Below, piece by piece: positions 1-64,000 of a DNA stretch of 64,000 bases (position 1 is its first letter; each line of letters opens with the position of its first letter). Under the pieces are notes generated by a model. The model had not been told where the DNA came from. It did no database searches and was given only the letters and a program-made list of their open reading frames with translations. Source of the stretch: Nothopassalora personata (lineage: Eukaryota; Ascomycota; Dothideomycetes; Mycosphaerellales; Mycosphaerellaceae). The stretch covers positions 2,232,001 to 2,296,000 of the forward strand of contig CM066298.1 in assembly GCA_033816765.1 (NCBI GenBank), written 5' to 3'. Position numbers and translations under genes: made by a program.

Positions 1-1152
1 AGACCCCTTATAAGGACAAGGAGGATACTATATTTAATAACATACACTACTACTAAATAACTAATAATTAAAGACTAATAGATTGTTTAGTATAATAACA
101 CGAGGAGTTAACTATAAAGTTAAGAAGGAATCTCGACACGGTTACGGAAGCCTTTACTAGCAATTCTATTACTAGGACTCGTGTTAAACCTACTACGACG
201 CTAAGTTAGGCGTAGGGTACTAGCTACGATAGCTAGTAGGAACCCTAGAAGCCTAGTACGGATAAAACAAGCTCTAAGAAGTAGATATAGACGGATCTTA
301 CTTCGATAACGATAATAAAGAAAACTAGGATCTAGAATAGGACGGACGCTAGTTACTAGTACTAGAACATTAAATAAACGAACTAGATACTATCGAAGAA
401 GATTACGTACCGGAGGAGTTAAGCGAGGACTTATCCGAAGAAGAAGAGAGCGACATAGACGACGAAAACGAAGTATGTACGTTTACGGTAGACGCACTAA
501 GGAAACTCTATAAGTTAATTATCTACCTCTAGCGAAGGTACGAAGAATTTCTACTAAAGTTCTTAGGAAAACGATACCTAAACCCTAACGAATTTGATAA
601 GACACTCGATACGATAAGGGGTATAGTATAGGGCTACCTAACTATAAACAATACTAAGAACTTAGCTAAAACGGTTATCGAACGACTACCTATAGGAAGC
701 CGAATAACGGATACCGGATACCTAACACCGGTAGGAACTTTCGTCTTAAATAAACTACGAATAGTAGTATAGTACGTACGGGCTCTCTACTTAGAATCGT
801 AGAAGATCTAGGAACGTAATAGACTATAAGTATAGACATAGGGCAACGGGCTATAGGTTCTAGCCAAAGCCTCTAGGTACGAAGTATAGCGAACTATATA
901 CTATCCGGGAAAAGGATTAGCTCCCTAGGAATAAGCGGCTAAAGGGAGTTATATAATACTTAGGCTTACGCATCGACACTAAATATAGTTTTCTAGATAT
1001 AAGTAATCGTTAATAGACATAGGACTAGTGTTATAATCGACTTAGGAGTAGCGGGGAATTTTATCTCCGAGTCTTTCGTAATAGGAAACGGGTTAGCTAC
1101 CCTAAAGAAGAAATAGGGTTACGAGTTAATCGCGGTAGACGGATTATCGTTA
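1..1152 (+). pseudogene. Gag C-terminus and aspartic protease of element A (RIP-broken)
   Basis: The sequence is collinear with the 24515-25690 part of element E, where the zinc knuckle and protease are clearer. Near 1028 the reading VIIDLGVAGNFISE corresponds to the retropepsin active-site segment, with the usual DSG serine codon changed to Leu. Many TAG/TAA stops sit where CAG, CAA or TGG would be expected. Gag would form the particle and the protease would mature Gag-Pol. No functional product is possible. The N-terminus lies left of the window. Confidence 0.75.
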
Positions 1153-1208
1153 CCTAATGTAAGGGCCGTAAGGCTATAAGGGGATGTCGCAATGTATAGT
1201 ACGCCTAC

Positions 1209-1370
1209 TATTACGGGTAAACGACGTATATACTAAAGTTCTATAAAGTTTATAATAAGTTCAATATAGAAGAAAGGGGAAGTTACACGCTGTCCGAAGA
1301 AAAGGTGTCGGAAAGCAATCTAAACGCATAGGCGTAGCCTATGCTAAGAAACAGGGGCCCGCCCCTTACA
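1209..1370 (-). repeat. 3' LTR of element B
   Basis: 162 bp, collinear with 5596-5757. It starts TATTACGGG, where the other copy keeps TGTTACGGG, a TG-to-TA change. It ends in a GC-rich GGGGCCCGCCCC block followed by TTACA. The short plus-strand ORF that starts in this LTR is not a gene. Confidence 0.88.
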
Positions 1371-1399
1371 CTACCCCCCCCTTCCTCCTCCGCCGCCCC

Positions 1400-4300
1400 T
1401 AGTTATAGCTCCGCCCTAGAGCCTATTGTCCTAGGTGTTTTCGTAAGGCTCGTAATAGGAAGTGCCCGAGCTTCTCTTCCTTATTGTCTAGCCCCGCCGA
1501 CGCCGAGACAAAGTATTGTTACCTAGGTAAGTGTAAGGTTTACTATTGTCTACTAAGTAATAATAGCTATTATCACATGTGAATAATAGGAGCCTAGAAC
1601 ATATCTTTAGGTTCTCGTTCTCGTTTTTCTTTTCTTTCTTTTTCTTATTACCTACCGCACGCGTAAGTTGCCCCTCCCCCTCCCCCTAGCTAAGCGTCTC
1701 TAGCCTTAGGCGCATATTCGCGCATCTTATGCCTATCGCTTAGGGAGACGACATTTTCCCTACGGGTTCCGATAGATACTAATAGTATGCCGTGAATAGA
1801 CACTACTACTACTACATCTCCTATTAATACCATTAAGTAAGTCCGAATAAATTCCTACGGAGACCGAAACATTCTAACCGGAGCCTAGCACAAAATGGCC
1901 TAACGCCGTATCTACTGCGTCCCCTACGCCTCGGCTAGCGTAGACTACGTCTCCTAGTATGTAAGTATAGGTCCTCGTCCTATTAGGCCTATAACACTAA
2001 TCGTAAGCATTGCGAGGACATGTATATACCGCGCGGACCCCGAAGGAAAATTATCGCTAACCGCGCGTTTTAGGCCGGAGCTCGCCTACGCCGCCTATAC
2101 TAAGTAGACCCGCGCTACTAACTAGAACCGCGCGTAAGCATCCTCCCTAGCGTCCTCCGCGACTTTTCTACCGGCTTACGGTCTTTTAGCGACGACGCTT
2201 GTACTAAGCTCCGCGCCGTCCTTGAACTACGTAGCTAAGATTCGTACTAACGAAACCTTTATAGTTAAGCTAGCGTCTACTACCCTCGAGCCCGGCTAAT
2301 TCTTTACGATGTCCGGTTTAAGAAATCTACGATACCGTAATAACTTGTCGTCCTACCTAAGCGTATCCTACTCCCTTCGAGAAAGAGCATCCGGTATAAT
2401 CGCCTTAGTGCCCGGCCTATATACTAGTGAAAACTAGAACCTTATAACTTCCTTAACCTACCGAATCTACCGTTCGGAGAGCTATCTCTTCGTTATAAAA
2501 TATTCTAGGTTCTTATAGTCCGTCTAGATTATAAAGGGCCTATATGTTTTTAACTCGGGAGCCTATTCCTTAAGATAGGACACTACCGCGAGTATCTCCT
2601 TATCGTAAATGCCGTAGTTAATCTTAGCCTTATTAAGCTTCTTCGAGTAGAATCCTACTAGTCTTACGACTCCGTCCTTTTCTTATAGGAGGGCGCCTCT
2701 AAGCGTAAAGCCGCTATAGTCCGTTTCTAAGAACGTAGGGAGCTCCGGGTTCTAGTAGGCTAAAACTAGTACTTTGTAGTACTTGTCCTTTAGGGTCTTA
2801 AACGCATTAGCCTAACGATCTCCCTAGGAAAACACCTTATTCTTACCGGTTAGCGACGTTAAGGGCTCGGCGAGCTTTAAATAGTTTAGAATAAACATTC
2901 GGTAGTAGTTCGCGAAGCCTAAGAAACGCCGCACTTCCTTCTAGGTAACTAGTGCCTTCTAGTCCTTTACTACTACTACCTTTTTAGGGTCGGGTCCTAC
3001 TCCTATCCCGTCGGCATGTATAATAAACCCGAGGTACTTAACCTTCTTCTATACGAACTTACACTTCCCTAGATCTAGGAAAAGGCCTCCGTCCAAAAGC
3101 TTCTAGAGCACGATGCGAACCTTCTAGAAATAGTCCTCTTTTATTCCGTCGGAGTAAATAACGACGTCGTTAGCGTAGGCCGAGGTAAAGTCGTCTAGGT
3201 AGTCCCGTAATAAACTATTAATATACCGCTAGAATGTTACGGGGGCCCCGGACAAACCGAACGGGCATACTAGCTATTCCTGTAGACCGAATCTAGTTCG
3301 AAAAGCCGTCTTATACTCTTTACCTCGAGCTATCCGGAGGTAATAGAATACGGTAATAACGTTAACCCTCGTAATCTATCTAGCGCCCGTTAGGTTCCGA
3401 ATAGTTTCCGGGATTAATAGAAGCGGGTAACGGTCCTACTTAGTAATCGAGTTTAGTGCTCTATAATCGTAGTAGAACCCAAGTCCTCCCCCGGGCTTCT
3501 TTACAAATAAGACGGGAGCCGCCGCTTCTAAGGTAGAAGGGCGAATGTAACCCTTACGCTATAGCTCCGTTAGCGACTTCCGGAGGATAAGTAGCTCGTC
3601 TTTCGACATACTATAGAGCGGTCCCTAGGGCAATGGTTCCGGGCTTCCGTCGGCTTTCGTCCGTATCTCGATCTTATAGTTAAGGTCGCCGCGGTATAGA
3701 GCTAGTTTATTAGCTTCCCTAGTAGAAAATAACGGTAATATATTCTAAAGTTCTAGAGGTAAGCCCTTCTTAAGTTCCTCTCGCGTAGGCGGCTCCTTCT
3801 TACTAAGGGCTTTCTTAATATCTTCTACGGTTACCGCGGTAATCGTAGCGGAACGCCTACCCGACTCGTGTTCTTCGTAGTTACGCCCTTCGGGTACCTA
3901 TTTCTTTACTAAGCTATAGTAGTACCGGCGCTTTTTAGGCGCGGTCCGGATCTAATTGTGCGCCTTCTACGGGTTCCCTAGAATTATAGGGAAGTCTAGA
4001 TTAGGCACGACATAAGCATAAACTACCTAGTAGATCCCGGCAATTTCTATACGGAAGACGACTACTCCTTCGATCGAGTTCCGTATTGCCTTTATAAACC
4101 CTATAGCCTTACGGCTCTTATTACTAACATACGTGAGACCGAGGCCTTTCGCTAAGTCTCCGTTAATTATAGCGTAGTATATGCATCCTTTATCGATAAG
4201 GGTAAACGTTCCGTAACTTTCGTTTAGGAGTACGTCGGTATATATAAGATTCCTATTTATAGAACTCTTAACTACGTTCCACCCCTTTACTAGTACTTCT

Positions 4301-4430
4301 TTATCTCCTAGTTCTAGCTTTCGACTAGGAGCTAGTCTTTTCCTATCTCTTCGGGATCCGACTTAAACCCGTCGTCCTCTAGAATCGGCGCGACCGAGGC
4401 CGCGTTAATCCTAGTAGGATTAACTACTAC
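1400..4430 (-). pseudogene. Pol of element B: protease, RT, RNase H (RIP-broken)
   Basis: On the minus strand near 3470-3430 the [14 protein letters not shown] RT segment is readable, and near 3180-3150 ANDVVIYSDG corresponds to the RT catalytic F/Y-x-DD box with the first Asp codon changed to Asn. Around 2700-2500 the RNase H start (ETDYSGFTLRGALL) is visible, followed by a DALSRR-type end. RT and RNase H copy the element RNA into DNA. Downstream (2300-1400) I read no HHCC or DDE integrase segment, so this copy either lost integrase or belongs to a lineage with an unusual end. Confidence 0.7.
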
Positions 4431-4434
4431 GGCG

Positions 4435-5560
4435 TACGGGTATTCCTTCACTCGATGTCCGCTCGCTCTATAGCGGAAGTAGAGCTATTCTTAGCGCCTA
4501 CGATCCCTCTCCGCCGTATCTACCTATTTTACTCTCTACCTCCCTTTATCCTCCTTCCGATCTCTACGACTTCTAGGGCGGCCTCCGCTTATCCGGGTTA
4601 GTGCTATAATAGTGTTACTATCGGTATTAACCTAGCTACTAGCCGCTCTTATAAAAGAACGGGTAGTAACTATAGCGGTTGTACTAGAGTCCTTATTATT
4701 ATCCTTCTACCTCTTATAGGCTATTTTAAACTAGTCCGTGTCCTCGAGGTTAGTTATAATCCGTTCGACCTCCCCCGTAAACTCGTAGTAGTCCTCCTTC
4801 TTCGGCATAGCCGCCGTGTATATCCGAACGGGGTTCGAGAAGGTGTTACGTAAGTAACTAATCTTCGCGTCGTCGCTCTAGTTCTCTCCGCCGGCGCTTA
4901 GTAGGAGTCCGTCAAATTTTATCTAGTAATCGTACTAAGGTTAACCGTTCGTATGTTTAATCTTAGTAAGCTACTCTAGGGCCTTAGCGCGCTCGTTACT
5001 ATTACCGAAGACTTTCTCGAGTTACGTAAAGAAAGTAACGGGGTCCTTCCTAAGTTCGCCGTCTCCCTTATCCTAGAAGTGCCGCATCCTAGTACGCTCT
5101 CTCGCTAGTAAGGTGTCGTTAATCGTATCCTAGTAATACTCCTTAGAGAGCGTCGGTTTTAGGGCGGATCGCACCCTAAAGGAGCTCTTTAACCTTAAGA
5201 AGTAATCGCGGAATGTCTCTACCTTACCGTCCTAGGAAGGGGGGTTCTAACCTCTAGGACCCGACGGTTCTTCTCCGGTACGCGGCGAGGGCGCGGCGGC
5301 GTTTAGCGTCTATAGTAGCTATCTTATTAGGTTACTAGTAGTCGTCTTATTATAAACTAGTAGCGAGACTATAGGTGTTAACTAACGTCGAGCGTCTTCC
5401 GATTCTTTTAAAGCGGCGCGCGTTATAATTAACTCGGCTTACATCTCTTCCTATCGCTAGTATAGTTACTAAAGTATAAGTTAGAAGTTTTTATTCGGGG
5501 TACTAGTCCCGGGGTTCTCGCTACCCGGCGACGTTATTACGTATCCCGTCTCTTTAATAG
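4435..5560 (-). pseudogene. Gag of element B (RIP-broken)
   Basis: Minus-strand frame with a C-terminal CCHC knuckle remnant near 4485-4440 (LYFRYRASGHRVKEYP, where Y and R stand at Cys and Gly positions after TGC-to-TAC type changes). The upstream part matches the 51640-53150 fragment of element J, which shows that it is a repeated, conserved block. Gag would package the RNA. The exact start is lost. Confidence 0.7.
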
Positions 5561-5595
5561 TAGGTACCTAGCTAATTCGAATGGATCGAACTTAA

Positions 5596-5757
5596 TGTTA
5601 CGGGTGAACGACGTATATACTAAAGTTCTATAAAGTTTGTAATAAGTTCGATATAGAAGAAAGGGGAAGTTATACGCTGTCCAAAGAAAAGGTGTCGGAA
5701 AGCAATCCGAACGTATAGGCGTAGCCTATACTAAGAAATAGGGGCCCGCCCCTTCTA
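5596..5757 (-). repeat. 5' LTR of element B
   Basis: 162 bp, beginning TGTTACGGG and ending CCTTCTA, followed by target duplication cctac. It differs from the 1209 copy mostly by transitions. A third copy of the same LTR lies at 53229-53398. Confidence 0.88.
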
Positions 5758-5909
5758 CCTACGATCTTCTAATCGTAGATGAACTAAAGCTTACTTTCTT
5801 CTATCGACGCTATGCGCGTCTCCTAGTGTACGCATACGCGTTACGTACGGTATGCTAAGCTAGGTATAGCCGTATTATATATAAGGGTTAGCTATAGGCT
5901 ACCCTTATA

Positions 5910-7400
5910 ACTACCTCCCCTTCTAGGCCGAGCTACCCTTAGCTCGCGGCTTTAGGAGATTTCTATATAAGTGATCTATCTACTTCTCGTAGATTCCGTT
6001 ACTATGCGACCCGCCTACGGGTCTCGTACGTGTCGTTATCGTAGTATAGGTAGGTATAAAGTTATAGTTACCGGGTTAACTAACTCGAGGGTTTAAGAAG
6101 CGTACCCTCTCCCTCCTTTTCCTTCTTTTTCCCTTATACTACGTTCTCGTAGCGCACTACACCCGCACTACTAGCGATCTACTAGCTCCTCGCTAGTAAC
6201 TACCTAGCGACCCGCTAGTACTACTATAGCTTTAGAGGAAGCTATCTAAGACTAGCTCCGCTAGGAGGCCCTTATAGGGGGCCTATTAGTACTACTAACA
6301 CTATTACTAGTACAACGAGTATAGATGTCTAGCGCGCTCGGTATACTAGATACGCTAGCGAAGTATAAGTTTAGCGTACTAGGGCCGTAGACCCCTAAGT
6401 CCTTACTAGCTAGGCGCCTAGGTATAGACATTAAGATGTATATACGGTACCTCCCGTACTTCGTAGCTAGTAAGTATTTACTACGCTCTTCGCTTACGAT
6501 ACGCTTACTAATAGTATAGTAGACGAGTAGGATACGTGTAATAGTATTACTACCGGCGAGTTACTTAAGAAGTGTAGGCGCTATAGAGACATTAGGCACC
6601 CCTACGTTAGTAACACTAGCGTCGCTATCGCGTAGCTAGTAGCTCGCCTACGCGCCGCTCGCGCCTAGCGCGATAAGCTTACGCCTAGAGCGATAAGCTT
6701 ATCTAGGGGCTTAGTAACCCTATTACTAAGTAAGAGTAGGATGCTCTAGACTAGTAGTACGAGCTCTACGCCTAGCTAGGCGAGTAGATCCTAGAGGTAA
6801 GTGCTACGCCTTACTAGCGCTCCCTACGCTCGCCGTATACGGCGTACTATCGCTCCCTATATAAATCGGCTAACCTCCTCCTAGGCTAAGAGGCAGTTCT
6901 CTACCTATAAGAATAAGCGTATAGGCGACACCCGCGTACGCTTCGCCGGCGCCTCTACTACTACTACCCCCTCCTCCGCCGCCGCTACTACGTCCGTAGT
7001 TCTATAGTAAGAGTAGAATAGGGCCCTTAATAGGCTCTTCGAGCTCGGCCGTACTATAAGTAACATACGTGTCCTATACGTGTCCTATACTAACCGTAGT
7101 TATAGTTCCTATAGGCTAGAAACATTAATACTACTACGGCCGATAGGGCCTTCTTACTACTAGCCCTACGGGGCGAGTATAATAAGGAGGATAATAAGGA
7201 GGATAATAACGAGTAATCGCGCGCTCCGCGCATGTTAGCCGCCTACTACGCGCCTGTCTTCTATCTACGTAGCGCCGTAGTACGCCTATAAAAGTTTATT
7301 TTTAAAATAAATACTCTTCTCTCTACTCTTCTCTCTCCTTACCTCCCTCTCTAATATTATTACTGTCGGGGGTGTTTACTCGACTAAGTAAGCGAGCCTT
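5910..7400. other. Region between chromodomain and 3' LTR of element C, possible antisense ORF
   Basis: This is 1.5 kb with no recognised domain. On the plus strand (antisense to pol) a frame starting ATGTCTAGCGCG near 6332 reads with only TAG/TAA interruptions for long stretches (for example IDIKMYIRYLPYFVASKYLL), so an antisense ORF like that of the A/E family is possible. The same block is conserved in D at 49930-51444. A low-complexity T-rich/TCTC block lies near 7300-7360. The function is unknown and coding status is weak. Confidence 0.3.
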
Positions 7401-7689
7401 TTAGTCCGATAGAAGATACTATAGGTTAGTATCTTCTATACTAGTTGTAGCTAAGTTTACTATCGGGGTAGAGGTCCTTATATCTAGCTACCGGAGGGTT
7501 AAGGCCTAAATGTATAACCTATATCCTTGTTTTAGCGCCTTATACTACCTTCGTAGATACCTTATATTCGGCTACTATACGCGTAGCCTTCGCGGATCCT
7601 TCCGCCGGCTTATACCGTCTTTACTAACGCCTTATATTTGGCTACTATACGCGTAGCATTCGCGAGTCCTTATACTAGCTCCTAGCTAT

Positions 7690-10600
7690 CGTACTCTTCT
7701 AGCTAGCCCTTCTATCGCACTAGGTACTACACTTTACCCTTATACTTACGCTTTCCTAGTACTACCTCTACTTTATATTCCCCGTTCTTATTAGCGAGGG
7801 CTATAGTACCTCTATCCTTCTCGCTACCCGCGTACGGCTCGAGAATGGATATATAGAATACATTATAAATTCTTAAGTCGGCTAGTAGTACTAGGCGGTA
7901 CGCCTACGAACCGATAGCGTCGATAATGCGGTACGGTCTAATAAACTTCGGACCTATCTTCTTCTTCGGTAATACTAACCTTAGGTTCTTCGTAGATAAT
8001 AAGACTATATCGCCTACGCGATAGCTCTTAGCCTTATAAGTCTTGTTATAGTAGCGAGTCTAATCGGCTACTACGATTTCCTAACGCTTCGTAAGCGTAG
8101 CGCGTATCTCTCGTATGCGGTTAACTAAGTCTACCGCTACTAGTACCTCCCCTTCCCGGATCTCGCCTCGAGATCCTATAGGTATTAGGGCAATCTTAGG
8201 TCTCTAACTATACGCTATCTCGAATAGGCTTATACGTAGCGTAGGATAGACGCTATTATTACATGCGAATTTAGTAATAGCTAGCTACTTAGCCTACTCT
8301 ATCTAGTTCTCGCTATAGTAATAACGAAGGTACTGTTCTAAGGTTTAGTTTATCCTCTTAGTCTAGCCGTTAGTCTAAGGGTAGAAAGCTATAGATAGCT
8401 TACGCTTTACCTACGCCTCGAAGTAGAAGTTACTCTAGAACTTACTCGTAAATACTAACCCGCGGTCAGTTACTATACCCGCTAGCATACTATAATGCCG
8501 TACGACTTCGTCTCGTAAGATCCTCGTAAGCTCCGCCGCTATATATGTCTTAGTCGTAGGAATGTATAAGTTCATTTTAGAGTAGCGGTCGATAATTACT
8601 AGGATCGCATTATATACGCATTCTCCCCGCTTACTTAGCGGTAGGTCCGTAATGAAATCTATAGTAATTTCCTACTATAGACCGTCTAGTCTAGGTAGTA
8701 GCTATAGCTCGCCGTAGGGTCGATAGCGCCTCGCCTTCGAGGTCTAATAAGCCCTATAGTTTCTAACATACTCCCTTACATCCTTACTAAGTAATTCCTA
8801 CTAGTAATAACGTCGTAGTAGCTCTTTAGTCTTTACCTTACTAAAGTGCCCTACTAGTAGGTCGTTATAATATATATAGAGTAGCTATGCTCTTACTATA
8901 TAGTCTTTAGGTACTATAATCGTGTTCCTACGATAGACTAACCCGTCTTTTATATACTAGTCCTTAGCGTCCCCTTCGCTCGGCGCCTACGATAAGTATA
9001 CGACGTACCTATCGTCTCTCCTCTATACGATTTTTATTAGTAGTATAAGTAGTTTACCTAGGCCGCCCTACATTATTATAGCGTATACTCTTACTAGTAG
9101 CGATCGGATCCCCTACGGCTCGTAGGCTACTACTACTATTATCGTCGCCTTATCCTATATCTTCTCGTAGGTAGCGGTTACGCGCCTTACTATAGGCTCG
9201 TCCTCACTTAATAGGGATTCCTTCTAGAAAGACAGCTTACTTTATAGCGTAGGAAGTAAGTTCGACGTCTACTACGCTACGCGTACGTAGTTACTACGTC
9301 GCGATAGCGTATCGGCCGGGTTACTCTTCCCCGACCTATACTCTACTACGAAGTCGAAAGGTTATAAAAACGTCGCCTATTGAGCTTACCTCCCGTTTAG
9401 CTACTTCACTATTATAAAACCCTATAGGTTCGTATAGTCGAGTAGTACCTAAACCGTATACGATACGCCTTTGAGGTACGGTCGCTAATACTTAAATGCC
9501 TCTACTACTACTAGTAGCTCTTATTTATAGGTCTTATAATTGCACTCGGTAGGTATTATCTTACGAGAATAGAAGGTAATTAGATGCTACTTAGTCCTAA
9601 ATAGCTAAGAGATAATGCCTACAATCGTAAAATCTAAGGTATCCGTCTTAACCCTCGTACGTAACGAAGGATCGAAGTGCCTTAGGATAGGTGCTCCGAG
9701 GAACCTAGCTTTTAGCCGTTAGAATGCTTACTCCTCGTAAGCGGACTATATAAGAGGCCCTTACTTCTTACTATTCTTACATCCCTTTAGTAGGTCTATT
9801 AATAGCTTCGTGATCCTCGAGTACCCTTCGACAAAGCGCCTATAGAAGTTGTAGAATCCTAGGAAGGATTAAACCTTATAAAAACTTATAGGCGTAGGCC
9901 ATTCCTCGATTACGGCTACCCTACTCCTATCTATTAATACGCCTACGACACTTACGATAAATCCTAGGAACTCGGCATTCTCCTAGAAGAAGCTACACTT
10001 CTTTAGGTTCGTAAATAGGGCGAACTTTCGTAGCCTCTCTAGTACCGCGCGTACGGCTCGTACGTACTCCTTACGTGTTACGCTATAGATAAGGATGTTA
10101 TCTAGGTAGACTACGTAGATATTATCTACTAACCTAGTAAGGGCCTTATTAATGTACCCCTAAAAGGTAGCTAGTGCGTTAGTTAACCGAAAAGGTATAA
10201 CTAAGTACTCGTAGTAACCGTATCGCGTACGAAACGTAGTCTTCTACTCGTCTTCTCGCTTAATGGGAATACGGTAGTAGGCATCCTATAGGTCGATTAT
10301 AGTAAAGAGCCTAGCGCCCTATAGCCTATCTAAGGTCTTACTAATTAGGGATAGTAGGTACCGGTTCTTTACTATAATCTCATTTAGGCCTCTATAATCT
10401 ACATAGAGCCTAAGAGTACTATTCTTCTTTAGTACGAATAGGATAGGCGCACCCGCCTCGCTTACGGATCGCCTAATCTACCCCTTCTCTATCGCTTACG
10501 TAAGGTACTCCTTTAAGGCCTCTAGCTTAGTTAAGGACTAGTAGTATAGCGGCTTAAAAGGGGGTTTCTTTCCTTTAACGAGATTAATCGTATACTTAAC

Positions 10601-11250
10601 CCCGTCGGGTATCTTACGCTTCGCCTACTTATTAGGTACGTATACATCTCGGAAGTCTATAAATTCTTTAGGCTACGAGGGGCCCTCTCCTTCGGGTACT
10701 ACTATAGTAATAGCCCGAACACTTATCGCATAAACCTACTTTAAGCTCTCGAGATCCTTAAGGAACTCGCGTGCGTTACGCTACTAAATCGTAGGCGTCT
10801 CTATACCGTAGTACTACTAGTTATCCTTATCGGCCTTTACTATCCGATTACGATGCCGCTAGGGTCTACCTAAAATGACTAACGGCCTACCTATAGGCGC
10901 TATATAGTAGATAGCGTCGCTTACGCGCTCTACTCCTACATCGTTAGTTAGTCGCACGCGAACCGCATAGGCGCCGTAGTAATGCCCCTAGTCCTACGCG
11001 TACGACTCTAGATTTAGAAGCTTTATACTACTAATAGGCTACATCTAGTATCGGAGTATATACTCGTACGATACTAAGCTTAAATCTATACCGTTATCTA
11101 GAAGAAACGTAGCCTCGCGAAAGCCCTTACGCGTCTCGACGGCGCCTCGTAAGTAACGCGCTAGACTCGTATCGACTTGCCTTAAGGGGTCTATATAGAA
11201 ACTCGGACTTAGGAGCGACCCTTACCTAGTCCTCTACCTTTTCCCTATTC
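7690..11250 (-). pseudogene. Pol of chromovirus C: protease, RT, RNase H, integrase, chromodomain (RIP-broken)
   Basis: Minus-strand reading gives, in order: a protease segment (DLSLVSYEYILRY, about 11100); RT from about 10620 to 9900 with VYLDNILIYS (YLDD box, last Asp codon to Asn) near 10110-10080; RNase H about 9700-9300; integrase about 8960-8250 (HDNPLAGHFSKVKTKELL zinc-finger part, IDFITDLPLSKRGE and IVTDRGLVF core segments); and a C-terminal chromodomain near 7790-7690 (YLVR, stop, KG..EEYDS). The chromodomain is the hallmark of chromoviruses, which target heterochromatin. Stops are almost all TAG at Gln or Trp positions. Confidence 0.85.
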
Positions 11251-11259
11251 GCCCTTCTT

Positions 11260-12400
11260 AGTTAAAGCCTCGATAGTTTCTAACCTACGAACCGCTTACG
11301 CGTCGCGGTCTTTCTATAGGTATCTATTCCGGCACTCCGTCTTATAGTAACCCTTCCTACCATAGCCGTAGTACTCTACTTTCGACTTCTAGCTAGTTAA
11401 AGACGAGCTACCGGCGTCTCGCTACTAACTCGTACCCGAGGCGCCCGGTGCTTAACTCTACTTCTATTACTTTAGGCGATCGGCCCGCTTATTTACGCTC
11501 TTAGCTTTACGCTTACGACGTATATACTACCCGCGGTCGTGCCCTCCGCTACTACCTCGGCGCTCGGTACTTTCGATACGCGAGGCTAGGACTACTAGGT
11601 CTTCTCTAGTCGTAGGGATATTATAGTAGCTAACGATAGCGGACCGTAAGCGAGGCGTAAGCTTCGCTAGTAGGTACCGTGTACGTTACGCTTCCGAGTA
11701 GTTACCTAACTAGTCCTCTATAATATCTAGCTTAGTCGCGAACTACCGCGCTATCTAGTTATCCTTCTATCTCGTAACCTCGTACTCTAATATAACGTTA
11801 AGCACGCGATTTATAGGATCGCCGTATACGTCTCGGTAGAACTCCTTAAAGTCCTAGTATATATACCCTACGAGGTTAACGGCGCTATAGTTAGTATACT
11901 ATTGCTCGCTTACCTCTCCGCTAAGGTACATAACCCTATATAGGACCTTTAATTCGTCTATCGCGTATATAGTGCCTAAGAGGGTAAAGATAAGTAAGAG
12001 CTCCCGAAGGAATACCCTTACCTTCCTTATTAAATCCCCTCTAAAAGGCGTCGGCTCTTTTAGATGCCGTCGCGTCGTATGCGCTACGGCCGTGCCTCGT
12101 ACTATAATATTATCGTTAGTAGTTATAGAGATAGAGGTAGGGGTTGTAATAGGGAGGTAATCTTCTCTCCTCCCTCCTATACGCTCTAGAGGCGGTGCGC
12201 TTATAGCGCGTAAGATCTCTAGCCGCTCGATCTCCCGCTATATCTCTTACTCTTTAATCTTAGCCCGTAAGGCCTCTCTTCTCGTAACTAAGGCTACACG
12301 ACGCGCCTACTGCTATGCTCTAGGGCTTAGGGGCGGCGTAGGCGACTCGCCGTCGTATACGTCGCGATCGGGCTCTATAGCGTATATAGATTATAACGAA
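11260..12400 (-). pseudogene. Gag of chromovirus C (RIP-broken)
   Basis: Minus-strand frame ending in a CCHC zinc-knuckle remnant near 11370-11320 (YYGYGRKGYYKTECRNR: three of the four ligands appear as Tyr, the TGC-to-TAC and CAC-to-TAC outcome of RIP). Upstream, basic and acidic stretches near 12290-12170 match the corresponding D segment at 17590-17720. The short plus-strand ORF at 11972-12160 is a shadow. Confidence 0.75.
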
Positions 12401-12415
12401 GGGAAGCTTTAGAAC

Positions 12416-12613
12416 TGTAAGGGCCGTAAGGCTATAAGGAGATGTCGTAATGTATAGCACGCCTACGATCTTCTAATCGTAGATGAACTAAAGCTTACTT
12501 TCTTCTATCAACGCTATACGCATCTCCTAGTGTACGTATACGCGTCACGTGCGGCATGCTAAGCCGGGCATAGCCGCATTATATGTAAGGGTTAGCTATA
12601 GGCTACCCTTACA
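12416..12613 (-). repeat. 5' LTR of element C
   Basis: This is an intact 198-bp LTR, TGTAAGGG to CCCTTACA, followed by the target duplication cctaa (12614-12618). It is less RIPped than the left copy. The bases just left of it (minus strand GTTCTAAAGCTTCCC) occupy the primer-binding-site position, and the same sequence with RIP changes follows D's 5' LTR. I cannot match it to a tRNA 3' end. Confidence 0.9.
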
Positions 12614-12618
12614 CCTAA

Positions 12619-15600
12619 CGTAGAATAGGAGACGATACTATTATTACTAGCTATCTAATAGTACTACGAGAATATTACCTTAGATATTACTAATATAGCT
12701 AGTTATAATATAGTATTAGGTATACCTTAGTTAAGAAAGTATAATCTAGCTATCGACTAGAGAAAAGGAGTACTTATATTTAGGGAATACGATTGCGTTA
12801 TCGACATTTAGCCTACGTATCGATAGTGGGCAATAGTAGGTAAGGTAAGGAAATAGCTTAACGTATTCGAGCTTACGCCGAATAGAAGGAATTAAGAACT
12901 ACCTTCGACCGGGATAGATACTAGCGTAGGGCCGCCGGATTACGAAATTACTAGAACAGATAGAAGTAACGTACTATCGAAGGATACTAGTATATCGGAG
13001 CTAAGTATCCCTAAGGAGTACCTTAGGTAGAAAAGGCTCTTTAAAGAGGAAAAGGGTAGAGTCGCCTTACCTAAACACTAACTATAGGATTATAAGATAA
13101 ACATTTAGCTAGGGAAGAAGCCTCTATAGGGACCCCTATATTAAATGTCTAAGAAAGAGCTTAAAACCCTACGAGAATAGCTAAAGGAGAAACTCGATAA
13201 AGGATAGATAAGACGATCTACCTTAAGTGCGGGAACTCTATATATGTTTATTCTAAAACCGAACGGGAAACTACGACTCGTATAAGACTACTAAAAGTTA
13301 AACGAGATTACGATAAAGAACCGATATCTATTACCGAACATCGAAGAAGTATAGGACCGACTTACTAGATCCGACTAGTATACGAAGATCGATCTACGAG
13401 AGACCTTCTACGCTATCCGAATAGCGGAAGGAGAGGAATAGAAAACCGCATTTAGAACACGATACGGACTCTACGAATTCTTAGTTATACTAATAGGACT
13501 AACTAATGTACCCGCGTCCTATTAAGACTTAGTTAATAAGACACTAAGAGAGCTTCTCGACGTGTACGTTATTACCTATATAGACGACATCCTCGTCTAT
13601 ACTAGGGGATTACTATAGAATCATATTAGATAAGTCTAGGACGTCTTCGAGCGCCTTATACGAGTAGGGTTTAAGACGGTACTAGAAAAATGCGAATTCT
13701 ATAAGAAATAAGTTAAGTTCCTCGGATTTATTATAAGTATAATAGGAATCTAGATCAACCTAGTAAAGACATAGTCTATTAAAGAATAGCTAACGCTAGC
13801 TAATATTAAGAACGTACAATTATTCCTTAGACTCGCGAACTATAACCGTAAGTTTATTAAGGACTACTCTAAGATGGCCGTAGCTATAACTACGCTTACT
13901 AGAAAAGACATTAAATAGACCTAGGATAATAAAGAACGATAAGCTTTTAAAACACTTAAGAAATAGTACGCCTTAGTACTAACGCTTCGACTATTTAACG
14001 GAACTAAGGAAGTCTAGATCGAAACGGACGCATCGGATATAGCTATAGGCGTATGCCTTATATAAGAACACGATAGGAAAAGACACCTAGTAGCCTACTA
14101 CTTAAGGAAAATAACACCCGCGGAATAAAACTACGATATCTATAATAAGGAACTTCTCGCTATTATCGCTACGATATAGTACTAGAGAGTATATACGGAA
14201 GGAGCACCTAAGCTAACGATTCTTTCTAATTATAAGAATCTTACTTACTTTACTATAACGAAAGTACTAACCCGAAGATAGGCCCGCTAGTCGGAACTAC
14301 TTAGATAGTATAAGTTTAAAATCCGCTATACCGTAGGAAAAGATAACGGTAGGGCCGACGTACTAAGCCGAAGAAGCGACTATATAGAAGGAAAAGAACT
14401 AGTACGATAATAAGTACTTAAGACTAACCTAGATAGAAGTCTAAGCGCTAATATAAAGGAGTTTAATAATATAGTACGCGTTCTTTAGGACATAGAAGAA
14501 CAGTTCCTACTAGTATAGGGAAAATATTAAGTACCGAAAGGACGAGAAGAAGAATGTATACGGTAACATTACGACAATCTAGTATACGGACATCCTAGAA
14601 CTATAAAAACTCTCGAGATTATATAACGTAGCTTCTTATTTCTATAAATAAGGTAGAAGGTGTTAAACTACATTAAGCAATGTGTTTACTACTAATAGAA
14701 TAAGGCTACACGGCACGAGAAATATAGGTAAATACAATTTAGAACACTACCGGTATGACTATAGGACGAGGTTATAATAGACTTTATTACGAAACTTCCT
14801 ACGTCTATAGATAAAGCGATAGGTATAGAATACGACATAATACTAATTATAATCGATCGCCTAACGAAATATATACACTTTATACCTACCCGCGAAACTT
14901 ATACGGTAGAATAGCTTAGATACCTTATTCTCGATAACCTAGTACAATATTACAGATTCCCTAGGGTCTTTATTATAGACCGAGATAAGCTGTTTACATC
15001 GAACTACTAGAAGACTCTTATAGTAGAAATTAGTATATAACATAAACTGTCTATAGCATATTACCTATAGATAGATAGATAAACCGAGAGGGCTAATTAA
15101 ACCTTAGAATAATACCTGCGATACTATATTAACTATACATAAGACAACTAGGTATTACTCTTACCTATAGCGTAGCTCGCACTAAATAATTACAAGTTAG
15201 AAATAATAGGCGAAACACCTTTCTTCGTAAATTTCGGGAAACACCCTACGCTATTTGGTAATAAAAAGGATTACCTAGAAGCGGATAGGGCAATCGCCGT
15301 AACGAAAGACCTAAAAAGGGTACACGAATCTATAAGAGAACGGATTAAAGAATTATAAAAACGACTTACCGAATCCCGTTAAAAGCAACAAATAGCGCCT
15401 TAGCTAGAAAAGGGGGATAAGGTCTATCTTCTTATAAAAACCTTAAGATAAAAAGAAAGACTAAAAAACTGGATTATGTAAAAGTCGGGCTATTTATTAT
15501 TAAAGAACTACGAGGACTAGTTAACTACCGACTACGACTACCGAAGGACGTAAAAATCCACCTAGTATTCTACATCTCTATATTAGAACTAGTAGACCCT

Positions 15601-15770
15601 AAAACGCTATGCTAGGAAACACTCTACTTCTAGCTAGAAGAAGAGACTAAATTCGAAGTCGGAAAAAATCCTAGATAAAAAAGGTTAGCAATACCTTATT
15701 AAGTAGAAAGGATATAACGAATTAGAAAATACCTAGGAACTAAAACAACACCTACGAAACTATTAGTAAA
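12619..15770 (+). pseudogene. Pol of element A: RT, RNase H, integrase, chromodomain (RIP-broken)
   Basis: Plus-strand reading gives RT at about 13150-13760 with an intact YIDDILVYT box at 13572-13600, RNase H about 13980-14400 (ETDASDIAIG start, ADVLSRRSDY end), integrase about 14520-15300 (TIDFITKLP and the TEWANTLEQYL-like stretch around 15080-15110, interrupted by stops), a GPY/F-like stretch and a chromodomain around 15640-15765 ending at a double stop. It is close to element E throughout. Gln and Trp codons are repeatedly TAG/TAA. Confidence 0.85.
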
Positions 15771-15838
15771 AGATCCGATAATACTAAAAATAGGTCCGCC
15801 GATACGACTAATGACAATCGATCTCTCGGCCGACGAGC

Positions 15839-15911
15839 GACTAGGGTAGGAATCGAACCTACGACCTTAAGAGTATAGATAGCTTACGCTCTACTACTAA
15901 GCTACCTAGCC
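15839..15911 (-). tRNA. tRNA-like sequence in the 3' region of element A (degenerate)
   Basis: Read on the minus strand this 73-nt block forms a 7-bp acceptor stem (GGCTAGG with CCTAGTC, one G-T), a 4-bp D stem (GCTT with GAGC) and a perfect 5-bp T stem with a TTCGATT loop (GTAGG/CCTAC). A-box (TAGCTTAGTAGTAG) and B-box (GGTTCGATTCC) spacing fits RNA polymerase III promoters. The anticodon arm pairs poorly now; undoing plausible RIP changes would allow a 4-bp stem, but the anticodon cannot be read safely. It lies between pol and the antisense ORF; element E lacks the block. It is probably a captured, decayed tRNA or a tRNA-derived insert. Confidence 0.55.
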
Positions 15912-16006
15912 GATTAATAGAAATAGGAATAGCTTATAAATAAAATACCCTAACGAGTTTCTACCCCTAGGGACTCGCCCTAGGGCTCCGCCCTAGAAAG
16001 CGCCGC

Positions 16007-16489
16007 CTAGTCGTTTACGGGCATCTCTAGGATATCTAAAAAAGAAATAAGTAAAGGCGACACCTCTACCCCCGACGCCTACTTAAGAGACGCTAGCTCC
16101 TCGCGCGCCTCTTCCTCCTCGAGCTCCTCTAACTCCTTAGTAACGGCGTTGTTAGTACGACGCTTAGCTAAGTATAGCTATTTTCGAAGACGGACCTTAC
16201 GCATCTTTAGCCGTACCTCCTCCTCTTTAATCCTCTTAAGCTCTAGCTTAAGCTTATTGCGCGAATTGCGAAGACATTCCTACTCCGGACGAGAAAGATA
16301 TACGTCGTAATCCTTATAGTCTTTTCGAATATAGGCCGAATACTTCCCCGACCGAGAACCTACGATACACTTTACTACCGCGCCTAAGGATTGAGACTTC
16401 TAACAATTTGTATATAGAGCTATTTCGATACTAGAGGTTTTAGTATTAAGAGTAAGTCGTTAACGGCGTTTATAGGAGGAAGAAGACAT
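16007..16489 (-). pseudogene. Antisense cysteine-rich/coiled-coil ORF of element A
   Basis: A 161-codon frame lies opposite to pol, between the tRNA-like block and the 3' LTR. It starts MSSSSYKRR and contains a Cys-rich patch (ALYTNC..., VKCIVGSRSGKYSAY: CxxC and CxxC spacings with Cys to Tyr changes), then SRPEWE-like text, then a strongly charged coiled coil (KLKLELKRIKEEEVRLK and ELEELEEEEAREEL). Element E repeats it at 36190-36555 with different stops. As I recall, similar antisense ORFs occur in other fungal gypsy elements; their function is unknown to me. Stops are TAG/TAA at probable Gln or Trp codons. Confidence 0.6.
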
Positions 16490-16562
16490 AGTTAACTATT
16501 ACTATAAGAAATAATAACGGCTTATAGAGCTTCGGGACGAAGCTAGGCTAAAAAGGGAATAG

Positions 16563-16923
16563 TATTACGGAATAATTCCTATAGACCCTAGAATTATAAT
16601 AACGAGACAAGTACGTAACTTATCCTACCTAAGCGCTTAGACTTAGGGCGATTAGACTGTTTATGCTTAGACTAATTAGACTGCTTATACTTAGAATAAT
16701 TAGACTAATTACCGAGATCTACAAATCTCCTTTATATTTAGGAACGCTAAGAATCTCTTATAGTTTCGATACGTTTAACTTATATTACTATCTTACTAAT
16801 TGGAATATAACTCTTACTTTAATTATTTATCTTCGCTTAGCTTACTTTAGCCTCTCTAAAGAATACCGCTACGTGACTTAATTTATCTCTCCTTTAAGAC
16901 TAGCCCTAGAACGAGATATAATA
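16563..16923 (+). repeat. 3' LTR of element A
   Basis: This is a 361-bp LTR, TATTACGGAATAATTCC (TG to TA) to GAGATATAATA, preceded by a purine run (aaaaagggaatag) in the polypurine-tract position. It is the same LTR type as solo LTR F (27322-34653). Its first ~220 bp also match E's LTRs, while its 3' part matches the fresh solo LTR at 62769. The 72-residue ORF inside is not a gene. Confidence 0.85.
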
Positions 16924-17283
16924 GTAGATTACTAGAACTTTCGTTTATAACGCTATAAATATCTCAACTATAGCTATAATAGACTAGAGCTAGACTAGCG
17001 GCTCCTAATAGAGTTAGAGCTAGTTAGTTCCTAACTATCCTTAAATCTAGAATGCTCTAGGCGGTCTAGAGGTCGAGTTATAGAATTAAATAGAATATTC
17101 TAGTTATAACTTCTTATAAATCTACTTCTAAGAATATCTACGCCTACGTAATAGATTCCGTAGTAGAGAAGGTTCTTAAAGTCTATAATCGAATATAAAT
17201 AAGAGTAGAATTAGTCCTCTAGATAGGTATAAGTAACAAAGTAAGTTCTACTACTCTTACTACTATTATATCTACTACTTACT
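16924..17283. other. Unassigned RIP-decayed spacer
   Basis: This is AT-rich, TpA-rich sequence between A's 3' LTR and D's 5' LTR. I see no ORF, no repeat match inside the window and no RNA feature. It is the left flank of D and does not resemble D's right flank (B-family gag). Confidence 0.5.
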
Positions 17284-17475
17284 TATAAGGGTAGCCTATA
17301 GCTAACCCTTATATATAATATACGACTATACCAGGCTTAGTAAGCCGCACGTAACGCGTATACGTATACTAAGCGACGCGTATAGCATTTATAGAAGAAG
17401 GTAAGCTTTAGTTTATCTACAATTAGAAGATCGTAAGCGTACTATATATTATAATATCCCCTTATAGTCCTTATA
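17284..17475 (+). repeat. 5' LTR of element D
   Basis: 192 bp, TATAAGGG (from TGTAAGGG) to CCTTATA, heavily RIPped. It is homologous to the 198-bp LTRs of C read in the opposite direction. Confidence 0.85.
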
Positions 17476-17589
17476 GTTTTAAAGCTTTCCCTCGTTATTA
17501 TCTATAGATACTATAAAGCCCGATCGTAACGCGCGTAATAGCGAGTTGCCTACGCCCCCCTTAAGTCTAAAAGTATAGTAGTAAGCGCG

Positions 17590-18760
17590 TCGTATAGCCT
17601 TAGTTACGAGAAGAGAGGCCTTAAGGGCTAAGATTAAAGAGTAGGAGATATAGCGGGAGATTAAGCGGCTAGAGATCTTACGCGCTATAAGCGTACCGCC
17701 TTTAGAGTAGATAGGAGGGAGGAGAGAAGATTACTTCCCTACTATAACCCCTACCTCTATCTCTATAGCTACTAACAATAATATTATATTACAAGGCGCG
17801 GCCGTAGCGTATACAACTCGACCGCGTCTAAAAGAGCCGACGCCTTTTAGAGAGGACTTAATAAGGAAGGTAAGGGTATTCTTTAGGGAGCTCTTACTTA
17901 TCTTCGCCCTCTTAGGTACTATATATACGACGGACGAATTAAAGGTCCTATATAGGGTTATATACCTTAGTAGAGAGGTATGTAAGCGATAGTACGCTAA
18001 CTATAGCGTCTTTAACCTCGTAGGATATATATACTAGGACTTTAAGAAGTTCTACTAAAACGTATACGGCGATCCTATAAATTACGTACTTAACGTTATA
18101 TTAGAGTACGAGGTTATAAAATAGAAGGATAACTAGATAGTAGGATAGTTTACGACTAAGCTAGATATTATAGAGGACTAGTTAGGTAACTACTCGGAAG
18201 CGTAATACGTACGGTACCTATTAGTAAAGCTTAAGCCTCGCTTACGGTCCGCTATCGTTAGCTACTATGATATTCCTACCTCTAGAGAAGAGCTAGTAGT
18301 TCTAGCCTCGCGTATTAAAAGTACTAAGCGCTAAGGTAGTAGCGGAGGGTACGACTACGGGTAGTATAGGCGTCGTAAGGGTAAAGCTAAAGGCGTATAT
18401 AAGCGGGTTAATTGCCTAAAGTAATAGAAGTTAAGTTAAGTACCGGGCGCCTCGGGTACGAGTTAGTAGCGAGACGCTAGTAGCTCGTCTACGACTAGCT
18501 AGAAGTCGAGTATAGAATACTATAGCTACGGTAAAAAGAGTTACTTTAAGATAGACTACTAAAGTAGATACCTATAGAAGAACCGTAATGCGTAAGCGGT
18601 TTATAGGCTAGAGACTATAGAGGGTTTAACTAAGAAGGGTAAATAGGGAAAAGGTAGAGGACTAGGTAAGGGTTACTCCTAAGTCCAGGTTCCTATATAG
18701 ACCCCTTAAGGTAAGTTAATATAAGTCTAGTACGTTACTTACGAGGCGTAGTCGATACGC
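17590..18760 (+). pseudogene. Gag of element D (RIP-broken)
   Basis: Plus-strand counterpart of C's gag. A zinc-knuckle remnant EYYSYGKKSYFKIDY lies at about 18518-18565, where every ligand Cys or His except none is now Tyr; the spacing is still CxxC-x4-H-x4-C. A basic region precedes it (about 18340-18400). Gag would coat the RNA; this copy is dead. Confidence 0.75.
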
Positions 18761-21174
18761 GTAAAAGCTTTCGCGAGGCTACGTTTCTCCTAGATAACGG
18801 CGCAGATCTAAGCTTAGTATTGTACGAGTACATACTCTAATACTAGATATAGCCTATTAGCGGTATAAAGCTCCTAAATTTAGAGTCGTACGTATAGGAC
18901 TAAGGGTATTACTACGGCGCCTATACGGTTCGTATACAACTCGCTAATAATATAGGAGTAGAGCGCGTAAGCGACGCTATCTACTATATAGCGCCTATAG
19001 GTAGGCCGTTAGTAATTTTAGGAAGACCCTAGCGGTATCGTAATTAGATTATAAAGATTAATAGGGATAACTAGTAGTTCTATAGTACTAAGATACCTAC
19101 AATTTAGTAGCGTAACGTACGTAAGTTCCTTAAGGATCTTAAGAGCTTAAAGTAGGTATATACGATAAGTATTTAGGTTATTACCATAGTAGTATCCGAA
19201 GTAGAGGGTTCTTTATAGCCTAAAGAGTTTATAGACTTCCGAGATATATACGTACCTAATAAGTAGGTAAAGCGTAAGATGCCCAAAGGGGTTAAGTATA
19301 CGATTAATCTTATAGATAGAAAGAAACCCCCTTTAAGCCGCTATACTACTAGTCCTTAACTAAACTAGAGGCCTTAAAGGAATACCTTACGTAATTAATA
19401 GAGAAGGGATAGATCAGGCGATCCGTAAGCAAGGCGGGTACGTCTATCCTATTTGTTCTAAAGAAGAATAGTACTCTTAGGCTCTATATAGATTATAGAG
19501 GCCTAAATAAGATTATAGTAAAGAACTAATATCTACTACCTCTTATTAGCGAGATATTAGATAGGCTATAGGATACGAGGCTCTTTACTACGATTGATCT
19601 ATAGGATACCTACTACTATATTTCTATTAAGCGAGGAGACGAGTAGAAGACTATATTTTATACGTAATACAATTACTATGAGTACTTAGTAATACCTTTT
19701 AGGTTAACTAATATACTAGCTACGTTTTAGGAGTATATTAATAAGGCCCTTACTAAGTCAGTAGATAATATCCTTATCTATAGCGTAACGCGTAAGGAGT
19801 ATATACGAGCCGTATACTCGGTACTAGAGAGGCTACAAAAGTTTACTCTATTTATAAATCTAAGAAAGTACAGCTTCTTCTAGGAGATTACTAAGTTCCT
19901 AGGGTTTATTATAAGCGTCGTAGGCGTATTAATAGATAGGAGTAGAGAAGCCGTAATTAAGAAATAGCCTACGCCTACGAGGTTCTATAAGGTTTAAACC
20001 TTCCTAAGATTCTATAACTTTTATAGGCATTTTATTAAAGGGTACTCGAGGATTGCATAGCTTTTAATAGACCTACTAAAGGAATATAAGAATAGTAAGA
20101 AGTAAGGGCCTCTTATATAGTCCGCTTACGAGGAGTAAGCGTTCTAATACCTAAAAGCTAGGTTCCTCGGAGTACCTATCCTAAGGTACTTTGACTCTAT
20201 ATTAAAATAGACACCTTAGGTTTTATAATTACGGGTGTTATCTCTTAGCTGTTTAGTACTAAGTAGTACCTAATTACCTTCTATTCTTGTAAGATAGTAC
20301 CTACTAAGTATAACTATAAGACCTATAACTAGGAGCTATTAGTAGTAGTAGAGGTATTTTTAAGTATTAGTAACTGTACCTAGAAGGCGTATTATATATA
20401 GTCTAGGTACTAGTCGACTATACGAACCTATAAGGTTTTATAATAGTAAAGTAGCTAAATAGGAGGTAAGCTCGATAGGTAACATTCCTATAATTTTTTA
20501 ACTTTATAGTAGAGTATAGGCCGGGGAAGAGTAACCTAGCCGATACGCTATTATAATATAGTAACTACGTATACGTAGCGTCGTAGACGTTAAACTTACT
20601 TCCTATGCTTTTAAGTAAGCTATCTTTCTAGAAGGAATCCCTATTAAGAGAGGACGAGCCTATAGTACGGCGCGTAACCGCTACCTACGAGAAGATATAG
20701 AATAAGGCGGCGATAACGGTAGTAGGAGCCTACGAGCCGTAGGGGACCCGATCGCTACTAGTAAGGGTATATACCGTAATAATATAGGGCGGCCTAGGCG
20801 AGCTACTTATACTACTAATAAAAATTGTATAGGGGAGAGACGATAGCTACGTTATATACTTATCTTAGGCGCCTACTAAAGGGGACGCTAAGGATTAGTA
20901 TATAAAAGATAGGTTAGTCTATCGCAAAAACGTAATTATAGTACTCGAAGATTACGTAGTAAGAGTATAGTTACTATATATATACTATAATAACCTACTA
21001 GTAGGATACTTTAGTTAAGTAAGAATTAAAGAGCTACTACGATTTTACTACTAGTAGGAATTAGTTAGTAAGAATATAAGAGAGTATATAGGAAACTATA
21101 GAGCGTATTAAACCTTAAAGGCGAGATGCTATCGACCCTATAGCGAGCTATAACTACTACCTAGGCTAGACGGT

Positions 21175-21578
21175 TGTTACGGAATAATTCCTATAGACCC
21201 TAGAATTATAATAACGAGACGAGTACGTAACTTATCCTACCTAAGCGCTTAGACTTAGGGCAATTAGACTACTTATGCTTAGACTAATTAGACTGCTTAT
21301 GCTTAGACTAATTAGACTAATTACCGAGATCTACGAATCTCCTTTATATTTAGGAACGCTAAGAATCCCTTATAGTTTTAATACGTTTAACTTACGGTTT
21401 AATATTACTGTTTAGAATATACTATAACCTAACCTCTACCTTACTACTACTTAGTCTTTATAAGATAAGATAGCTACTACTTTATTACTTTCCCTAGACT
21501 TCCTAACGGCCCGAGAATAAACCCGATTAAGCTTGTCTTCTTAACTTATAATATTATTAGGTTGTACTAAACCTAACA
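21175..21578 (+). repeat. 5' LTR of element E
   Basis: 404 bp, TGTTACGGAATAATTCC to ACCTAACA. The first ~220 bp match the A/F-type LTR, but the 3' ~180 bp (from about 21390) are different and shared only with 36629-37032. Confidence 0.9.
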
Positions 21579-22031
21579 GCTTTAAACGCCCTCTACGATA
21601 GGAGACCGATAGAGTAAACGGGGAACATCCGCCCCTAGTAAAGTAAGTAGAGCCCGACGACCTTAGACCGCGAACGATGCTATTAATGCCTTAGCTACTT
21701 ATATAGGTAACGATACCCTTAAGGTTAGTAAGCTAGAATACTACTATAGCGACCGAGATAAGTTCGATACTTAGGTCTCTTAGATAGATATATACTTCTT
21801 ATTTAACTCTATACCTAAGAACCTTAAGCCTATCTTTACTACTACCTTCTTAAGAGGACGAGTATAGCATTAGGTTAAACTATTCCTTAGGAAATACCTA
21901 GATAGTAATAGAGAAGATAATGCCGACGGAATCTTTAGGTTATATAACTATCTTAAGCATACTACAAAGAGCGTCTTTAGTGTCTCTAATAAGATTACTA
22001 CTACCGTTCGTATTATTTAGCATTTAACCTA

Positions 22032-22101
22032 ACGTGCTTCACCACCGAGCGGGCCACACCACCGAGCGGGCCACTTTTGCCAAGAACTGTACCACTTCCA
22101 C
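22032..22101. repeat. Left 70-bp terminal inverted repeat of the pogo element
   Basis: It begins ACGTGCTTC and contains two exact tandem copies of a 17-bp unit (ACCACCGAGCGGGCCAC at 22041-22057 and 22058-22074), likely transposase binding sites. It matches 23828-23897 in reverse complement without a mismatch that I can find. Confidence 0.93.
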
Positions 22102-22149
22102 TTTGATTGCGACGGTATCTTAACACGACGACATCCTACAGAATCGTTA

Positions 22150-23817
22150 CTAGGAGGACAATTCCTCTTCAGATTCTTCGCTATCTAGCAAGTCTACTTG
22201 ACAGGTGCGTACGTTATGCCCCGACTCGCCACATCGCTTGCAGCGTCGTAGCCTTGGTGCTGGCCGAACACCATCTAGCGACTCTCTACTTACTTCCTGC
22301 CTCCTAGTATCCTCTGGAGGTATCAATTGCGACGCCTCATCGAAGGTTAGAGACCCTCTAGACTGAATATACTTGCGCTTTCGTGCTTTCCGCTGTGTAA
22401 GGGCCTCGTTAGACTTGCGTAGCTCACTGATCTCGCTTCGCATAAGAGCCATCTGATGCGCTATCTCTCTACTCCCTTTCACAAGCTGATGCACCCCTTC
22501 CTGTAACGAGTTTGGCGATGAACCTGCCCGGGCACGCATTTTGTTCGTTACTAGTGTCGATTGAGAGTCGAATTCTTTTGCAGTTCGTGGTGTCTTCGAC
22601 TCCCAAGGGGTAGAGTCCGGAGCTGGAGGCGTTGGCGTACGTAGCTTAACATCAAGCTTGTCTATCACTGCCTGTGGATTGAATGGAACCAAACCAGCGC
22701 CTCTGAAGCTCGATAGGATGTTCTCCTGTCTAAATACAGCGTCATGGGCAGCCCGGAAGGCGCGTAGGAACTCTACTTTGTCGATATGAGTGATGCGCTG
22801 GCGTGCCAAGCCCGAGAGCTGAGCACCGTATGCCTTCTTCAAAGGCGAATAGCAACCCACATCCAATGGCTGGAGTAAGTGCGAGGCGTGCGATGGCATA
22901 CATAGGGCCAAGATCTTGTATTCCTTGCACAGATTCTGGAATGCCTTCGAGTTGTGGCTCTCGTGGCCATCGATAATGAGCAGTCTCCATGCCCCAGTCG
23001 TACGAGCTACAGTATGCTTCTGGAAATGCTCCAGCCACCGTATACCGAACTCATTGTTGGTCCAGCCGTTCTCTGTTAGCCCGATTGTCCAGTCTGGACC
23101 CAAGTTGCCGTCTTGGTACCAGGTACTGATGTGCTGTTTGCCTGCAAGGATGACGTAGGGTGGGAGCGCTGTTCCGTCTGCACAGATGGTCTCAATCACT
23201 GTTGCCCATTCTCTGTTGCCCTGTTGGACGACCTTCCTCTTTCCACCACGCCTTTCTGAACCCGTAACGACGCTCTGCGACGTAATAACACCCATCATAA
23301 ACCCTGTCTCGTCAAAGTTGTAGGTGTCCTGGTCGAGGATGCCATACTTCTCCTTCATATTACGCACAAGCAAGAACCACTTCTCGATAACGTCTGGATC
23401 TTCCATTAGGGCTCGCTGACGATCGTATCCACGTGTCATGCGAACCTTTAGCTCACGATGCCGCCCAATGAACCTGTCTGTCCAATTGAGACCAGCGGGC
23501 TTGAGGCCCTTCTCTTGTAGCAATGAATCGGCCATTGCTCGTACGCTAGCCTTTGATGGCGGGAAACCTCTAAGATCCAGCTCGAGTATGTACTCAAGTA
23601 TCACCCTCTCTTCTAGCTCTGTAAGCTTCTTCGAATTGGGCTCGCAGTCACCCCGAGGAGGTCGTCCATTCAATCGATACCCTAGTGTGGTTCGAGACGC
23701 GTCGTATACCTTTGCAGCAAGTCGATTCGTGATTGTCGCGTCGCGTTTCGTGGCCTGGACAGCTAAGGTCAGTTTGGCCTCGTTTGAAGACAATACACGC
23801 TGTAATGGTGGTTGCAT
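22150..23817 (-). CDS. Fot1/pogo-family DDE transposase with CCHC zinc knuckle
   Basis: Cut-and-paste transposase acting on its own terminal repeats in the nucleus. I chose the Met at 23817 (555 aa), because the upstream in-frame Met (23895, 581 aa) lies inside the inverted repeat. In the 555-aa numbering: a psq/CENP-B type helix-turn-helix pair covers about residues 10-130 (ITNRLAAKVYDASRTTLGYR; GLNWTDRFIGRHREL). The DDE_1 catalytic core has Asp169 (NFDETGF), Asp283 (LLIIDGHESH) and Asp319 (LLQPLDVGCYSPLKKAY), the DDD triad typical of pogo. A coiled-coil-like stretch lies near 465-495, and a C-terminal knuckle CKRCGESGHNVRTC (CxxCx4Hx4C) precedes an acidic tail. Length fits Fot1-like proteins. 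No stop or frameshift; no intron is needed. Confidence 0.94.
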   Translation of the reverse strand: MQPPLQRVLSSNEAKLTLAVQATKRDATITNRLAAKVYDASRTTLGYRLNGRPPRGDCEPNSKKLTELEERVILEYILELDLRGFPPSKASVRAMADSLLQEKGLKPAGLNWTDRFIGRHRELKVRMTRGYDRQRALMEDPDVIEKWFLLVRNMKEKYGILDQDTYNFDETGFMMGVITSQSVVTGSERRGGKRKVVQQGNREWATVIETICADGTALPPYVILAGKQHISTWYQDGNLGPDWTIGLTENGWTNNEFGIRWLEHFQKHTVARTTGAWRLLIIDGHESHNSKAFQNLCKEYKILALCMPSHASHLLQPLDVGCYSPLKKAYGAQLSGLARQRITHIDKVEFLRAFRAAHDAVFRQENILSSFRGAGLVPFNPQAVIDKLDVKLRTPTPPAPDSTPWESKTPRTAKEFDSQSTLVTNKMRARAGSSPNSLQEGVHQLVKGSREIAHQMALMRSEISELRKSNEALTQRKARKRKYIQSRGSLTFDEASQLIPPEDTRRQEVSRESLDGVRPAPRLRRCKRCGESGHNVRTCQVDLLDSEESEEELSS

Positions 23818-23827
23818 AGCTGTATCT

Positions 23828-23897
23828 GTGGAAGTGGTACAGTTCTTGGCAAAAGTGGCCCGCTCGGTGGTGTGGCCCGCTCGGTGGTGAAGCACGT
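23828..23897. repeat. Right 70-bp terminal inverted repeat of the pogo element
   Basis: Reverse complement of 22032-22101, including the doubled 17-bp unit. It ends AAGCACGT just before the TA duplication. Confidence 0.93.
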
Positions 23898-26800
23898 TAG
23901 AAGATATCTACTACTAAATATGCTACTAAATTCTAGGAATACGCGCAACTTACCGATTAGGATAACGAAGTCCTTTAAGTTATATACCGAAGAGGACTAA
24001 AGGAGCATATTAAGGACGAGTTAATAAGGGACGGTCGGAAGATCGATAGCTTAGGCGACCTCGTTAGAGTTACGATTAATCTTAACGATAAGCTCTACGA
24101 GAGAGCTATAGAACGACGATACGACTCTAAGGTATCCGGAAAGGCTAGATATATACTAGGCTACGGTAACTGTAATAGAGGCTTCTACGACAACTATAAT
24201 AATAAGCCTAGAGATAAACCGTACTACGGACTATAGCTAATAGAGCTCGACGTTACCGAGAAAAGTCGTAAGATTAGGAATAGTAACGGGAATAGAGCAT
24301 CCCGGAGTTCGAAGGAAACATAAACTTACTATAGATATAGTAAACCTAGCTACCTAGTAAGGGACTACCGCGGTAAGAATATAGTACGCCGCGAATAGTT
24401 TAATATAATACAACTCCGAACTAGTAAATCTAAGAGTAGCGTTAGATCTTAAGGAGATACCGAGTATACTCGGAGAGTAGGGGAGAGAGCTAGTAATAGA
24501 AGCACGACGCCTCTCCTAGACCCCTTAGAAGGACGAGGAGGATACTATAGGTAGTAAATAGTAGTTATTCCATTTAATGCGAAGAACTAACTACGATAGT
24601 TTAATATAATAGTACGAAGAGTCGACTACGAGATCGAATCCGAGTCTTGAAATAGTTATAGAAGCCTTTATTAGCGATTCTGTTACTAAGACTCGTGGTA
24701 AGTTTACTACGCCGCGAAATTAGGCGTAGGGTATTAGCCTTAGTAACTAAGAGGAACCCTAGGAGCAACGTATAGGTAAAGCGCCACGCTCCGAGAAGTA
24801 GACATCGACGAATCCTACTTTAACGATAATAGAAGCGATAAAGGAAACTAAGACCTAGGATAGAACGGATGGTAGTTACCGGAACCATAGGAAGAAAGTT
24901 AAGAAACTACCGGGCTAGATACTATCGAGGAAGATTAGGATCCGGAAGAATTAAGCGAAGAAGATTCCTCCGAAGGAGAAGAGAGCGATACTAACGACAA
25001 TAATAGACAACTAACCTTTACGATTAATATACCTAAGAAATTATATAATATAATTGTATACCTATAAAGAAGGTACGAAGAATTCCTACCTAAGATAGGC
25101 GGACGAAGAATACTATACTCTATTAAGTTTAATAAGACACTCGACACCCTACGAGGTATAGCCTAGAGATACCTACTTATAGAAATAACCGAGAATCTAG
25201 TAACCGCTATTATAGAACGACTACCAATAGGGAGCCGAATAATAGGAACCGGATACCTTATACCGTTAGGAACATTTATATCGAATAAATTACGTAATGT
25301 AGTATAACACGTACGCGTACTCTACTTAGAAACGTAGAAGATCTAGGAACGTTACTAAATATAGGTACGGATATAGAAAGGCTTGCGCTAGATTTAAGCG
25401 GAGGCCTCGAGACACGAAGTACGACGTTCTATATACGAATAGGGAAAAGGATTAACTCCCTAGGAATAAGCGACCGAAGGGAGTTATACGACATAGAAAA
25501 GGCTTAAGTATTACTAATAACAATAGTGTTTCGAACTAAGATTGTCGTTAATAGGTATAAGATAGATACTATAATAGATTCTGGAGTAAGCGGGAACTTT
25601 ACCTCCGAATTATTTATTACAAGACATAGGATTGCTACCTATAAGAAGAAAGAGGGTTATAAATTAATCGCGGTAGACGGATTATCCTTACCTAGTATAG
25701 AGCGCGAGACGATACCGCTACTACTTACTATCTAACGGTACTACGAGGAAATTATCTTAGATATTACTAATATAGCTAGTTATAACATCGTACTAGGTAT
25801 ACCTTAGTTAAGAAAGCATAATCTAGTTATCGACTAGAGAAGAGGAGTACTTATATTTAGGGAATACGATTATATTATTAATATTTAGCCTACGTAGTAG
25901 TAGCGTTTACTAGTAGATAAGGTAAGGAAATAGCTAAGTAAGATATAGCTTACGCCGACTAGAAGGATAGAAGAACTACCTTCGACTGGGATAGACACTA
26001 GCGTAGGGCCGCCGGGTTACGAAGTTACTAGTAGTAATAGAAGTAACGTACTATCGAAGGATACTAATATCTTAGAGTTAAGTGTTCCTAAGGAGTATCG
26101 TAAGTAGTCGCGACTCTTTAAAGAGGAAAGAGGTAAGGATGCCTTACCTAAGCACTAACTATAGGATTATAAGATAAACATTTAGCTAGGGAAAGAGCCT
26201 CTATAGAGACCCCTATATTAAATGTCTAAGAAAGAGCTATAGACCGTACGAGAATAGCTAAAGGAGAAGCTAGCTAAAGGATAGATAAGAAGATCTACCT
26301 TAAGTATAGGAACTCTATATATGTTCGTTCTAAAAGCAAACGGGAAGTTACGACTTATATAAGACTATAGGAAGTTAAACGAGATTACGATTAAGAACCG
26401 ATACCCGCTACCTAACATCGAAGAAGCGTAAGATAGATTAACCGGATTAGACTAGTATACGAAGATTAACCTACGAGATACCTTCTACGCTATACGGATA
26501 GCGGAAGGAGAAGAATAGAAAACCGCTTTTAGAATAAGATACGGACTTTACGAATTCTTAGTTATACTAATAGGATTAACTAACGTACCCGCATCCTATT
26601 AGGACCTTATTAACGAGACACTTGGAGACCTACTCGATATATACGTTATCGCTTATATAGACGATATATTAGTCTATACGAAAGAATCCCTTTAGAATTA
26701 CATAAAACAAGTCTAGGACGTATTCGAACGACTTACGCGTTTAGGATTTAAGACAGTACCCGAGAAATGCGAATTCTATAAGAAAGAAGTTAAATTCTTA

Positions 26801-27458
26801 GGCTTTATTATTAGCACTATAGGGATAACGATCGACCCTACGAAGACATAGTTAATTAGAGAATAGCTAGAACTAAAAATAGTTAAGGACGTACAATTAT
26901 TCCTTAGACTAGCGAACTATAACCGGAAATTCATTAAGGACTACGTAAAGATAGTAGCACTAATAACGATACTTACGAGAAAAGACGTTACCTAGAAATA
27001 GGGAAAGGAATAGATTAAAGCATTTAAGAAACTTAAGGAACAATACGCTTTAGCCCCTACGCTTCGACTATTCGATAGTAGTAAGGAAGTCTACATTAAG
27101 ACCGATACGTCGGATATAGTAATAGGCGCGTATCTAACATAGATACACGATAGGTAGAGACACCTAGTAGCCTATTACTCCCGGAAAATAACTATAGCGG
27201 AATAGAACTACGACATCTATAATAAAGAGCTTCTAGCTATTATTGCTACTATATAACATTAGAGAGTATACGTCGAGGGCCTACCGAAGTTAACGATTCT
27301 TTCTAACTATAAGAATCTTACTATTATGTCTCGTTCTAGGGCTAGTCTTAAAGGAGAGATAAGTTAAGTTACGTAGCAGTATTCTTTAAAGAGGCTAAAG
27401 TAAGCTAAGCGAAGATGAATAATTAGAGTAAGAGTTATATTCCAATTAGTAAGATAGT

Positions 27459-27705
27459 TGTTAAGTTAAGACCTAACAGGATACGTAGTTAGCAGCGGAG
27501 TAGAGTAAGAGATCAATCTTCAACTAGCTAATAGCTACAGGGCATGCAGTAATATATTAGGAACTAATGTGTGAATTGTGTTAGATGTCTATCTAAGCTA
27601 AAGGGGAGAGAAGGTGTCTTCCGATAAGCTAAGTCATCGTAGATGCCTTAGGCTATTAGATCACAACCTAACTGTTAGCTCCCCCTAAGATGCTACATCT
27701 TAACA
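27459..27705 (-). repeat. 3' LTR of copia element G
   Basis: 247 bp, TGTTAAGTTAAGACC to GCTACATCTTAACA. On the minus strand the bases just upstream of it read AAGTGGGAG, a polypurine tract. Confidence 0.93.
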
Positions 27706-29950
27706 CTCCCACTTATCTTATATAGGAGGTTATAGTCTACTCTTCTCCTGTTAGTAGTATTTGGATCTCTATAATAGGTTAAGCTAGCTCACAAACCTCT
27801 AGAAGTGTAGACTAGTCTTTAGCTTTATAAACCTATCTATAACTATCTTAGATGTTGGGGTGTACTTAATAGTAATAAGCCTTCTCTACTAAAGTTTCCT
27901 AATAGCATTGTAGGCAATGTCAATATACTTTGACTTATTATAAACATGTGCATCCCTTACTAGGGTAAGGGTAGCTTAGTTGTCACCTCTTAATTAGACT
28001 AGTCTTAAGCTTAACATAGTCTCCTAGTTTCTAGTAATCCTTAGTTGATAGGAACAGTCTCCTACTAACTCTAGACAGTCTATCTCCCTTAGTAGTAAAG
28101 CTAGGAATTAGGATTGCTTTACACATGCATTTATAGCTATGTATTTAGCTTCTATTATAGATGTTACTACAGACTTTTGCTTCTTACTTATCTAGGAGAC
28201 TAGTGCCCTATAGAGGAAGAAGACATACCTAAGGATAGAGACTCTGTCTACTTTGTCTATTGCATAATTAGAGTCATAGTATCTAACTAGGCATCCTTCT
28301 CTATGCCTAGAGAAGATAAGGCTAAGATTAGGATATAACCTTAGATATCTTATAATCTTCTTTAAAGCCTTTATATAGTAGGCGGATAGGTCACTTATAA
28401 ATGAGCTTATCCTTCCTAGGGCAAAAGCAATGTCTAGCCTTGTAATTGTTACTCGCTACATCTATATACTATTAATACTCTAGTACTCTGCCTTGTCACA
28501 CCTCTTATCTATGTAGCTTAAAGGTTTAAGAGCCTTATAGCTGTCTATAGGTAAGTGTATAAGTGCTGCCTTCTTATAGTTTATCCCCATCTTAGTAAGG
28601 TTGTCCCTAATAAAGTGTCCCTAGTTAAGTTTTAGGATTCCTCTCCTCCTGTCCCTTGTGACTCTTATACTAAGGATCTTTTTAGGTTCACTAAGATCTT
28701 TAATCTTAAAGACTTTGCTAAGTTCTCTTTTAAACTAGAGAACATCCGTTAACTTTAGTACAGCAATTGGAATGTTATCTACATGTATAAGAATTATAAT
28801 CTCTTTTTCCTTATAAATGAGTAGGCATGGATCCACCTCTAACTATGTGAATCTAATCTCTCTAAGCTTTAACACATAGAGTTAATTCTAATCTCTAGCT
28901 GCTTGCTTAAGTCTATATAAGCTTTTAAGGATCTTAAACACTATGTTTAGTAGAAGCTCAACTCCTAGTAGTAGTAATATAAAGATGTCTTTATAGAGGG
29001 TACTTTCTATAAACGTATTGTTTACATCTACTTAGTAAAGATAGAGATCCTTCTTATACACAATAGCTATAAATACCCTAAGGGTGTCCTATCTAACTGT
29101 AGGCGCAAATGTCTCTATAAAGTTAATACTAAACTTCTATAAAAAGCCCCTTACAACTAGCCTAGCCTTAAACTTTTTAATAGCTCCACTAATGCTTCTT
29201 TTAACATTAAAGACCTATCTTAACGTAACTAAGTTTGCTCCTTTTAGTGGAATAGCATTCTCCTAGGTGTTGTTGCTCTATAGAGCATCTAGCTCCTTCT
29301 AGATTGCTTCCTTCTAAAGGTGTCCCTATTTCTTATTATTTATAGCATCCTTATAGAACTTTAGAATTAGGATCTCTTGCTTGTATACAATAACTTCTAC
29401 AGTTGCTACAAAGGCTATCTCCTCAACTTCTTCTAGGAATTCACTATCCTATAGTACTAAATTATCTACTAATTGCATAGCTATAAAGAAAGCTTAGTGG
29501 TAAGTAGCAAGGTTCTCTAAGAGGTCTATTACTTCTCCTACTTTAGTAGCTAGTTTAGGTATAGGGACTATAGATCTTAGGGCTTTCTGTTTCCATTTAT
29601 AGCCCTTAACATTATAGTTAGCCCTCCTCTTACTAAGGGATAATCCAAGAGTAGTCACTTATGTCCTAGTAACATCCTTTTCCTAGGAATCTAGTGAGCT
29701 TATCTTAATTAGCTTATTAATTTTCTAAAATTCCCCTACATTCTTTAGAGGCTAGGGAAGTTGCACAAACAGCTTTCTTAGTTAGGCTATTACTAGGCTC
29801 TGAATGATTAAATGGTAAACAGGTTGCTCTAAGGATATGTCCTTCCTTAGCCTTCCTAAGGGTCTCCTAGCTGGTGCATTGCTTAATAGATTCAATTTTG
29901 TAACATTGAGATCTATATTACCTCTAGGTTAGTCCTTAAAGAAGTCTATA
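27706..29950 (-). pseudogene. RT and RNase H of copia G (RIP-broken)
   Basis: Minus-strand reading. At about 28795-28760, ILIHVDNIPIA is the copia YVDDI catalytic box, with Tyr-to-His and Asp-to-Asn changes. The RT start, including the WVFKIKR-like region, lies near 29280-29080, and the RNase H end lies near 27900-27780. The same region is seen in H from 63760. It would copy the RNA to DNA. The 60-residue plus-strand ORF at 29084 is a shadow. Confidence 0.75.
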
Positions 29951-31790
29951 TATGTGTGTTATTTAATAGCTTTTATGTCTAGTTCCTAAAAGAGCTAGGC
30001 CTTAGCTATGTTTTCAACGTATCTAATAAACACTGCTTCTTTGCCTCTATTCATTAGTTTATCACTTCTTGCCTATTAAGGCTAGGATCTTGTGTCTATG
30101 TAGACAATAGCTTTACATCCCTAAACCTTTAAATAGTTAATAGTTAGCTTAATACTATTAAAGGCTTTATCTAGTAAAACCTTGAACCTATTATAGTCTA
30201 GACCATTTAGTAGTTTGTTCCTTATATAGGTTTGGGCTTCTAGTACTTTAGGCTAGAATTTAATTAGTATCTTAGCCTCTTTAAGCATTGCCCTTATAGA
30301 GTCTTCTAAGGTTTGTATTAACCTTTTAACTAGTCCATTTTAGAGCGAGTTATATGCCTTAGTATACTCTAGCCCAATTCCTAAATCCTTCTCCTACTGC
30401 TTAACTAATGCAATAAGTTCCCTTACATTGTTAAGCCTAACTACTTTCAACTATGCTAATGATTTCCTCTCTGCCTTAATCTTCTAGTTCTAGAGAGCAA
30501 CTAGAGCATCTTCTCTTTTCTTAAGAGGATAGGTCTACTTCTTTCTAGAGAAGTTGTTAACAATCTTAAGCTAGTATTTAAACCCTAGCCTTAATATTAG
30601 CAGTGGACTACATATGTTAATAGATATAAGGGCAAGTCTTTTAGGTCTTCTCTTAGTAACTTTGCCTTTATACTTCTTTATCTTTGCTATTAAACACACT
30701 CTGCACTAGTAGAAGCTATCCCTAGGAATAGGAATAGGTTCTTTCAAGTCTATTACCTTATCAAGATTCTAGAGCAAGTTCTTCCTAAAGTGTACAAATC
30801 TTCTATGCTAAAGCTCCTACTGTTTTAGGTCAGTCTCTAATTTAGTAGTTACAAAGGCATTCTCTATTAGTAGTGTACATAATAAGTAATGTGCCTTTTC
30901 TTGCAGTAGAGGAGAAATCTCATTAATGAATAGAACCCCCCTAATAAGCCTTGTCTAGATAACAGTTTAGCTAGAGGGGGATACAAGAGAAAATGAAGGA
31001 GGTTAGACACTAAACTGCTTGCTAAACTGGTTCTAAGAAACTAGGTTTACTCCTAGCTTAGGTATAAGTAGAACATCTTCTAAAACAACTTTCCTGCTAA
31101 GAGCAACTAGAGCATCTTCTCTTTTCTTAAGAGGACAGGTCCACTTCTTTCTAGAGAAGTTGTTAACAATCTTAAGCCAGTATTTGAACCCTAGCCTTAA
31201 TATTAGCAGTGGACTACATATGTTAATAGATACAAGGGTAAGTCTTTTAGGTCTTCTCTTAGTAACTTTGCCTTTATACTTCTTTATCTTTGCTATTAAA
31301 CACACTCTGCACTAGTAGAAGCTATCCCTAGGAATAGGAATAGGTTCTTTCAAGTCTATTACCTTATCAAGATTCTAGAGCAAGTTCTTCCTAAAGTGTA
31401 CAAATCTTCTATGCTAAAGCTCCTACTGTTTTAGGTTAGTCTCTAATTCAGTAGTTACAAAGGCATTCTCTATTAGTAGTGCATATAATAAGTAATGTGC
31501 CTTTTCTTACAGTAGAGGAGAAATCTTATTAATGAATAGAACCCCCCTAATAAGCCTTGTCTAGACAACAGTTTAGCTAGAGGGGGATATAAGAGAAAAT
31601 GAAGGAGGTTAGACACTAAACTACTTGCTAAACTGGTTCTAAGAAACTAGGTTTACTCCTAGCTTAGGTATAAGTAGAACATCTTCTAAAACAACTTTCC
31701 TACTAGATCTCCCACTTATCTCTACAGTCCTAATATAAGTGGCTAACAAATGCCCACCTCCTACTTTGATCTATTTCTTCTTTGTTAAGG
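29951..31790 (-). pseudogene. Protease end, pre-integrase and integrase of copia G with internal duplication
   Basis: On the minus strand 31740-31640 reads VVLEDVLLIPKLGVNLVS, the segment between the copia protease and the GAG-pre-integrase domain. CLIAKIKKYKGKVTKRR and KIVNNFSRKKW mark the pre-integrase to integrase-core border. A 606-bp tandem copy (30494-31099, 31100-31705) repeats this segment in frame, so a 90-residue open stretch (31033-31305) fuses the integrase start back to the protease end. The rest of the integrase runs to about 29950. RIP stops occur elsewhere. Confidence 0.75.
30494..31705. repeat. 606-bp tandem duplication within copia G
   Basis: 30494-31099 and 31100-31705 are collinear; the differences I see are C/T and G/A transitions, with the second copy less RIPped. 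606 is a multiple of three. Element H has only one copy of this region, so it is private to G. Confidence 0.88.
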
Positions 31791-31929
31791 GAGTCATAGA
31801 TCTAAAGAGGCAGCTCTAGTCAGTTATATAGGATGAAGTATAAGAATTAAGTAACTACTCTAATAAGGGGAACTTGCCTTAGACTTCTGTAGTTAAGTAA
31901 GCTACTTCATTATACTTATTATTATTAGA

Positions 31930-32990
31930 CATTGTCTTCTAGGATGAGTTGCATAAGTTAGGTAGCTCTTAGGTAGAGAAACCTTTCCTAGTCTTCCTTG
32001 TTTTAGAGGAAGGAGACTAGGCCTAGTTTTTCTAGAGTAACAGCATGTTAGAGCTAAGTTTCTTTACTATTCTCTTAAGTTCCTCTATAGAGGACTTCTC
32101 TCTTAGTGTTCTTCTTAAAGATGGTAGTAGAGATCTTCTCTTCTTAACATGTGTTGCATTCTAGGAGGATGGTAATCTAAGGACCTTCTTTGCCTTAGAG
32201 AGACTAGGGCAGTCCTTAATAAGATAGTCCTTCTTATAGAGAAGGTAGGAAAGTAATCTTGCCTAACCTAAGGGCCTAACCTAGGTAGCTGCTATACTAT
32301 ACTTAGCCTTAGAGGGATTCAATCTAGCCTCTTAAGCCTTAAGGATCTTCAAGGTCCTTTTATGATCCATCTTTAGCTAAGCTATAATAGTATCCCTAGC
32401 TACATAGTAGTTAGGTAGTAGTAAGCTTAAAAGCTAGGTCATTCTTACATTAGCTTTCCTATAGTACTAGCCCTCTAGGTTAACATTAGCAATCCTCCTT
32501 CTAAGAGACACTAGGTGTGCCTATATAGATCTAATAGTGAACTCTTCACTTATCTCAAAGTTTATAAACTGTTTTGTAAGCTTATATACATAGGTTAGCA
32601 ACACCTAGCTATACTTGTTCTAGAGATGTACCTATATCTTAGCAGCTTTTCTAGATTCGTAAGAGCCCTTAAGCTTAAATTTATCTTCTTCTATAATCCT
32701 ACTTAGGATACTAAAGTTGTAAGCTGCATTTTGTTTTATCTATGTTAGTGCATTAAGGATCTCTTTAATCTTAGTCTCTTCCTAGAGTCTTAGGTTCTTA
32801 CCCTTGATGTTGTTAAATAACACTTCTAACAGGTCATTAATTGTAAAGAATGCTAACTGGCTCTCTATCTTATATCTTTGAAGGTTGAACTATCTCTTCT
32901 AGTTGTCTCTCCTAAGAATTGGGATTTTGTTCCCCTTCTCTTCTCCTTTCTCTTAGTGTGAATCTATAATGAATTAAATGTAATGAAACA
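31930..32990 (-). pseudogene. Gag of copia G (RIP-broken)
   Basis: Minus-strand equivalent of H's gag at 60260-61340, with the same gag text and knuckle region (near 32260-32210: YLLYKKDYLIKDCPS-like). Gag would form the particle. Stops are scattered throughout. Confidence 0.7.
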
Positions 32991-33266
32991 AGGTGTATAT
33001 GCTTTAAAGTGGCTTAGGTCCTACTAAGGCTTTTAGTGTAGAATAGTAGGTGTAGATACTAAGGCCTGCTTAGTAGGGTAAAGAAAGAGCGGTATAGTCT
33101 CGGAGCTAGGACATAGGTCTGTCTCTCCTAGCAGAGTTCTAAATGACTTACTTAAAGTCCTTCTTAATAGTATCTCGATGCAGTTCTGCCTATAGAGTGT
33201 CTTTAAGGTATTAGCTTATAGTAAGCCGTATAGAGTCCTTTTCTAGATTACCTATCACTTAGTATT

Positions 33267-33344
33267 GTCGTCCTATAGAGAGCGCCTTCACGCGGCGGAC
33301 GACGTAAGTATCTTCGTTACGACGAAGAGAAACTAAGACTCTCT
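33267..33344 (+). ncRNA. HDV-like self-cleaving ribozyme at the 5' end of retroposon copy 1
   Basis: The layout matches the HDV/CPEB3 double pseudoknot. P1 GTCGTCC (33267-33273) pairs with GGACGAC (33297-33303). P2 AGAGAG (33277-33282) pairs with CTCTCT (33339-33344). P3 GCC/GGC (33284-33286, 33294-33296) closes loop L3 TTCACGC. P4 is a 7-bp hairpin TCTTCGT/ACGAAGA with a TACG loop (33311-33328). J4/2 GAAACTAAGA offers C33333 followed by TAAG, as for the catalytic C-N-A-A. P1 starts on the first base of the element, where such a ribozyme would cleave. All base pairs are Watson-Crick. Confidence 0.82.
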
Positions 33345-33522
33345 CTCTCGAAAAATACAAGCCTACTCGACTCGAAACAAGAAAAGACAGGTCGGACGAA
33401 CCGAACGAACGAGATACGCTCAAAATCTACAAACAAGAACTCCGGAACTGCGAGAAGGGAAAGCGACGTACATAGCGTACACGTCGCTCGAACAACGAAG
33501 GCGCTGTCTACCTGTCGTCCCG

Positions 33523-33609
33523 GCAAACCACGTAAACTGCCGGCTGGAACCAAGAGAGGCGTTTAGGGGCGCAAACCACGTATACTGCACGGCTGGAACC
33601 AAGAGAGGC
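33523..33609 (+). repeat. 48-bp internal tandem repeat in retroposon copy 1
   Basis: Unit starting GCAAACCACGTA at 33523 recurs at 33571; the second copy covers 39 bp with two small differences. Copy 2 of the retroposon has the same pair at 52632-52718. Confidence 0.85.
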
Positions 33610-34162
33610 CGAGGGGGGGACGACAGCGAGGCCACTGCGACCGAGGAGCTACACTCGAGACCGGAGAACGCGACTGGATTGAAACAGAGGCAACGGGTGT
33701 TTCTTGGGATTTTGCTCGGTGCGTACGGGTACGGCCGGCTTGGCTTTTTAAAACAAGAACGAGACACGGGCGCAAAACTTGTCTCGCCCGGGGCAAGGCG
33801 ACAAACCGCAATTCTCGACAAGACACGACTACCGGGTACGCGCGTACTACGCCGCAATATATTCGATTTACGGTTCGAATAGCGAGCGTTGCTCGCATCT
33901 TTTAAGGAGTTTTTACGTCCGGGGTACGACGGGGCTTTTCTCCTTCTCTCAAATTTTGGTCTCGTTCTCGAGACCCGTGTTGCATAGTCTTTGACTCAAA
34001 TAGCACGTTAATGGAATAATCAATCAAATATCACTTAGTATTAAACTAAGCTCCTTAATAGGACAGATAGGGTAGACTTCTGCTTCCTAGATGTTTTCTG
34101 CTATAATAGCAAGGGATACAAGTAACCTATACTAATATAGGTTGCTCTTACTCCTACACAAA

Positions 34163-34177
34163 CCCGGGCTCATAACC
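34163..34177 (-). promoter_or_regulatory. Primer-binding site of copia G: initiator tRNA-Met anticodon arm
   Basis: The plus strand reads CCCGGGCTCATAACC directly next to the 5' LTR. GGGCTCATAACCC is the anticodon stem-loop of initiator tRNA-Met, with CAT as anticodon. Copia-type elements are known to prime from a cleaved half of this tRNA rather than from its 3' end. Element H shows the same site (59812-59826) with one RIP change. Confidence 0.85.
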
Positions 34178-34424
34178 TGTTAAGTTAAGACCTAACAGGA
34201 TACGTAGTTAGCAGCGGAGTAGAGTAAGAGATCAATCTTCAACTAGCTAATAGCCACAGGGCATGTAGCAATATATTAGGAACCAATGTGTGAATTGTGT
34301 TAGATGTCTATCTAAGCTAAAGGGGAGAGAAGGTGTCTTCCGACAAGCTAAGTCATCGTAGATGCCTTAGGCTATTAGATCACAACCTAACTGTTAGCTC
34401 CCCCTAAGATGCTACATCTTAACA
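34178..34424 (-). repeat. 5' LTR of copia element G
   Basis: 247 bp, nearly identical to 27459-27705; differences are C/T and A/G. It is homologous to H's LTR at 59565-59811. Confidence 0.93.
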
Positions 34425-36189
34425 ATAGTAATATAAGTTAAAAGTATCGAAACTATAAGAGATTCTTAGCGTTCCTAAATATAAAGGAGATTTATAGATC
34501 TAGATAATTAGTCTAATTATTCTAAGTATAAGTAGTCTAATTAGTCTAAGCATAAGTAGTCTAATCGCCCTAAGTCTAAGCGCTTAGGTAGAATAAGTTA
34601 CGTACTCGTCTTATTATTATAACTCTAGGGTCTATAGGAATCATTCCGTAACACTTACGTACTTTACGACGACGAAAGAACTTACCCGAAGGCAAGCCTA
34701 CTAGTTGGAGCTACTAGGGGAGTATAAGTTTAAAATTAAATATACTCTAGGACGAAAGAATAGCCGTACCGATACGCTAAGCTAAAGAAGCGACTATATA
34801 GAAGGAAAAGAACTAGTGCAATATAAGATACTAAGGACAAACTCCGACGGAAGTCTTAGTACTAACATGAGAGAATTTAATAATATCGTACGAATATTAG
34901 GCGATAAGAATAAACAATTCCCTATATCGTAAGGAAAATACTAAGTACCGAAGGATCGAGAAGAAGAATGCATACGATAACATTACGACGAGCTAACTTA
35001 TAGACATCCTAGAATATTAAAGACGGTAGATCTTATATAACGTAGCTTCTTATTTCTATAGATAAGACTTAAAGTGCTACGCTACATTAAGCGATACGTA
35101 CACTATTAATAGAACAAAGCTGCTCGATACGCTAAGTACGGTTACCTACAGTTTAGGACACTACCCGAGAAACTATAGGACGAAGTTACGATAGACTTTA
35201 TTACAAAACTCCTACTCTCGAAGGACCTAGTTATAGAATAGACGTACGACATAATACTAGTTATAGTTAATAGACTTATAAAATACGTACACTTTATTCC
35301 TACGTTAGAAATATACAATATAGAGTAGCTCGGATAGCTCGTACTAGATAGACTTATCCGATACTACGGATTCCCTTAAGCGTTTATAACGGATAGAGAT
35401 AAGCTATTTTTATTAAACTACTAGAAGACACTTATAGAAACGATCGGAATTAAACATAAGCTATTAATAGTATATTATCCGGAGATAGACGGATAAACTA
35501 AAAGGATAAACTAAACGCTAGAACAATATCTACGATACTATATTAACTACGTATAAGACAACTAGGTTTTACTACTGCTAATAGCGTAGATCGCACTAAA
35601 TAACTATAAATTAGAGACAACTTTAACGATACTATTTTATACGAACTTTAGGAAAGATCCTAACCTATTCGGAACACCTAGATCCTACCTATAAGCCGAA
35701 AGAGCGATCGTAAAGACGGACACTCTTAAGGTAGTGTATAAAGGAACACGTAAGGCGATCGAAGATATATAATATAAACTGTCTTAATAACGGCAAGACA
35801 CGAGAAAAATAGCACCTCTACTAAAAGAGGGGGATAAGGTCTATCTCCTTATAAAAAACTTAAGAATAAGAAGATAGACTAAGAAACTAGATTACATTAA
35901 GGTCGGACTATTTTCTATCGATAAAGTTATAGGACTAGTTAACTACCGCCTACGACTACTACCCGACGCTAAAGTTCACCTAGTCTTCTATATCTCTAAG
36001 TTAGAACCCGCGGACGCTAAAACACCTTACTAAGAAAGCTTCTATTTTAAGCTAGAAGTAGAAAACGAATTCAAAGTCAAAAAAATCGTAGATAAAAAGG
36101 GTTAGGAATACCTTATTAAGTAGAAAGGATACGACAAATTAGAAAATACCTATAAACTAAAACAACACCTACGAAACTATTAGTAAAAG

Positions 36190-36555
36190 CTCCTCTAACT
36201 CCTTAGCGACGGCGTCGTCGGTGCGACGCTTAGCTAAGCGTAGCTGTTTCCGAAGACGGACCTTACGTATCTTTAGCCGCACCTCCTCCTCTTTAATCCT
36301 CTTAAGCTCTAGCTTAAGCTTATCGCGCGAATCGCGAAGACGTTCCTACTCCGGACGAGAAAGATATACGTCGTAATCCTTATAGCCTTTTCGAATATAG
36401 GCCGAATACTTCCCCGACCGAGAACCTACGATACACTTTACTACCGCGCCTAAGAATCGAGACTTCTAACAATTCGTGCATAGAGCTATTTCGATACTAG
36501 AGATTTTAGTATCTAGAGTAAGTCGTTAACGGCGTTTATAGGGGGAAGAAGACAT
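36190..36555 (-). pseudogene. Antisense cysteine-rich/coiled-coil ORF of element E, C-terminally truncated
   Basis: Starts MSSSPYKRR and is collinear with 16489-16007 of A. The Cys patch is better kept here (ALCTNC...). The coiled coil (KLKLELKRIKEEEVRLK) is followed by the end of the E sequence: the distal part and the tRNA-like block present in A are deleted, the join being next to the pol stop. The function is unknown. Confidence 0.58.
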
Positions 36556-36628
36556 AGTCAACTATTACTATAAGAAATAATAACGGCTTATAGAGCTTTA
36601 GGACGAAGCTAGGCTAAAAAGGGGATAG

Positions 36629-37032
36629 AATTACGGAATAATTCCTATAGACCCTAGAATTATAATAACGAGACGAGTATGTAACTTATCCTACCTAAGC
36701 GCTTAGACTTAGGGCGATTAGACTGTTTATGCTTAGACTAATAAGACTGCTTATACTTAGAATAATTAGACTAATTACCGAGATCTATAAATCTCCTTTA
36801 TATTTAGGAACGCTAAGAATCCCTTATAGTTTTAATGCGTTTAACTTACTATTCAATATTACTATTTAGAATATACTATAACCTAACCTCTACCTTACTA
36901 CTACTTAGTCTTTATAAGATAAGACAGCTACTACTTTATTACTTTCCCTTAACTTCATATCGGCCCGAGAATAAACCCGATTAAGCTTGTCTTCTTAACT
37001 TATAATATTATTAGGTTATACTAAACCTAATA
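36629..37032 (+). repeat. 3' LTR of element E
   Basis: 404 bp, matching 21175-21578. It is preceded by the purine run AAAAAGGGGATAG and followed by target duplication acggt. Confidence 0.9.
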
Positions 37033-38071
37033 ACGGTCTAAAGTAAGAAATTACTATAGATTTTATTATAGACCTACCGCTAAGTAAGCGAGGAGAATAC
37101 GTATATAATACGATCCTAGTAGTTGTTAATCGCTACTCTAAAGTAAACTTATATATTCCTACGACTAAGATATATATAGCCGCGGAGCTTACGAGGATCT
37201 TACGAGACGAGGTCGTACGGTACTATAGTATTCTAGTGGGTATAGTAAGTAACTGTAGGTTAGTATTTATAAGTAGGTTCTAGAGTAACTTCTACTTCGA
37301 GATATAGATAAAGCGTAAGCTATCTATAGCCTTTTACCCTTAGACTAATAGTTAGACTAAGAGGATAAACTAAACCTTAGAATACTACCTTCGTTATTAC
37401 TATAGCGAGAACTAGATAGAGTAGGCTAAGTAGCTAGCTATTACTAAATTTATATATAATAATAGCGTCTACCCTACGCTACGTATAAGCCTATTCGAGA
37501 TAGCGTATAGTTAGAGACCTAAGATTACCCTAATACCTATAGGATCTCGAGGCGCGATCCGGGAAGGGGAGGTACTAGTAGCGGTAGACTTAGTTAACCG
37601 TATACGAGAAATACGCGCTACGCTTATAAAGTACTAGGAGACCGTAGTAGCTAACTAGGCTCGCTACTATAATAAGACTTATAAGGCTAAGAGCTATTAT
37701 ATAGATAATATAGTCTTATTATCTATAAAGAACCTAAGGTTAGTATTAGCGAAGAAGAAGATAGGTCCGAAGTTTATTAGACCGTATTATATTATCGACG
37801 CTATTAGCTCGTAGGCGTACCGCCTAGTACTACTAGTAGAATTAAGGATTTATAATATATTATATATATTCCTCCTCGAGCCGTACGCGGGTAGCGAGAA
37901 GGATAGAGGTACTATACCCCTCGCTAATAAGGATAGGGAATATAAAGTAGAGGTAGTACTAGGAAAGTATAGGGATAAGGGTAAAGTGTAGTACCTAGTA
38001 CGATAGAAGGGCTAGCTAGAGGAGTATAATAGCTAGGAGCTAGTATAAGGACTCGTAAATACTATATATAG

Positions 38072-38441
38072 TATTAACGACTAATAGGTTATGTTAACCT
38101 TAGGTTTGGAGGGGGTCCCTTAGGTCTAACTTGCCCTAATTTCATTTAGGTTTAATTAGACATTTAGGTAAGCTAGTAGGACCTAGTATAGCGGTTAAGA
38201 TATATACTACGTAGTTAAGCATTGTAAGCGTAGCATTAAGGAAACAATTCAATTTATCCCTCTCGAGTAGAGGGCATAGGGGTTTAAGTCCGCTAATCCT
38301 CTTATTTATCTAGCTACTACGCTACTTGTCACGTGACCTGATTTCCCGGTCCCGGGACCGGTAAATACCCCTGCTTACGTAAGCACCGCTCCATACCACC
38401 ACAACTCGGACAGGCCTACATAGGGTAGTTAGTAGACATTA
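38072..38441 (+). repeat. 5' LTR of element I
   Basis: 370 bp, matching 49425-49795 except for RIP-type changes and one base in a G run. It contains the CCGGTCCCGGGACCGG palindrome core at 38346-38361. Confidence 0.9.
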
Positions 38442-38778
38442 TTTTAGTAGTTAATAAGGGGGGCTATTAAGTGTACACCCGGTAGCGTATTAGTATCTAG
38501 TTTATAAGGTTAAAATTACGGTTTAAGGTCTAAGGTTTACGGTTAAGGTTATTACTTAAGGTTAAGGTTTACGGTTAAGGTCGACTAAGGTCGAAAACAC
38601 TTAACGTCTAAGGTATTTAGTAACAATCACGGTTATAAGGTCCTATTAAGTAACAACTAGTATTAGTATATTCTAAAGTAAGTACTACGTAACAATAGAT
38701 ACGGCTACATTACTAGAAAAACTTAGCACCTTTACCGACATAGGTAGAGGCTACGAGTAGCCTATAAACCCTACGAAA
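38442..38778 (+). other. Leader of element I with GGTTAAGG/GGTTTACGG repeats
   Basis: Noncoding stretch between LTR and gag. Between about 38505 and 38640 the units GGTTAAGGTTTACGG, GGTTAAGGTTATT and similar recur irregularly. They recall a degenerate G-rich telomere-like array, but the unit is not TTAGGG. No ORF. Confidence 0.6.
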
Positions 38779-41690
38779 ATGGAAGGGGTCTATAGGGACT
38801 CTATCCCTTATAAGGAAATAGAGGAATCGGAGGAAGGGGAAACACCTAAATCTAGTAAAGAAGGGAGAAGCGGAACTAACGCCGCTAAATTAGGTATAGG
38901 TGTAGGAACGAATAGCATAATTAGAATAGATACTATAACTGCCCTCTTTAGACGATTAGCAGTAGTAATAGAAAACGCTAGCCCTCGCTTTCCACCTCTA
39001 GGAGGTGCGAAGAATCCGTTCTTTAATAGCACTAATGCTACTAAGTTCTAGGAGCGGTTTAGTAACCTAATAGACTAGTATCCGCCTCGGGCATCTATTA
39101 AGAAGGATGATTTCTAGGGTAGGTTTAAGCGTAATTACGAAACTACTATCCGGCGTATAGTTATAAGACTGCCTAGGTAGCTTACTAACAAGGCACGTTT
39201 TAGGAGGGCGTTCTTATTAGAGTTCTTAAGGTTTAATGCCTACTCGATATTAGGGAGTCGGGAATATCTTAAGGAGATTATTAGGGCGTAGTAAGGTAAG
39301 AGGCCTAAATAACAGGACGTAAAGGAATTCATCCGCCTGTTTATATCCTTAAGTAACCTAATTAAACCTAAGGATTTAGATAATAGCTCCCGGAGTCGCC
39401 TCCTCCTTTAGGGATTGCTAGAGGTAGTCGCGAAAGCGGTCTATAAGACTTACGGGCTTTACCTAAAGTAGCCTAAGAAGTTTAGGGACTTTTAGAGGAT
39501 TCTCGATGAAGCTACTAGCATCGTAGATAGTAAGGAGGGATAGAAAGCTATATATATAGATTTCCCTCTTACTTTACCTTAGCTATACCGCTTAGTCGTA
39601 AAGTAAATACCGCGCCTTAAGCCTAAGATTAATACGCTTAAGAAGACTACCTCTAGGACTATTGTTAATAATAACCTAATCTAGATGGTAGCTAAAATAA
39701 GTATACGAGCATACTAGCGCGGTCGCGTCGCGGACGTAGGTTCCTTCTACCCGAGTAAGAATTAACGCTCTATGTAACCGGAGAGGCACGACCTAGACAC
39801 TAAACTATAGGTTTACGTAATGTAGCGTCCCCCATCGTAGAATCGCGAATAGTCTAAAGCGATAGATAGTTGTTACTATAACTATAGTAGTTTAAAGTAC
39901 TAGGCTAGCAATTATAGGGCGATAAGGTTCTTAATATCCCGGGGCTACGTATACCTCGCCCCGAATAACTAGTAGTACCTAGGGAAAGAAGGCGATCCAC
40001 GTCCTACTAAGTTTAACTTTCGGAGGGACTATAGTAAACCGAAACTGCTCTATATGCTCCCTCTACTCGAAGAACATTATAGACCGATCGAGTTTAATAA
40101 CTAGTATAAGATTCCCGTACTACGTAAGTAATGGATAGGTAGGGACTACACTAGGGTAACTAAGGTCACGCCTCCTAATCATTTTAAGCCCCCTCCTAAC
40201 TTTAGGCATTTAATAGAGTATAGCCCTTAGGACGTACGGTCTAGCTAAATAGAGAAGGCTACTAGGACATATTAGGTCTCATTTAGAGAAAGTAAAGCGG
40301 AGTAGGCAATCGACTTAGGCGAGCTTAACAAGGTATCTACCTATCCTATGTAGTCTAATAAAGTAAAAGGGAAGGCACCCGTAGGCATTCTAAAGAATCC
40401 GCACCCGAGGACCCGGTCTTTAGCCTAGGATCTACGAGCCCGAGCTAAGGCTACTAAGAAAGTTCGCCTACAATTAGAATAGGAGATCCGGTAAGCTAAG
40501 ATTAACTAGTAGGAGGTTAAAATAATTAACGAAGTTAGTACTTAAATAAGCGAAACTTAATCATTAGCTAAATCCGGGGTAACCCTAGGAAGGGGAAATA
40601 ATGCCTAAGTAAATAGACTAGGGAACGATGCTAATAAAGGACTGCCTAAGGATATGCCTATTAGTCCCGTAAACGCCCCCTTCGCATAAAGGAAGCGTAT
40701 ATAGAATACTAAGACTATAAGAATTAACAACTACGTCCGATAATATAGTTTAGCTAGTAATAGCCCGGTTATAAAGGAAGAGGGTATTATCTACTAGATT
40801 AATTAGATCCTCTAGATAACGTTTCCTAATGTGAACGCCTAAGATTAGTTTCGATATAGTCGCTAGTTCGAGGCTACCCTCTTCGGTCGCGTTACTAACA
40901 CCCCCGCTCTTTAGGAGAAGCTCGCTATAGTACGACGTCTTATAGGAAAGGACCCTAAGGTTCGCACTAGACAAGTAGTTACCTATAAAGATAAACCGAA
41001 GTATAATAAGGAGGTCTTCCGCGAAGATAGTTAGGCCTAGTACATCGGAGTGTATTTAACTATACTTTACTCTAAGGGTGCGGTCCCTACTACTAAGCTA
41101 TATAAGGACGTTAAGAAAATCGGGCTCTCTAGTGTCCTTAATAACTTTACTATAGTCCCTAGTCCTTAGGTAGTAGCGGAGTTTAGGATAAATAAGAACT
41201 AGATTAGGTGCCTAATTAATAAGGGTTCCGAGGTGAATATTATCGGCTAGAGGAACGCTTATAGGTTTAGGTTACCGGTAATGTCGAGTGCTTAGCTTAC
41301 CTTTCGAGGTGCTAGAGGGCGGGCCTAGTTCAAAGGTGTTGTAGGCAATTTAGATGTTTAGGTATTTAGGGTTTACTACTAAATAGACATGTTCATCTCC
41401 TCGGATCTAAACTTACTAATAATCCTAGGACGTCCGTAGGCCCGCAAGGTGCGGCTTACTGCCCGTAACTGCGATAATAGTTCGTAGGAGGGGACTATTA
41501 CTAGCCGTAAAGGTAAAAGTGTTATATTTACTACCCTAGTTAGCTCGGACAGGTACAAGACCCTTTATAAACTATTAAAAGCGTCGGGAAATAGAAGGGT
41601 AGGTTAATTTACGGCGCTTAACCTACCGGTAACTTACTAAAGCCGGATTTAATAAAATTAGTAAGGTTCTCGTACTATCTCGGAGAAACC
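38779..41690 (+). pseudogene. Gag and protease-like region of element I (RIP-broken)
   Basis: Begins MEGVYRDSIPYKEIEESEEG, open for 90 codons, then continues in frame through TAG/TAA. The middle holds a gag-like helical core (LTNKARFRRAFLLEFLRFN, about 39180). Near 41210-41460 a retropepsin-like part reads CLINKGSEVNIIG and LLIILGRPQARKV, the latter resembling the conserved ILG(R/M)P(W) end of such proteases. It is followed by the palindrome at 41701. The opposite-strand ORFs here are shadows. Confidence 0.65.
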
Positions 41691-41700
41691 TTGGACTTTA

Positions 41701-41726
41701 ATTTACCGGTCCCGGGACCGGTAAAT
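41701..41726. repeat. 26-bp perfect palindrome, gag/pol border of element I
   Basis: Perfect self-complementary site centred on CCCGGG with arms ATTTACCGGT/ACCGGTAAAT. Same sequence as 45518-45543, and one-base variants in both LTRs (38341-38366, 49695-49720). Confidence 0.95.
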
Positions 41727-41759
41727 AGCTATAGTAAGAAAAACGGATACGACTACGGC

Positions 41760-44700
41760 ACGACGTATCTATAGGAACCCGGCAAGGCTCTAACGCCTAG
41801 TAACCATTTAGCTTACTTATTAGGATTACTTAGGAGTGCTAGGATAAAGGAACGAGTTATAGAAATTAGAATAGGCGCGTTTAAGGGAGATTCTATTACT
41901 AACGTTTATTTAGTTTAAGAGGATTAGCCCTTCGAGATCTTAAGGCAATCTACATTAAATGCTTAGGTACGGAAGCAATAAGTAGGCTAACATATAGCTA
42001 ACATTAGGATACCGTAGGTCTTTACGATATATAAGCGTAAGGCGGATAAGAAGAAGATAGTAGACGCGAGCGTTTACGAGCGCCTAGAATCACGAGTTAA
42101 GGGAGATATAGAATAGAAGCGTAGGGCGCTATACCTAGAGTCTAAGATGCCTAAAGGACAAGGTCCGTTTAACGGGAAGTACTTAACTAAGAAATTCTTA
42201 AGTATTAAGCGAGGTAGCCGGATCACTCTAGAATGGCTTACCTTAATTAAGGTTAGTATTAAGCTATTACTAATAGAAAGGGCCTTATTCGATAAGATGC
42301 TCTATAACCGGGAGGTAGTCCTCGCTTAGGATTTTAGTTACATAAGGCAAATTAGGCACGACGTTATGCTACCTTAGAAGATTAACACGGTCCCTTATAG
42401 GCTATAGTAGGCACGCCCTATCCGGTTGCACCTAAGTCTTAGGGCAATTGTTAAGCGTATAATTAGAGCCCGGATCAAGAATAATATCCTAGAATACTTA
42501 TAAGGGGCATATTCTAATAGCTAGTTCCTAGTCGTAAAGAAGGTTAATGCCTCTAGAAGCGATGTGCTATATCGGTTAATTAACTTAGCTATACTCCTAA
42601 ATGAGGTTACTATACGCGATGCTAACATTCCACCGGACACGAATAGCTTCTTAGAGGATTTTACCGGGTACCGAGTCGCTTCACTTATAGACCTGTTTTT
42701 AGGTTATAATTAGATTACTTTAGATAAGTCCTACCGGGACTTAATAGCCTTTATGACCCCTCTTAGCCTAGTACGCAACACGACTCTACCTTAAGGAGCT
42801 ACTAATTTAGTTACTTAGTTCGTGCGTGCGGTAATAAAGATTCTACTTAATTATATCTCGCATCGAGCGAAGCCGTTTCTCGATAACATCGGTATTAAGG
42901 GACTAACTAAGGACTATAGGAATGCCGAAGTAGAGCCTAGGTTAAGAAAATGGGTCGTTAAGCACATCGTTCCCTAGATCTAGTTCTTACTAACCTAGAA
43001 AGAGCTAGTACGGTAGTTACTAGAGGCAAATCCCAATAGTTATACAAAAAGCTTAAGATTGTTAGGTACGTTACTAGCCCGGATAGTTGCTATCCTAACC
43101 TAAAGGTTATAGCTAAAATCCTAGATTAGCCTACGCCTACCTATATTAAGGAGGTCCGCACCTATATAGGGCTGTATATGTACTTCCGGATATAGATTCC
43201 CTAGTTCGTTATTATCGCTCGACTAATGTATAAACTGCTAAAGAAGGACGCCGAGTTCACCTAGATAGAAAATGAGCAGTTCTTAAAAGAAGAGGTTACT
43301 AGATACCTTATGTAGGCTCTAGCCTTAGTTACCCTCTACTACTTACCTAGTGCTAGGTCTATCTTTATCTTAGTTAATGCTAGCGGTACTAGATAGGGAT
43401 GTATCGTTTCTTAAGAATTAATAGACAGTACCCGACGGCGTTACCCGGTGCGGTATAAGAGTAGAATCTAGAACGCGTTAGAATCTAGATATAATGCTAG
43501 TAAGCGGGAATGCCTTAGGGTCCTTAAGGGGCTTAAGAAGATCTAGAGATACATTACTAGCGTTAATTTTATCCTTAAGGTTAATACTAAGACACTTATA
43601 TAGTAGCTTAACCGGCCGGCTTCGGACCTGCTAAACTCGGCAATAGCCCGGTAGGTCGCATAGATTAGGTTATTTACGTTCGAGGTGAAGCACGTTACGG
43701 GGACTAGATACACTAGCCTAGATGCCCTGTCTCGTAGGCTCTCTATACCTTAGGAACCTAGGGAAGCTAACGAAGACGAAGTCGACTAGATGATTAATAA
43801 TAAGCTATTCGGGTACCCGGAGCCGGTCGATACCTATCTAGTTAAAATCTAGAAAACACGACATCTCGGGGACTAATATTCTAAGGGCTCTTAGTAGCTT
43901 ACTTAGGTTATAGAAACTAGGACCCGGCCCGATAGTGTTACCCGTACTAAGTACCGGCGGCTAGTAAAGAAGAGCGTTAACTTCTTTATCCGAGACTAAT
44001 TGCTATTCTTCTAGAAGCGCCGAGGGGTACCGTTATAACTTGTAATTAACGATAATAAGGCTTAGAAGTAGATCGTTATAGAATGCTATAAAAGACACGG
44101 TTATTACAGCGCTAAGGTCGTGTATAACCTTATTTCCGATCGGTATTACTAGGACGGGTACTTCGCCGATGTCTCTACGTAGGTTCGAAGTTATACTCCC
44201 TATAGGTTTTGCGAAGGCAACTAGCGCGCTAGTAAGCTTCACTTATTGAGCCCTTAGGTTATTAGTAAGAAGTAGTACTCGGACCCCGTCTAGGTGTATA
44301 AAAATAGATACCTCCTAGTTGCGCGTAAAGCACTTAGCAACTGGATCGAGGCTAGAGTAATAAGGGCACCTCCTAGCTCTAAGACGGTTACTAAGTTTCT
44401 ATACGAAGATGTCTTCTATAGGTACGGCTACTATACTAAAATTGTACTGAATAACGCTACGGTTTATACGGCTAAGGTTAAGCGGTTGCTCGTAGGACTT
44501 AGTATTCGAAGGATCCGAATATTACCGTACTATCCGTAGTCTAATGCTCCGGTCGAGGTTAGGCACCGTCCGATTCTTATAGTGTTAGTAAAGCTTATAA
44601 GGAACACATACTACGGATAGGAGTAATAGGTACCCGCTATGTTATAGGCTAATAGGACCACGACCTGTCGTACTACTAGAATAACGCTAGCTTAGGTCCT

Positions 44701-45400
44701 ATATAGCTATCGCACGATTCTACTAATTGAGGTTAAGTACCCGACGTAGGCGAATTATTAATAGGGATCGGTAAGAACGACTAAGGACCTACTTACTATA
44801 CGTGCGCGTTAACTCTAGGCTCGAGACCTTAGTTTAGAAGAGCTACATGCTCGAAGGAAGCGACTAAGAGAACTTAGTAAGGACTACTTTAATTCTTACC
44901 GGAATGTTAACTTTATTAGTTTCTAGAAAGGCGACCTTATTATAAGGTTCGACAAGCTATATAAGGATAACTTCTTACGTAAGATCGGTTACCGATAGCA
45001 AGGTCTATATCGGGTGTCTAGTGTCTCTAGGGAGTTTAGTACCTATATTCTTAAGGAACTTAATAGTACGCTAATAAAGGGAGTTTAGGCACGAGAAAAC
45101 CTTAAGCTAGTTCTAGAGCTTCGCCCGGATAATATAGGAGTACTAGGCCTAGATGATAGGATCGATCTCGTAATAGGGGAGGGAGAAGTCGCTAATAGCG
45201 AAGGTAGTAGTAATTCGAACGAGATCGAGCCTATCGCCGACGAAGACGTACTACCTATAGGAGTTAACGAAAGGGGATTGTATCCTAAACCGGAATCTAA
45301 GAAGCTATAGGTTAGGCCTTATAACCTTTCTATAGCCAAAATTTTACAGTTTAGTAGGATCGAGGCTAAGAACTAATTAGTTAGCAATAGCGTACGGAGT
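41760..45400 (+). pseudogene. Pol of element I: RT, RNase H, integrase (RIP-broken)
   Basis: RT about 42480-43100: LINLAILLNEVTIRDANIPP, SLIDLFLGYN, LDKSYRDLIAFMTPLSLVR, GATNLVT, and FLDNIGIKG near 42880-42905 as the catalytic box (second Asp codon to Asn). RNase H about 43370-43760 ends EVKHVTGTRYTSLDALSRR. The integrase finger and core cover about 44030-44800 (NNATVYTAKVKRLLVG, RIRILPYYPQSNAPVEV at 44450-44560). The domain order RT-RH-IN is gypsy. It is followed by the palindrome at 45518. Confidence 0.8.
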
Positions 45401-45517
45401 TCACTTCCCTTAGGCATGTGTTACGCATGTCCTTTAGTTTATTAAGCCGATTCGGTTATCTAGACTTCACTTTATAGGGTGTTCTTACCTTAGTTAGACC
45501 TTAGTTAGTAGAGTTAC

Positions 45518-45543
45518 ATTTACCGGTCCCGGGACCGGTAAAT
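45518..45543. repeat. 26-bp perfect palindrome, pol/ORF3 border of element I
   Basis: Exact copy of the site at 41701. It lies just after the end of pol and before the third ORF. Confidence 0.95.
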
Positions 45544-45689
45544 CGGATTATATAATAGCGTAGTATGCCCCTACCGAATACTTACCTAGGTAGTTACTAG
45601 CACTGTTTTTCGGTTATATGTAGGGTTATCGGACCTTTAGTATGACCTTAATAGTACTACTCTTACTACTTATAAGACCGGTCTCGGCG

Positions 45690-48600
45690 CTACTACCTTA
45701 TAACGGTTATAGGGACATACGCTAAGAGGCATACTTAAGCGTAGCTCTCTACCTACTACTTCCTCTCTTTTTCTTTAAACATTAACACTATTACTAGAAC
45801 TACTAATATATCTATCTACTACTATACACATTAGACGGTTCTTTAGCCTCTCTCTTTACGACCTTAACCTTCTTTAAAGCCCCTACCCCGATACTAAGCT
45901 TTTAAAGCTTACTAATACTCTAGAGTAGCACTACGAGATAGCTAGCTCTTACGATCTTACTACTAGCGAATCCTAGTTATTATAGCTTTAGCTAGTCTAT
46001 CGTTACGCCCGGCTAGCTCGAGTATAGCGCTTACTAGTACTATTACTAGGCTTACCCGCCTACCTTAGACCTTATTCGAGTCCCTTCGCCTACCGGATAA
46101 CGTTAAGCATGTCCTTACTAACACGAACACGCCGAAGTCCGCCGCTAATGTTATGTTCCGAGAGCTTAGTCCTTAGAAGCGGGTTAAGGTATTAAAGGAC
46201 TTCTATAAGGGCTTTAAGAAGGTGTTCGAAGACTACTCCGTCTAGGTTAACCTATTTTTCGAGGAAGTTAAGAGCGGCATAGGTAAGAGCTACTAGGATA
46301 AATTCCTTAGTAATAAGAAGCTCGATGTCTTATTTCCCATCGTCGGTAAGATTCGTAAGACCGGTTTAGAGATTCGTAACCGAGAGAAGACTCTTCGCGC
46401 TACGCTTACCCGCTACTAGCTATAGTAGATAGACAATAAGATTCTTAATCGACGCGTTATCTCCGAGCTTTATAGTACTAACAGCGGGCGCCGCTAGTTC
46501 ACGGCCTTTATTAATAAGTACCTAGACTATAGTAGGGCTATTAGTAGAATTTAGAGGGCATTAATCTAGCGTATAAGGATCGGCCGAAAGGGCATAGATC
46601 GTAAGCGAATTCTAGAGCCTAGTAATCTTACCCGGTGCGATAGGGAGGCTAAAGCACGTAGCATTAATCCGTAGTCGGCTAAGAGTAGGGAGATTATTAG
46701 AAGACACCGCCTAGCCGTCTATAAGGATGGCCTTCTATACTTTATAGAGGGTACTATTACTAAGAAGTCCGCGTCCCTAGAGGACAGTATAGATTAACCT
46801 AGACTATCTAGCTAGTAACAGCCTTAGCTACGTTAGCTACTACCGGGTAGTAAAGGTAAAGGACGTATAAAGAGTACTACGCTAACTCTACTAGCCTCTA
46901 CCTAGCCTATAGTCCTATCGAGAGGCGGTCGTAAGTCGAGTCGACTTAAGTAGCTCCGTATAGGCGAGACTATAGGTAAGGGCATAACTGCGCCTACTTA
47001 ATCCTCGCCTAACCGAACGCTAGACGGCGTACCTATACGTAAAGGCAGTCCGCTAGGTACACCGGTTAGCACCCTACAATCCACTCCGGCCCTAACTAAG
47101 AATAGTAATCCGATACTTACTATGTTACCTTCGGCTATAATTAGGGATGTATTAGTCTTTAAGGATTAGATCCTATAGGAAGACGAGGCCCTCCGGATTA
47201 AGCGCGCTAACTATACCTATAATGAACGGTACTATAGCATTAAGTTTAGAAACTCAATTAATGTAGATAGCATTAACTAGCTACCTAAGTACCGGATAGC
47301 GGGCCTTAAGATGCTCGAATATGCTATCTCGTAGGTTCTTAAGAGGGATAGTAAGGTTAGCGCTATAATGTACGATTAGTATATTCGAGATTTCTACTAT
47401 AAGGCCCTCTACTTTATTACAATTCCCGGTATTACCGCTAATACCCTATGTGAGTACGCGCTTAAGGTCTAAGACTAGCTCTTTAAAGGTAAGAGTTTTT
47501 TAGCTATTAAGGTGAAGAATGGGTCGTGGTTTCGCCCTAATAAGCGGAGTTAGAAGACTATTAACCCGCTTAGCTACCTCCGTGTTCGAGGTAAAGTCGG
47601 CACTACGAGTAGTATCGTTACATATACTAACTATAACTAGATCCTCGACAAATTTAGTATTAATAAAGCTAACTAAGCCGATCTTAATAGCACCGGTACC
47701 TACATTAATAGTAATATACTATACTAGTATAATAACGCTAAACTAGCGCCGCGGGTTAAAACAGTTAGAGAGATAATAAGTCGAGAATTCGACGTGTACC
47801 GATAGTACCTACGAGAATTGAATAAGGTTAGCGGCGTCTACTAGAACATATAGTATTTTCTAAGCTAATAGATTATACGATAAGACCCCGGGCTATAGCT
47901 CTTATAAGTAGCGCTATACCCTTAACACTATACTCGGTTCATCTCCTTCCCTAGGCCTACGATTTTTAGCTTTAATAGGGCTTATTAAGGGGGTAATGCG
48001 AACGCTATAGTGTAACATGCTAGGGTCGACTTAAACCTCGAAATTGAAAACTACTAGACTAGTAACCGGCTTAATATGCTATACTCTCTTAACTTAGAGG
48101 GCACTAGTAGGCCGGAGTTTTTACACGGTTTCTATAAGTAAGGGAATGCTATAGAGTTTATCTAGTAGTGCCGGATTAACGACTACATAGAAGACGGCCG
48201 ATTTAAGCGTTTCTTCTCGGTTAGGGTTTAGAATTACCTAAGTAAGAATAGCATTAGCTAGTTTAGAGAGGATCTAAGCGCTAGGCAAATACGGGTAACT
48301 ACTATAGGCGTTCTAATAAGGTAGGCCGTATATAAGAAGACGCTACGTTAGATTAACCCTTACTTTATCGAGTTCCGCAACGATAACTATCTTAAACTCT
48401 AGCGAAGCTAGAGCATACACTAGGTAATAGACCTCTATCGTGACTTTAAGACGCTAAGTAAGAGCGCTATAGGGTTTAAGTATTAACGCCTAGTACCCGG
48501 CTATCCTTTTCCTACGGCCGTACACCTTAGTAGCATTAGCCCTCTATCTAATGCCCTAGCGGGTTTAAAGTCTTAGAACGATAACGAAGTTATCCTTAAT

Positions 48601-48960
48601 ACTAGAAAGTAGCTTATTGCTACGGTCCGCCTAGACTCGGAGCTCTTCTATAAGAAGATATATAATTAGCGCGTCCGAGCTATGAAATTAATAGATAAGT
48701 AGCTTAGCTTAGTTACTACTCTCGAGTAGATATGCTTTATAAGCGAAGGGCGTAATAAGAGCTTCTTCCGTAACTACTATAGGAACTTTACTAACTAGCC
48801 GCTTAGGGACGCGTCTAATAAGACTAGTGTTAGCTACGACAACGAGTAGGTCTAGATAAAGGAGTTATGTAAGAATAAGTAGAACTAAGTAGTTAGTACG
48901 GATTTATAGGCTCCTAGTTTCTAGTTAATTTTCCGGCTATAGCTATAGCCTATAGGTACT
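45690..48960 (+). pseudogene. Unassigned third ORF of element I (RIP-broken)
   Basis: One plus-strand frame runs about 1000 codons; every interruption I checked is TAG or TAA at a likely Gln or Trp position. Readable stretches include FESLRLPDNVKHVLTNTNTP (46070), FPIVGKIRKTGLEIRNREKT (46333), DRKRILEPSNLTRCDREAKA (46596) and IIRRHRLAVYKDGLLYFIEG (46690). Near 48970 a short TTCTAG repeat gives an FQ-like tract. I do not recognise a domain: no obvious env features (signal peptide, fusion peptide) and no transmembrane stretch stand out. It may be a captured gene or a lineage-specific element protein. Confidence 0.55.
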
Positions 48961-49424
48961 AGTTTCTAGTCCTAATTCTAGTTCTAGTTCTAGTTAATGC
49001 TTCGGGTACGGGTGCTTCTAGTCCTTAGATCTTACTTGTTTCTTATAGTTACTTATCTTCCCTTAACTAACTTTCTAGCTACGCGATAGACTCGTCTTTA
49101 GATTCATTAGGTTACTAGTACTAATACTTACTTATTTCATAAATGGCGTTTGCATTATTCGACTATCTAGCCCGTTCGATTAATGCTAATATAGCTACCT
49201 ATTCCCTCGCTAGTTTCGTAGTATACGTTAACGTAGTGCGACGGGCGCGAGTCGCGGTTATTAACGTTACTATTACGGTCTCTATTAGAAGAATCCTTTC
49301 GATCTTTATAAACTATTGCTAGTAGGGCCTAGGATTGCCTAACATCTTATATGTTAAGCTAAATAATAGGTGCCCGGGCTTACTACTTTAGAACCTAAGG
49401 ACAGGTTCGTAATAGGGGAGGATA

Positions 49425-49795
49425 TATTAACGACTAATAGGTTGTATTAACCTTAGGTTTAGAGGGGGGTCCCTTAGGTCTAACTTGCCCTAATTTCATT
49501 TAGGTTTAATTAGACATTTAGGTAAGCTAGTAGGACCTAGTATAGCGGCTAAGATATATACTACGCAGTTAAGCATTATAAGCGTAGCATTAAGGAAACA
49601 ATTCAATTCATACCTCTCGAGTAGAGGGCATAGGGGTTTAAGTCCGCTAATTCTCTTGTTTATCTAGCTACTACGCTACTCGTTACGTGACCTAATTTCA
49701 CGGTCCCGGGACCGGTAAATACCCCTGCTTACATAAGCGCCGCTCTATACCACCACAACTCGGACAGGCCTATATAGGGTGGTTAGTAGACGTTA
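49425..49795 (+). repeat. 3' LTR of element I
   Basis: 371 bp. The palindrome variant sits at 49695-49720. It is followed directly by D sequence (tagtagctaaatataaggcg). Confidence 0.9.
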
Positions 49796-49799
49796 ATAG

Positions 49800-51444
49800 T
49801 AGCTAAATATAAGGCGTTAGCGAAGGTAATATAAGGCGTAGAAGGGAGCGTATAGACTATATATCTAGCCCTAACCCTTTAGTAGCTAGATATAAGGGCC
49901 TTACCCTTTAGATATAACTTTCCTATTTTATTAATAATATAGAGGGGAGGCCTTATTCGATAGTATCTATATAGGAGAGAGGCCTCCCCCCGATAGTAAC
50001 ATTAGAGGAGATAGGAGAGGGGAGAGAAGATGGGAGAGAAGAGTATTTATTTATAAAAATAAAAATAAAAAAGTAAACTTTTATAGAGGCGTAATATAGA
50101 GGCGCTACGCTAATAGAAGATAGGCGCGTAGTAGGCGGCTAGTAGGCGCGGAGCGCGCAATTACTCGTTATTATCCTCCTCCTTATTATTATCCTTATTA
50201 TAGTCGCCCCGTAGGGTAGGCGGTAGAAACGCCCTATTAGCGGCGGTAGTATTAATATTCCTAGCCTATAAAAACTATAACCGCGGTTAGTATAGAACAC
50301 GTATATCCTATATATACTACTTATAGCGCGGCTAAGCTCGAATAGCCTATTAAGGGCCCTATTCTACTCTTACTATAGTACTACGGACGTAGTAGTAGCG
50401 GCGGAGGCGGGAGCGGTAGTAGTAGAGGCGCCTATAAAGCGTACGCGGGTATTACCTATACGCTTATTCTTATATACGCTATACTACCTCTTACCCTAGG
50501 AGAAGGTTAGCCGATTTATATAAGGAGCGATAGTACGGCGTACGTAGCGAGCGTACGGAACACTTAGGAGGCGTAGTACTTATACCTAAGATCTACTCGC
50601 CTAGGTTAGCATATAGGTAGTACTACTCGTCTAGAGTATCCTATCCCTCCTAGGTAGGAGGATCGCTAAGCTTATAGATAAGCTTATTATGCTAGGCACG
50701 CGCGGTACGTAGGCGAGCTACTAGCTAAGCGATAGTAACGCTAGTATTACTTACGTACGAGTACCTACTTATCCTATAGCGCCTATACTTCCTAAGTAGC
50801 TCGCCGGTAGTAATACTATTATACGTATCTAGCTCGTCTAATATACGGTTAGTAAGCGTATCGTAAGCGATAAGCGTAGTAAATACTTACTAGTTACGAA
50901 GTATAGTAGATAGCGTAGGCATATCTTAATATCTATACCTAGACGCTTAGCTAGTAATAACTTAGGGGTCTACGGTCCTAGTACGCTAAACTTACGCTTT
51001 ACTAGCGTATCTAGTACGCTAAGCGCGCTAGATATCTATAGTAGTACTAGTAATAGTATTAGTAGTACTAATAGGCCTCCTATAAGGGTCTCCTAGCGTA
51101 GTTAATCCTAAATAGCTTCCTTAGAGGCTATAGTAGTACTAGCAAGTTACTAGGTAGTAGCTAGTAAGGAGCTAGTAGATCGCTAGTAGTACGGGTATAG
51201 TACGCTACGAGAACATAGTACGAGTAAGAAGAAGGAAAAGGGGGAAGAGGGTATACTTCTTAAACCCTCGAGTTAGTTAACCGGGTAACTATAACTTTAA
51301 CCGCCTATACCCCGATAACAAAACGTACGAGACACGTAGGCGGGTCGTATAGTAACGGAACCTACGAGAAGTAGATAGATTAACTATATAGAAACCTTCT
51401 AAAGCCGTAAGCTAAGGGTAGCTCGTCCTAGAAGGGGAGGTAGT
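49800..51444. other. Region between chromodomain and 3' LTR of element D
   Basis: Homologous to 5910-7640 of C in reverse. No domain is recognised; a possible antisense ORF is as weak as in C. A purine tract GAAGGGGAGGTAGT abuts the 3' LTR at 51445, confirming orientation. An AAAATAAAAATAAAA-type low-complexity run lies near 50055-50075. Confidence 0.4.
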
Positions 51445-51636
51445 TATAAGGGTAGCCTATAGCTAACCCTTATATATAATATACGGCTATACCCGGCTTA
51501 GTAAGCTACACGTAACGCGTATACGTACACTAAGCGACGCGTATAGCATCTATAGAAGAAGGTAAGCTTTAGTTTATCTACAATTAGAAGATCGTAGGCG
51601 TACTATATATTATAACATCCCCTTATAGTTCTTATA
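51445..51636 (+). repeat. 3' LTR of element D
   Basis: 192 bp, matching 17284-17475 with transitions. It joins B-family sequence (element J) at 51637. Confidence 0.88.
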
Positions 51637-52375
51637 CTTATAGTAGTCCTCCTTTTTTAGTATAGCTACCGTATATATTTAGACTAGATTCGAGAAGGTA
51701 TTACGTAAGTATCTAATCTTAGCGTTATTAGACTAGTCTTCCCCCCGGTACTTAGTAGGACCCCGTCGAATTTTATCTAGTAATCGTGCTAAGATTAGCT
51801 ATTTACGTATCTAATCTTAGTAAGTTACTCGAAGGCCTTAGCGCGCTCGTTACTATCCCTAAAAACTTTCTCTAGCTACGCAAAGAAGATAACGGGGTCC
51901 TTCCTATATTTACCGTCCCCTTTCTCCTATAAATATTATATCCTAGTACGCTAACTAGCTATTAGAGTATCGTTAACTACATCCTAATAGAACTCGTTAG
52001 AGAGCGTCGGTTTTAGGGCGGATCGTACCCTAAAAGCGCTCTTTATCCTTAGGAAGTAGTTGTAAAAAGTCTCTACTCTACTATCCTATATCGGCGGGTT
52101 CTAACTCCTAGGTCCCGACGGTTCTCTACCGGCCCTCGGCGTAACTATAGCGGTATTTAATATCTATAGTAGCTACCTAATTAGGTCTTCTATAGGCGTA
52201 TTATCTTAGGTAGACGGTAATACCGTAGGTATCGATTATTATTGAGCGTTTTCTAACTCTTTTAGGGTAACTTACGTCGTAATTAATTTAGCCTATATTT
52301 CTTTTTATCGCTAGTATAGTTATTAGAGTATAAGCTAAAAGCTCTTATTTAAGGTACCTACTCCGGAATTCTCGC

Positions 52376-52453
52376 GTCGTCCTATAGAGAGCGCCTTCAC
52401 GCGGCGGACGACGTAAGTATCTTCGTTACGACGAAGAGAAACTAAGACTCTCT
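52376..52453 (+). ncRNA. HDV-like self-cleaving ribozyme at the 5' end of retroposon copy 2
   Basis: Same sequence and fold as 33267-33344: P1 52376-52382 with 52406-52412, L3 TTCACGC at 52396-52402, P4 hairpin 52420-52437, candidate catalytic C at 52442, P2 closing strand 52448-52453. The first base follows the target duplication directly. Confidence 0.82.
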
Positions 52454-53140
52454 CTCTCGAAAAATACAAGCCTACTCGACTCGAAACAAGAAAAGACAGG
52501 TCGGACGAACCGAACGAACGAGATACGCTCAAAATCTACAAACAAGAACTCCGGAACTGCGAGAAGGGAAAGCGACGTACATAGCGTACACGTCGCTCGA
52601 ACAACGAAGGCGCTGTCTACCTGTCGTCCCGGCAAACCACGTAAACTGCCGGCTGGAACCAAGAGAGGCGTTTAGGGGCGCAAACCACGTATACTGCACG
52701 GCTGGAACCAAGAGAGGCCGAGGGGGGGACGACAGCGAGGCCACTGCGACCGAGGAGCTACACTCGAGACCGGAGAACGCGACTGGATTGAAACAGAGGC
52801 AACGGGTGTTTCTTGGGATTTTGCTCGGTGCGTACGGGTACGGCCGGCTTGGCTTTTTAAAACAAGAACGAGACACGGGCGCAAAACTTGTCTCGCCCGG
52901 GGCAAGGCGACAAACCGCAATTCTCGACAAGACACGACTACCGGGTACGCGCGTACTACGCCGCAATATATTCGATTTACGGTTCGAATAGCGAGCGTTG
53001 CTCGCATCTTTTAAGGAGTTTTTACGTCCGGGGTACGACGGGGCTTTTCTCCTTCTCTCAAATTTTGGTCTCGTTCTCGAGACCCGTGTTGCATAGTCTT
53101 TGACTCAAATAGCACGTTAATGGAATAATCAATCAATCAA
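52376..53140 (+). mobile_element. Short non-autonomous non-LTR retroposon, copy 2
   Basis: 765 bp, with every base I compared equal to copy 1 except for one additional AATC tail unit. It is flanked by a different 14-bp target duplication, tccggaattctcgc (52362-52375, 53141-53154), inside J's gag remnant. It is not RIPped, although a duplicate of this size lies 19 kb away. The same opposite-strand ORFs occur here and are treated as chance. Confidence 0.87.
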
Positions 53141-53228
53141 TCCGGAATTCTCGCTACCCGGCGACGCTATTACTTATACCGTCTCTTTAATAGTATATAC
53201 CTAGTTAATTTAAATAGATCGAACTTAA

Positions 53229-53398
53229 TATTACGGGTAAATAACGTATATGCTAAAGTTCTATAAGGTATATAATAAGCTTAATACGGAAGAAAGGAGA
53301 AGTCGGACGTAGTCTAAAGTAAAGGTACCGGACTTTAATCCGGACGTATAGGCGTATAGGCGTAGCCCGTACTAAGAGATAAGGGCTCGTCCCTTATA
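53229..53398 (-). repeat. 5' LTR of element J
   Basis: Homologous to B's 162-bp LTRs. It begins TATTACGGG and ends CGTCCCTTATA. The 8-bp duplication near 53345-53362 accounts for the extra length. Confidence 0.82.
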
Positions 53399-53880
53399 CT
53401 ACTACGTTCTTCTTACTAATAAAGATTAACTAGGCTAAGCGTCTTTAGGCTTAGAACGAGGCTAAGAAAGAAGCTACTATTACTAATAAGTAACTTAAGA
53501 AGGAGGCCTTATAAGCTAAGTAATAAGTAGCGAAGGTTATAGTAGTATAGCGTAAGTAAGACCGTATTATAAAGGCTAAGTAGAAGGAGCTTAAGAAGGC
53601 TTAGATTATAGTAGCTAAGGAGCTTAAGAAATAACTACTATATACGCTTTAATAGTCTATAAAGAAGCTAAGGTAATAACGTAAGCCTAAGTAGCTAATT
53701 ATAAGACTTAAGGTATATATAACCGAAGATAAGGTAGTTAAAGAGCCGCATAGTCTAATTTAGCTAAGAATAGACCGAGGGCGAGTAGTAATATAACTAT
53801 ATAGCTATAGTAATAAAAGTTAAATAGACAATAGAGCGCTATTTAGAGATAATCTAGTACTAATATGAAGCTAATCCGTT
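53399..53880 (+). pseudogene. RIP-decayed lysine-rich tail, possibly of a DDE transposase
   Basis: One plus-strand frame between about 53450 and 53770 gives repeated AK/KELKKA text (KELKKA, VAKELKK, SIKKLR, RKPK) ending near VYITEDKVVKE. Basic coiled-coil tails of this kind close many fungal pogo-type transposases. No catalytic motif, inverted repeat or start is left, so the assignment is tentative. Confidence 0.3.
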
Positions 53881-53899
53881 TAGTAGTCAATAAGATACA

Positions 53900-54354
53900 C
53901 CTTGTTAAACAACATAAATTAAAACGATATAACCGTGCACGCGGTGCACCTGACTTATAGAACTAGTATGAACACACATCCGCGATGGAATCGACACGCC
54001 AAAGATGCTGCTGCAGGCTCCATGCTTCCTGCCAGGGTGCCCCTTGTGACGTCTCGCCTTCTGCGACATGGACGATCGTTAGCCACGACTTCTCTGCTAC
54101 TCCAGACTGTCTGCAGGTGACGATACCACAATAAGCCACAATACGCTGGCCTTATTTGCAAGGATGCGAGACAACGATTGGATGACCATGGACGGCCTAC
54201 GAGTTCGCAACGCTGGAGCGCATGGAGAACGCCGGAGCAAAATGGCACGACATGTGCGTTGAGCTACAAAGACTACCGAGCATATGTGCGTATCAATGGC
54301 AGGCCATCCTCGCAATTAAGCCTCCACGAGCGCAAGCGCCCTGTTTCACCATGA
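53900..54354. other. Non-RIPped low-copy stretch without a supported gene
   Basis: Base composition changes abruptly near 53930 to balanced sequence with normal CA/TG content. Several short ORFs overlap on both strands, none with a recognisable domain. It may be the 5' part of the degraded gene whose SANT-like piece follows. Confidence 0.4.
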
Positions 54355-54510
54355 CCCGAAGAAGACGCGACGTTGCGACATCTTCGCGAGGAGCTCAAGC
54401 TTGATTGGCGAGCGGTTCCGCTGAAGTTTTCGAATATAACGGTGAAGGCAGCCCAGGAACGATATCATGGACTCGCAAAGCGCGCACGCAAAACCGAGGA
54501 GGAGCGATGA
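54355..54510 (+). pseudogene. SANT/Myb-like domain fragment
   Basis: The frame reads PEEDATLRHLREELKLDW, then RAVPLKFSNITVKAAQERYH, then GLAKRARKTEEER and a stop. The spacing (EED, L..LR.E, W...P..F, T..A.Q.RY) fits a SANT/Myb DNA-binding helix trio. A TGA precedes it in frame at 54352, and I find no joined upstream exon, so it may be an exon end, or a broken gene. It is not RIPped. Confidence 0.42.
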
Positions 54511-54856
54511 CACCCGGCATATTGAAACAGTCCGAAGATGGCGTTGCTCGGCCTGTCCAGACGTTTGGTCATATTCACACTTCATAGAACGCCTCTGCTG
54601 AGACCCTCGCATCACAACAAGCGGGTAGGGCATCACGAAAAATGATGCACCGGTCTCGGTCTCACAGTGTTTGATCCTGGCTTACTCCAAGTCCCGTGCA
54701 ACAAGGACCAGCTGGAAGACCTGCGCAGGCGGAAGGCTGAAGAATTGTTGTCCCGCATCGCTCTGGAAGCACCGCCTCGTCGAGACCTAGACATGCCCAT
54801 TCAGCAGCACTGACCCCAGTCTCAGATCGTACGATGCCATCCCTTCAGCCAATCTA
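54511..54856. other. Non-RIPped spacer
   Basis: Between the SANT-like fragment and the convergent DUF2237-type gene. A short readable stretch (KDQLEDLRRRKAEELLSRIA, about 54700-54760, plus) has a coiled-coil look but no start or neighbouring frame. Confidence 0.35.
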
Positions 54857-55243
54857 TCACTTCTTCGCAGCATACTTCCTCAACTCCTCGATCCCAATAA
54901 CCTCCAGCGCCTTCTCATGCGTAGCATTCAAATCCACCTTCGGCGCCATGTCCGGTCCCATCTCTTTTATCGCCCTTCTAAAATCATCCGCAGCAATGCA
55001 CGTCTTCTGCCCTGCTTTCAGGCCTTTATAGTCGTCGTCTCCATATTCGCATTGGAGGAAGGAGTGTGTAAGCGTTGCGGCTATAGTGAGGTTGCGTTTG
55101 TCGTCGAAGCCGGTGCGGCAGTAGCCGTCTTGGTAGAAGCCGCTTTTGGGGCCTGGGGAGGTGTGTTGGGTTAGGGCGGTGCCGTGGACTGTTGTGATGG
55201 TGTCAGTGCTGGGAGCTTTCAAGGAGCACGGAGGGAGGGTCAC
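54857..55243 (-). CDS. DUF2237-type small protein
   Basis: A 128-residue single-exon ORF on the minus strand, intact and not RIPped. The core fits the DUF2237 family, whose members are about 120-130 aa and have no known activity: SGFYQDGYCRTGFDD (residues 34-48), GLKAGQKTCIAADDFRRAI (74-92) and NATHEKALEVIGIEELRKYA (106-125). The usual Cys in the GxxWC stretch corresponds to Cys82. The N-terminal 25 residues are less typical, so the true start could lie elsewhere or an upstream exon may exist. No signal peptide or membrane segment. It is the only plausible host protein gene in the window; the overlapping plus-strand ORFs are shadows. Confidence 0.72.
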   Translation of the reverse strand: MTLPPCSLKAPSTDTITTVHGTALTQHTSPGPKSGFYQDGYCRTGFDDKRNLTIAATLTHSFLQCEYGDDDYKGLKAGQKTCIAADDFRRAIKEMGPDMAPKVDLNATHEKALEVIGIEELRKYAAKK

Positions 55244-56605
55244 CGTTCTTTTGATCTGACATTGTTCCGCTGTTATGCTAAGGTTGGATCAGTTGGACGA
55301 TGGTATGAGATACATGTTTATACCGCTGCTTGGCGTGTTGGCTCGATGACGCACGCGGCTGCAGGAACGATTCAGGAAAAGGTCTCCTGGTATTGTCCCG
55401 TCTGTCGTGGTCCTTGCGGTGAAAACATGTGTCAGAAAGTGGTAAAGTCGCGCAGCTGTATATATTTGGCGGGTTCTCCTCATGGTCGTGCTCTGCTTTT
55501 CATCTGCATGTCCACACTCGCTAGCGGCATTGGTATACATTGCCACGCTCAGGTTGGCAGTACACCACCTCGGTAGGGAGACACATTGCGAGCACATCAG
55601 TCATTCGTGCCTTGATGTAATGGAGTATTGCACTCTCATGTGTCTTTCTTGGTGAAGGTAAGTAAGTGTGCTCTCCTTCAACTGAAGTCGAGATGTAACA
55701 AATTACTTACCTCAGCAAGCTTAGTCGCTTCTTTCTCGGCTCGGCACCGTTTAGCTCCGATCATCACGGGTTAGCACGGTTCAGCACCGTTCAGCCAATC
55801 GGGTGATTCCGTAGCAGCGAGCCTTTGCGAAGCGTCTAAGATCGAATAGGGCTTGTTTTAGTGTAGCTTAAAGCTGTGTAGCACTACTACTATATTTCAG
55901 TACGCGATAGCAACCGATTACTACGCCCGGCCGAGCTCCTATAGATTCAAATAATAGCGCCGATAGTAGAGATTACGACGGCGTCGAGAACGTAACGATC
56001 CGATAGCGCGTTATGTACGAAGTACATCCTCGAATGCAAAACCGACTTTATACAGTTTAAACCAATATTAGCTAGCGAGCTACTAACGCCTCTTACGAGT
56101 ACACTACCACCCCTATTCGCTTCCTTAGGCTAAATAAGTAAGAGTTGTTAATATTAAAGGTAGTACATTGTATTCGGTAGGCGCGCTAAGACGCGAAGCT
56201 AAGTAGATATATAACTATTAAGTCTATTACATAGCGCGCAATTGTCTATCGTGCCGTATGCTATACGTACACCTTCCTAGTTAATCGTACGCTTCGTAGT
56301 CGTGCTAGTGTAGTTATGTCGCTATAGTAGAACATTAGTACGTAATAAGAGCGTAGTTTACGTAGTGTTTTAAACACTCTATTCAACCCCATTTGCACGG
56401 GTCTTAACGGGTCAGTACCGTTTCGTACGGTTCAGCTAATAAGAGGGTAGCGCTAGGTGCCGTATACCGCGTTATCTATAGTAGTAGGCGGTACGCGTAG
56501 TAGTCTTAGTAGCTTAACGGATCTCTACGCTCGCTTCTTAACGACACCCTTTTCACGGGCTAGTACCGATCTACACGCTTTAGCACGCTTTAGCACGCTT
56601 CGAAC
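55244..56605. other. Intergenic stretch, transition from normal to RIPped sequence
   Basis: Up to about 55850 the composition is normal; beyond that it is TpA-rich. The short ORFs here (130 and 102 residues, overlapping on opposite strands) show no domain. Around 55740-55800 and 56390-56600 short motifs such as AGCACGGTTCAGCACCGTTC and TTTAGCACGCTTTAGCACGC recur upstream of the helicase gene. Confidence 0.45.
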
Positions 56606-59564
56606 ATGCCTTTAGTAGCGAATACGTCGTCTAGAAAAGCCGATAGGAGAGGTAAGCGGGCGAAGGCGAAACGTCTAAAGCCGTATACGCTAGATACGAC
56701 GACATCCTTAGCCTCTCGTCTCGATGCCATTCGACATCGTTATCCCCGAGAGCGTCTAAAGGAGGCTATAGATGAAGCTCGAGACGTGCGCTATGTAAAC
56801 ATCTAGTAGCGTGTTATCTATTAGTATCTATATAACTTATATAGATTCGAGCTATACTACTAGTAGGTCCGCGTACTACGGCGTCTAATTTTTAGTAGCG
56901 GAGATACCCTATTAATTGCACGGACCGGGTTTAGTAAGAGTATAATATTTTATGCGTATAGTGTTCTTATAGATCGCATTACTATTTAAATCGTGCCGTT
57001 AGTTAAGCTTAGAGATAAGCAGTTACGTAACATTCGTTAGCTTAGTAGTAGTACGCGTCCTGTCTTAATAGTAGAGGGTACTAAGTCGGAGGACCGAATG
57101 ATATTATAGAAGATAGCCGATAGCTAATATACTTATATACTGCTTAGACCTAAGTAAGCCTCGTCCGCATCTTTTCGGAAGTTACTAAAGGACTCGAGAT
57201 TTGCCTCGCGTATTAGACTCGTCGCAATCGATGAATGCTATACTATTCGGTAGTAGAAGGATTTTAGACCGGCCTTCGCGATACTAGGCTAGCTACGAGA
57301 CTAGCTACCGCGAGAGGTGTGTTAGTTTACCTATTCTACTACACTCGATAAGGCTACGGAAGAGGATGTTCTCTAGAACGCTAGATTTCGGTGTCTTAGT
57401 CTATTACCATTCTAGACCGAGGTGATTCGAACGTCCATTAATCGTATAGATATAGCTATCTACTTACGATAGATTCTAAAGGGTGAACTTAACTAGTAGC
57501 ATTAACTTAGGTTCTTGTTAGAGCATACTGTAATAGACGGTAAAGCGACACCTAATCGAATCCGTAAGGCTATCGTTTTTATCGATAGTATTAGTACTAT
57601 CGCTACTACTACGACCTTTATTACCGAAGCCTTAATCCGACTAACCGCGGATACGCTACCGTAAGATTAATATTATCGTAAGCGCGTAGGTGTCGGTTAC
57701 TATGTAGCCGATGTCGTGTAGACCTTTACGTTAGTTACTGCCGAATAGGATAAGAACTTCCGATATAACGAGTTTAAAAAGGAGAACTCTCGGATTAGGG
57801 TTATCGTTACTACTACTTCATTAGGCATAGGCGTTAACATTCTAGATGTCGAGATCGTTATGTGTTAGAAGTTCCCTATTGGTATAGATGTCGGCGACAT
57901 TTAGTAGAGACTCGGCCGTAGTGGTCGTAGCGAGGGCCGGACGAGCATTAGTATAATATATCTACCGTATTAGGCTTTTAACTACAATAGTATCGATCTA
58001 GCGGATATAATAGATACTAATAACCCTAAGGCTAAGACGGCTACATAAAAGAAGGCTCGTAAGACCGTATAGAAAAATCAATTACCTTCGCATCGTAAGA
58101 AAGCTCGTATAGGTATAGCCGCTATAATCTAACCGGACTAGGGTGATTTAAGCAAAGGGTCCGAGGCTAGTTCCGAGGCTAGTACCGAGTCTAAAGTAGA
58201 GCTATTTAATCCGGACAATAAGCTAAAGTGGATAGTAGATAAGAGGCATAATCGTAGGCTATTGCCTCTAGTTTAGCGAGACATTATTAATAGCAGTTAC
58301 TATCGTAGTAGGTTCCTCCACTTTCTCGGAGAAGGACGCCTACTACCGGGCGAGGAAAGGCGTGTCGTGTCACTACTAAGCCTATACTATAATACGTACA
58401 CGCCGGATACATTCCTATTATCGACATTCTAATTGCTACCTATACTAGTTGTTCCTATAGCTCCACGGAAAGGTTCTCGTTCTACTATCGCATTAGTAGC
58501 ACTCGATGAATAGGCTTATAGGCACGCTACCGAGCTACGTCCTAATACTATGTTCCCTATACCGCCTAATGCATTTATATCTAATAGGCTCCGGTAGGAC
58601 ATCGTTACGCTATATAACGATAAGTTGTATAAGTCTCTAAATATCTCGAGTAGTTAGGATAATCTAGTAATCGATAGGTTGTACGAGAAGGTGCCTCGTA
58701 TTATCGAGTAGAAGTACTAGGGTGTACATTAATTAACATTACTAGCCTAACTTAAGCAGCAGTTCTCTATCGTCTAGTCTATACTTATAGAGCGTGTAAC
58801 GGTGCGGAAAGCTAGTTGTAATGCTAGAAAGGCTACACCTACTAATAATAGGGAGTTAAACTAGGACGATAAGGACGCTACCTAGTCGTTAAGGCGTGCG
58901 GAGGAGGCTAGGGACAACAATCTAATCCTAGTTACGGCTCCCAATATGTTAAAGCTACGGTAAGAGCGAGAAGGTAATAATCGGCAAGTCTACGATCTAG
59001 TTGGGGGTAATAGTCGGTAGGTCTATAGTCTAGCGAGAGGTGTATACATACCGTTCGTGTTAACTAGTCCTATAGCGTTACCTTCCACTATTATAACTAG
59101 TGCTATATCGATACCGTGTCTAATAAATCGATCGCCTACCCGTCCGTAGTACTTACCGATTACGCCTAAGTCGAGTATGCTACCGCCGGTACAAGTTTCG
59201 ATACTACTAGCATTATAGACATTACTTATAAGTACGACTAACTATGCCCTCTCTACTAAGAAGACTAGTCGAGAAGTGGATGCATTTCTTACTAATCGTA
59301 GGTCTCCTATTACTACGCCGAAGGTTACTACATTTAGTACTAGCGGTGTACCGGATCCTTTTATACTAGACGAGACCAAGCTCTAGGCATTGTAAGCACC
59401 TACCGATATAGTGCCCGAGGTAGATAGATTAATATCTCCTACTATTATAGTATTGGATTCGTAGGTCTTAGTACTAGACTCTTAGGTTACAGTTCTAGAC
59501 TCTTAGGTTACAGTTCTAGACTCCTAGGTTATAGTGCCGGAGTCGTAGAGTATACTACTAGAAT
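56606..59564 (+). pseudogene. RecQ-like DEAH/DECH helicase (RIP-broken), cut by copia H
   Basis: ATP-dependent DNA helicase relic. It starts MPLVANTSSRKADRRGKRAK. Motif I ARTGFSKS (56917-56940; GKS with Gly to Ser), motif II IDECYTIR (57227-57250; DECH with His to Tyr), a V-type motif TTTSLGIGVNILDVEIVMC (57810-57866) and motif VI RLGRSGRSEG (57907-57936; GRxGR) follow in superfamily-2 order. The linker QIVPLVKL-type text also fits RecQ. The C-terminal part (58140-59560) has no known domain and ends in a 7-residue repeat. Stops are RIP-type (TAG/TAA). Family members in fungi are often repeated near telomeres (telomere-linked helicases). The end is lost in the H insertion. Confidence 0.82.
59455..59555 (+). 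repeat. 21-bp minisatellite coding for a VLDSQVT-like repeat
   Basis: Four to five units of about 21 bp (TTCTAGACTCTTAGGTTACAG pattern) sit in frame at the C-terminal part of the helicase relic. Each unit gives V-L-D-S-stop-V-T, the stop being a probable Gln codon. Confidence 0.85.
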
Positions 59565-59811
59565 TGTTAAGATGTAGCATCTTAGGGGGAGCTAACAGTT
59601 AGGTTGTGATCTAATAGCCTAAGGCATCTACGATAACTTAGCTTATTAGAAGACACCTTCTCTCCCCTTTAGCTTAGATAGACATCTAACATAATTAACA
59701 CATTAGTTCCTAATATATTGCTGCATGCCCTATAGCTATTAGCTAGTTGAAGATTAATCTCTTACTCTACTCCGCTACTAACTACGTATCCTATAAGGTC
59801 TTAACTTAACA
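59565..59811 (+). repeat. 5' LTR of copia element H
   Basis: 247 bp, TGTTAAGATGTAGC to CTTAACTTAACA, the reverse complement of G's LTRs with RIP-type differences. It is followed by the primer-binding site GGTTATAAGCCCGGG at 59812-59826. Confidence 0.93.
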
Positions 59812-60259
59812 GGTTATAAGCCCGGGTTTATGTAGGAGTAAGAGTAACCTATATTAGTATAGGTTACTTATATCCCTTGCTATTATAGCAGAAAACATCT
59901 AGGAAGTAGAAGTCTACCCTATCTATCCTATTAAGGAGCTTAGTTTAATACTAAGTAATAGGTAATCTAGAAAAGGACTCTATGCGGCTTACTATAAGCT
60001 AATACCTTAAAGACACTCTATAGGCAGAACTGCATCGAGATACTATTAAGAAGGACTTTAAGTAAGTTATTTGGAACTCTACTAGGAGAGACAGACCTAT
60101 ATCCTAGCTCCGAGACTACACCGCTCTTTCTTTACCCTACTAAGCAGGCCTTAGTATCTACACCTACGAACCTTACTATTCTACACTAAAAGCCTTAGTA
60201 GGACCTAAGCTACGACTTTGAAGCATATACACCTTGTTTTATTACATTCAATTTATTAT

Positions 60260-61340
60260 AGATTCATACTAAGAGAAAGGAGAAGAGAAGGGAACTAAAA
60301 TCCCAATTCTTAGGAGAGACAATTAGAAGAGATAGTTCAACCTTTAGAGATACAGGATAGAGAGCTAGTTAGCATTCTTTACAATTGATAACCTGTTAGA
60401 AGTGTTATTTAACAACATTAAGGGTAAGAACCTAAAACTCTAGGAAGAGACTAAGATTAAAGAGATTCTTAATGCACTAACATAGACAAAACAAAATGTA
60501 GCTTACTACTTTAGTATCCTAAGTAGGATCACAGAAGAAGATAAATTTGAGCTTAAGGGCTCTTGCGAATCTAGAAAAGCTACTAAGATATAGGTGCATC
60601 TCTAGAATAAGTATAGCTAGGTGTTACTAACCTATACACATAAGCTTATAAAACAGTTTGTAAACTTTAAGATAAGTGAAGAGTTCACTATTAGATCTAT
60701 ATAGGCACACCTAGTGTCTCTTAGAAGGAGGATTGCTAATGTTAACCTAGAGGGCTAGTACTATAGGAAAGCTAATATAAGAATAACCTAGCTTTTAAGC
60801 TCACTGCTACCTAACTACTATGTAGCTAGGGATACTATTATGGCTTAGCTAAAGATGGATTATAAAAGGACCTTAAAGATCATTAAGGCTTAAGAGGCTA
60901 GATTGAATCCCTCTAAGGCTAAGTATAGTATAGCAGCTACCTAGGTTAAGCCCTTAGGTTAGGTAAGATCACTTTCCTACCTTCTCTATAAGAAGGACTA
61001 TCTTATTAAGGACTGCCCTAGTCTCTCTAAGGCAAAGAAGGTCCTTAGATCTCATTCCTAAGCACTATCCTCCTAGAATGTAACATATATTAAGAAGAGA
61101 AGATCTCTACTACCATCTTTAAGAAGAACACTAAGAGAGAAGTCCTCTATAGAGGAACTTAAGAAAATAGTGAAGAAACTTAGCTCTAACATGCTATTAC
61201 TCTAGAAAAACTAGGCCCAGTCTCCTTCCTCTAAAACAAGGAAGACTAGGAAAGGTTTCTCTACCTAAGAGCTACCTAACTTATACAACTCATCCTAGAA
61301 GACAATGTCTAATAATAATGAGTATAATAAAGTGGCTCAC
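60260..61340 (+). pseudogene. Gag of copia H (RIP-broken)
   Basis: Readable parts are FTIDNLLEVLFNNIKGKNLK (60385) and a zinc-knuckle remnant SYLLYKKDYLIKDCPSLSKA at 60972-61031 (Tyr at three ligand positions, last Cys kept). The tail LSSNMLLL and the Ser/Lys-rich end follow. Gag would form particles in the cytoplasm. Confidence 0.75.
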
Positions 61341-61399
61341 TTAACTATAGAAGTCTAAGGCAATTTCCCTTATTAGAGTAGTTACTTAATTCTTGTACT

Positions 61400-64000
61400 T
61401 TATCCTATATAACTAACTAGAACTGCCTCTTTAGATCTATAACTCCCTTAACAAAGAAGAAATGGATTAAAGTAGGAGGTGGTTATTTGTTAGCTACTTA
61501 TATTAGGACTATAGAGATAAGTAGGAGATCTAGTAGGAAAGTTGTTTTAGAAGATGTTCTACTTATACCTAAGCTAGGGGTGAACCTAGTTTCTTAGAAC
61601 TAGTTTAGCAAGCAGTTTAGTGTCTAACCTCCTTCATTTTCTCTTATATCCCCCTCTAGCTAAACTATTATCTAGACAAGGCTTCTTAGGGGGGTTCTAT
61701 TTATTAATAAGATTTCTCCTCTACTATAAGAAAGGGCACATTACTTATTATATGCACTACTAATAGAGAATGCCTTTGTAACTACTAAATTAGAGACTAA
61801 CCTAAAACAGTAGGAGCTTTAGTATAGAAGATTTGCACACTTTAGGAAGAACTTGCTCTAGAATCTTTATAAGGTAATAGACTTAAAAGAACCTATTCCT
61901 ATTCCTAGGGATAGCTTCTACTAGTGTAGAGTGTGTTCAATAGCAAAGATAAAGAAGTATAAAGGCAAAGTTACTAAGAGAAGACCTAAAAGACTTACCC
62001 TTATATCTATTAACATATATAGTCTACTGCTAACATTAAGGCTAGGGTTCAAATACTAGCTTAAGATTGTTAACAACTTCTCTAGAAAAAAGTGGATCTA
62101 TCCTCTTAAGAAAAGAGAAGATGCTCTAGTTACTCTCTAGAACTAGAAGATTAAGGTAGAGAGGAAATCATTAGCATAGTTAAAAGCAGTTAGGCTTAAC
62201 AATGTAAGGGAACTTATTGCATTAGTTAAGCAGTAGGAGAAGGATTTAGGAATTAGGCTAGAGTATACTAAGGCATACAACTCGCTCTAAAATAGACTAG
62301 TTAAAAGGTTAATACAAACCTTAGAAGACTCTATAAGGGCAATGCTTAAAGAGGCTAAGATGCCAATTGAATTCTAGCCTAAAGTACTAGAAGCCTAAAC
62401 CTACATAAGGAACAAACTACTAAATAGTCTAGACTATAATAGGTTTAAGGTTTCACTAGATAAAGCCTTTAATGGTATTAAGCTAACTATTAACTATTTA
62501 AAGGTTTAGGGATGCAAAGCTATTGTCTACATAGACATAAGATCCTAGCCTCAATAGGCAAGAAGTAATAAACTAATAAACAGAGGTAAAGAAGCAGTAT
62601 TTGTTAGATACGTTAAAAACATAGCTAAGGCCTAGCTCTTTTAGGAACTAGACATAAAAGCTATAAAACAACATATACATGCAGACTTCTTTAAGGACTA
62701 ACCTAAAGGTAATATGGATCTTAATGTTACAAAATTGAATCTATCAAGCAATGCACTAGCTAGGAGACTGTTATTGTCTCGTTCCAGGGCTAGTCTCAAA
62801 AGAGAGATAAGTCAAGTCACGTGGCGGTATTATTCTTTGGAGAGGCTGAAGCAAGCTGAGCGAAGATGAATGATAGGAATAAGAGTTGTATTCCAATCAG
62901 TGAGATAGTAACATGAGTTGAACGCATCAGAACCATAAGGGTTTCTAGCGTTCCTAAATACAAAGGAGGTTCGTATGCCATCCGGTGTTAGATGTCCGTC
63001 TGTCCACTCGACCGGTCGTCTGGTCGTGTGGTCGTGTACGTCCATACGCTACTTCTGCGGTCGTGTTCGACCATGCACTAAGCGCGCGGTCGTGCACGTG
63101 ACCCGGACGTGGGGTCCCTTTCTCTTCCTAGCGATTGGTTCGTGTCTTCTGATTCTTCCTCCCCATGCCACGTCCTGCACCGTCCTTCATCCGAACCGTA
63201 ACAGAGACCCTTAGGGAGGCTAAGGAAGGACATATCCTTAGAGCAACCTGTTCACCATTCAATTATTCAGTAGAGTAGCCCAGTAACAGCCTAGCTAAGA
63301 AAGCTGTTTATGCAACTTCCTTAGCCTCTAAAGAATATAGGGGAATTTTAGAAAATCGATGAGCTAATTAAGATAAGCTTACTAGATCTCTAGGAAAAGA
63401 ATGTTACTAGGACACAAGTGACTACTCTTAGATTATCCCTTAGTAAGAGGAGGGCTAACTATAATGTTAAGGGCTATAAATGGAAACAGAAAGCCCTAAG
63501 ATCCATAGTCCCTATACCTAAACTAGCTACTAAAGTGGGAGAAGCAATAGACCTCTTAGAGAACCTTACTACTTACTACTAAGCTTTCTTTATAGCTATG
63601 CAATTAGTAGATAATTCAGTACTATAGGATAGTGAATTCCTAGAAGAAGTTAAGGAGATAGCCTTTATAGTAACCATAGAAGTCATTGTATACAAGTAAG
63701 AGATCCCAATTCTAAAGTCCTATAAGGATGCTATAAATAATAAGAAATAGGGACACCTTTAGAAGGAAGCAATCTAGAAGGAGCTAGATGCTCTATAGAG
63801 CAACAACACCTAGGAGAATGCTGTTCTACTAAAAGGAGCAAACTTAGTTACGTTAAGATAGGTCTTTAATATTAAAAGAAGCATTAGTAGAGCCATTAAA
63901 AAGTTCAAGGCTAGGCTAGTTGTAAGAGGCTTTTTATAGAAGTTTAGTGTTGACTTTATAGAGACATTTGCGCCTACAGTTAGATAGGACACCCTTAGGG
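61400..64000 (+). pseudogene. Pol of copia H: protease, integrase, RT start (RIP-broken), interrupted by a solo LTR
   Basis: VVLEDVLLIPKLGVNLVS at about 61543-61595 marks the protease to pre-integrase border. The C(R)VCSIAKIKKYKGKVTKRR stretch (61930) and KIVNNFSRKKW (62066) start the integrase core. EFWPKVLEA-like and YLKV-GCKAIVYID text (62370-62540) ends it. RT begins after the solo LTR, with a readable VFNIKRSISRAIKKFKARLV at 63868-63927. The opposite-strand 60-residue ORF at 63810-63992 is a shadow. Confidence 0.8.
62769..63203 (-). repeat. Fresh, almost unmutated solo LTR of the A/F superfamily
   Basis: 435 bp, TGTTATTGTCTCG to CCGTAACA, flanked by gagac (62764-62768, 63204-63208). Read on the minus strand its 3' ~220 bp match the A/F LTR, while the first ~210 bp are different and GC-rich, with a short GGTCGTNT repeat near 63013-63045. 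CA and TG are frequent, so it has escaped RIP. No internal sequence is present, so a full element must have existed in or near this genome recently. Confidence 0.85.

Follow-up and report, generated by a model that had tools for sequence, protein, structure and literature searches.

Self-cleaving ribozymes of the HDV type have been described both from fungi and from retroposons, in separate lines of work. In 26 fungal species 230 HDV-variant ribozymes have been reported, and constructs of two of them cleave (PMC5640933). In the main text of that paper only 'widely variable gene associations' are mentioned, while the terms 'retrotransposon' and 'transpos' occur 0 times (PMC5640933). Among retroposons, the Drosophila R2 and R2/R1 SIDEs are non-autonomous elements of the rDNA with a 5′ HDV-like ribozyme (PMC3414825), and for R2 cutting from the co-transcript has been shown (PMC3774820). 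Direct repeats of 10-20 bp surround the Mg-SINE/MGL chimaeras of Magnaporthe (PMC2104539).

Here, a window of 64,000 nt from contig CM066298.1 of Nothopassalora personata was analysed, which contains two copies of a short element named SINE1. Each of the described systems resembles SINE1 in part. Its predicted ribozyme agrees with the fungal HDV variants in the double pseudoknot, in a loop E at P4 and in an additional nucleotide, for the most part C, that separates P2 from P3 (PMC5640933). Like the Drosophila SIDEs, SINE1 is non-autonomous, has a putative 5′ HDV-like ribozyme, ends like a LINE and shows signs of target-primed reverse transcription (TPRT); however, the SIDE ribozyme derives from R2 and resides in the rDNA, whereas SINE1 is dispersed, no ribozyme was found at the head of its candidate LINE, and heads of this kind occur with different tails (PMC3414825). 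The trypanosomatid NARTc/SIDER elements with Pr77 are likewise non-autonomous and have an HDV-like head, theirs being active, but they have this head in common with their LINE (L1Tc/ingi), whereas none was found for the LINE of SINE1 (PMC4035085). The Mg-SINE is fungal as well and its 3′ end mimics a LINE (MGL), but in the part of the source considered no ribozyme head is described for it (PMC2104539). The 5′-end cutting of R2 goes with variable 5′ junctions, while those of SINE1 are mostly clean (PMC3774820). The ribozyme of CPEB3 belongs to a single mammalian intron, unlike that of SINE1. Its L3 is nearly equal to that of SINE1, and it is not known to have a loop E or an extra C. In its P1.1 a single Watson-Crick pair is combined with a U/U, like the C-G plus U/U of SINE1 (PMC7026644). 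Taken as a whole, the analysis makes it highly likely that SINE1, which encodes no protein, belongs to the non-autonomous non-LTR retroposons and combines a ribozyme at its head with a tail that mimics a LINE; its RNA would cut itself and then be copied by a LINE. Two other families of the genome have the same kind of predicted head.

Copies, boundaries and insertion marks of SINE1

The positions of both SINE1 copies and of the putative ribozyme are given in Table 1. The boundary of copy A is considered correct because an empty relative of its target, located in the same window, has the 14-bp target once only; here, 33046-33266 corresponds to 59947-60167 (97%) and 34029-34433 to 59556-59960 (94%). 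The genome (54.5 Mb, 40 contigs) was searched for further copies, resulting in 449 SINE1 candidates, 40 of which were scored, all at 100%. The RPB2 encoded in this genome is 97% identical to that of Fulvia fulva, a genus of the Mycosphaerellaceae, and 95% to that of Dothistroma septosporum, which places the fungal host close to Fulvia. The first 37 nt were found at 290 genomic sites with at most 3 mismatches, those listed having 0, and the last 26 nt at 351 sites with the same limit.

Table 1. Features of SINE1 and its predicted 5′ ribozyme in the window (numbers in brackets are counted from G1 = 33267)
Feature	Position	Strand	Remark
SINE1 copy A, 748-bp core	33267-34014	+	290 genomic 5′ ends; identical to copy B
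SINE1 copy B	52376-53123	+	100% to copy A over 748 bp
AATC-type 3′ tail, copy A	34015-34028	+	length differs from copy to copy
14-bp target site duplication, copy A left	33253-33266	.	adjoins G1; single at empty site 59947-59960
14-bp target site duplication, copy A right	34029-34042	.	from sequence
14-bp target site duplication, copy B left	52362-52375	.	from sequence
14-bp target site duplication, copy B right	53141-53154	.	from sequence
42 nt common to SINE1 and LINE 3′ ends	33973-34014	+	95% to L083 7154-7195
Predicted HDV-like ribozyme	33267-33344	+	putative cleavage between 33266 and 33267; from structure, covariation and covariance models
P1	33267-33273/33297-33303 (1-7/31-37)	+	7 Watson-Crick pairs
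J1/2	(8-10)	+
P2 pseudoknot	33277-33282/33339-33344 (11-16/73-78)	+	6 pairs
Extra C17 between P2 and P3	33283	+	from sequence; mark of fungal HDV variants (PMC5640933)
P3	33284-33286/33294-33296 (18-20/28-30)	+	3 pairs
L3 UUCACGC	33287-33293 (21-27)	+	closed by P3
G38	33304	+	P1.1 partner of L3 C23 (33289); U22/U39 adjoining; start of J1.1/4
AGUA facing GAA	33307-33310 (41-44)/33329-33331 (63-65)	+	loop-E-like, flanks P4
P4	33311-33317/33322-33328 (45-51/56-62)	+	7 pairs, loop UACG
J4/2 C, then UAA	33333 (67)	+	predicted catalytic C

For 61 full-length copies with unlike flanks, taken as the best matches and the first listed sites and not as a random draw, the insertion junctions were determined. 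A target duplication of 10-15 bp directly at G1 was present in 49 of them, five had a duplication of 13-14 bp together with 1-4 extra bases, and for seven none was found. Furthermore, 14 of 100 listed SINE1 3′ ends had no listed 5′ end; the assumption that these were LINE ends was rejected, since all 14 turned out to be 5′-truncated SINE1 copies. Their truncation points are scattered between 2 and 688, and eight of them have a clear duplication of 12-15 bp. Truncation at scattered 5′ points, together with target duplications and a tail of repeated units, marks TPRT and characterizes a non-autonomous non-LTR retroposon, as do the absence of an encoded protein (the sole ATG frame of at least 40 aa comprises 111 aa and runs antisense) and the 3′ end in common with an autonomous LINE, all of which were found for SINE1. 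An earlier note on this DNA had proposed that a short fungal retroposon begins exactly with a ribozyme, and both the duplications adjoining G1 and the empty site agree with this position.

SINEs are usually sorted by their pol III-type head (tRNA, 5S, 7SL). In SINE1 no A or B box was detected by a coarse consensus scan, no tRNA by ARAGORN and no tRNA, 5S or 7SL by Rfam, and it is therefore referred to as SINE-like. Its length, tail, LINE mimicry and copy number would also suit a pol III SINE of the classical type whose head is unusual and not tRNA-like; besides the missing boxes and heads, however, runs of at least 4 T inside the element, which would stop pol III, make this origin very unlikely.

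Some further repeats and genes were noted in the window. SINE1 itself contains an imperfect direct repeat (33523-33560 and 33571-33609, 38 and 39 nt, 94.9% alike). A total of 46 inverted-repeat pairs, the 25 longest with 78-97% identity (e.g. 29857-31099 with 61531-62773), represent nested repeats in both orientations, and an open frame of 585 aa at 22150-23907 on the minus strand, with DDE_1 and HTH_Tnp_Tc5 domains, is that of a DNA transposase.

Structure and covariation of the predicted ribozyme

All helices of the HDV/CPEB3 fold that had been assigned to the first 78 bases were recovered at the positions listed in Table 1, as were C33333 and the following UAA. The AGUA/GAA arrangement around P4 is presumably a loop E motif. 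Pairing of C17 with G71 is also possible, A72 being left as a bulge. By single-sequence folding, P1, P3 and P4 are already contained in the minimum-energy fold, which adds 3 pairs between 41-43 and 66-68; these would have to be opened for the HDV fold. The fold energy is ordinary (z -0.74; 48 of 200 shuffles as stable or more), and folding energy on its own is uninformative.

For comparison, 18 ribozymes were aligned, comprising SINE1, ten SINE2 copies (L106-L115), the more distant L116 (68%) and L117 (75%), L105 and four copies of SINE3; 16 rows are distinct. The start of P1 was chosen per family to fit P1, so that P1 pairing is partly fitted, while fixed rules were applied to P2, P3 and P4 save for a hand-placed insertion in L110; in the parse of L117 a probable extra base was left out. 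The structural characters of the HDV class are present in SINE1, beginning with the nested double pseudoknot of P1-P4 with L3 and the J4/2 core. P1.1, for which one or two pairs are expected in this class, was scored as the third base of L3 against the base that directly follows P1′, and is C-G in 7, U-A in 6 and U-G in 5 of the 18 copies. The trans GU of L3, a signature described in PMC3386971 with U and G five apart, was found in the window copy and in 16/18 copies; in the case of L105 and L106, its letters had been demanded by the search pattern. J4/2 reads CUAA in the window and C.AA in 18/18 copies, a sequence which the parser had demanded. AGUA occurs in 15/18 and GAAA in 14/18 copies (L105 and L106 had been searched for with a pattern that included AGTA), and the C between P2 and P3 in 18/18, this C being demanded by search pattern and parser alike. 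As a separate observation, P1.1 is U-A instead of C-G, with both sides changed, in six SINE2 copies (L107, L108, L110, L111, L113 and L114), which could be compensation or a twofold C-to-T decay.

With respect to the fungal HDV variants, C33283 represents the extra nucleotide between P2 and P3 and loop E is present, but the C-G pair at the cleavage site is missing. The first P1 pair is G-C in SINE1 and mostly G-U in the aligned rows (G-C 2, G-U 10, A-U 2, other 2 among the 16 distinct rows), in contrast to the typical, though not invariable, C-G of the variants described in PMC5640933. The fungal HDV variant is therefore regarded as the closest relative of the SINE1 ribozyme and not as a class to which it belongs.

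Pairing across the families was evaluated for the whole of P1, P2 and P3 and, in P4, for the five outer pairs. In the 16 distinct rows 314/336 cells are paired (shuffle mean 274.8) and 12/21 pairs show a two-sided change (shuffle mean 6.36), and neither value was reached by any of 2000 shuffles; the extra pair types are no higher than in shuffles, 459/2000 reaching the observed value. With six lineage representatives, 122/126 cells are paired and 13/21 pairs are two-sided, both reached in 0/2000 shuffles, and for the pair types the corresponding number is 668/2000. Two-sided changes include pairs 2, 5 and 6 of P1, pairs 3, 4 and 5 of P2 (A-U to G-C, G-C to C-G and A-U to U-A) and pair 1 of P3 (G-C to A-U). 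The P2 pseudoknot is invisible to any nested model. The shuffle test ignores relatedness, which is retained in a second control where the partner was slid by 1-3 positions (P1-P3, 18 rows); here, pairing decreased from 0.95 to 0.38-0.54, and two-sided changes amounted to 0-4 compared to 7/16.

Two covariance models were built without SINE1, and their E-values are rough. Model R1 is based on 15 sequences, with SINE1, L116 and L117 left out, and on a hand-set nested structure. In the window it matched both SINE1 copies with 87.6 bits (E 1.9e-17), followed by a match of 9.4 bits (E 2.2), and among the 68 loci L001-L068, 58 of which were scanned, it gave a single ribozyme per locus and no other match at E 1. 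Model R2, made from SINE3 and L105 only, recovered both window copies at E 4.8e-9, with no further match up to E 10. That the fold is an HDV-like ribozyme, as the earlier note had proposed, is supported by covariation across families and by models to which SINE1 had not contributed. Small size and a self-cleaving motif are also found in retrozymes (PMC4918200, PMC7229834), and SINE1 might be suspected to move through circular RNA in a similar way. However, retrozymes have ribozymes at both ends, while model R1 found the ribozyme once in each window copy and not at the 3′ end, and the copies show the marks of TPRT, which renders such a mode of movement highly improbable.

The chance expectation was estimated with 9.6 Mb of simulated sequence. 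A descriptor of the element's stem strengths and four core letters had 0 matches there, the stems without core letters had 2, loose stems with the four letters 1 and loose stems alone 368. In 587,444 bases of the window and the fetched loci (both strands), the strict descriptor gave 60 matches, all at the start of SINE1, and the loose descriptor 207. Of these 207, 60 fall on the SINE1 start, 125 on a single site of the opposite strand and 22 elsewhere. The opposite-strand site, present in most copies, lies well inside the element and not at its 33266-33285 edge; the strict stems are missing from it, and it was taken as a chance match.

The search with Rfam HDV models that the earlier note had suggested as a check remained below threshold. 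In the window no HDV family exceeded its gathering score, the best being RF02682 with 19.9 bits versus 44, and the ribozyme is therefore filed under no Rfam family; scans of six related loci gave no HDV family over threshold either (in L106, RF00622 with 19.4 bits versus 35). The sole Rfam match over threshold in the window is a tRNA gene at 15838-15911 on the minus strand (54.6 bits), in a stretch of 36% GC. The Rfam result, the ordinary fold energy and the extra pair types within the range of shuffles stand against the ribozyme. The first two of these would also be expected if hairpins in the GC-rich start of a repeat resembled the HDV fold by chance. Against the simulated sequences, the covariation and the occurrence of the fold at the insertion junction in three families, such a coincidence is hardly credible. 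The start of P1 coincides with the insertion junction in 49/61 SINE1 copies and in the SINE3 copies L119 and L120. Judged by fold and covariation, it is very probable that the RNA of SINE1 is released at its first letter through self-cutting by an HDV-like ribozyme.

Candidate helper LINE and further ribozyme-headed families

A search with the profile PF14529 identified 18 places in the genome, eleven of which have nearly equal scores and look like one young LINE. Its copy L083 contains ORF1 (412 aa) and ORF2 (1076 aa) with endonuclease (EN) and reverse transcriptase (RT) domains. The closest listed relatives of the LINE proteins are unnamed (best 82%), and the named ones listed are mostly fungal, one being labelled plant. 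The last 42 nt of the LINE are 95% identical to those of SINE1 and are followed by a tail of the same AATC kind, and this EN+RT LINE is the probable helper of SINE1. A pattern of the LINE 3′ end was found at 16 genomic places, one of them a SINE2 copy. L084 and L092 were considered as LINE chimaeras, but their 3′ ends lie ~10.3 kb and ~3.9 kb past the EN matches as compared to 3.5 kb in L083, and insertion into the LINE is likelier than a chimaera. In both (L084 from 6700, L092 from ~21) the LINE is interrupted in or near its 3′ UTR by a second repeat starting with GTCAGGGCGA.

At the 5′ end of the LINE no ribozyme was detected by the descriptor or by model R1, in a search that covered forms other than those with a long J1/2. 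The LINE starts alike in 5/7 places read (L083-L089), L087 and L088 being without the shared start, and a precise 5′ end alone therefore needs no ribozyme. This bears on the possibility that the fold is real by descent, while the 5′ end of SINE1 is now set by a transcription start at G1 through an edge promoter, as in some LINEs. The uniform starts of the LINE in the same genome are in line with it, as is the trypanosome Pr77 head, which is promoter and ribozyme at once (PMC8190864, PMC4035085). Compensatory changes across families and a near-invariant core, however, argue for a structure kept by selection, and a start at G1 in place of self-cutting is considered unlikely.

Further ribozymes were searched for in the genome with a core pattern of the fungal variant that excluded SINE1 (L3 UUCACGY, the preceding C and AGUA, with stem letters free). 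Two matches were obtained, L106 and L105. The reversed control also gave 2, and the case for both loci consequently rests on their pairing and not on the number of matches: P1, P2, P3 and the C.AA junction are present in both, with letters differing from those of SINE1. Another genome pattern search for ribozymes gave 0 matches and 1 in the reversed control. Viral contigs searched with the core yielded one match (L104), which was dismissed as model R1 matched it only partially (8.8 bits, E 2.2).

L106 belongs to SINE2, a family with nine near-complete old copies including this query (the others 79-86% identical to L106) and four partial ones. At its 3′ end, L106 has 87.5% identity with SINE1 in a stretch of 40 nt and 75% with the LINE in one of ~200 nt. 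An imperfect flanking duplication of 14 bp (12/14) was read by eye, while an exact-match script search found none. Among the unpaired stem cells of SINE2 many are of the C-to-T type, as repeat-induced mutation would leave. L100, considered to be an old LINE, was identified as a truncated SINE2 copy. A 5S rRNA gene (L106 225-344, minus strand, 81.7 bits) is located ~200 bp upstream of the L106 insertion.

SINE3 was found through matches to the first 50-57 nt of L105 and has four copies. L119 (521 bp) has a perfect 17-bp duplication directly at G1, L120 one of 17-19 bp at G1 and L121 one with a mismatch, read by eye; for L118 none was found in the fetched stretch. The 3′ end of SINE3 differs from that of SINE1 and the LINE, and SINE3 therefore probably uses a helper other than the LINE of SINE1. 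L105 itself (543-631) is a stray copy of a SINE3-like ribozyme with some stem letters of its own, and neither a duplication nor a known element behind the ribozyme was found there. SINE2 and SINE3 are two further families beside SINE1 in the same genome with the same kind of predicted ribozyme head on other bodies.

Proposed mode of propagation and its significance

Based on these sequence comparisons, the following mode of propagation is proposed. SINE1 would be transcribed from an upstream or read-through promoter, and the HDV-like ribozyme of its first 78 nt is predicted from fold and covariation to cut before G1 by means of the J4/2 C, so that the RNA would begin exactly at the element. 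The common 42-nt 3′ end and the AATC tail would be bound by the LINE machinery and the RNA copied by TPRT, as suggested by the tail, the duplications and the 5′-truncated copies. In this way an entire element would be restored, headed once more by the ribozyme from base 1 on.

HDV heads on non-autonomous retroposons, fungal HDV variants and LINE-mimicking fungal SINEs are known separately, and the union of these three, in several families with different tails, is new as far as searched. No ribozyme-headed fungal SINE-like elements were found among the open-licence papers listed, which is weak evidence of absence. The claim of a new carrier class made in the earlier note accordingly holds for a fungal SINE-like carrier, for which no printed report was found, but not for ribozyme-headed non-autonomous retroposons (PMC4035085, PMC3414825) or fungal HDV variants (PMC5640933) as such. 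It is an evenly balanced question whether ribozyme-headed SINE-like retroposons form a widespread fungal class with HDV-variant heads on varied bodies and LINE tails, in which case the 230 fungal HDV variants would mostly be such heads and not parts of host genes.

A self-cleaving head would spare the element a start-site promoter of its own, since any read-through transcript could provide a full-length template. The presence of three families in one genome, one of them with ~290 near-identical 5′ ends, suggests that this strategy works well. Moreover, the HDV-variant ribozymes of fungi would thereby be given a role that can be tested, and natural compensatory variants become available for structure work.
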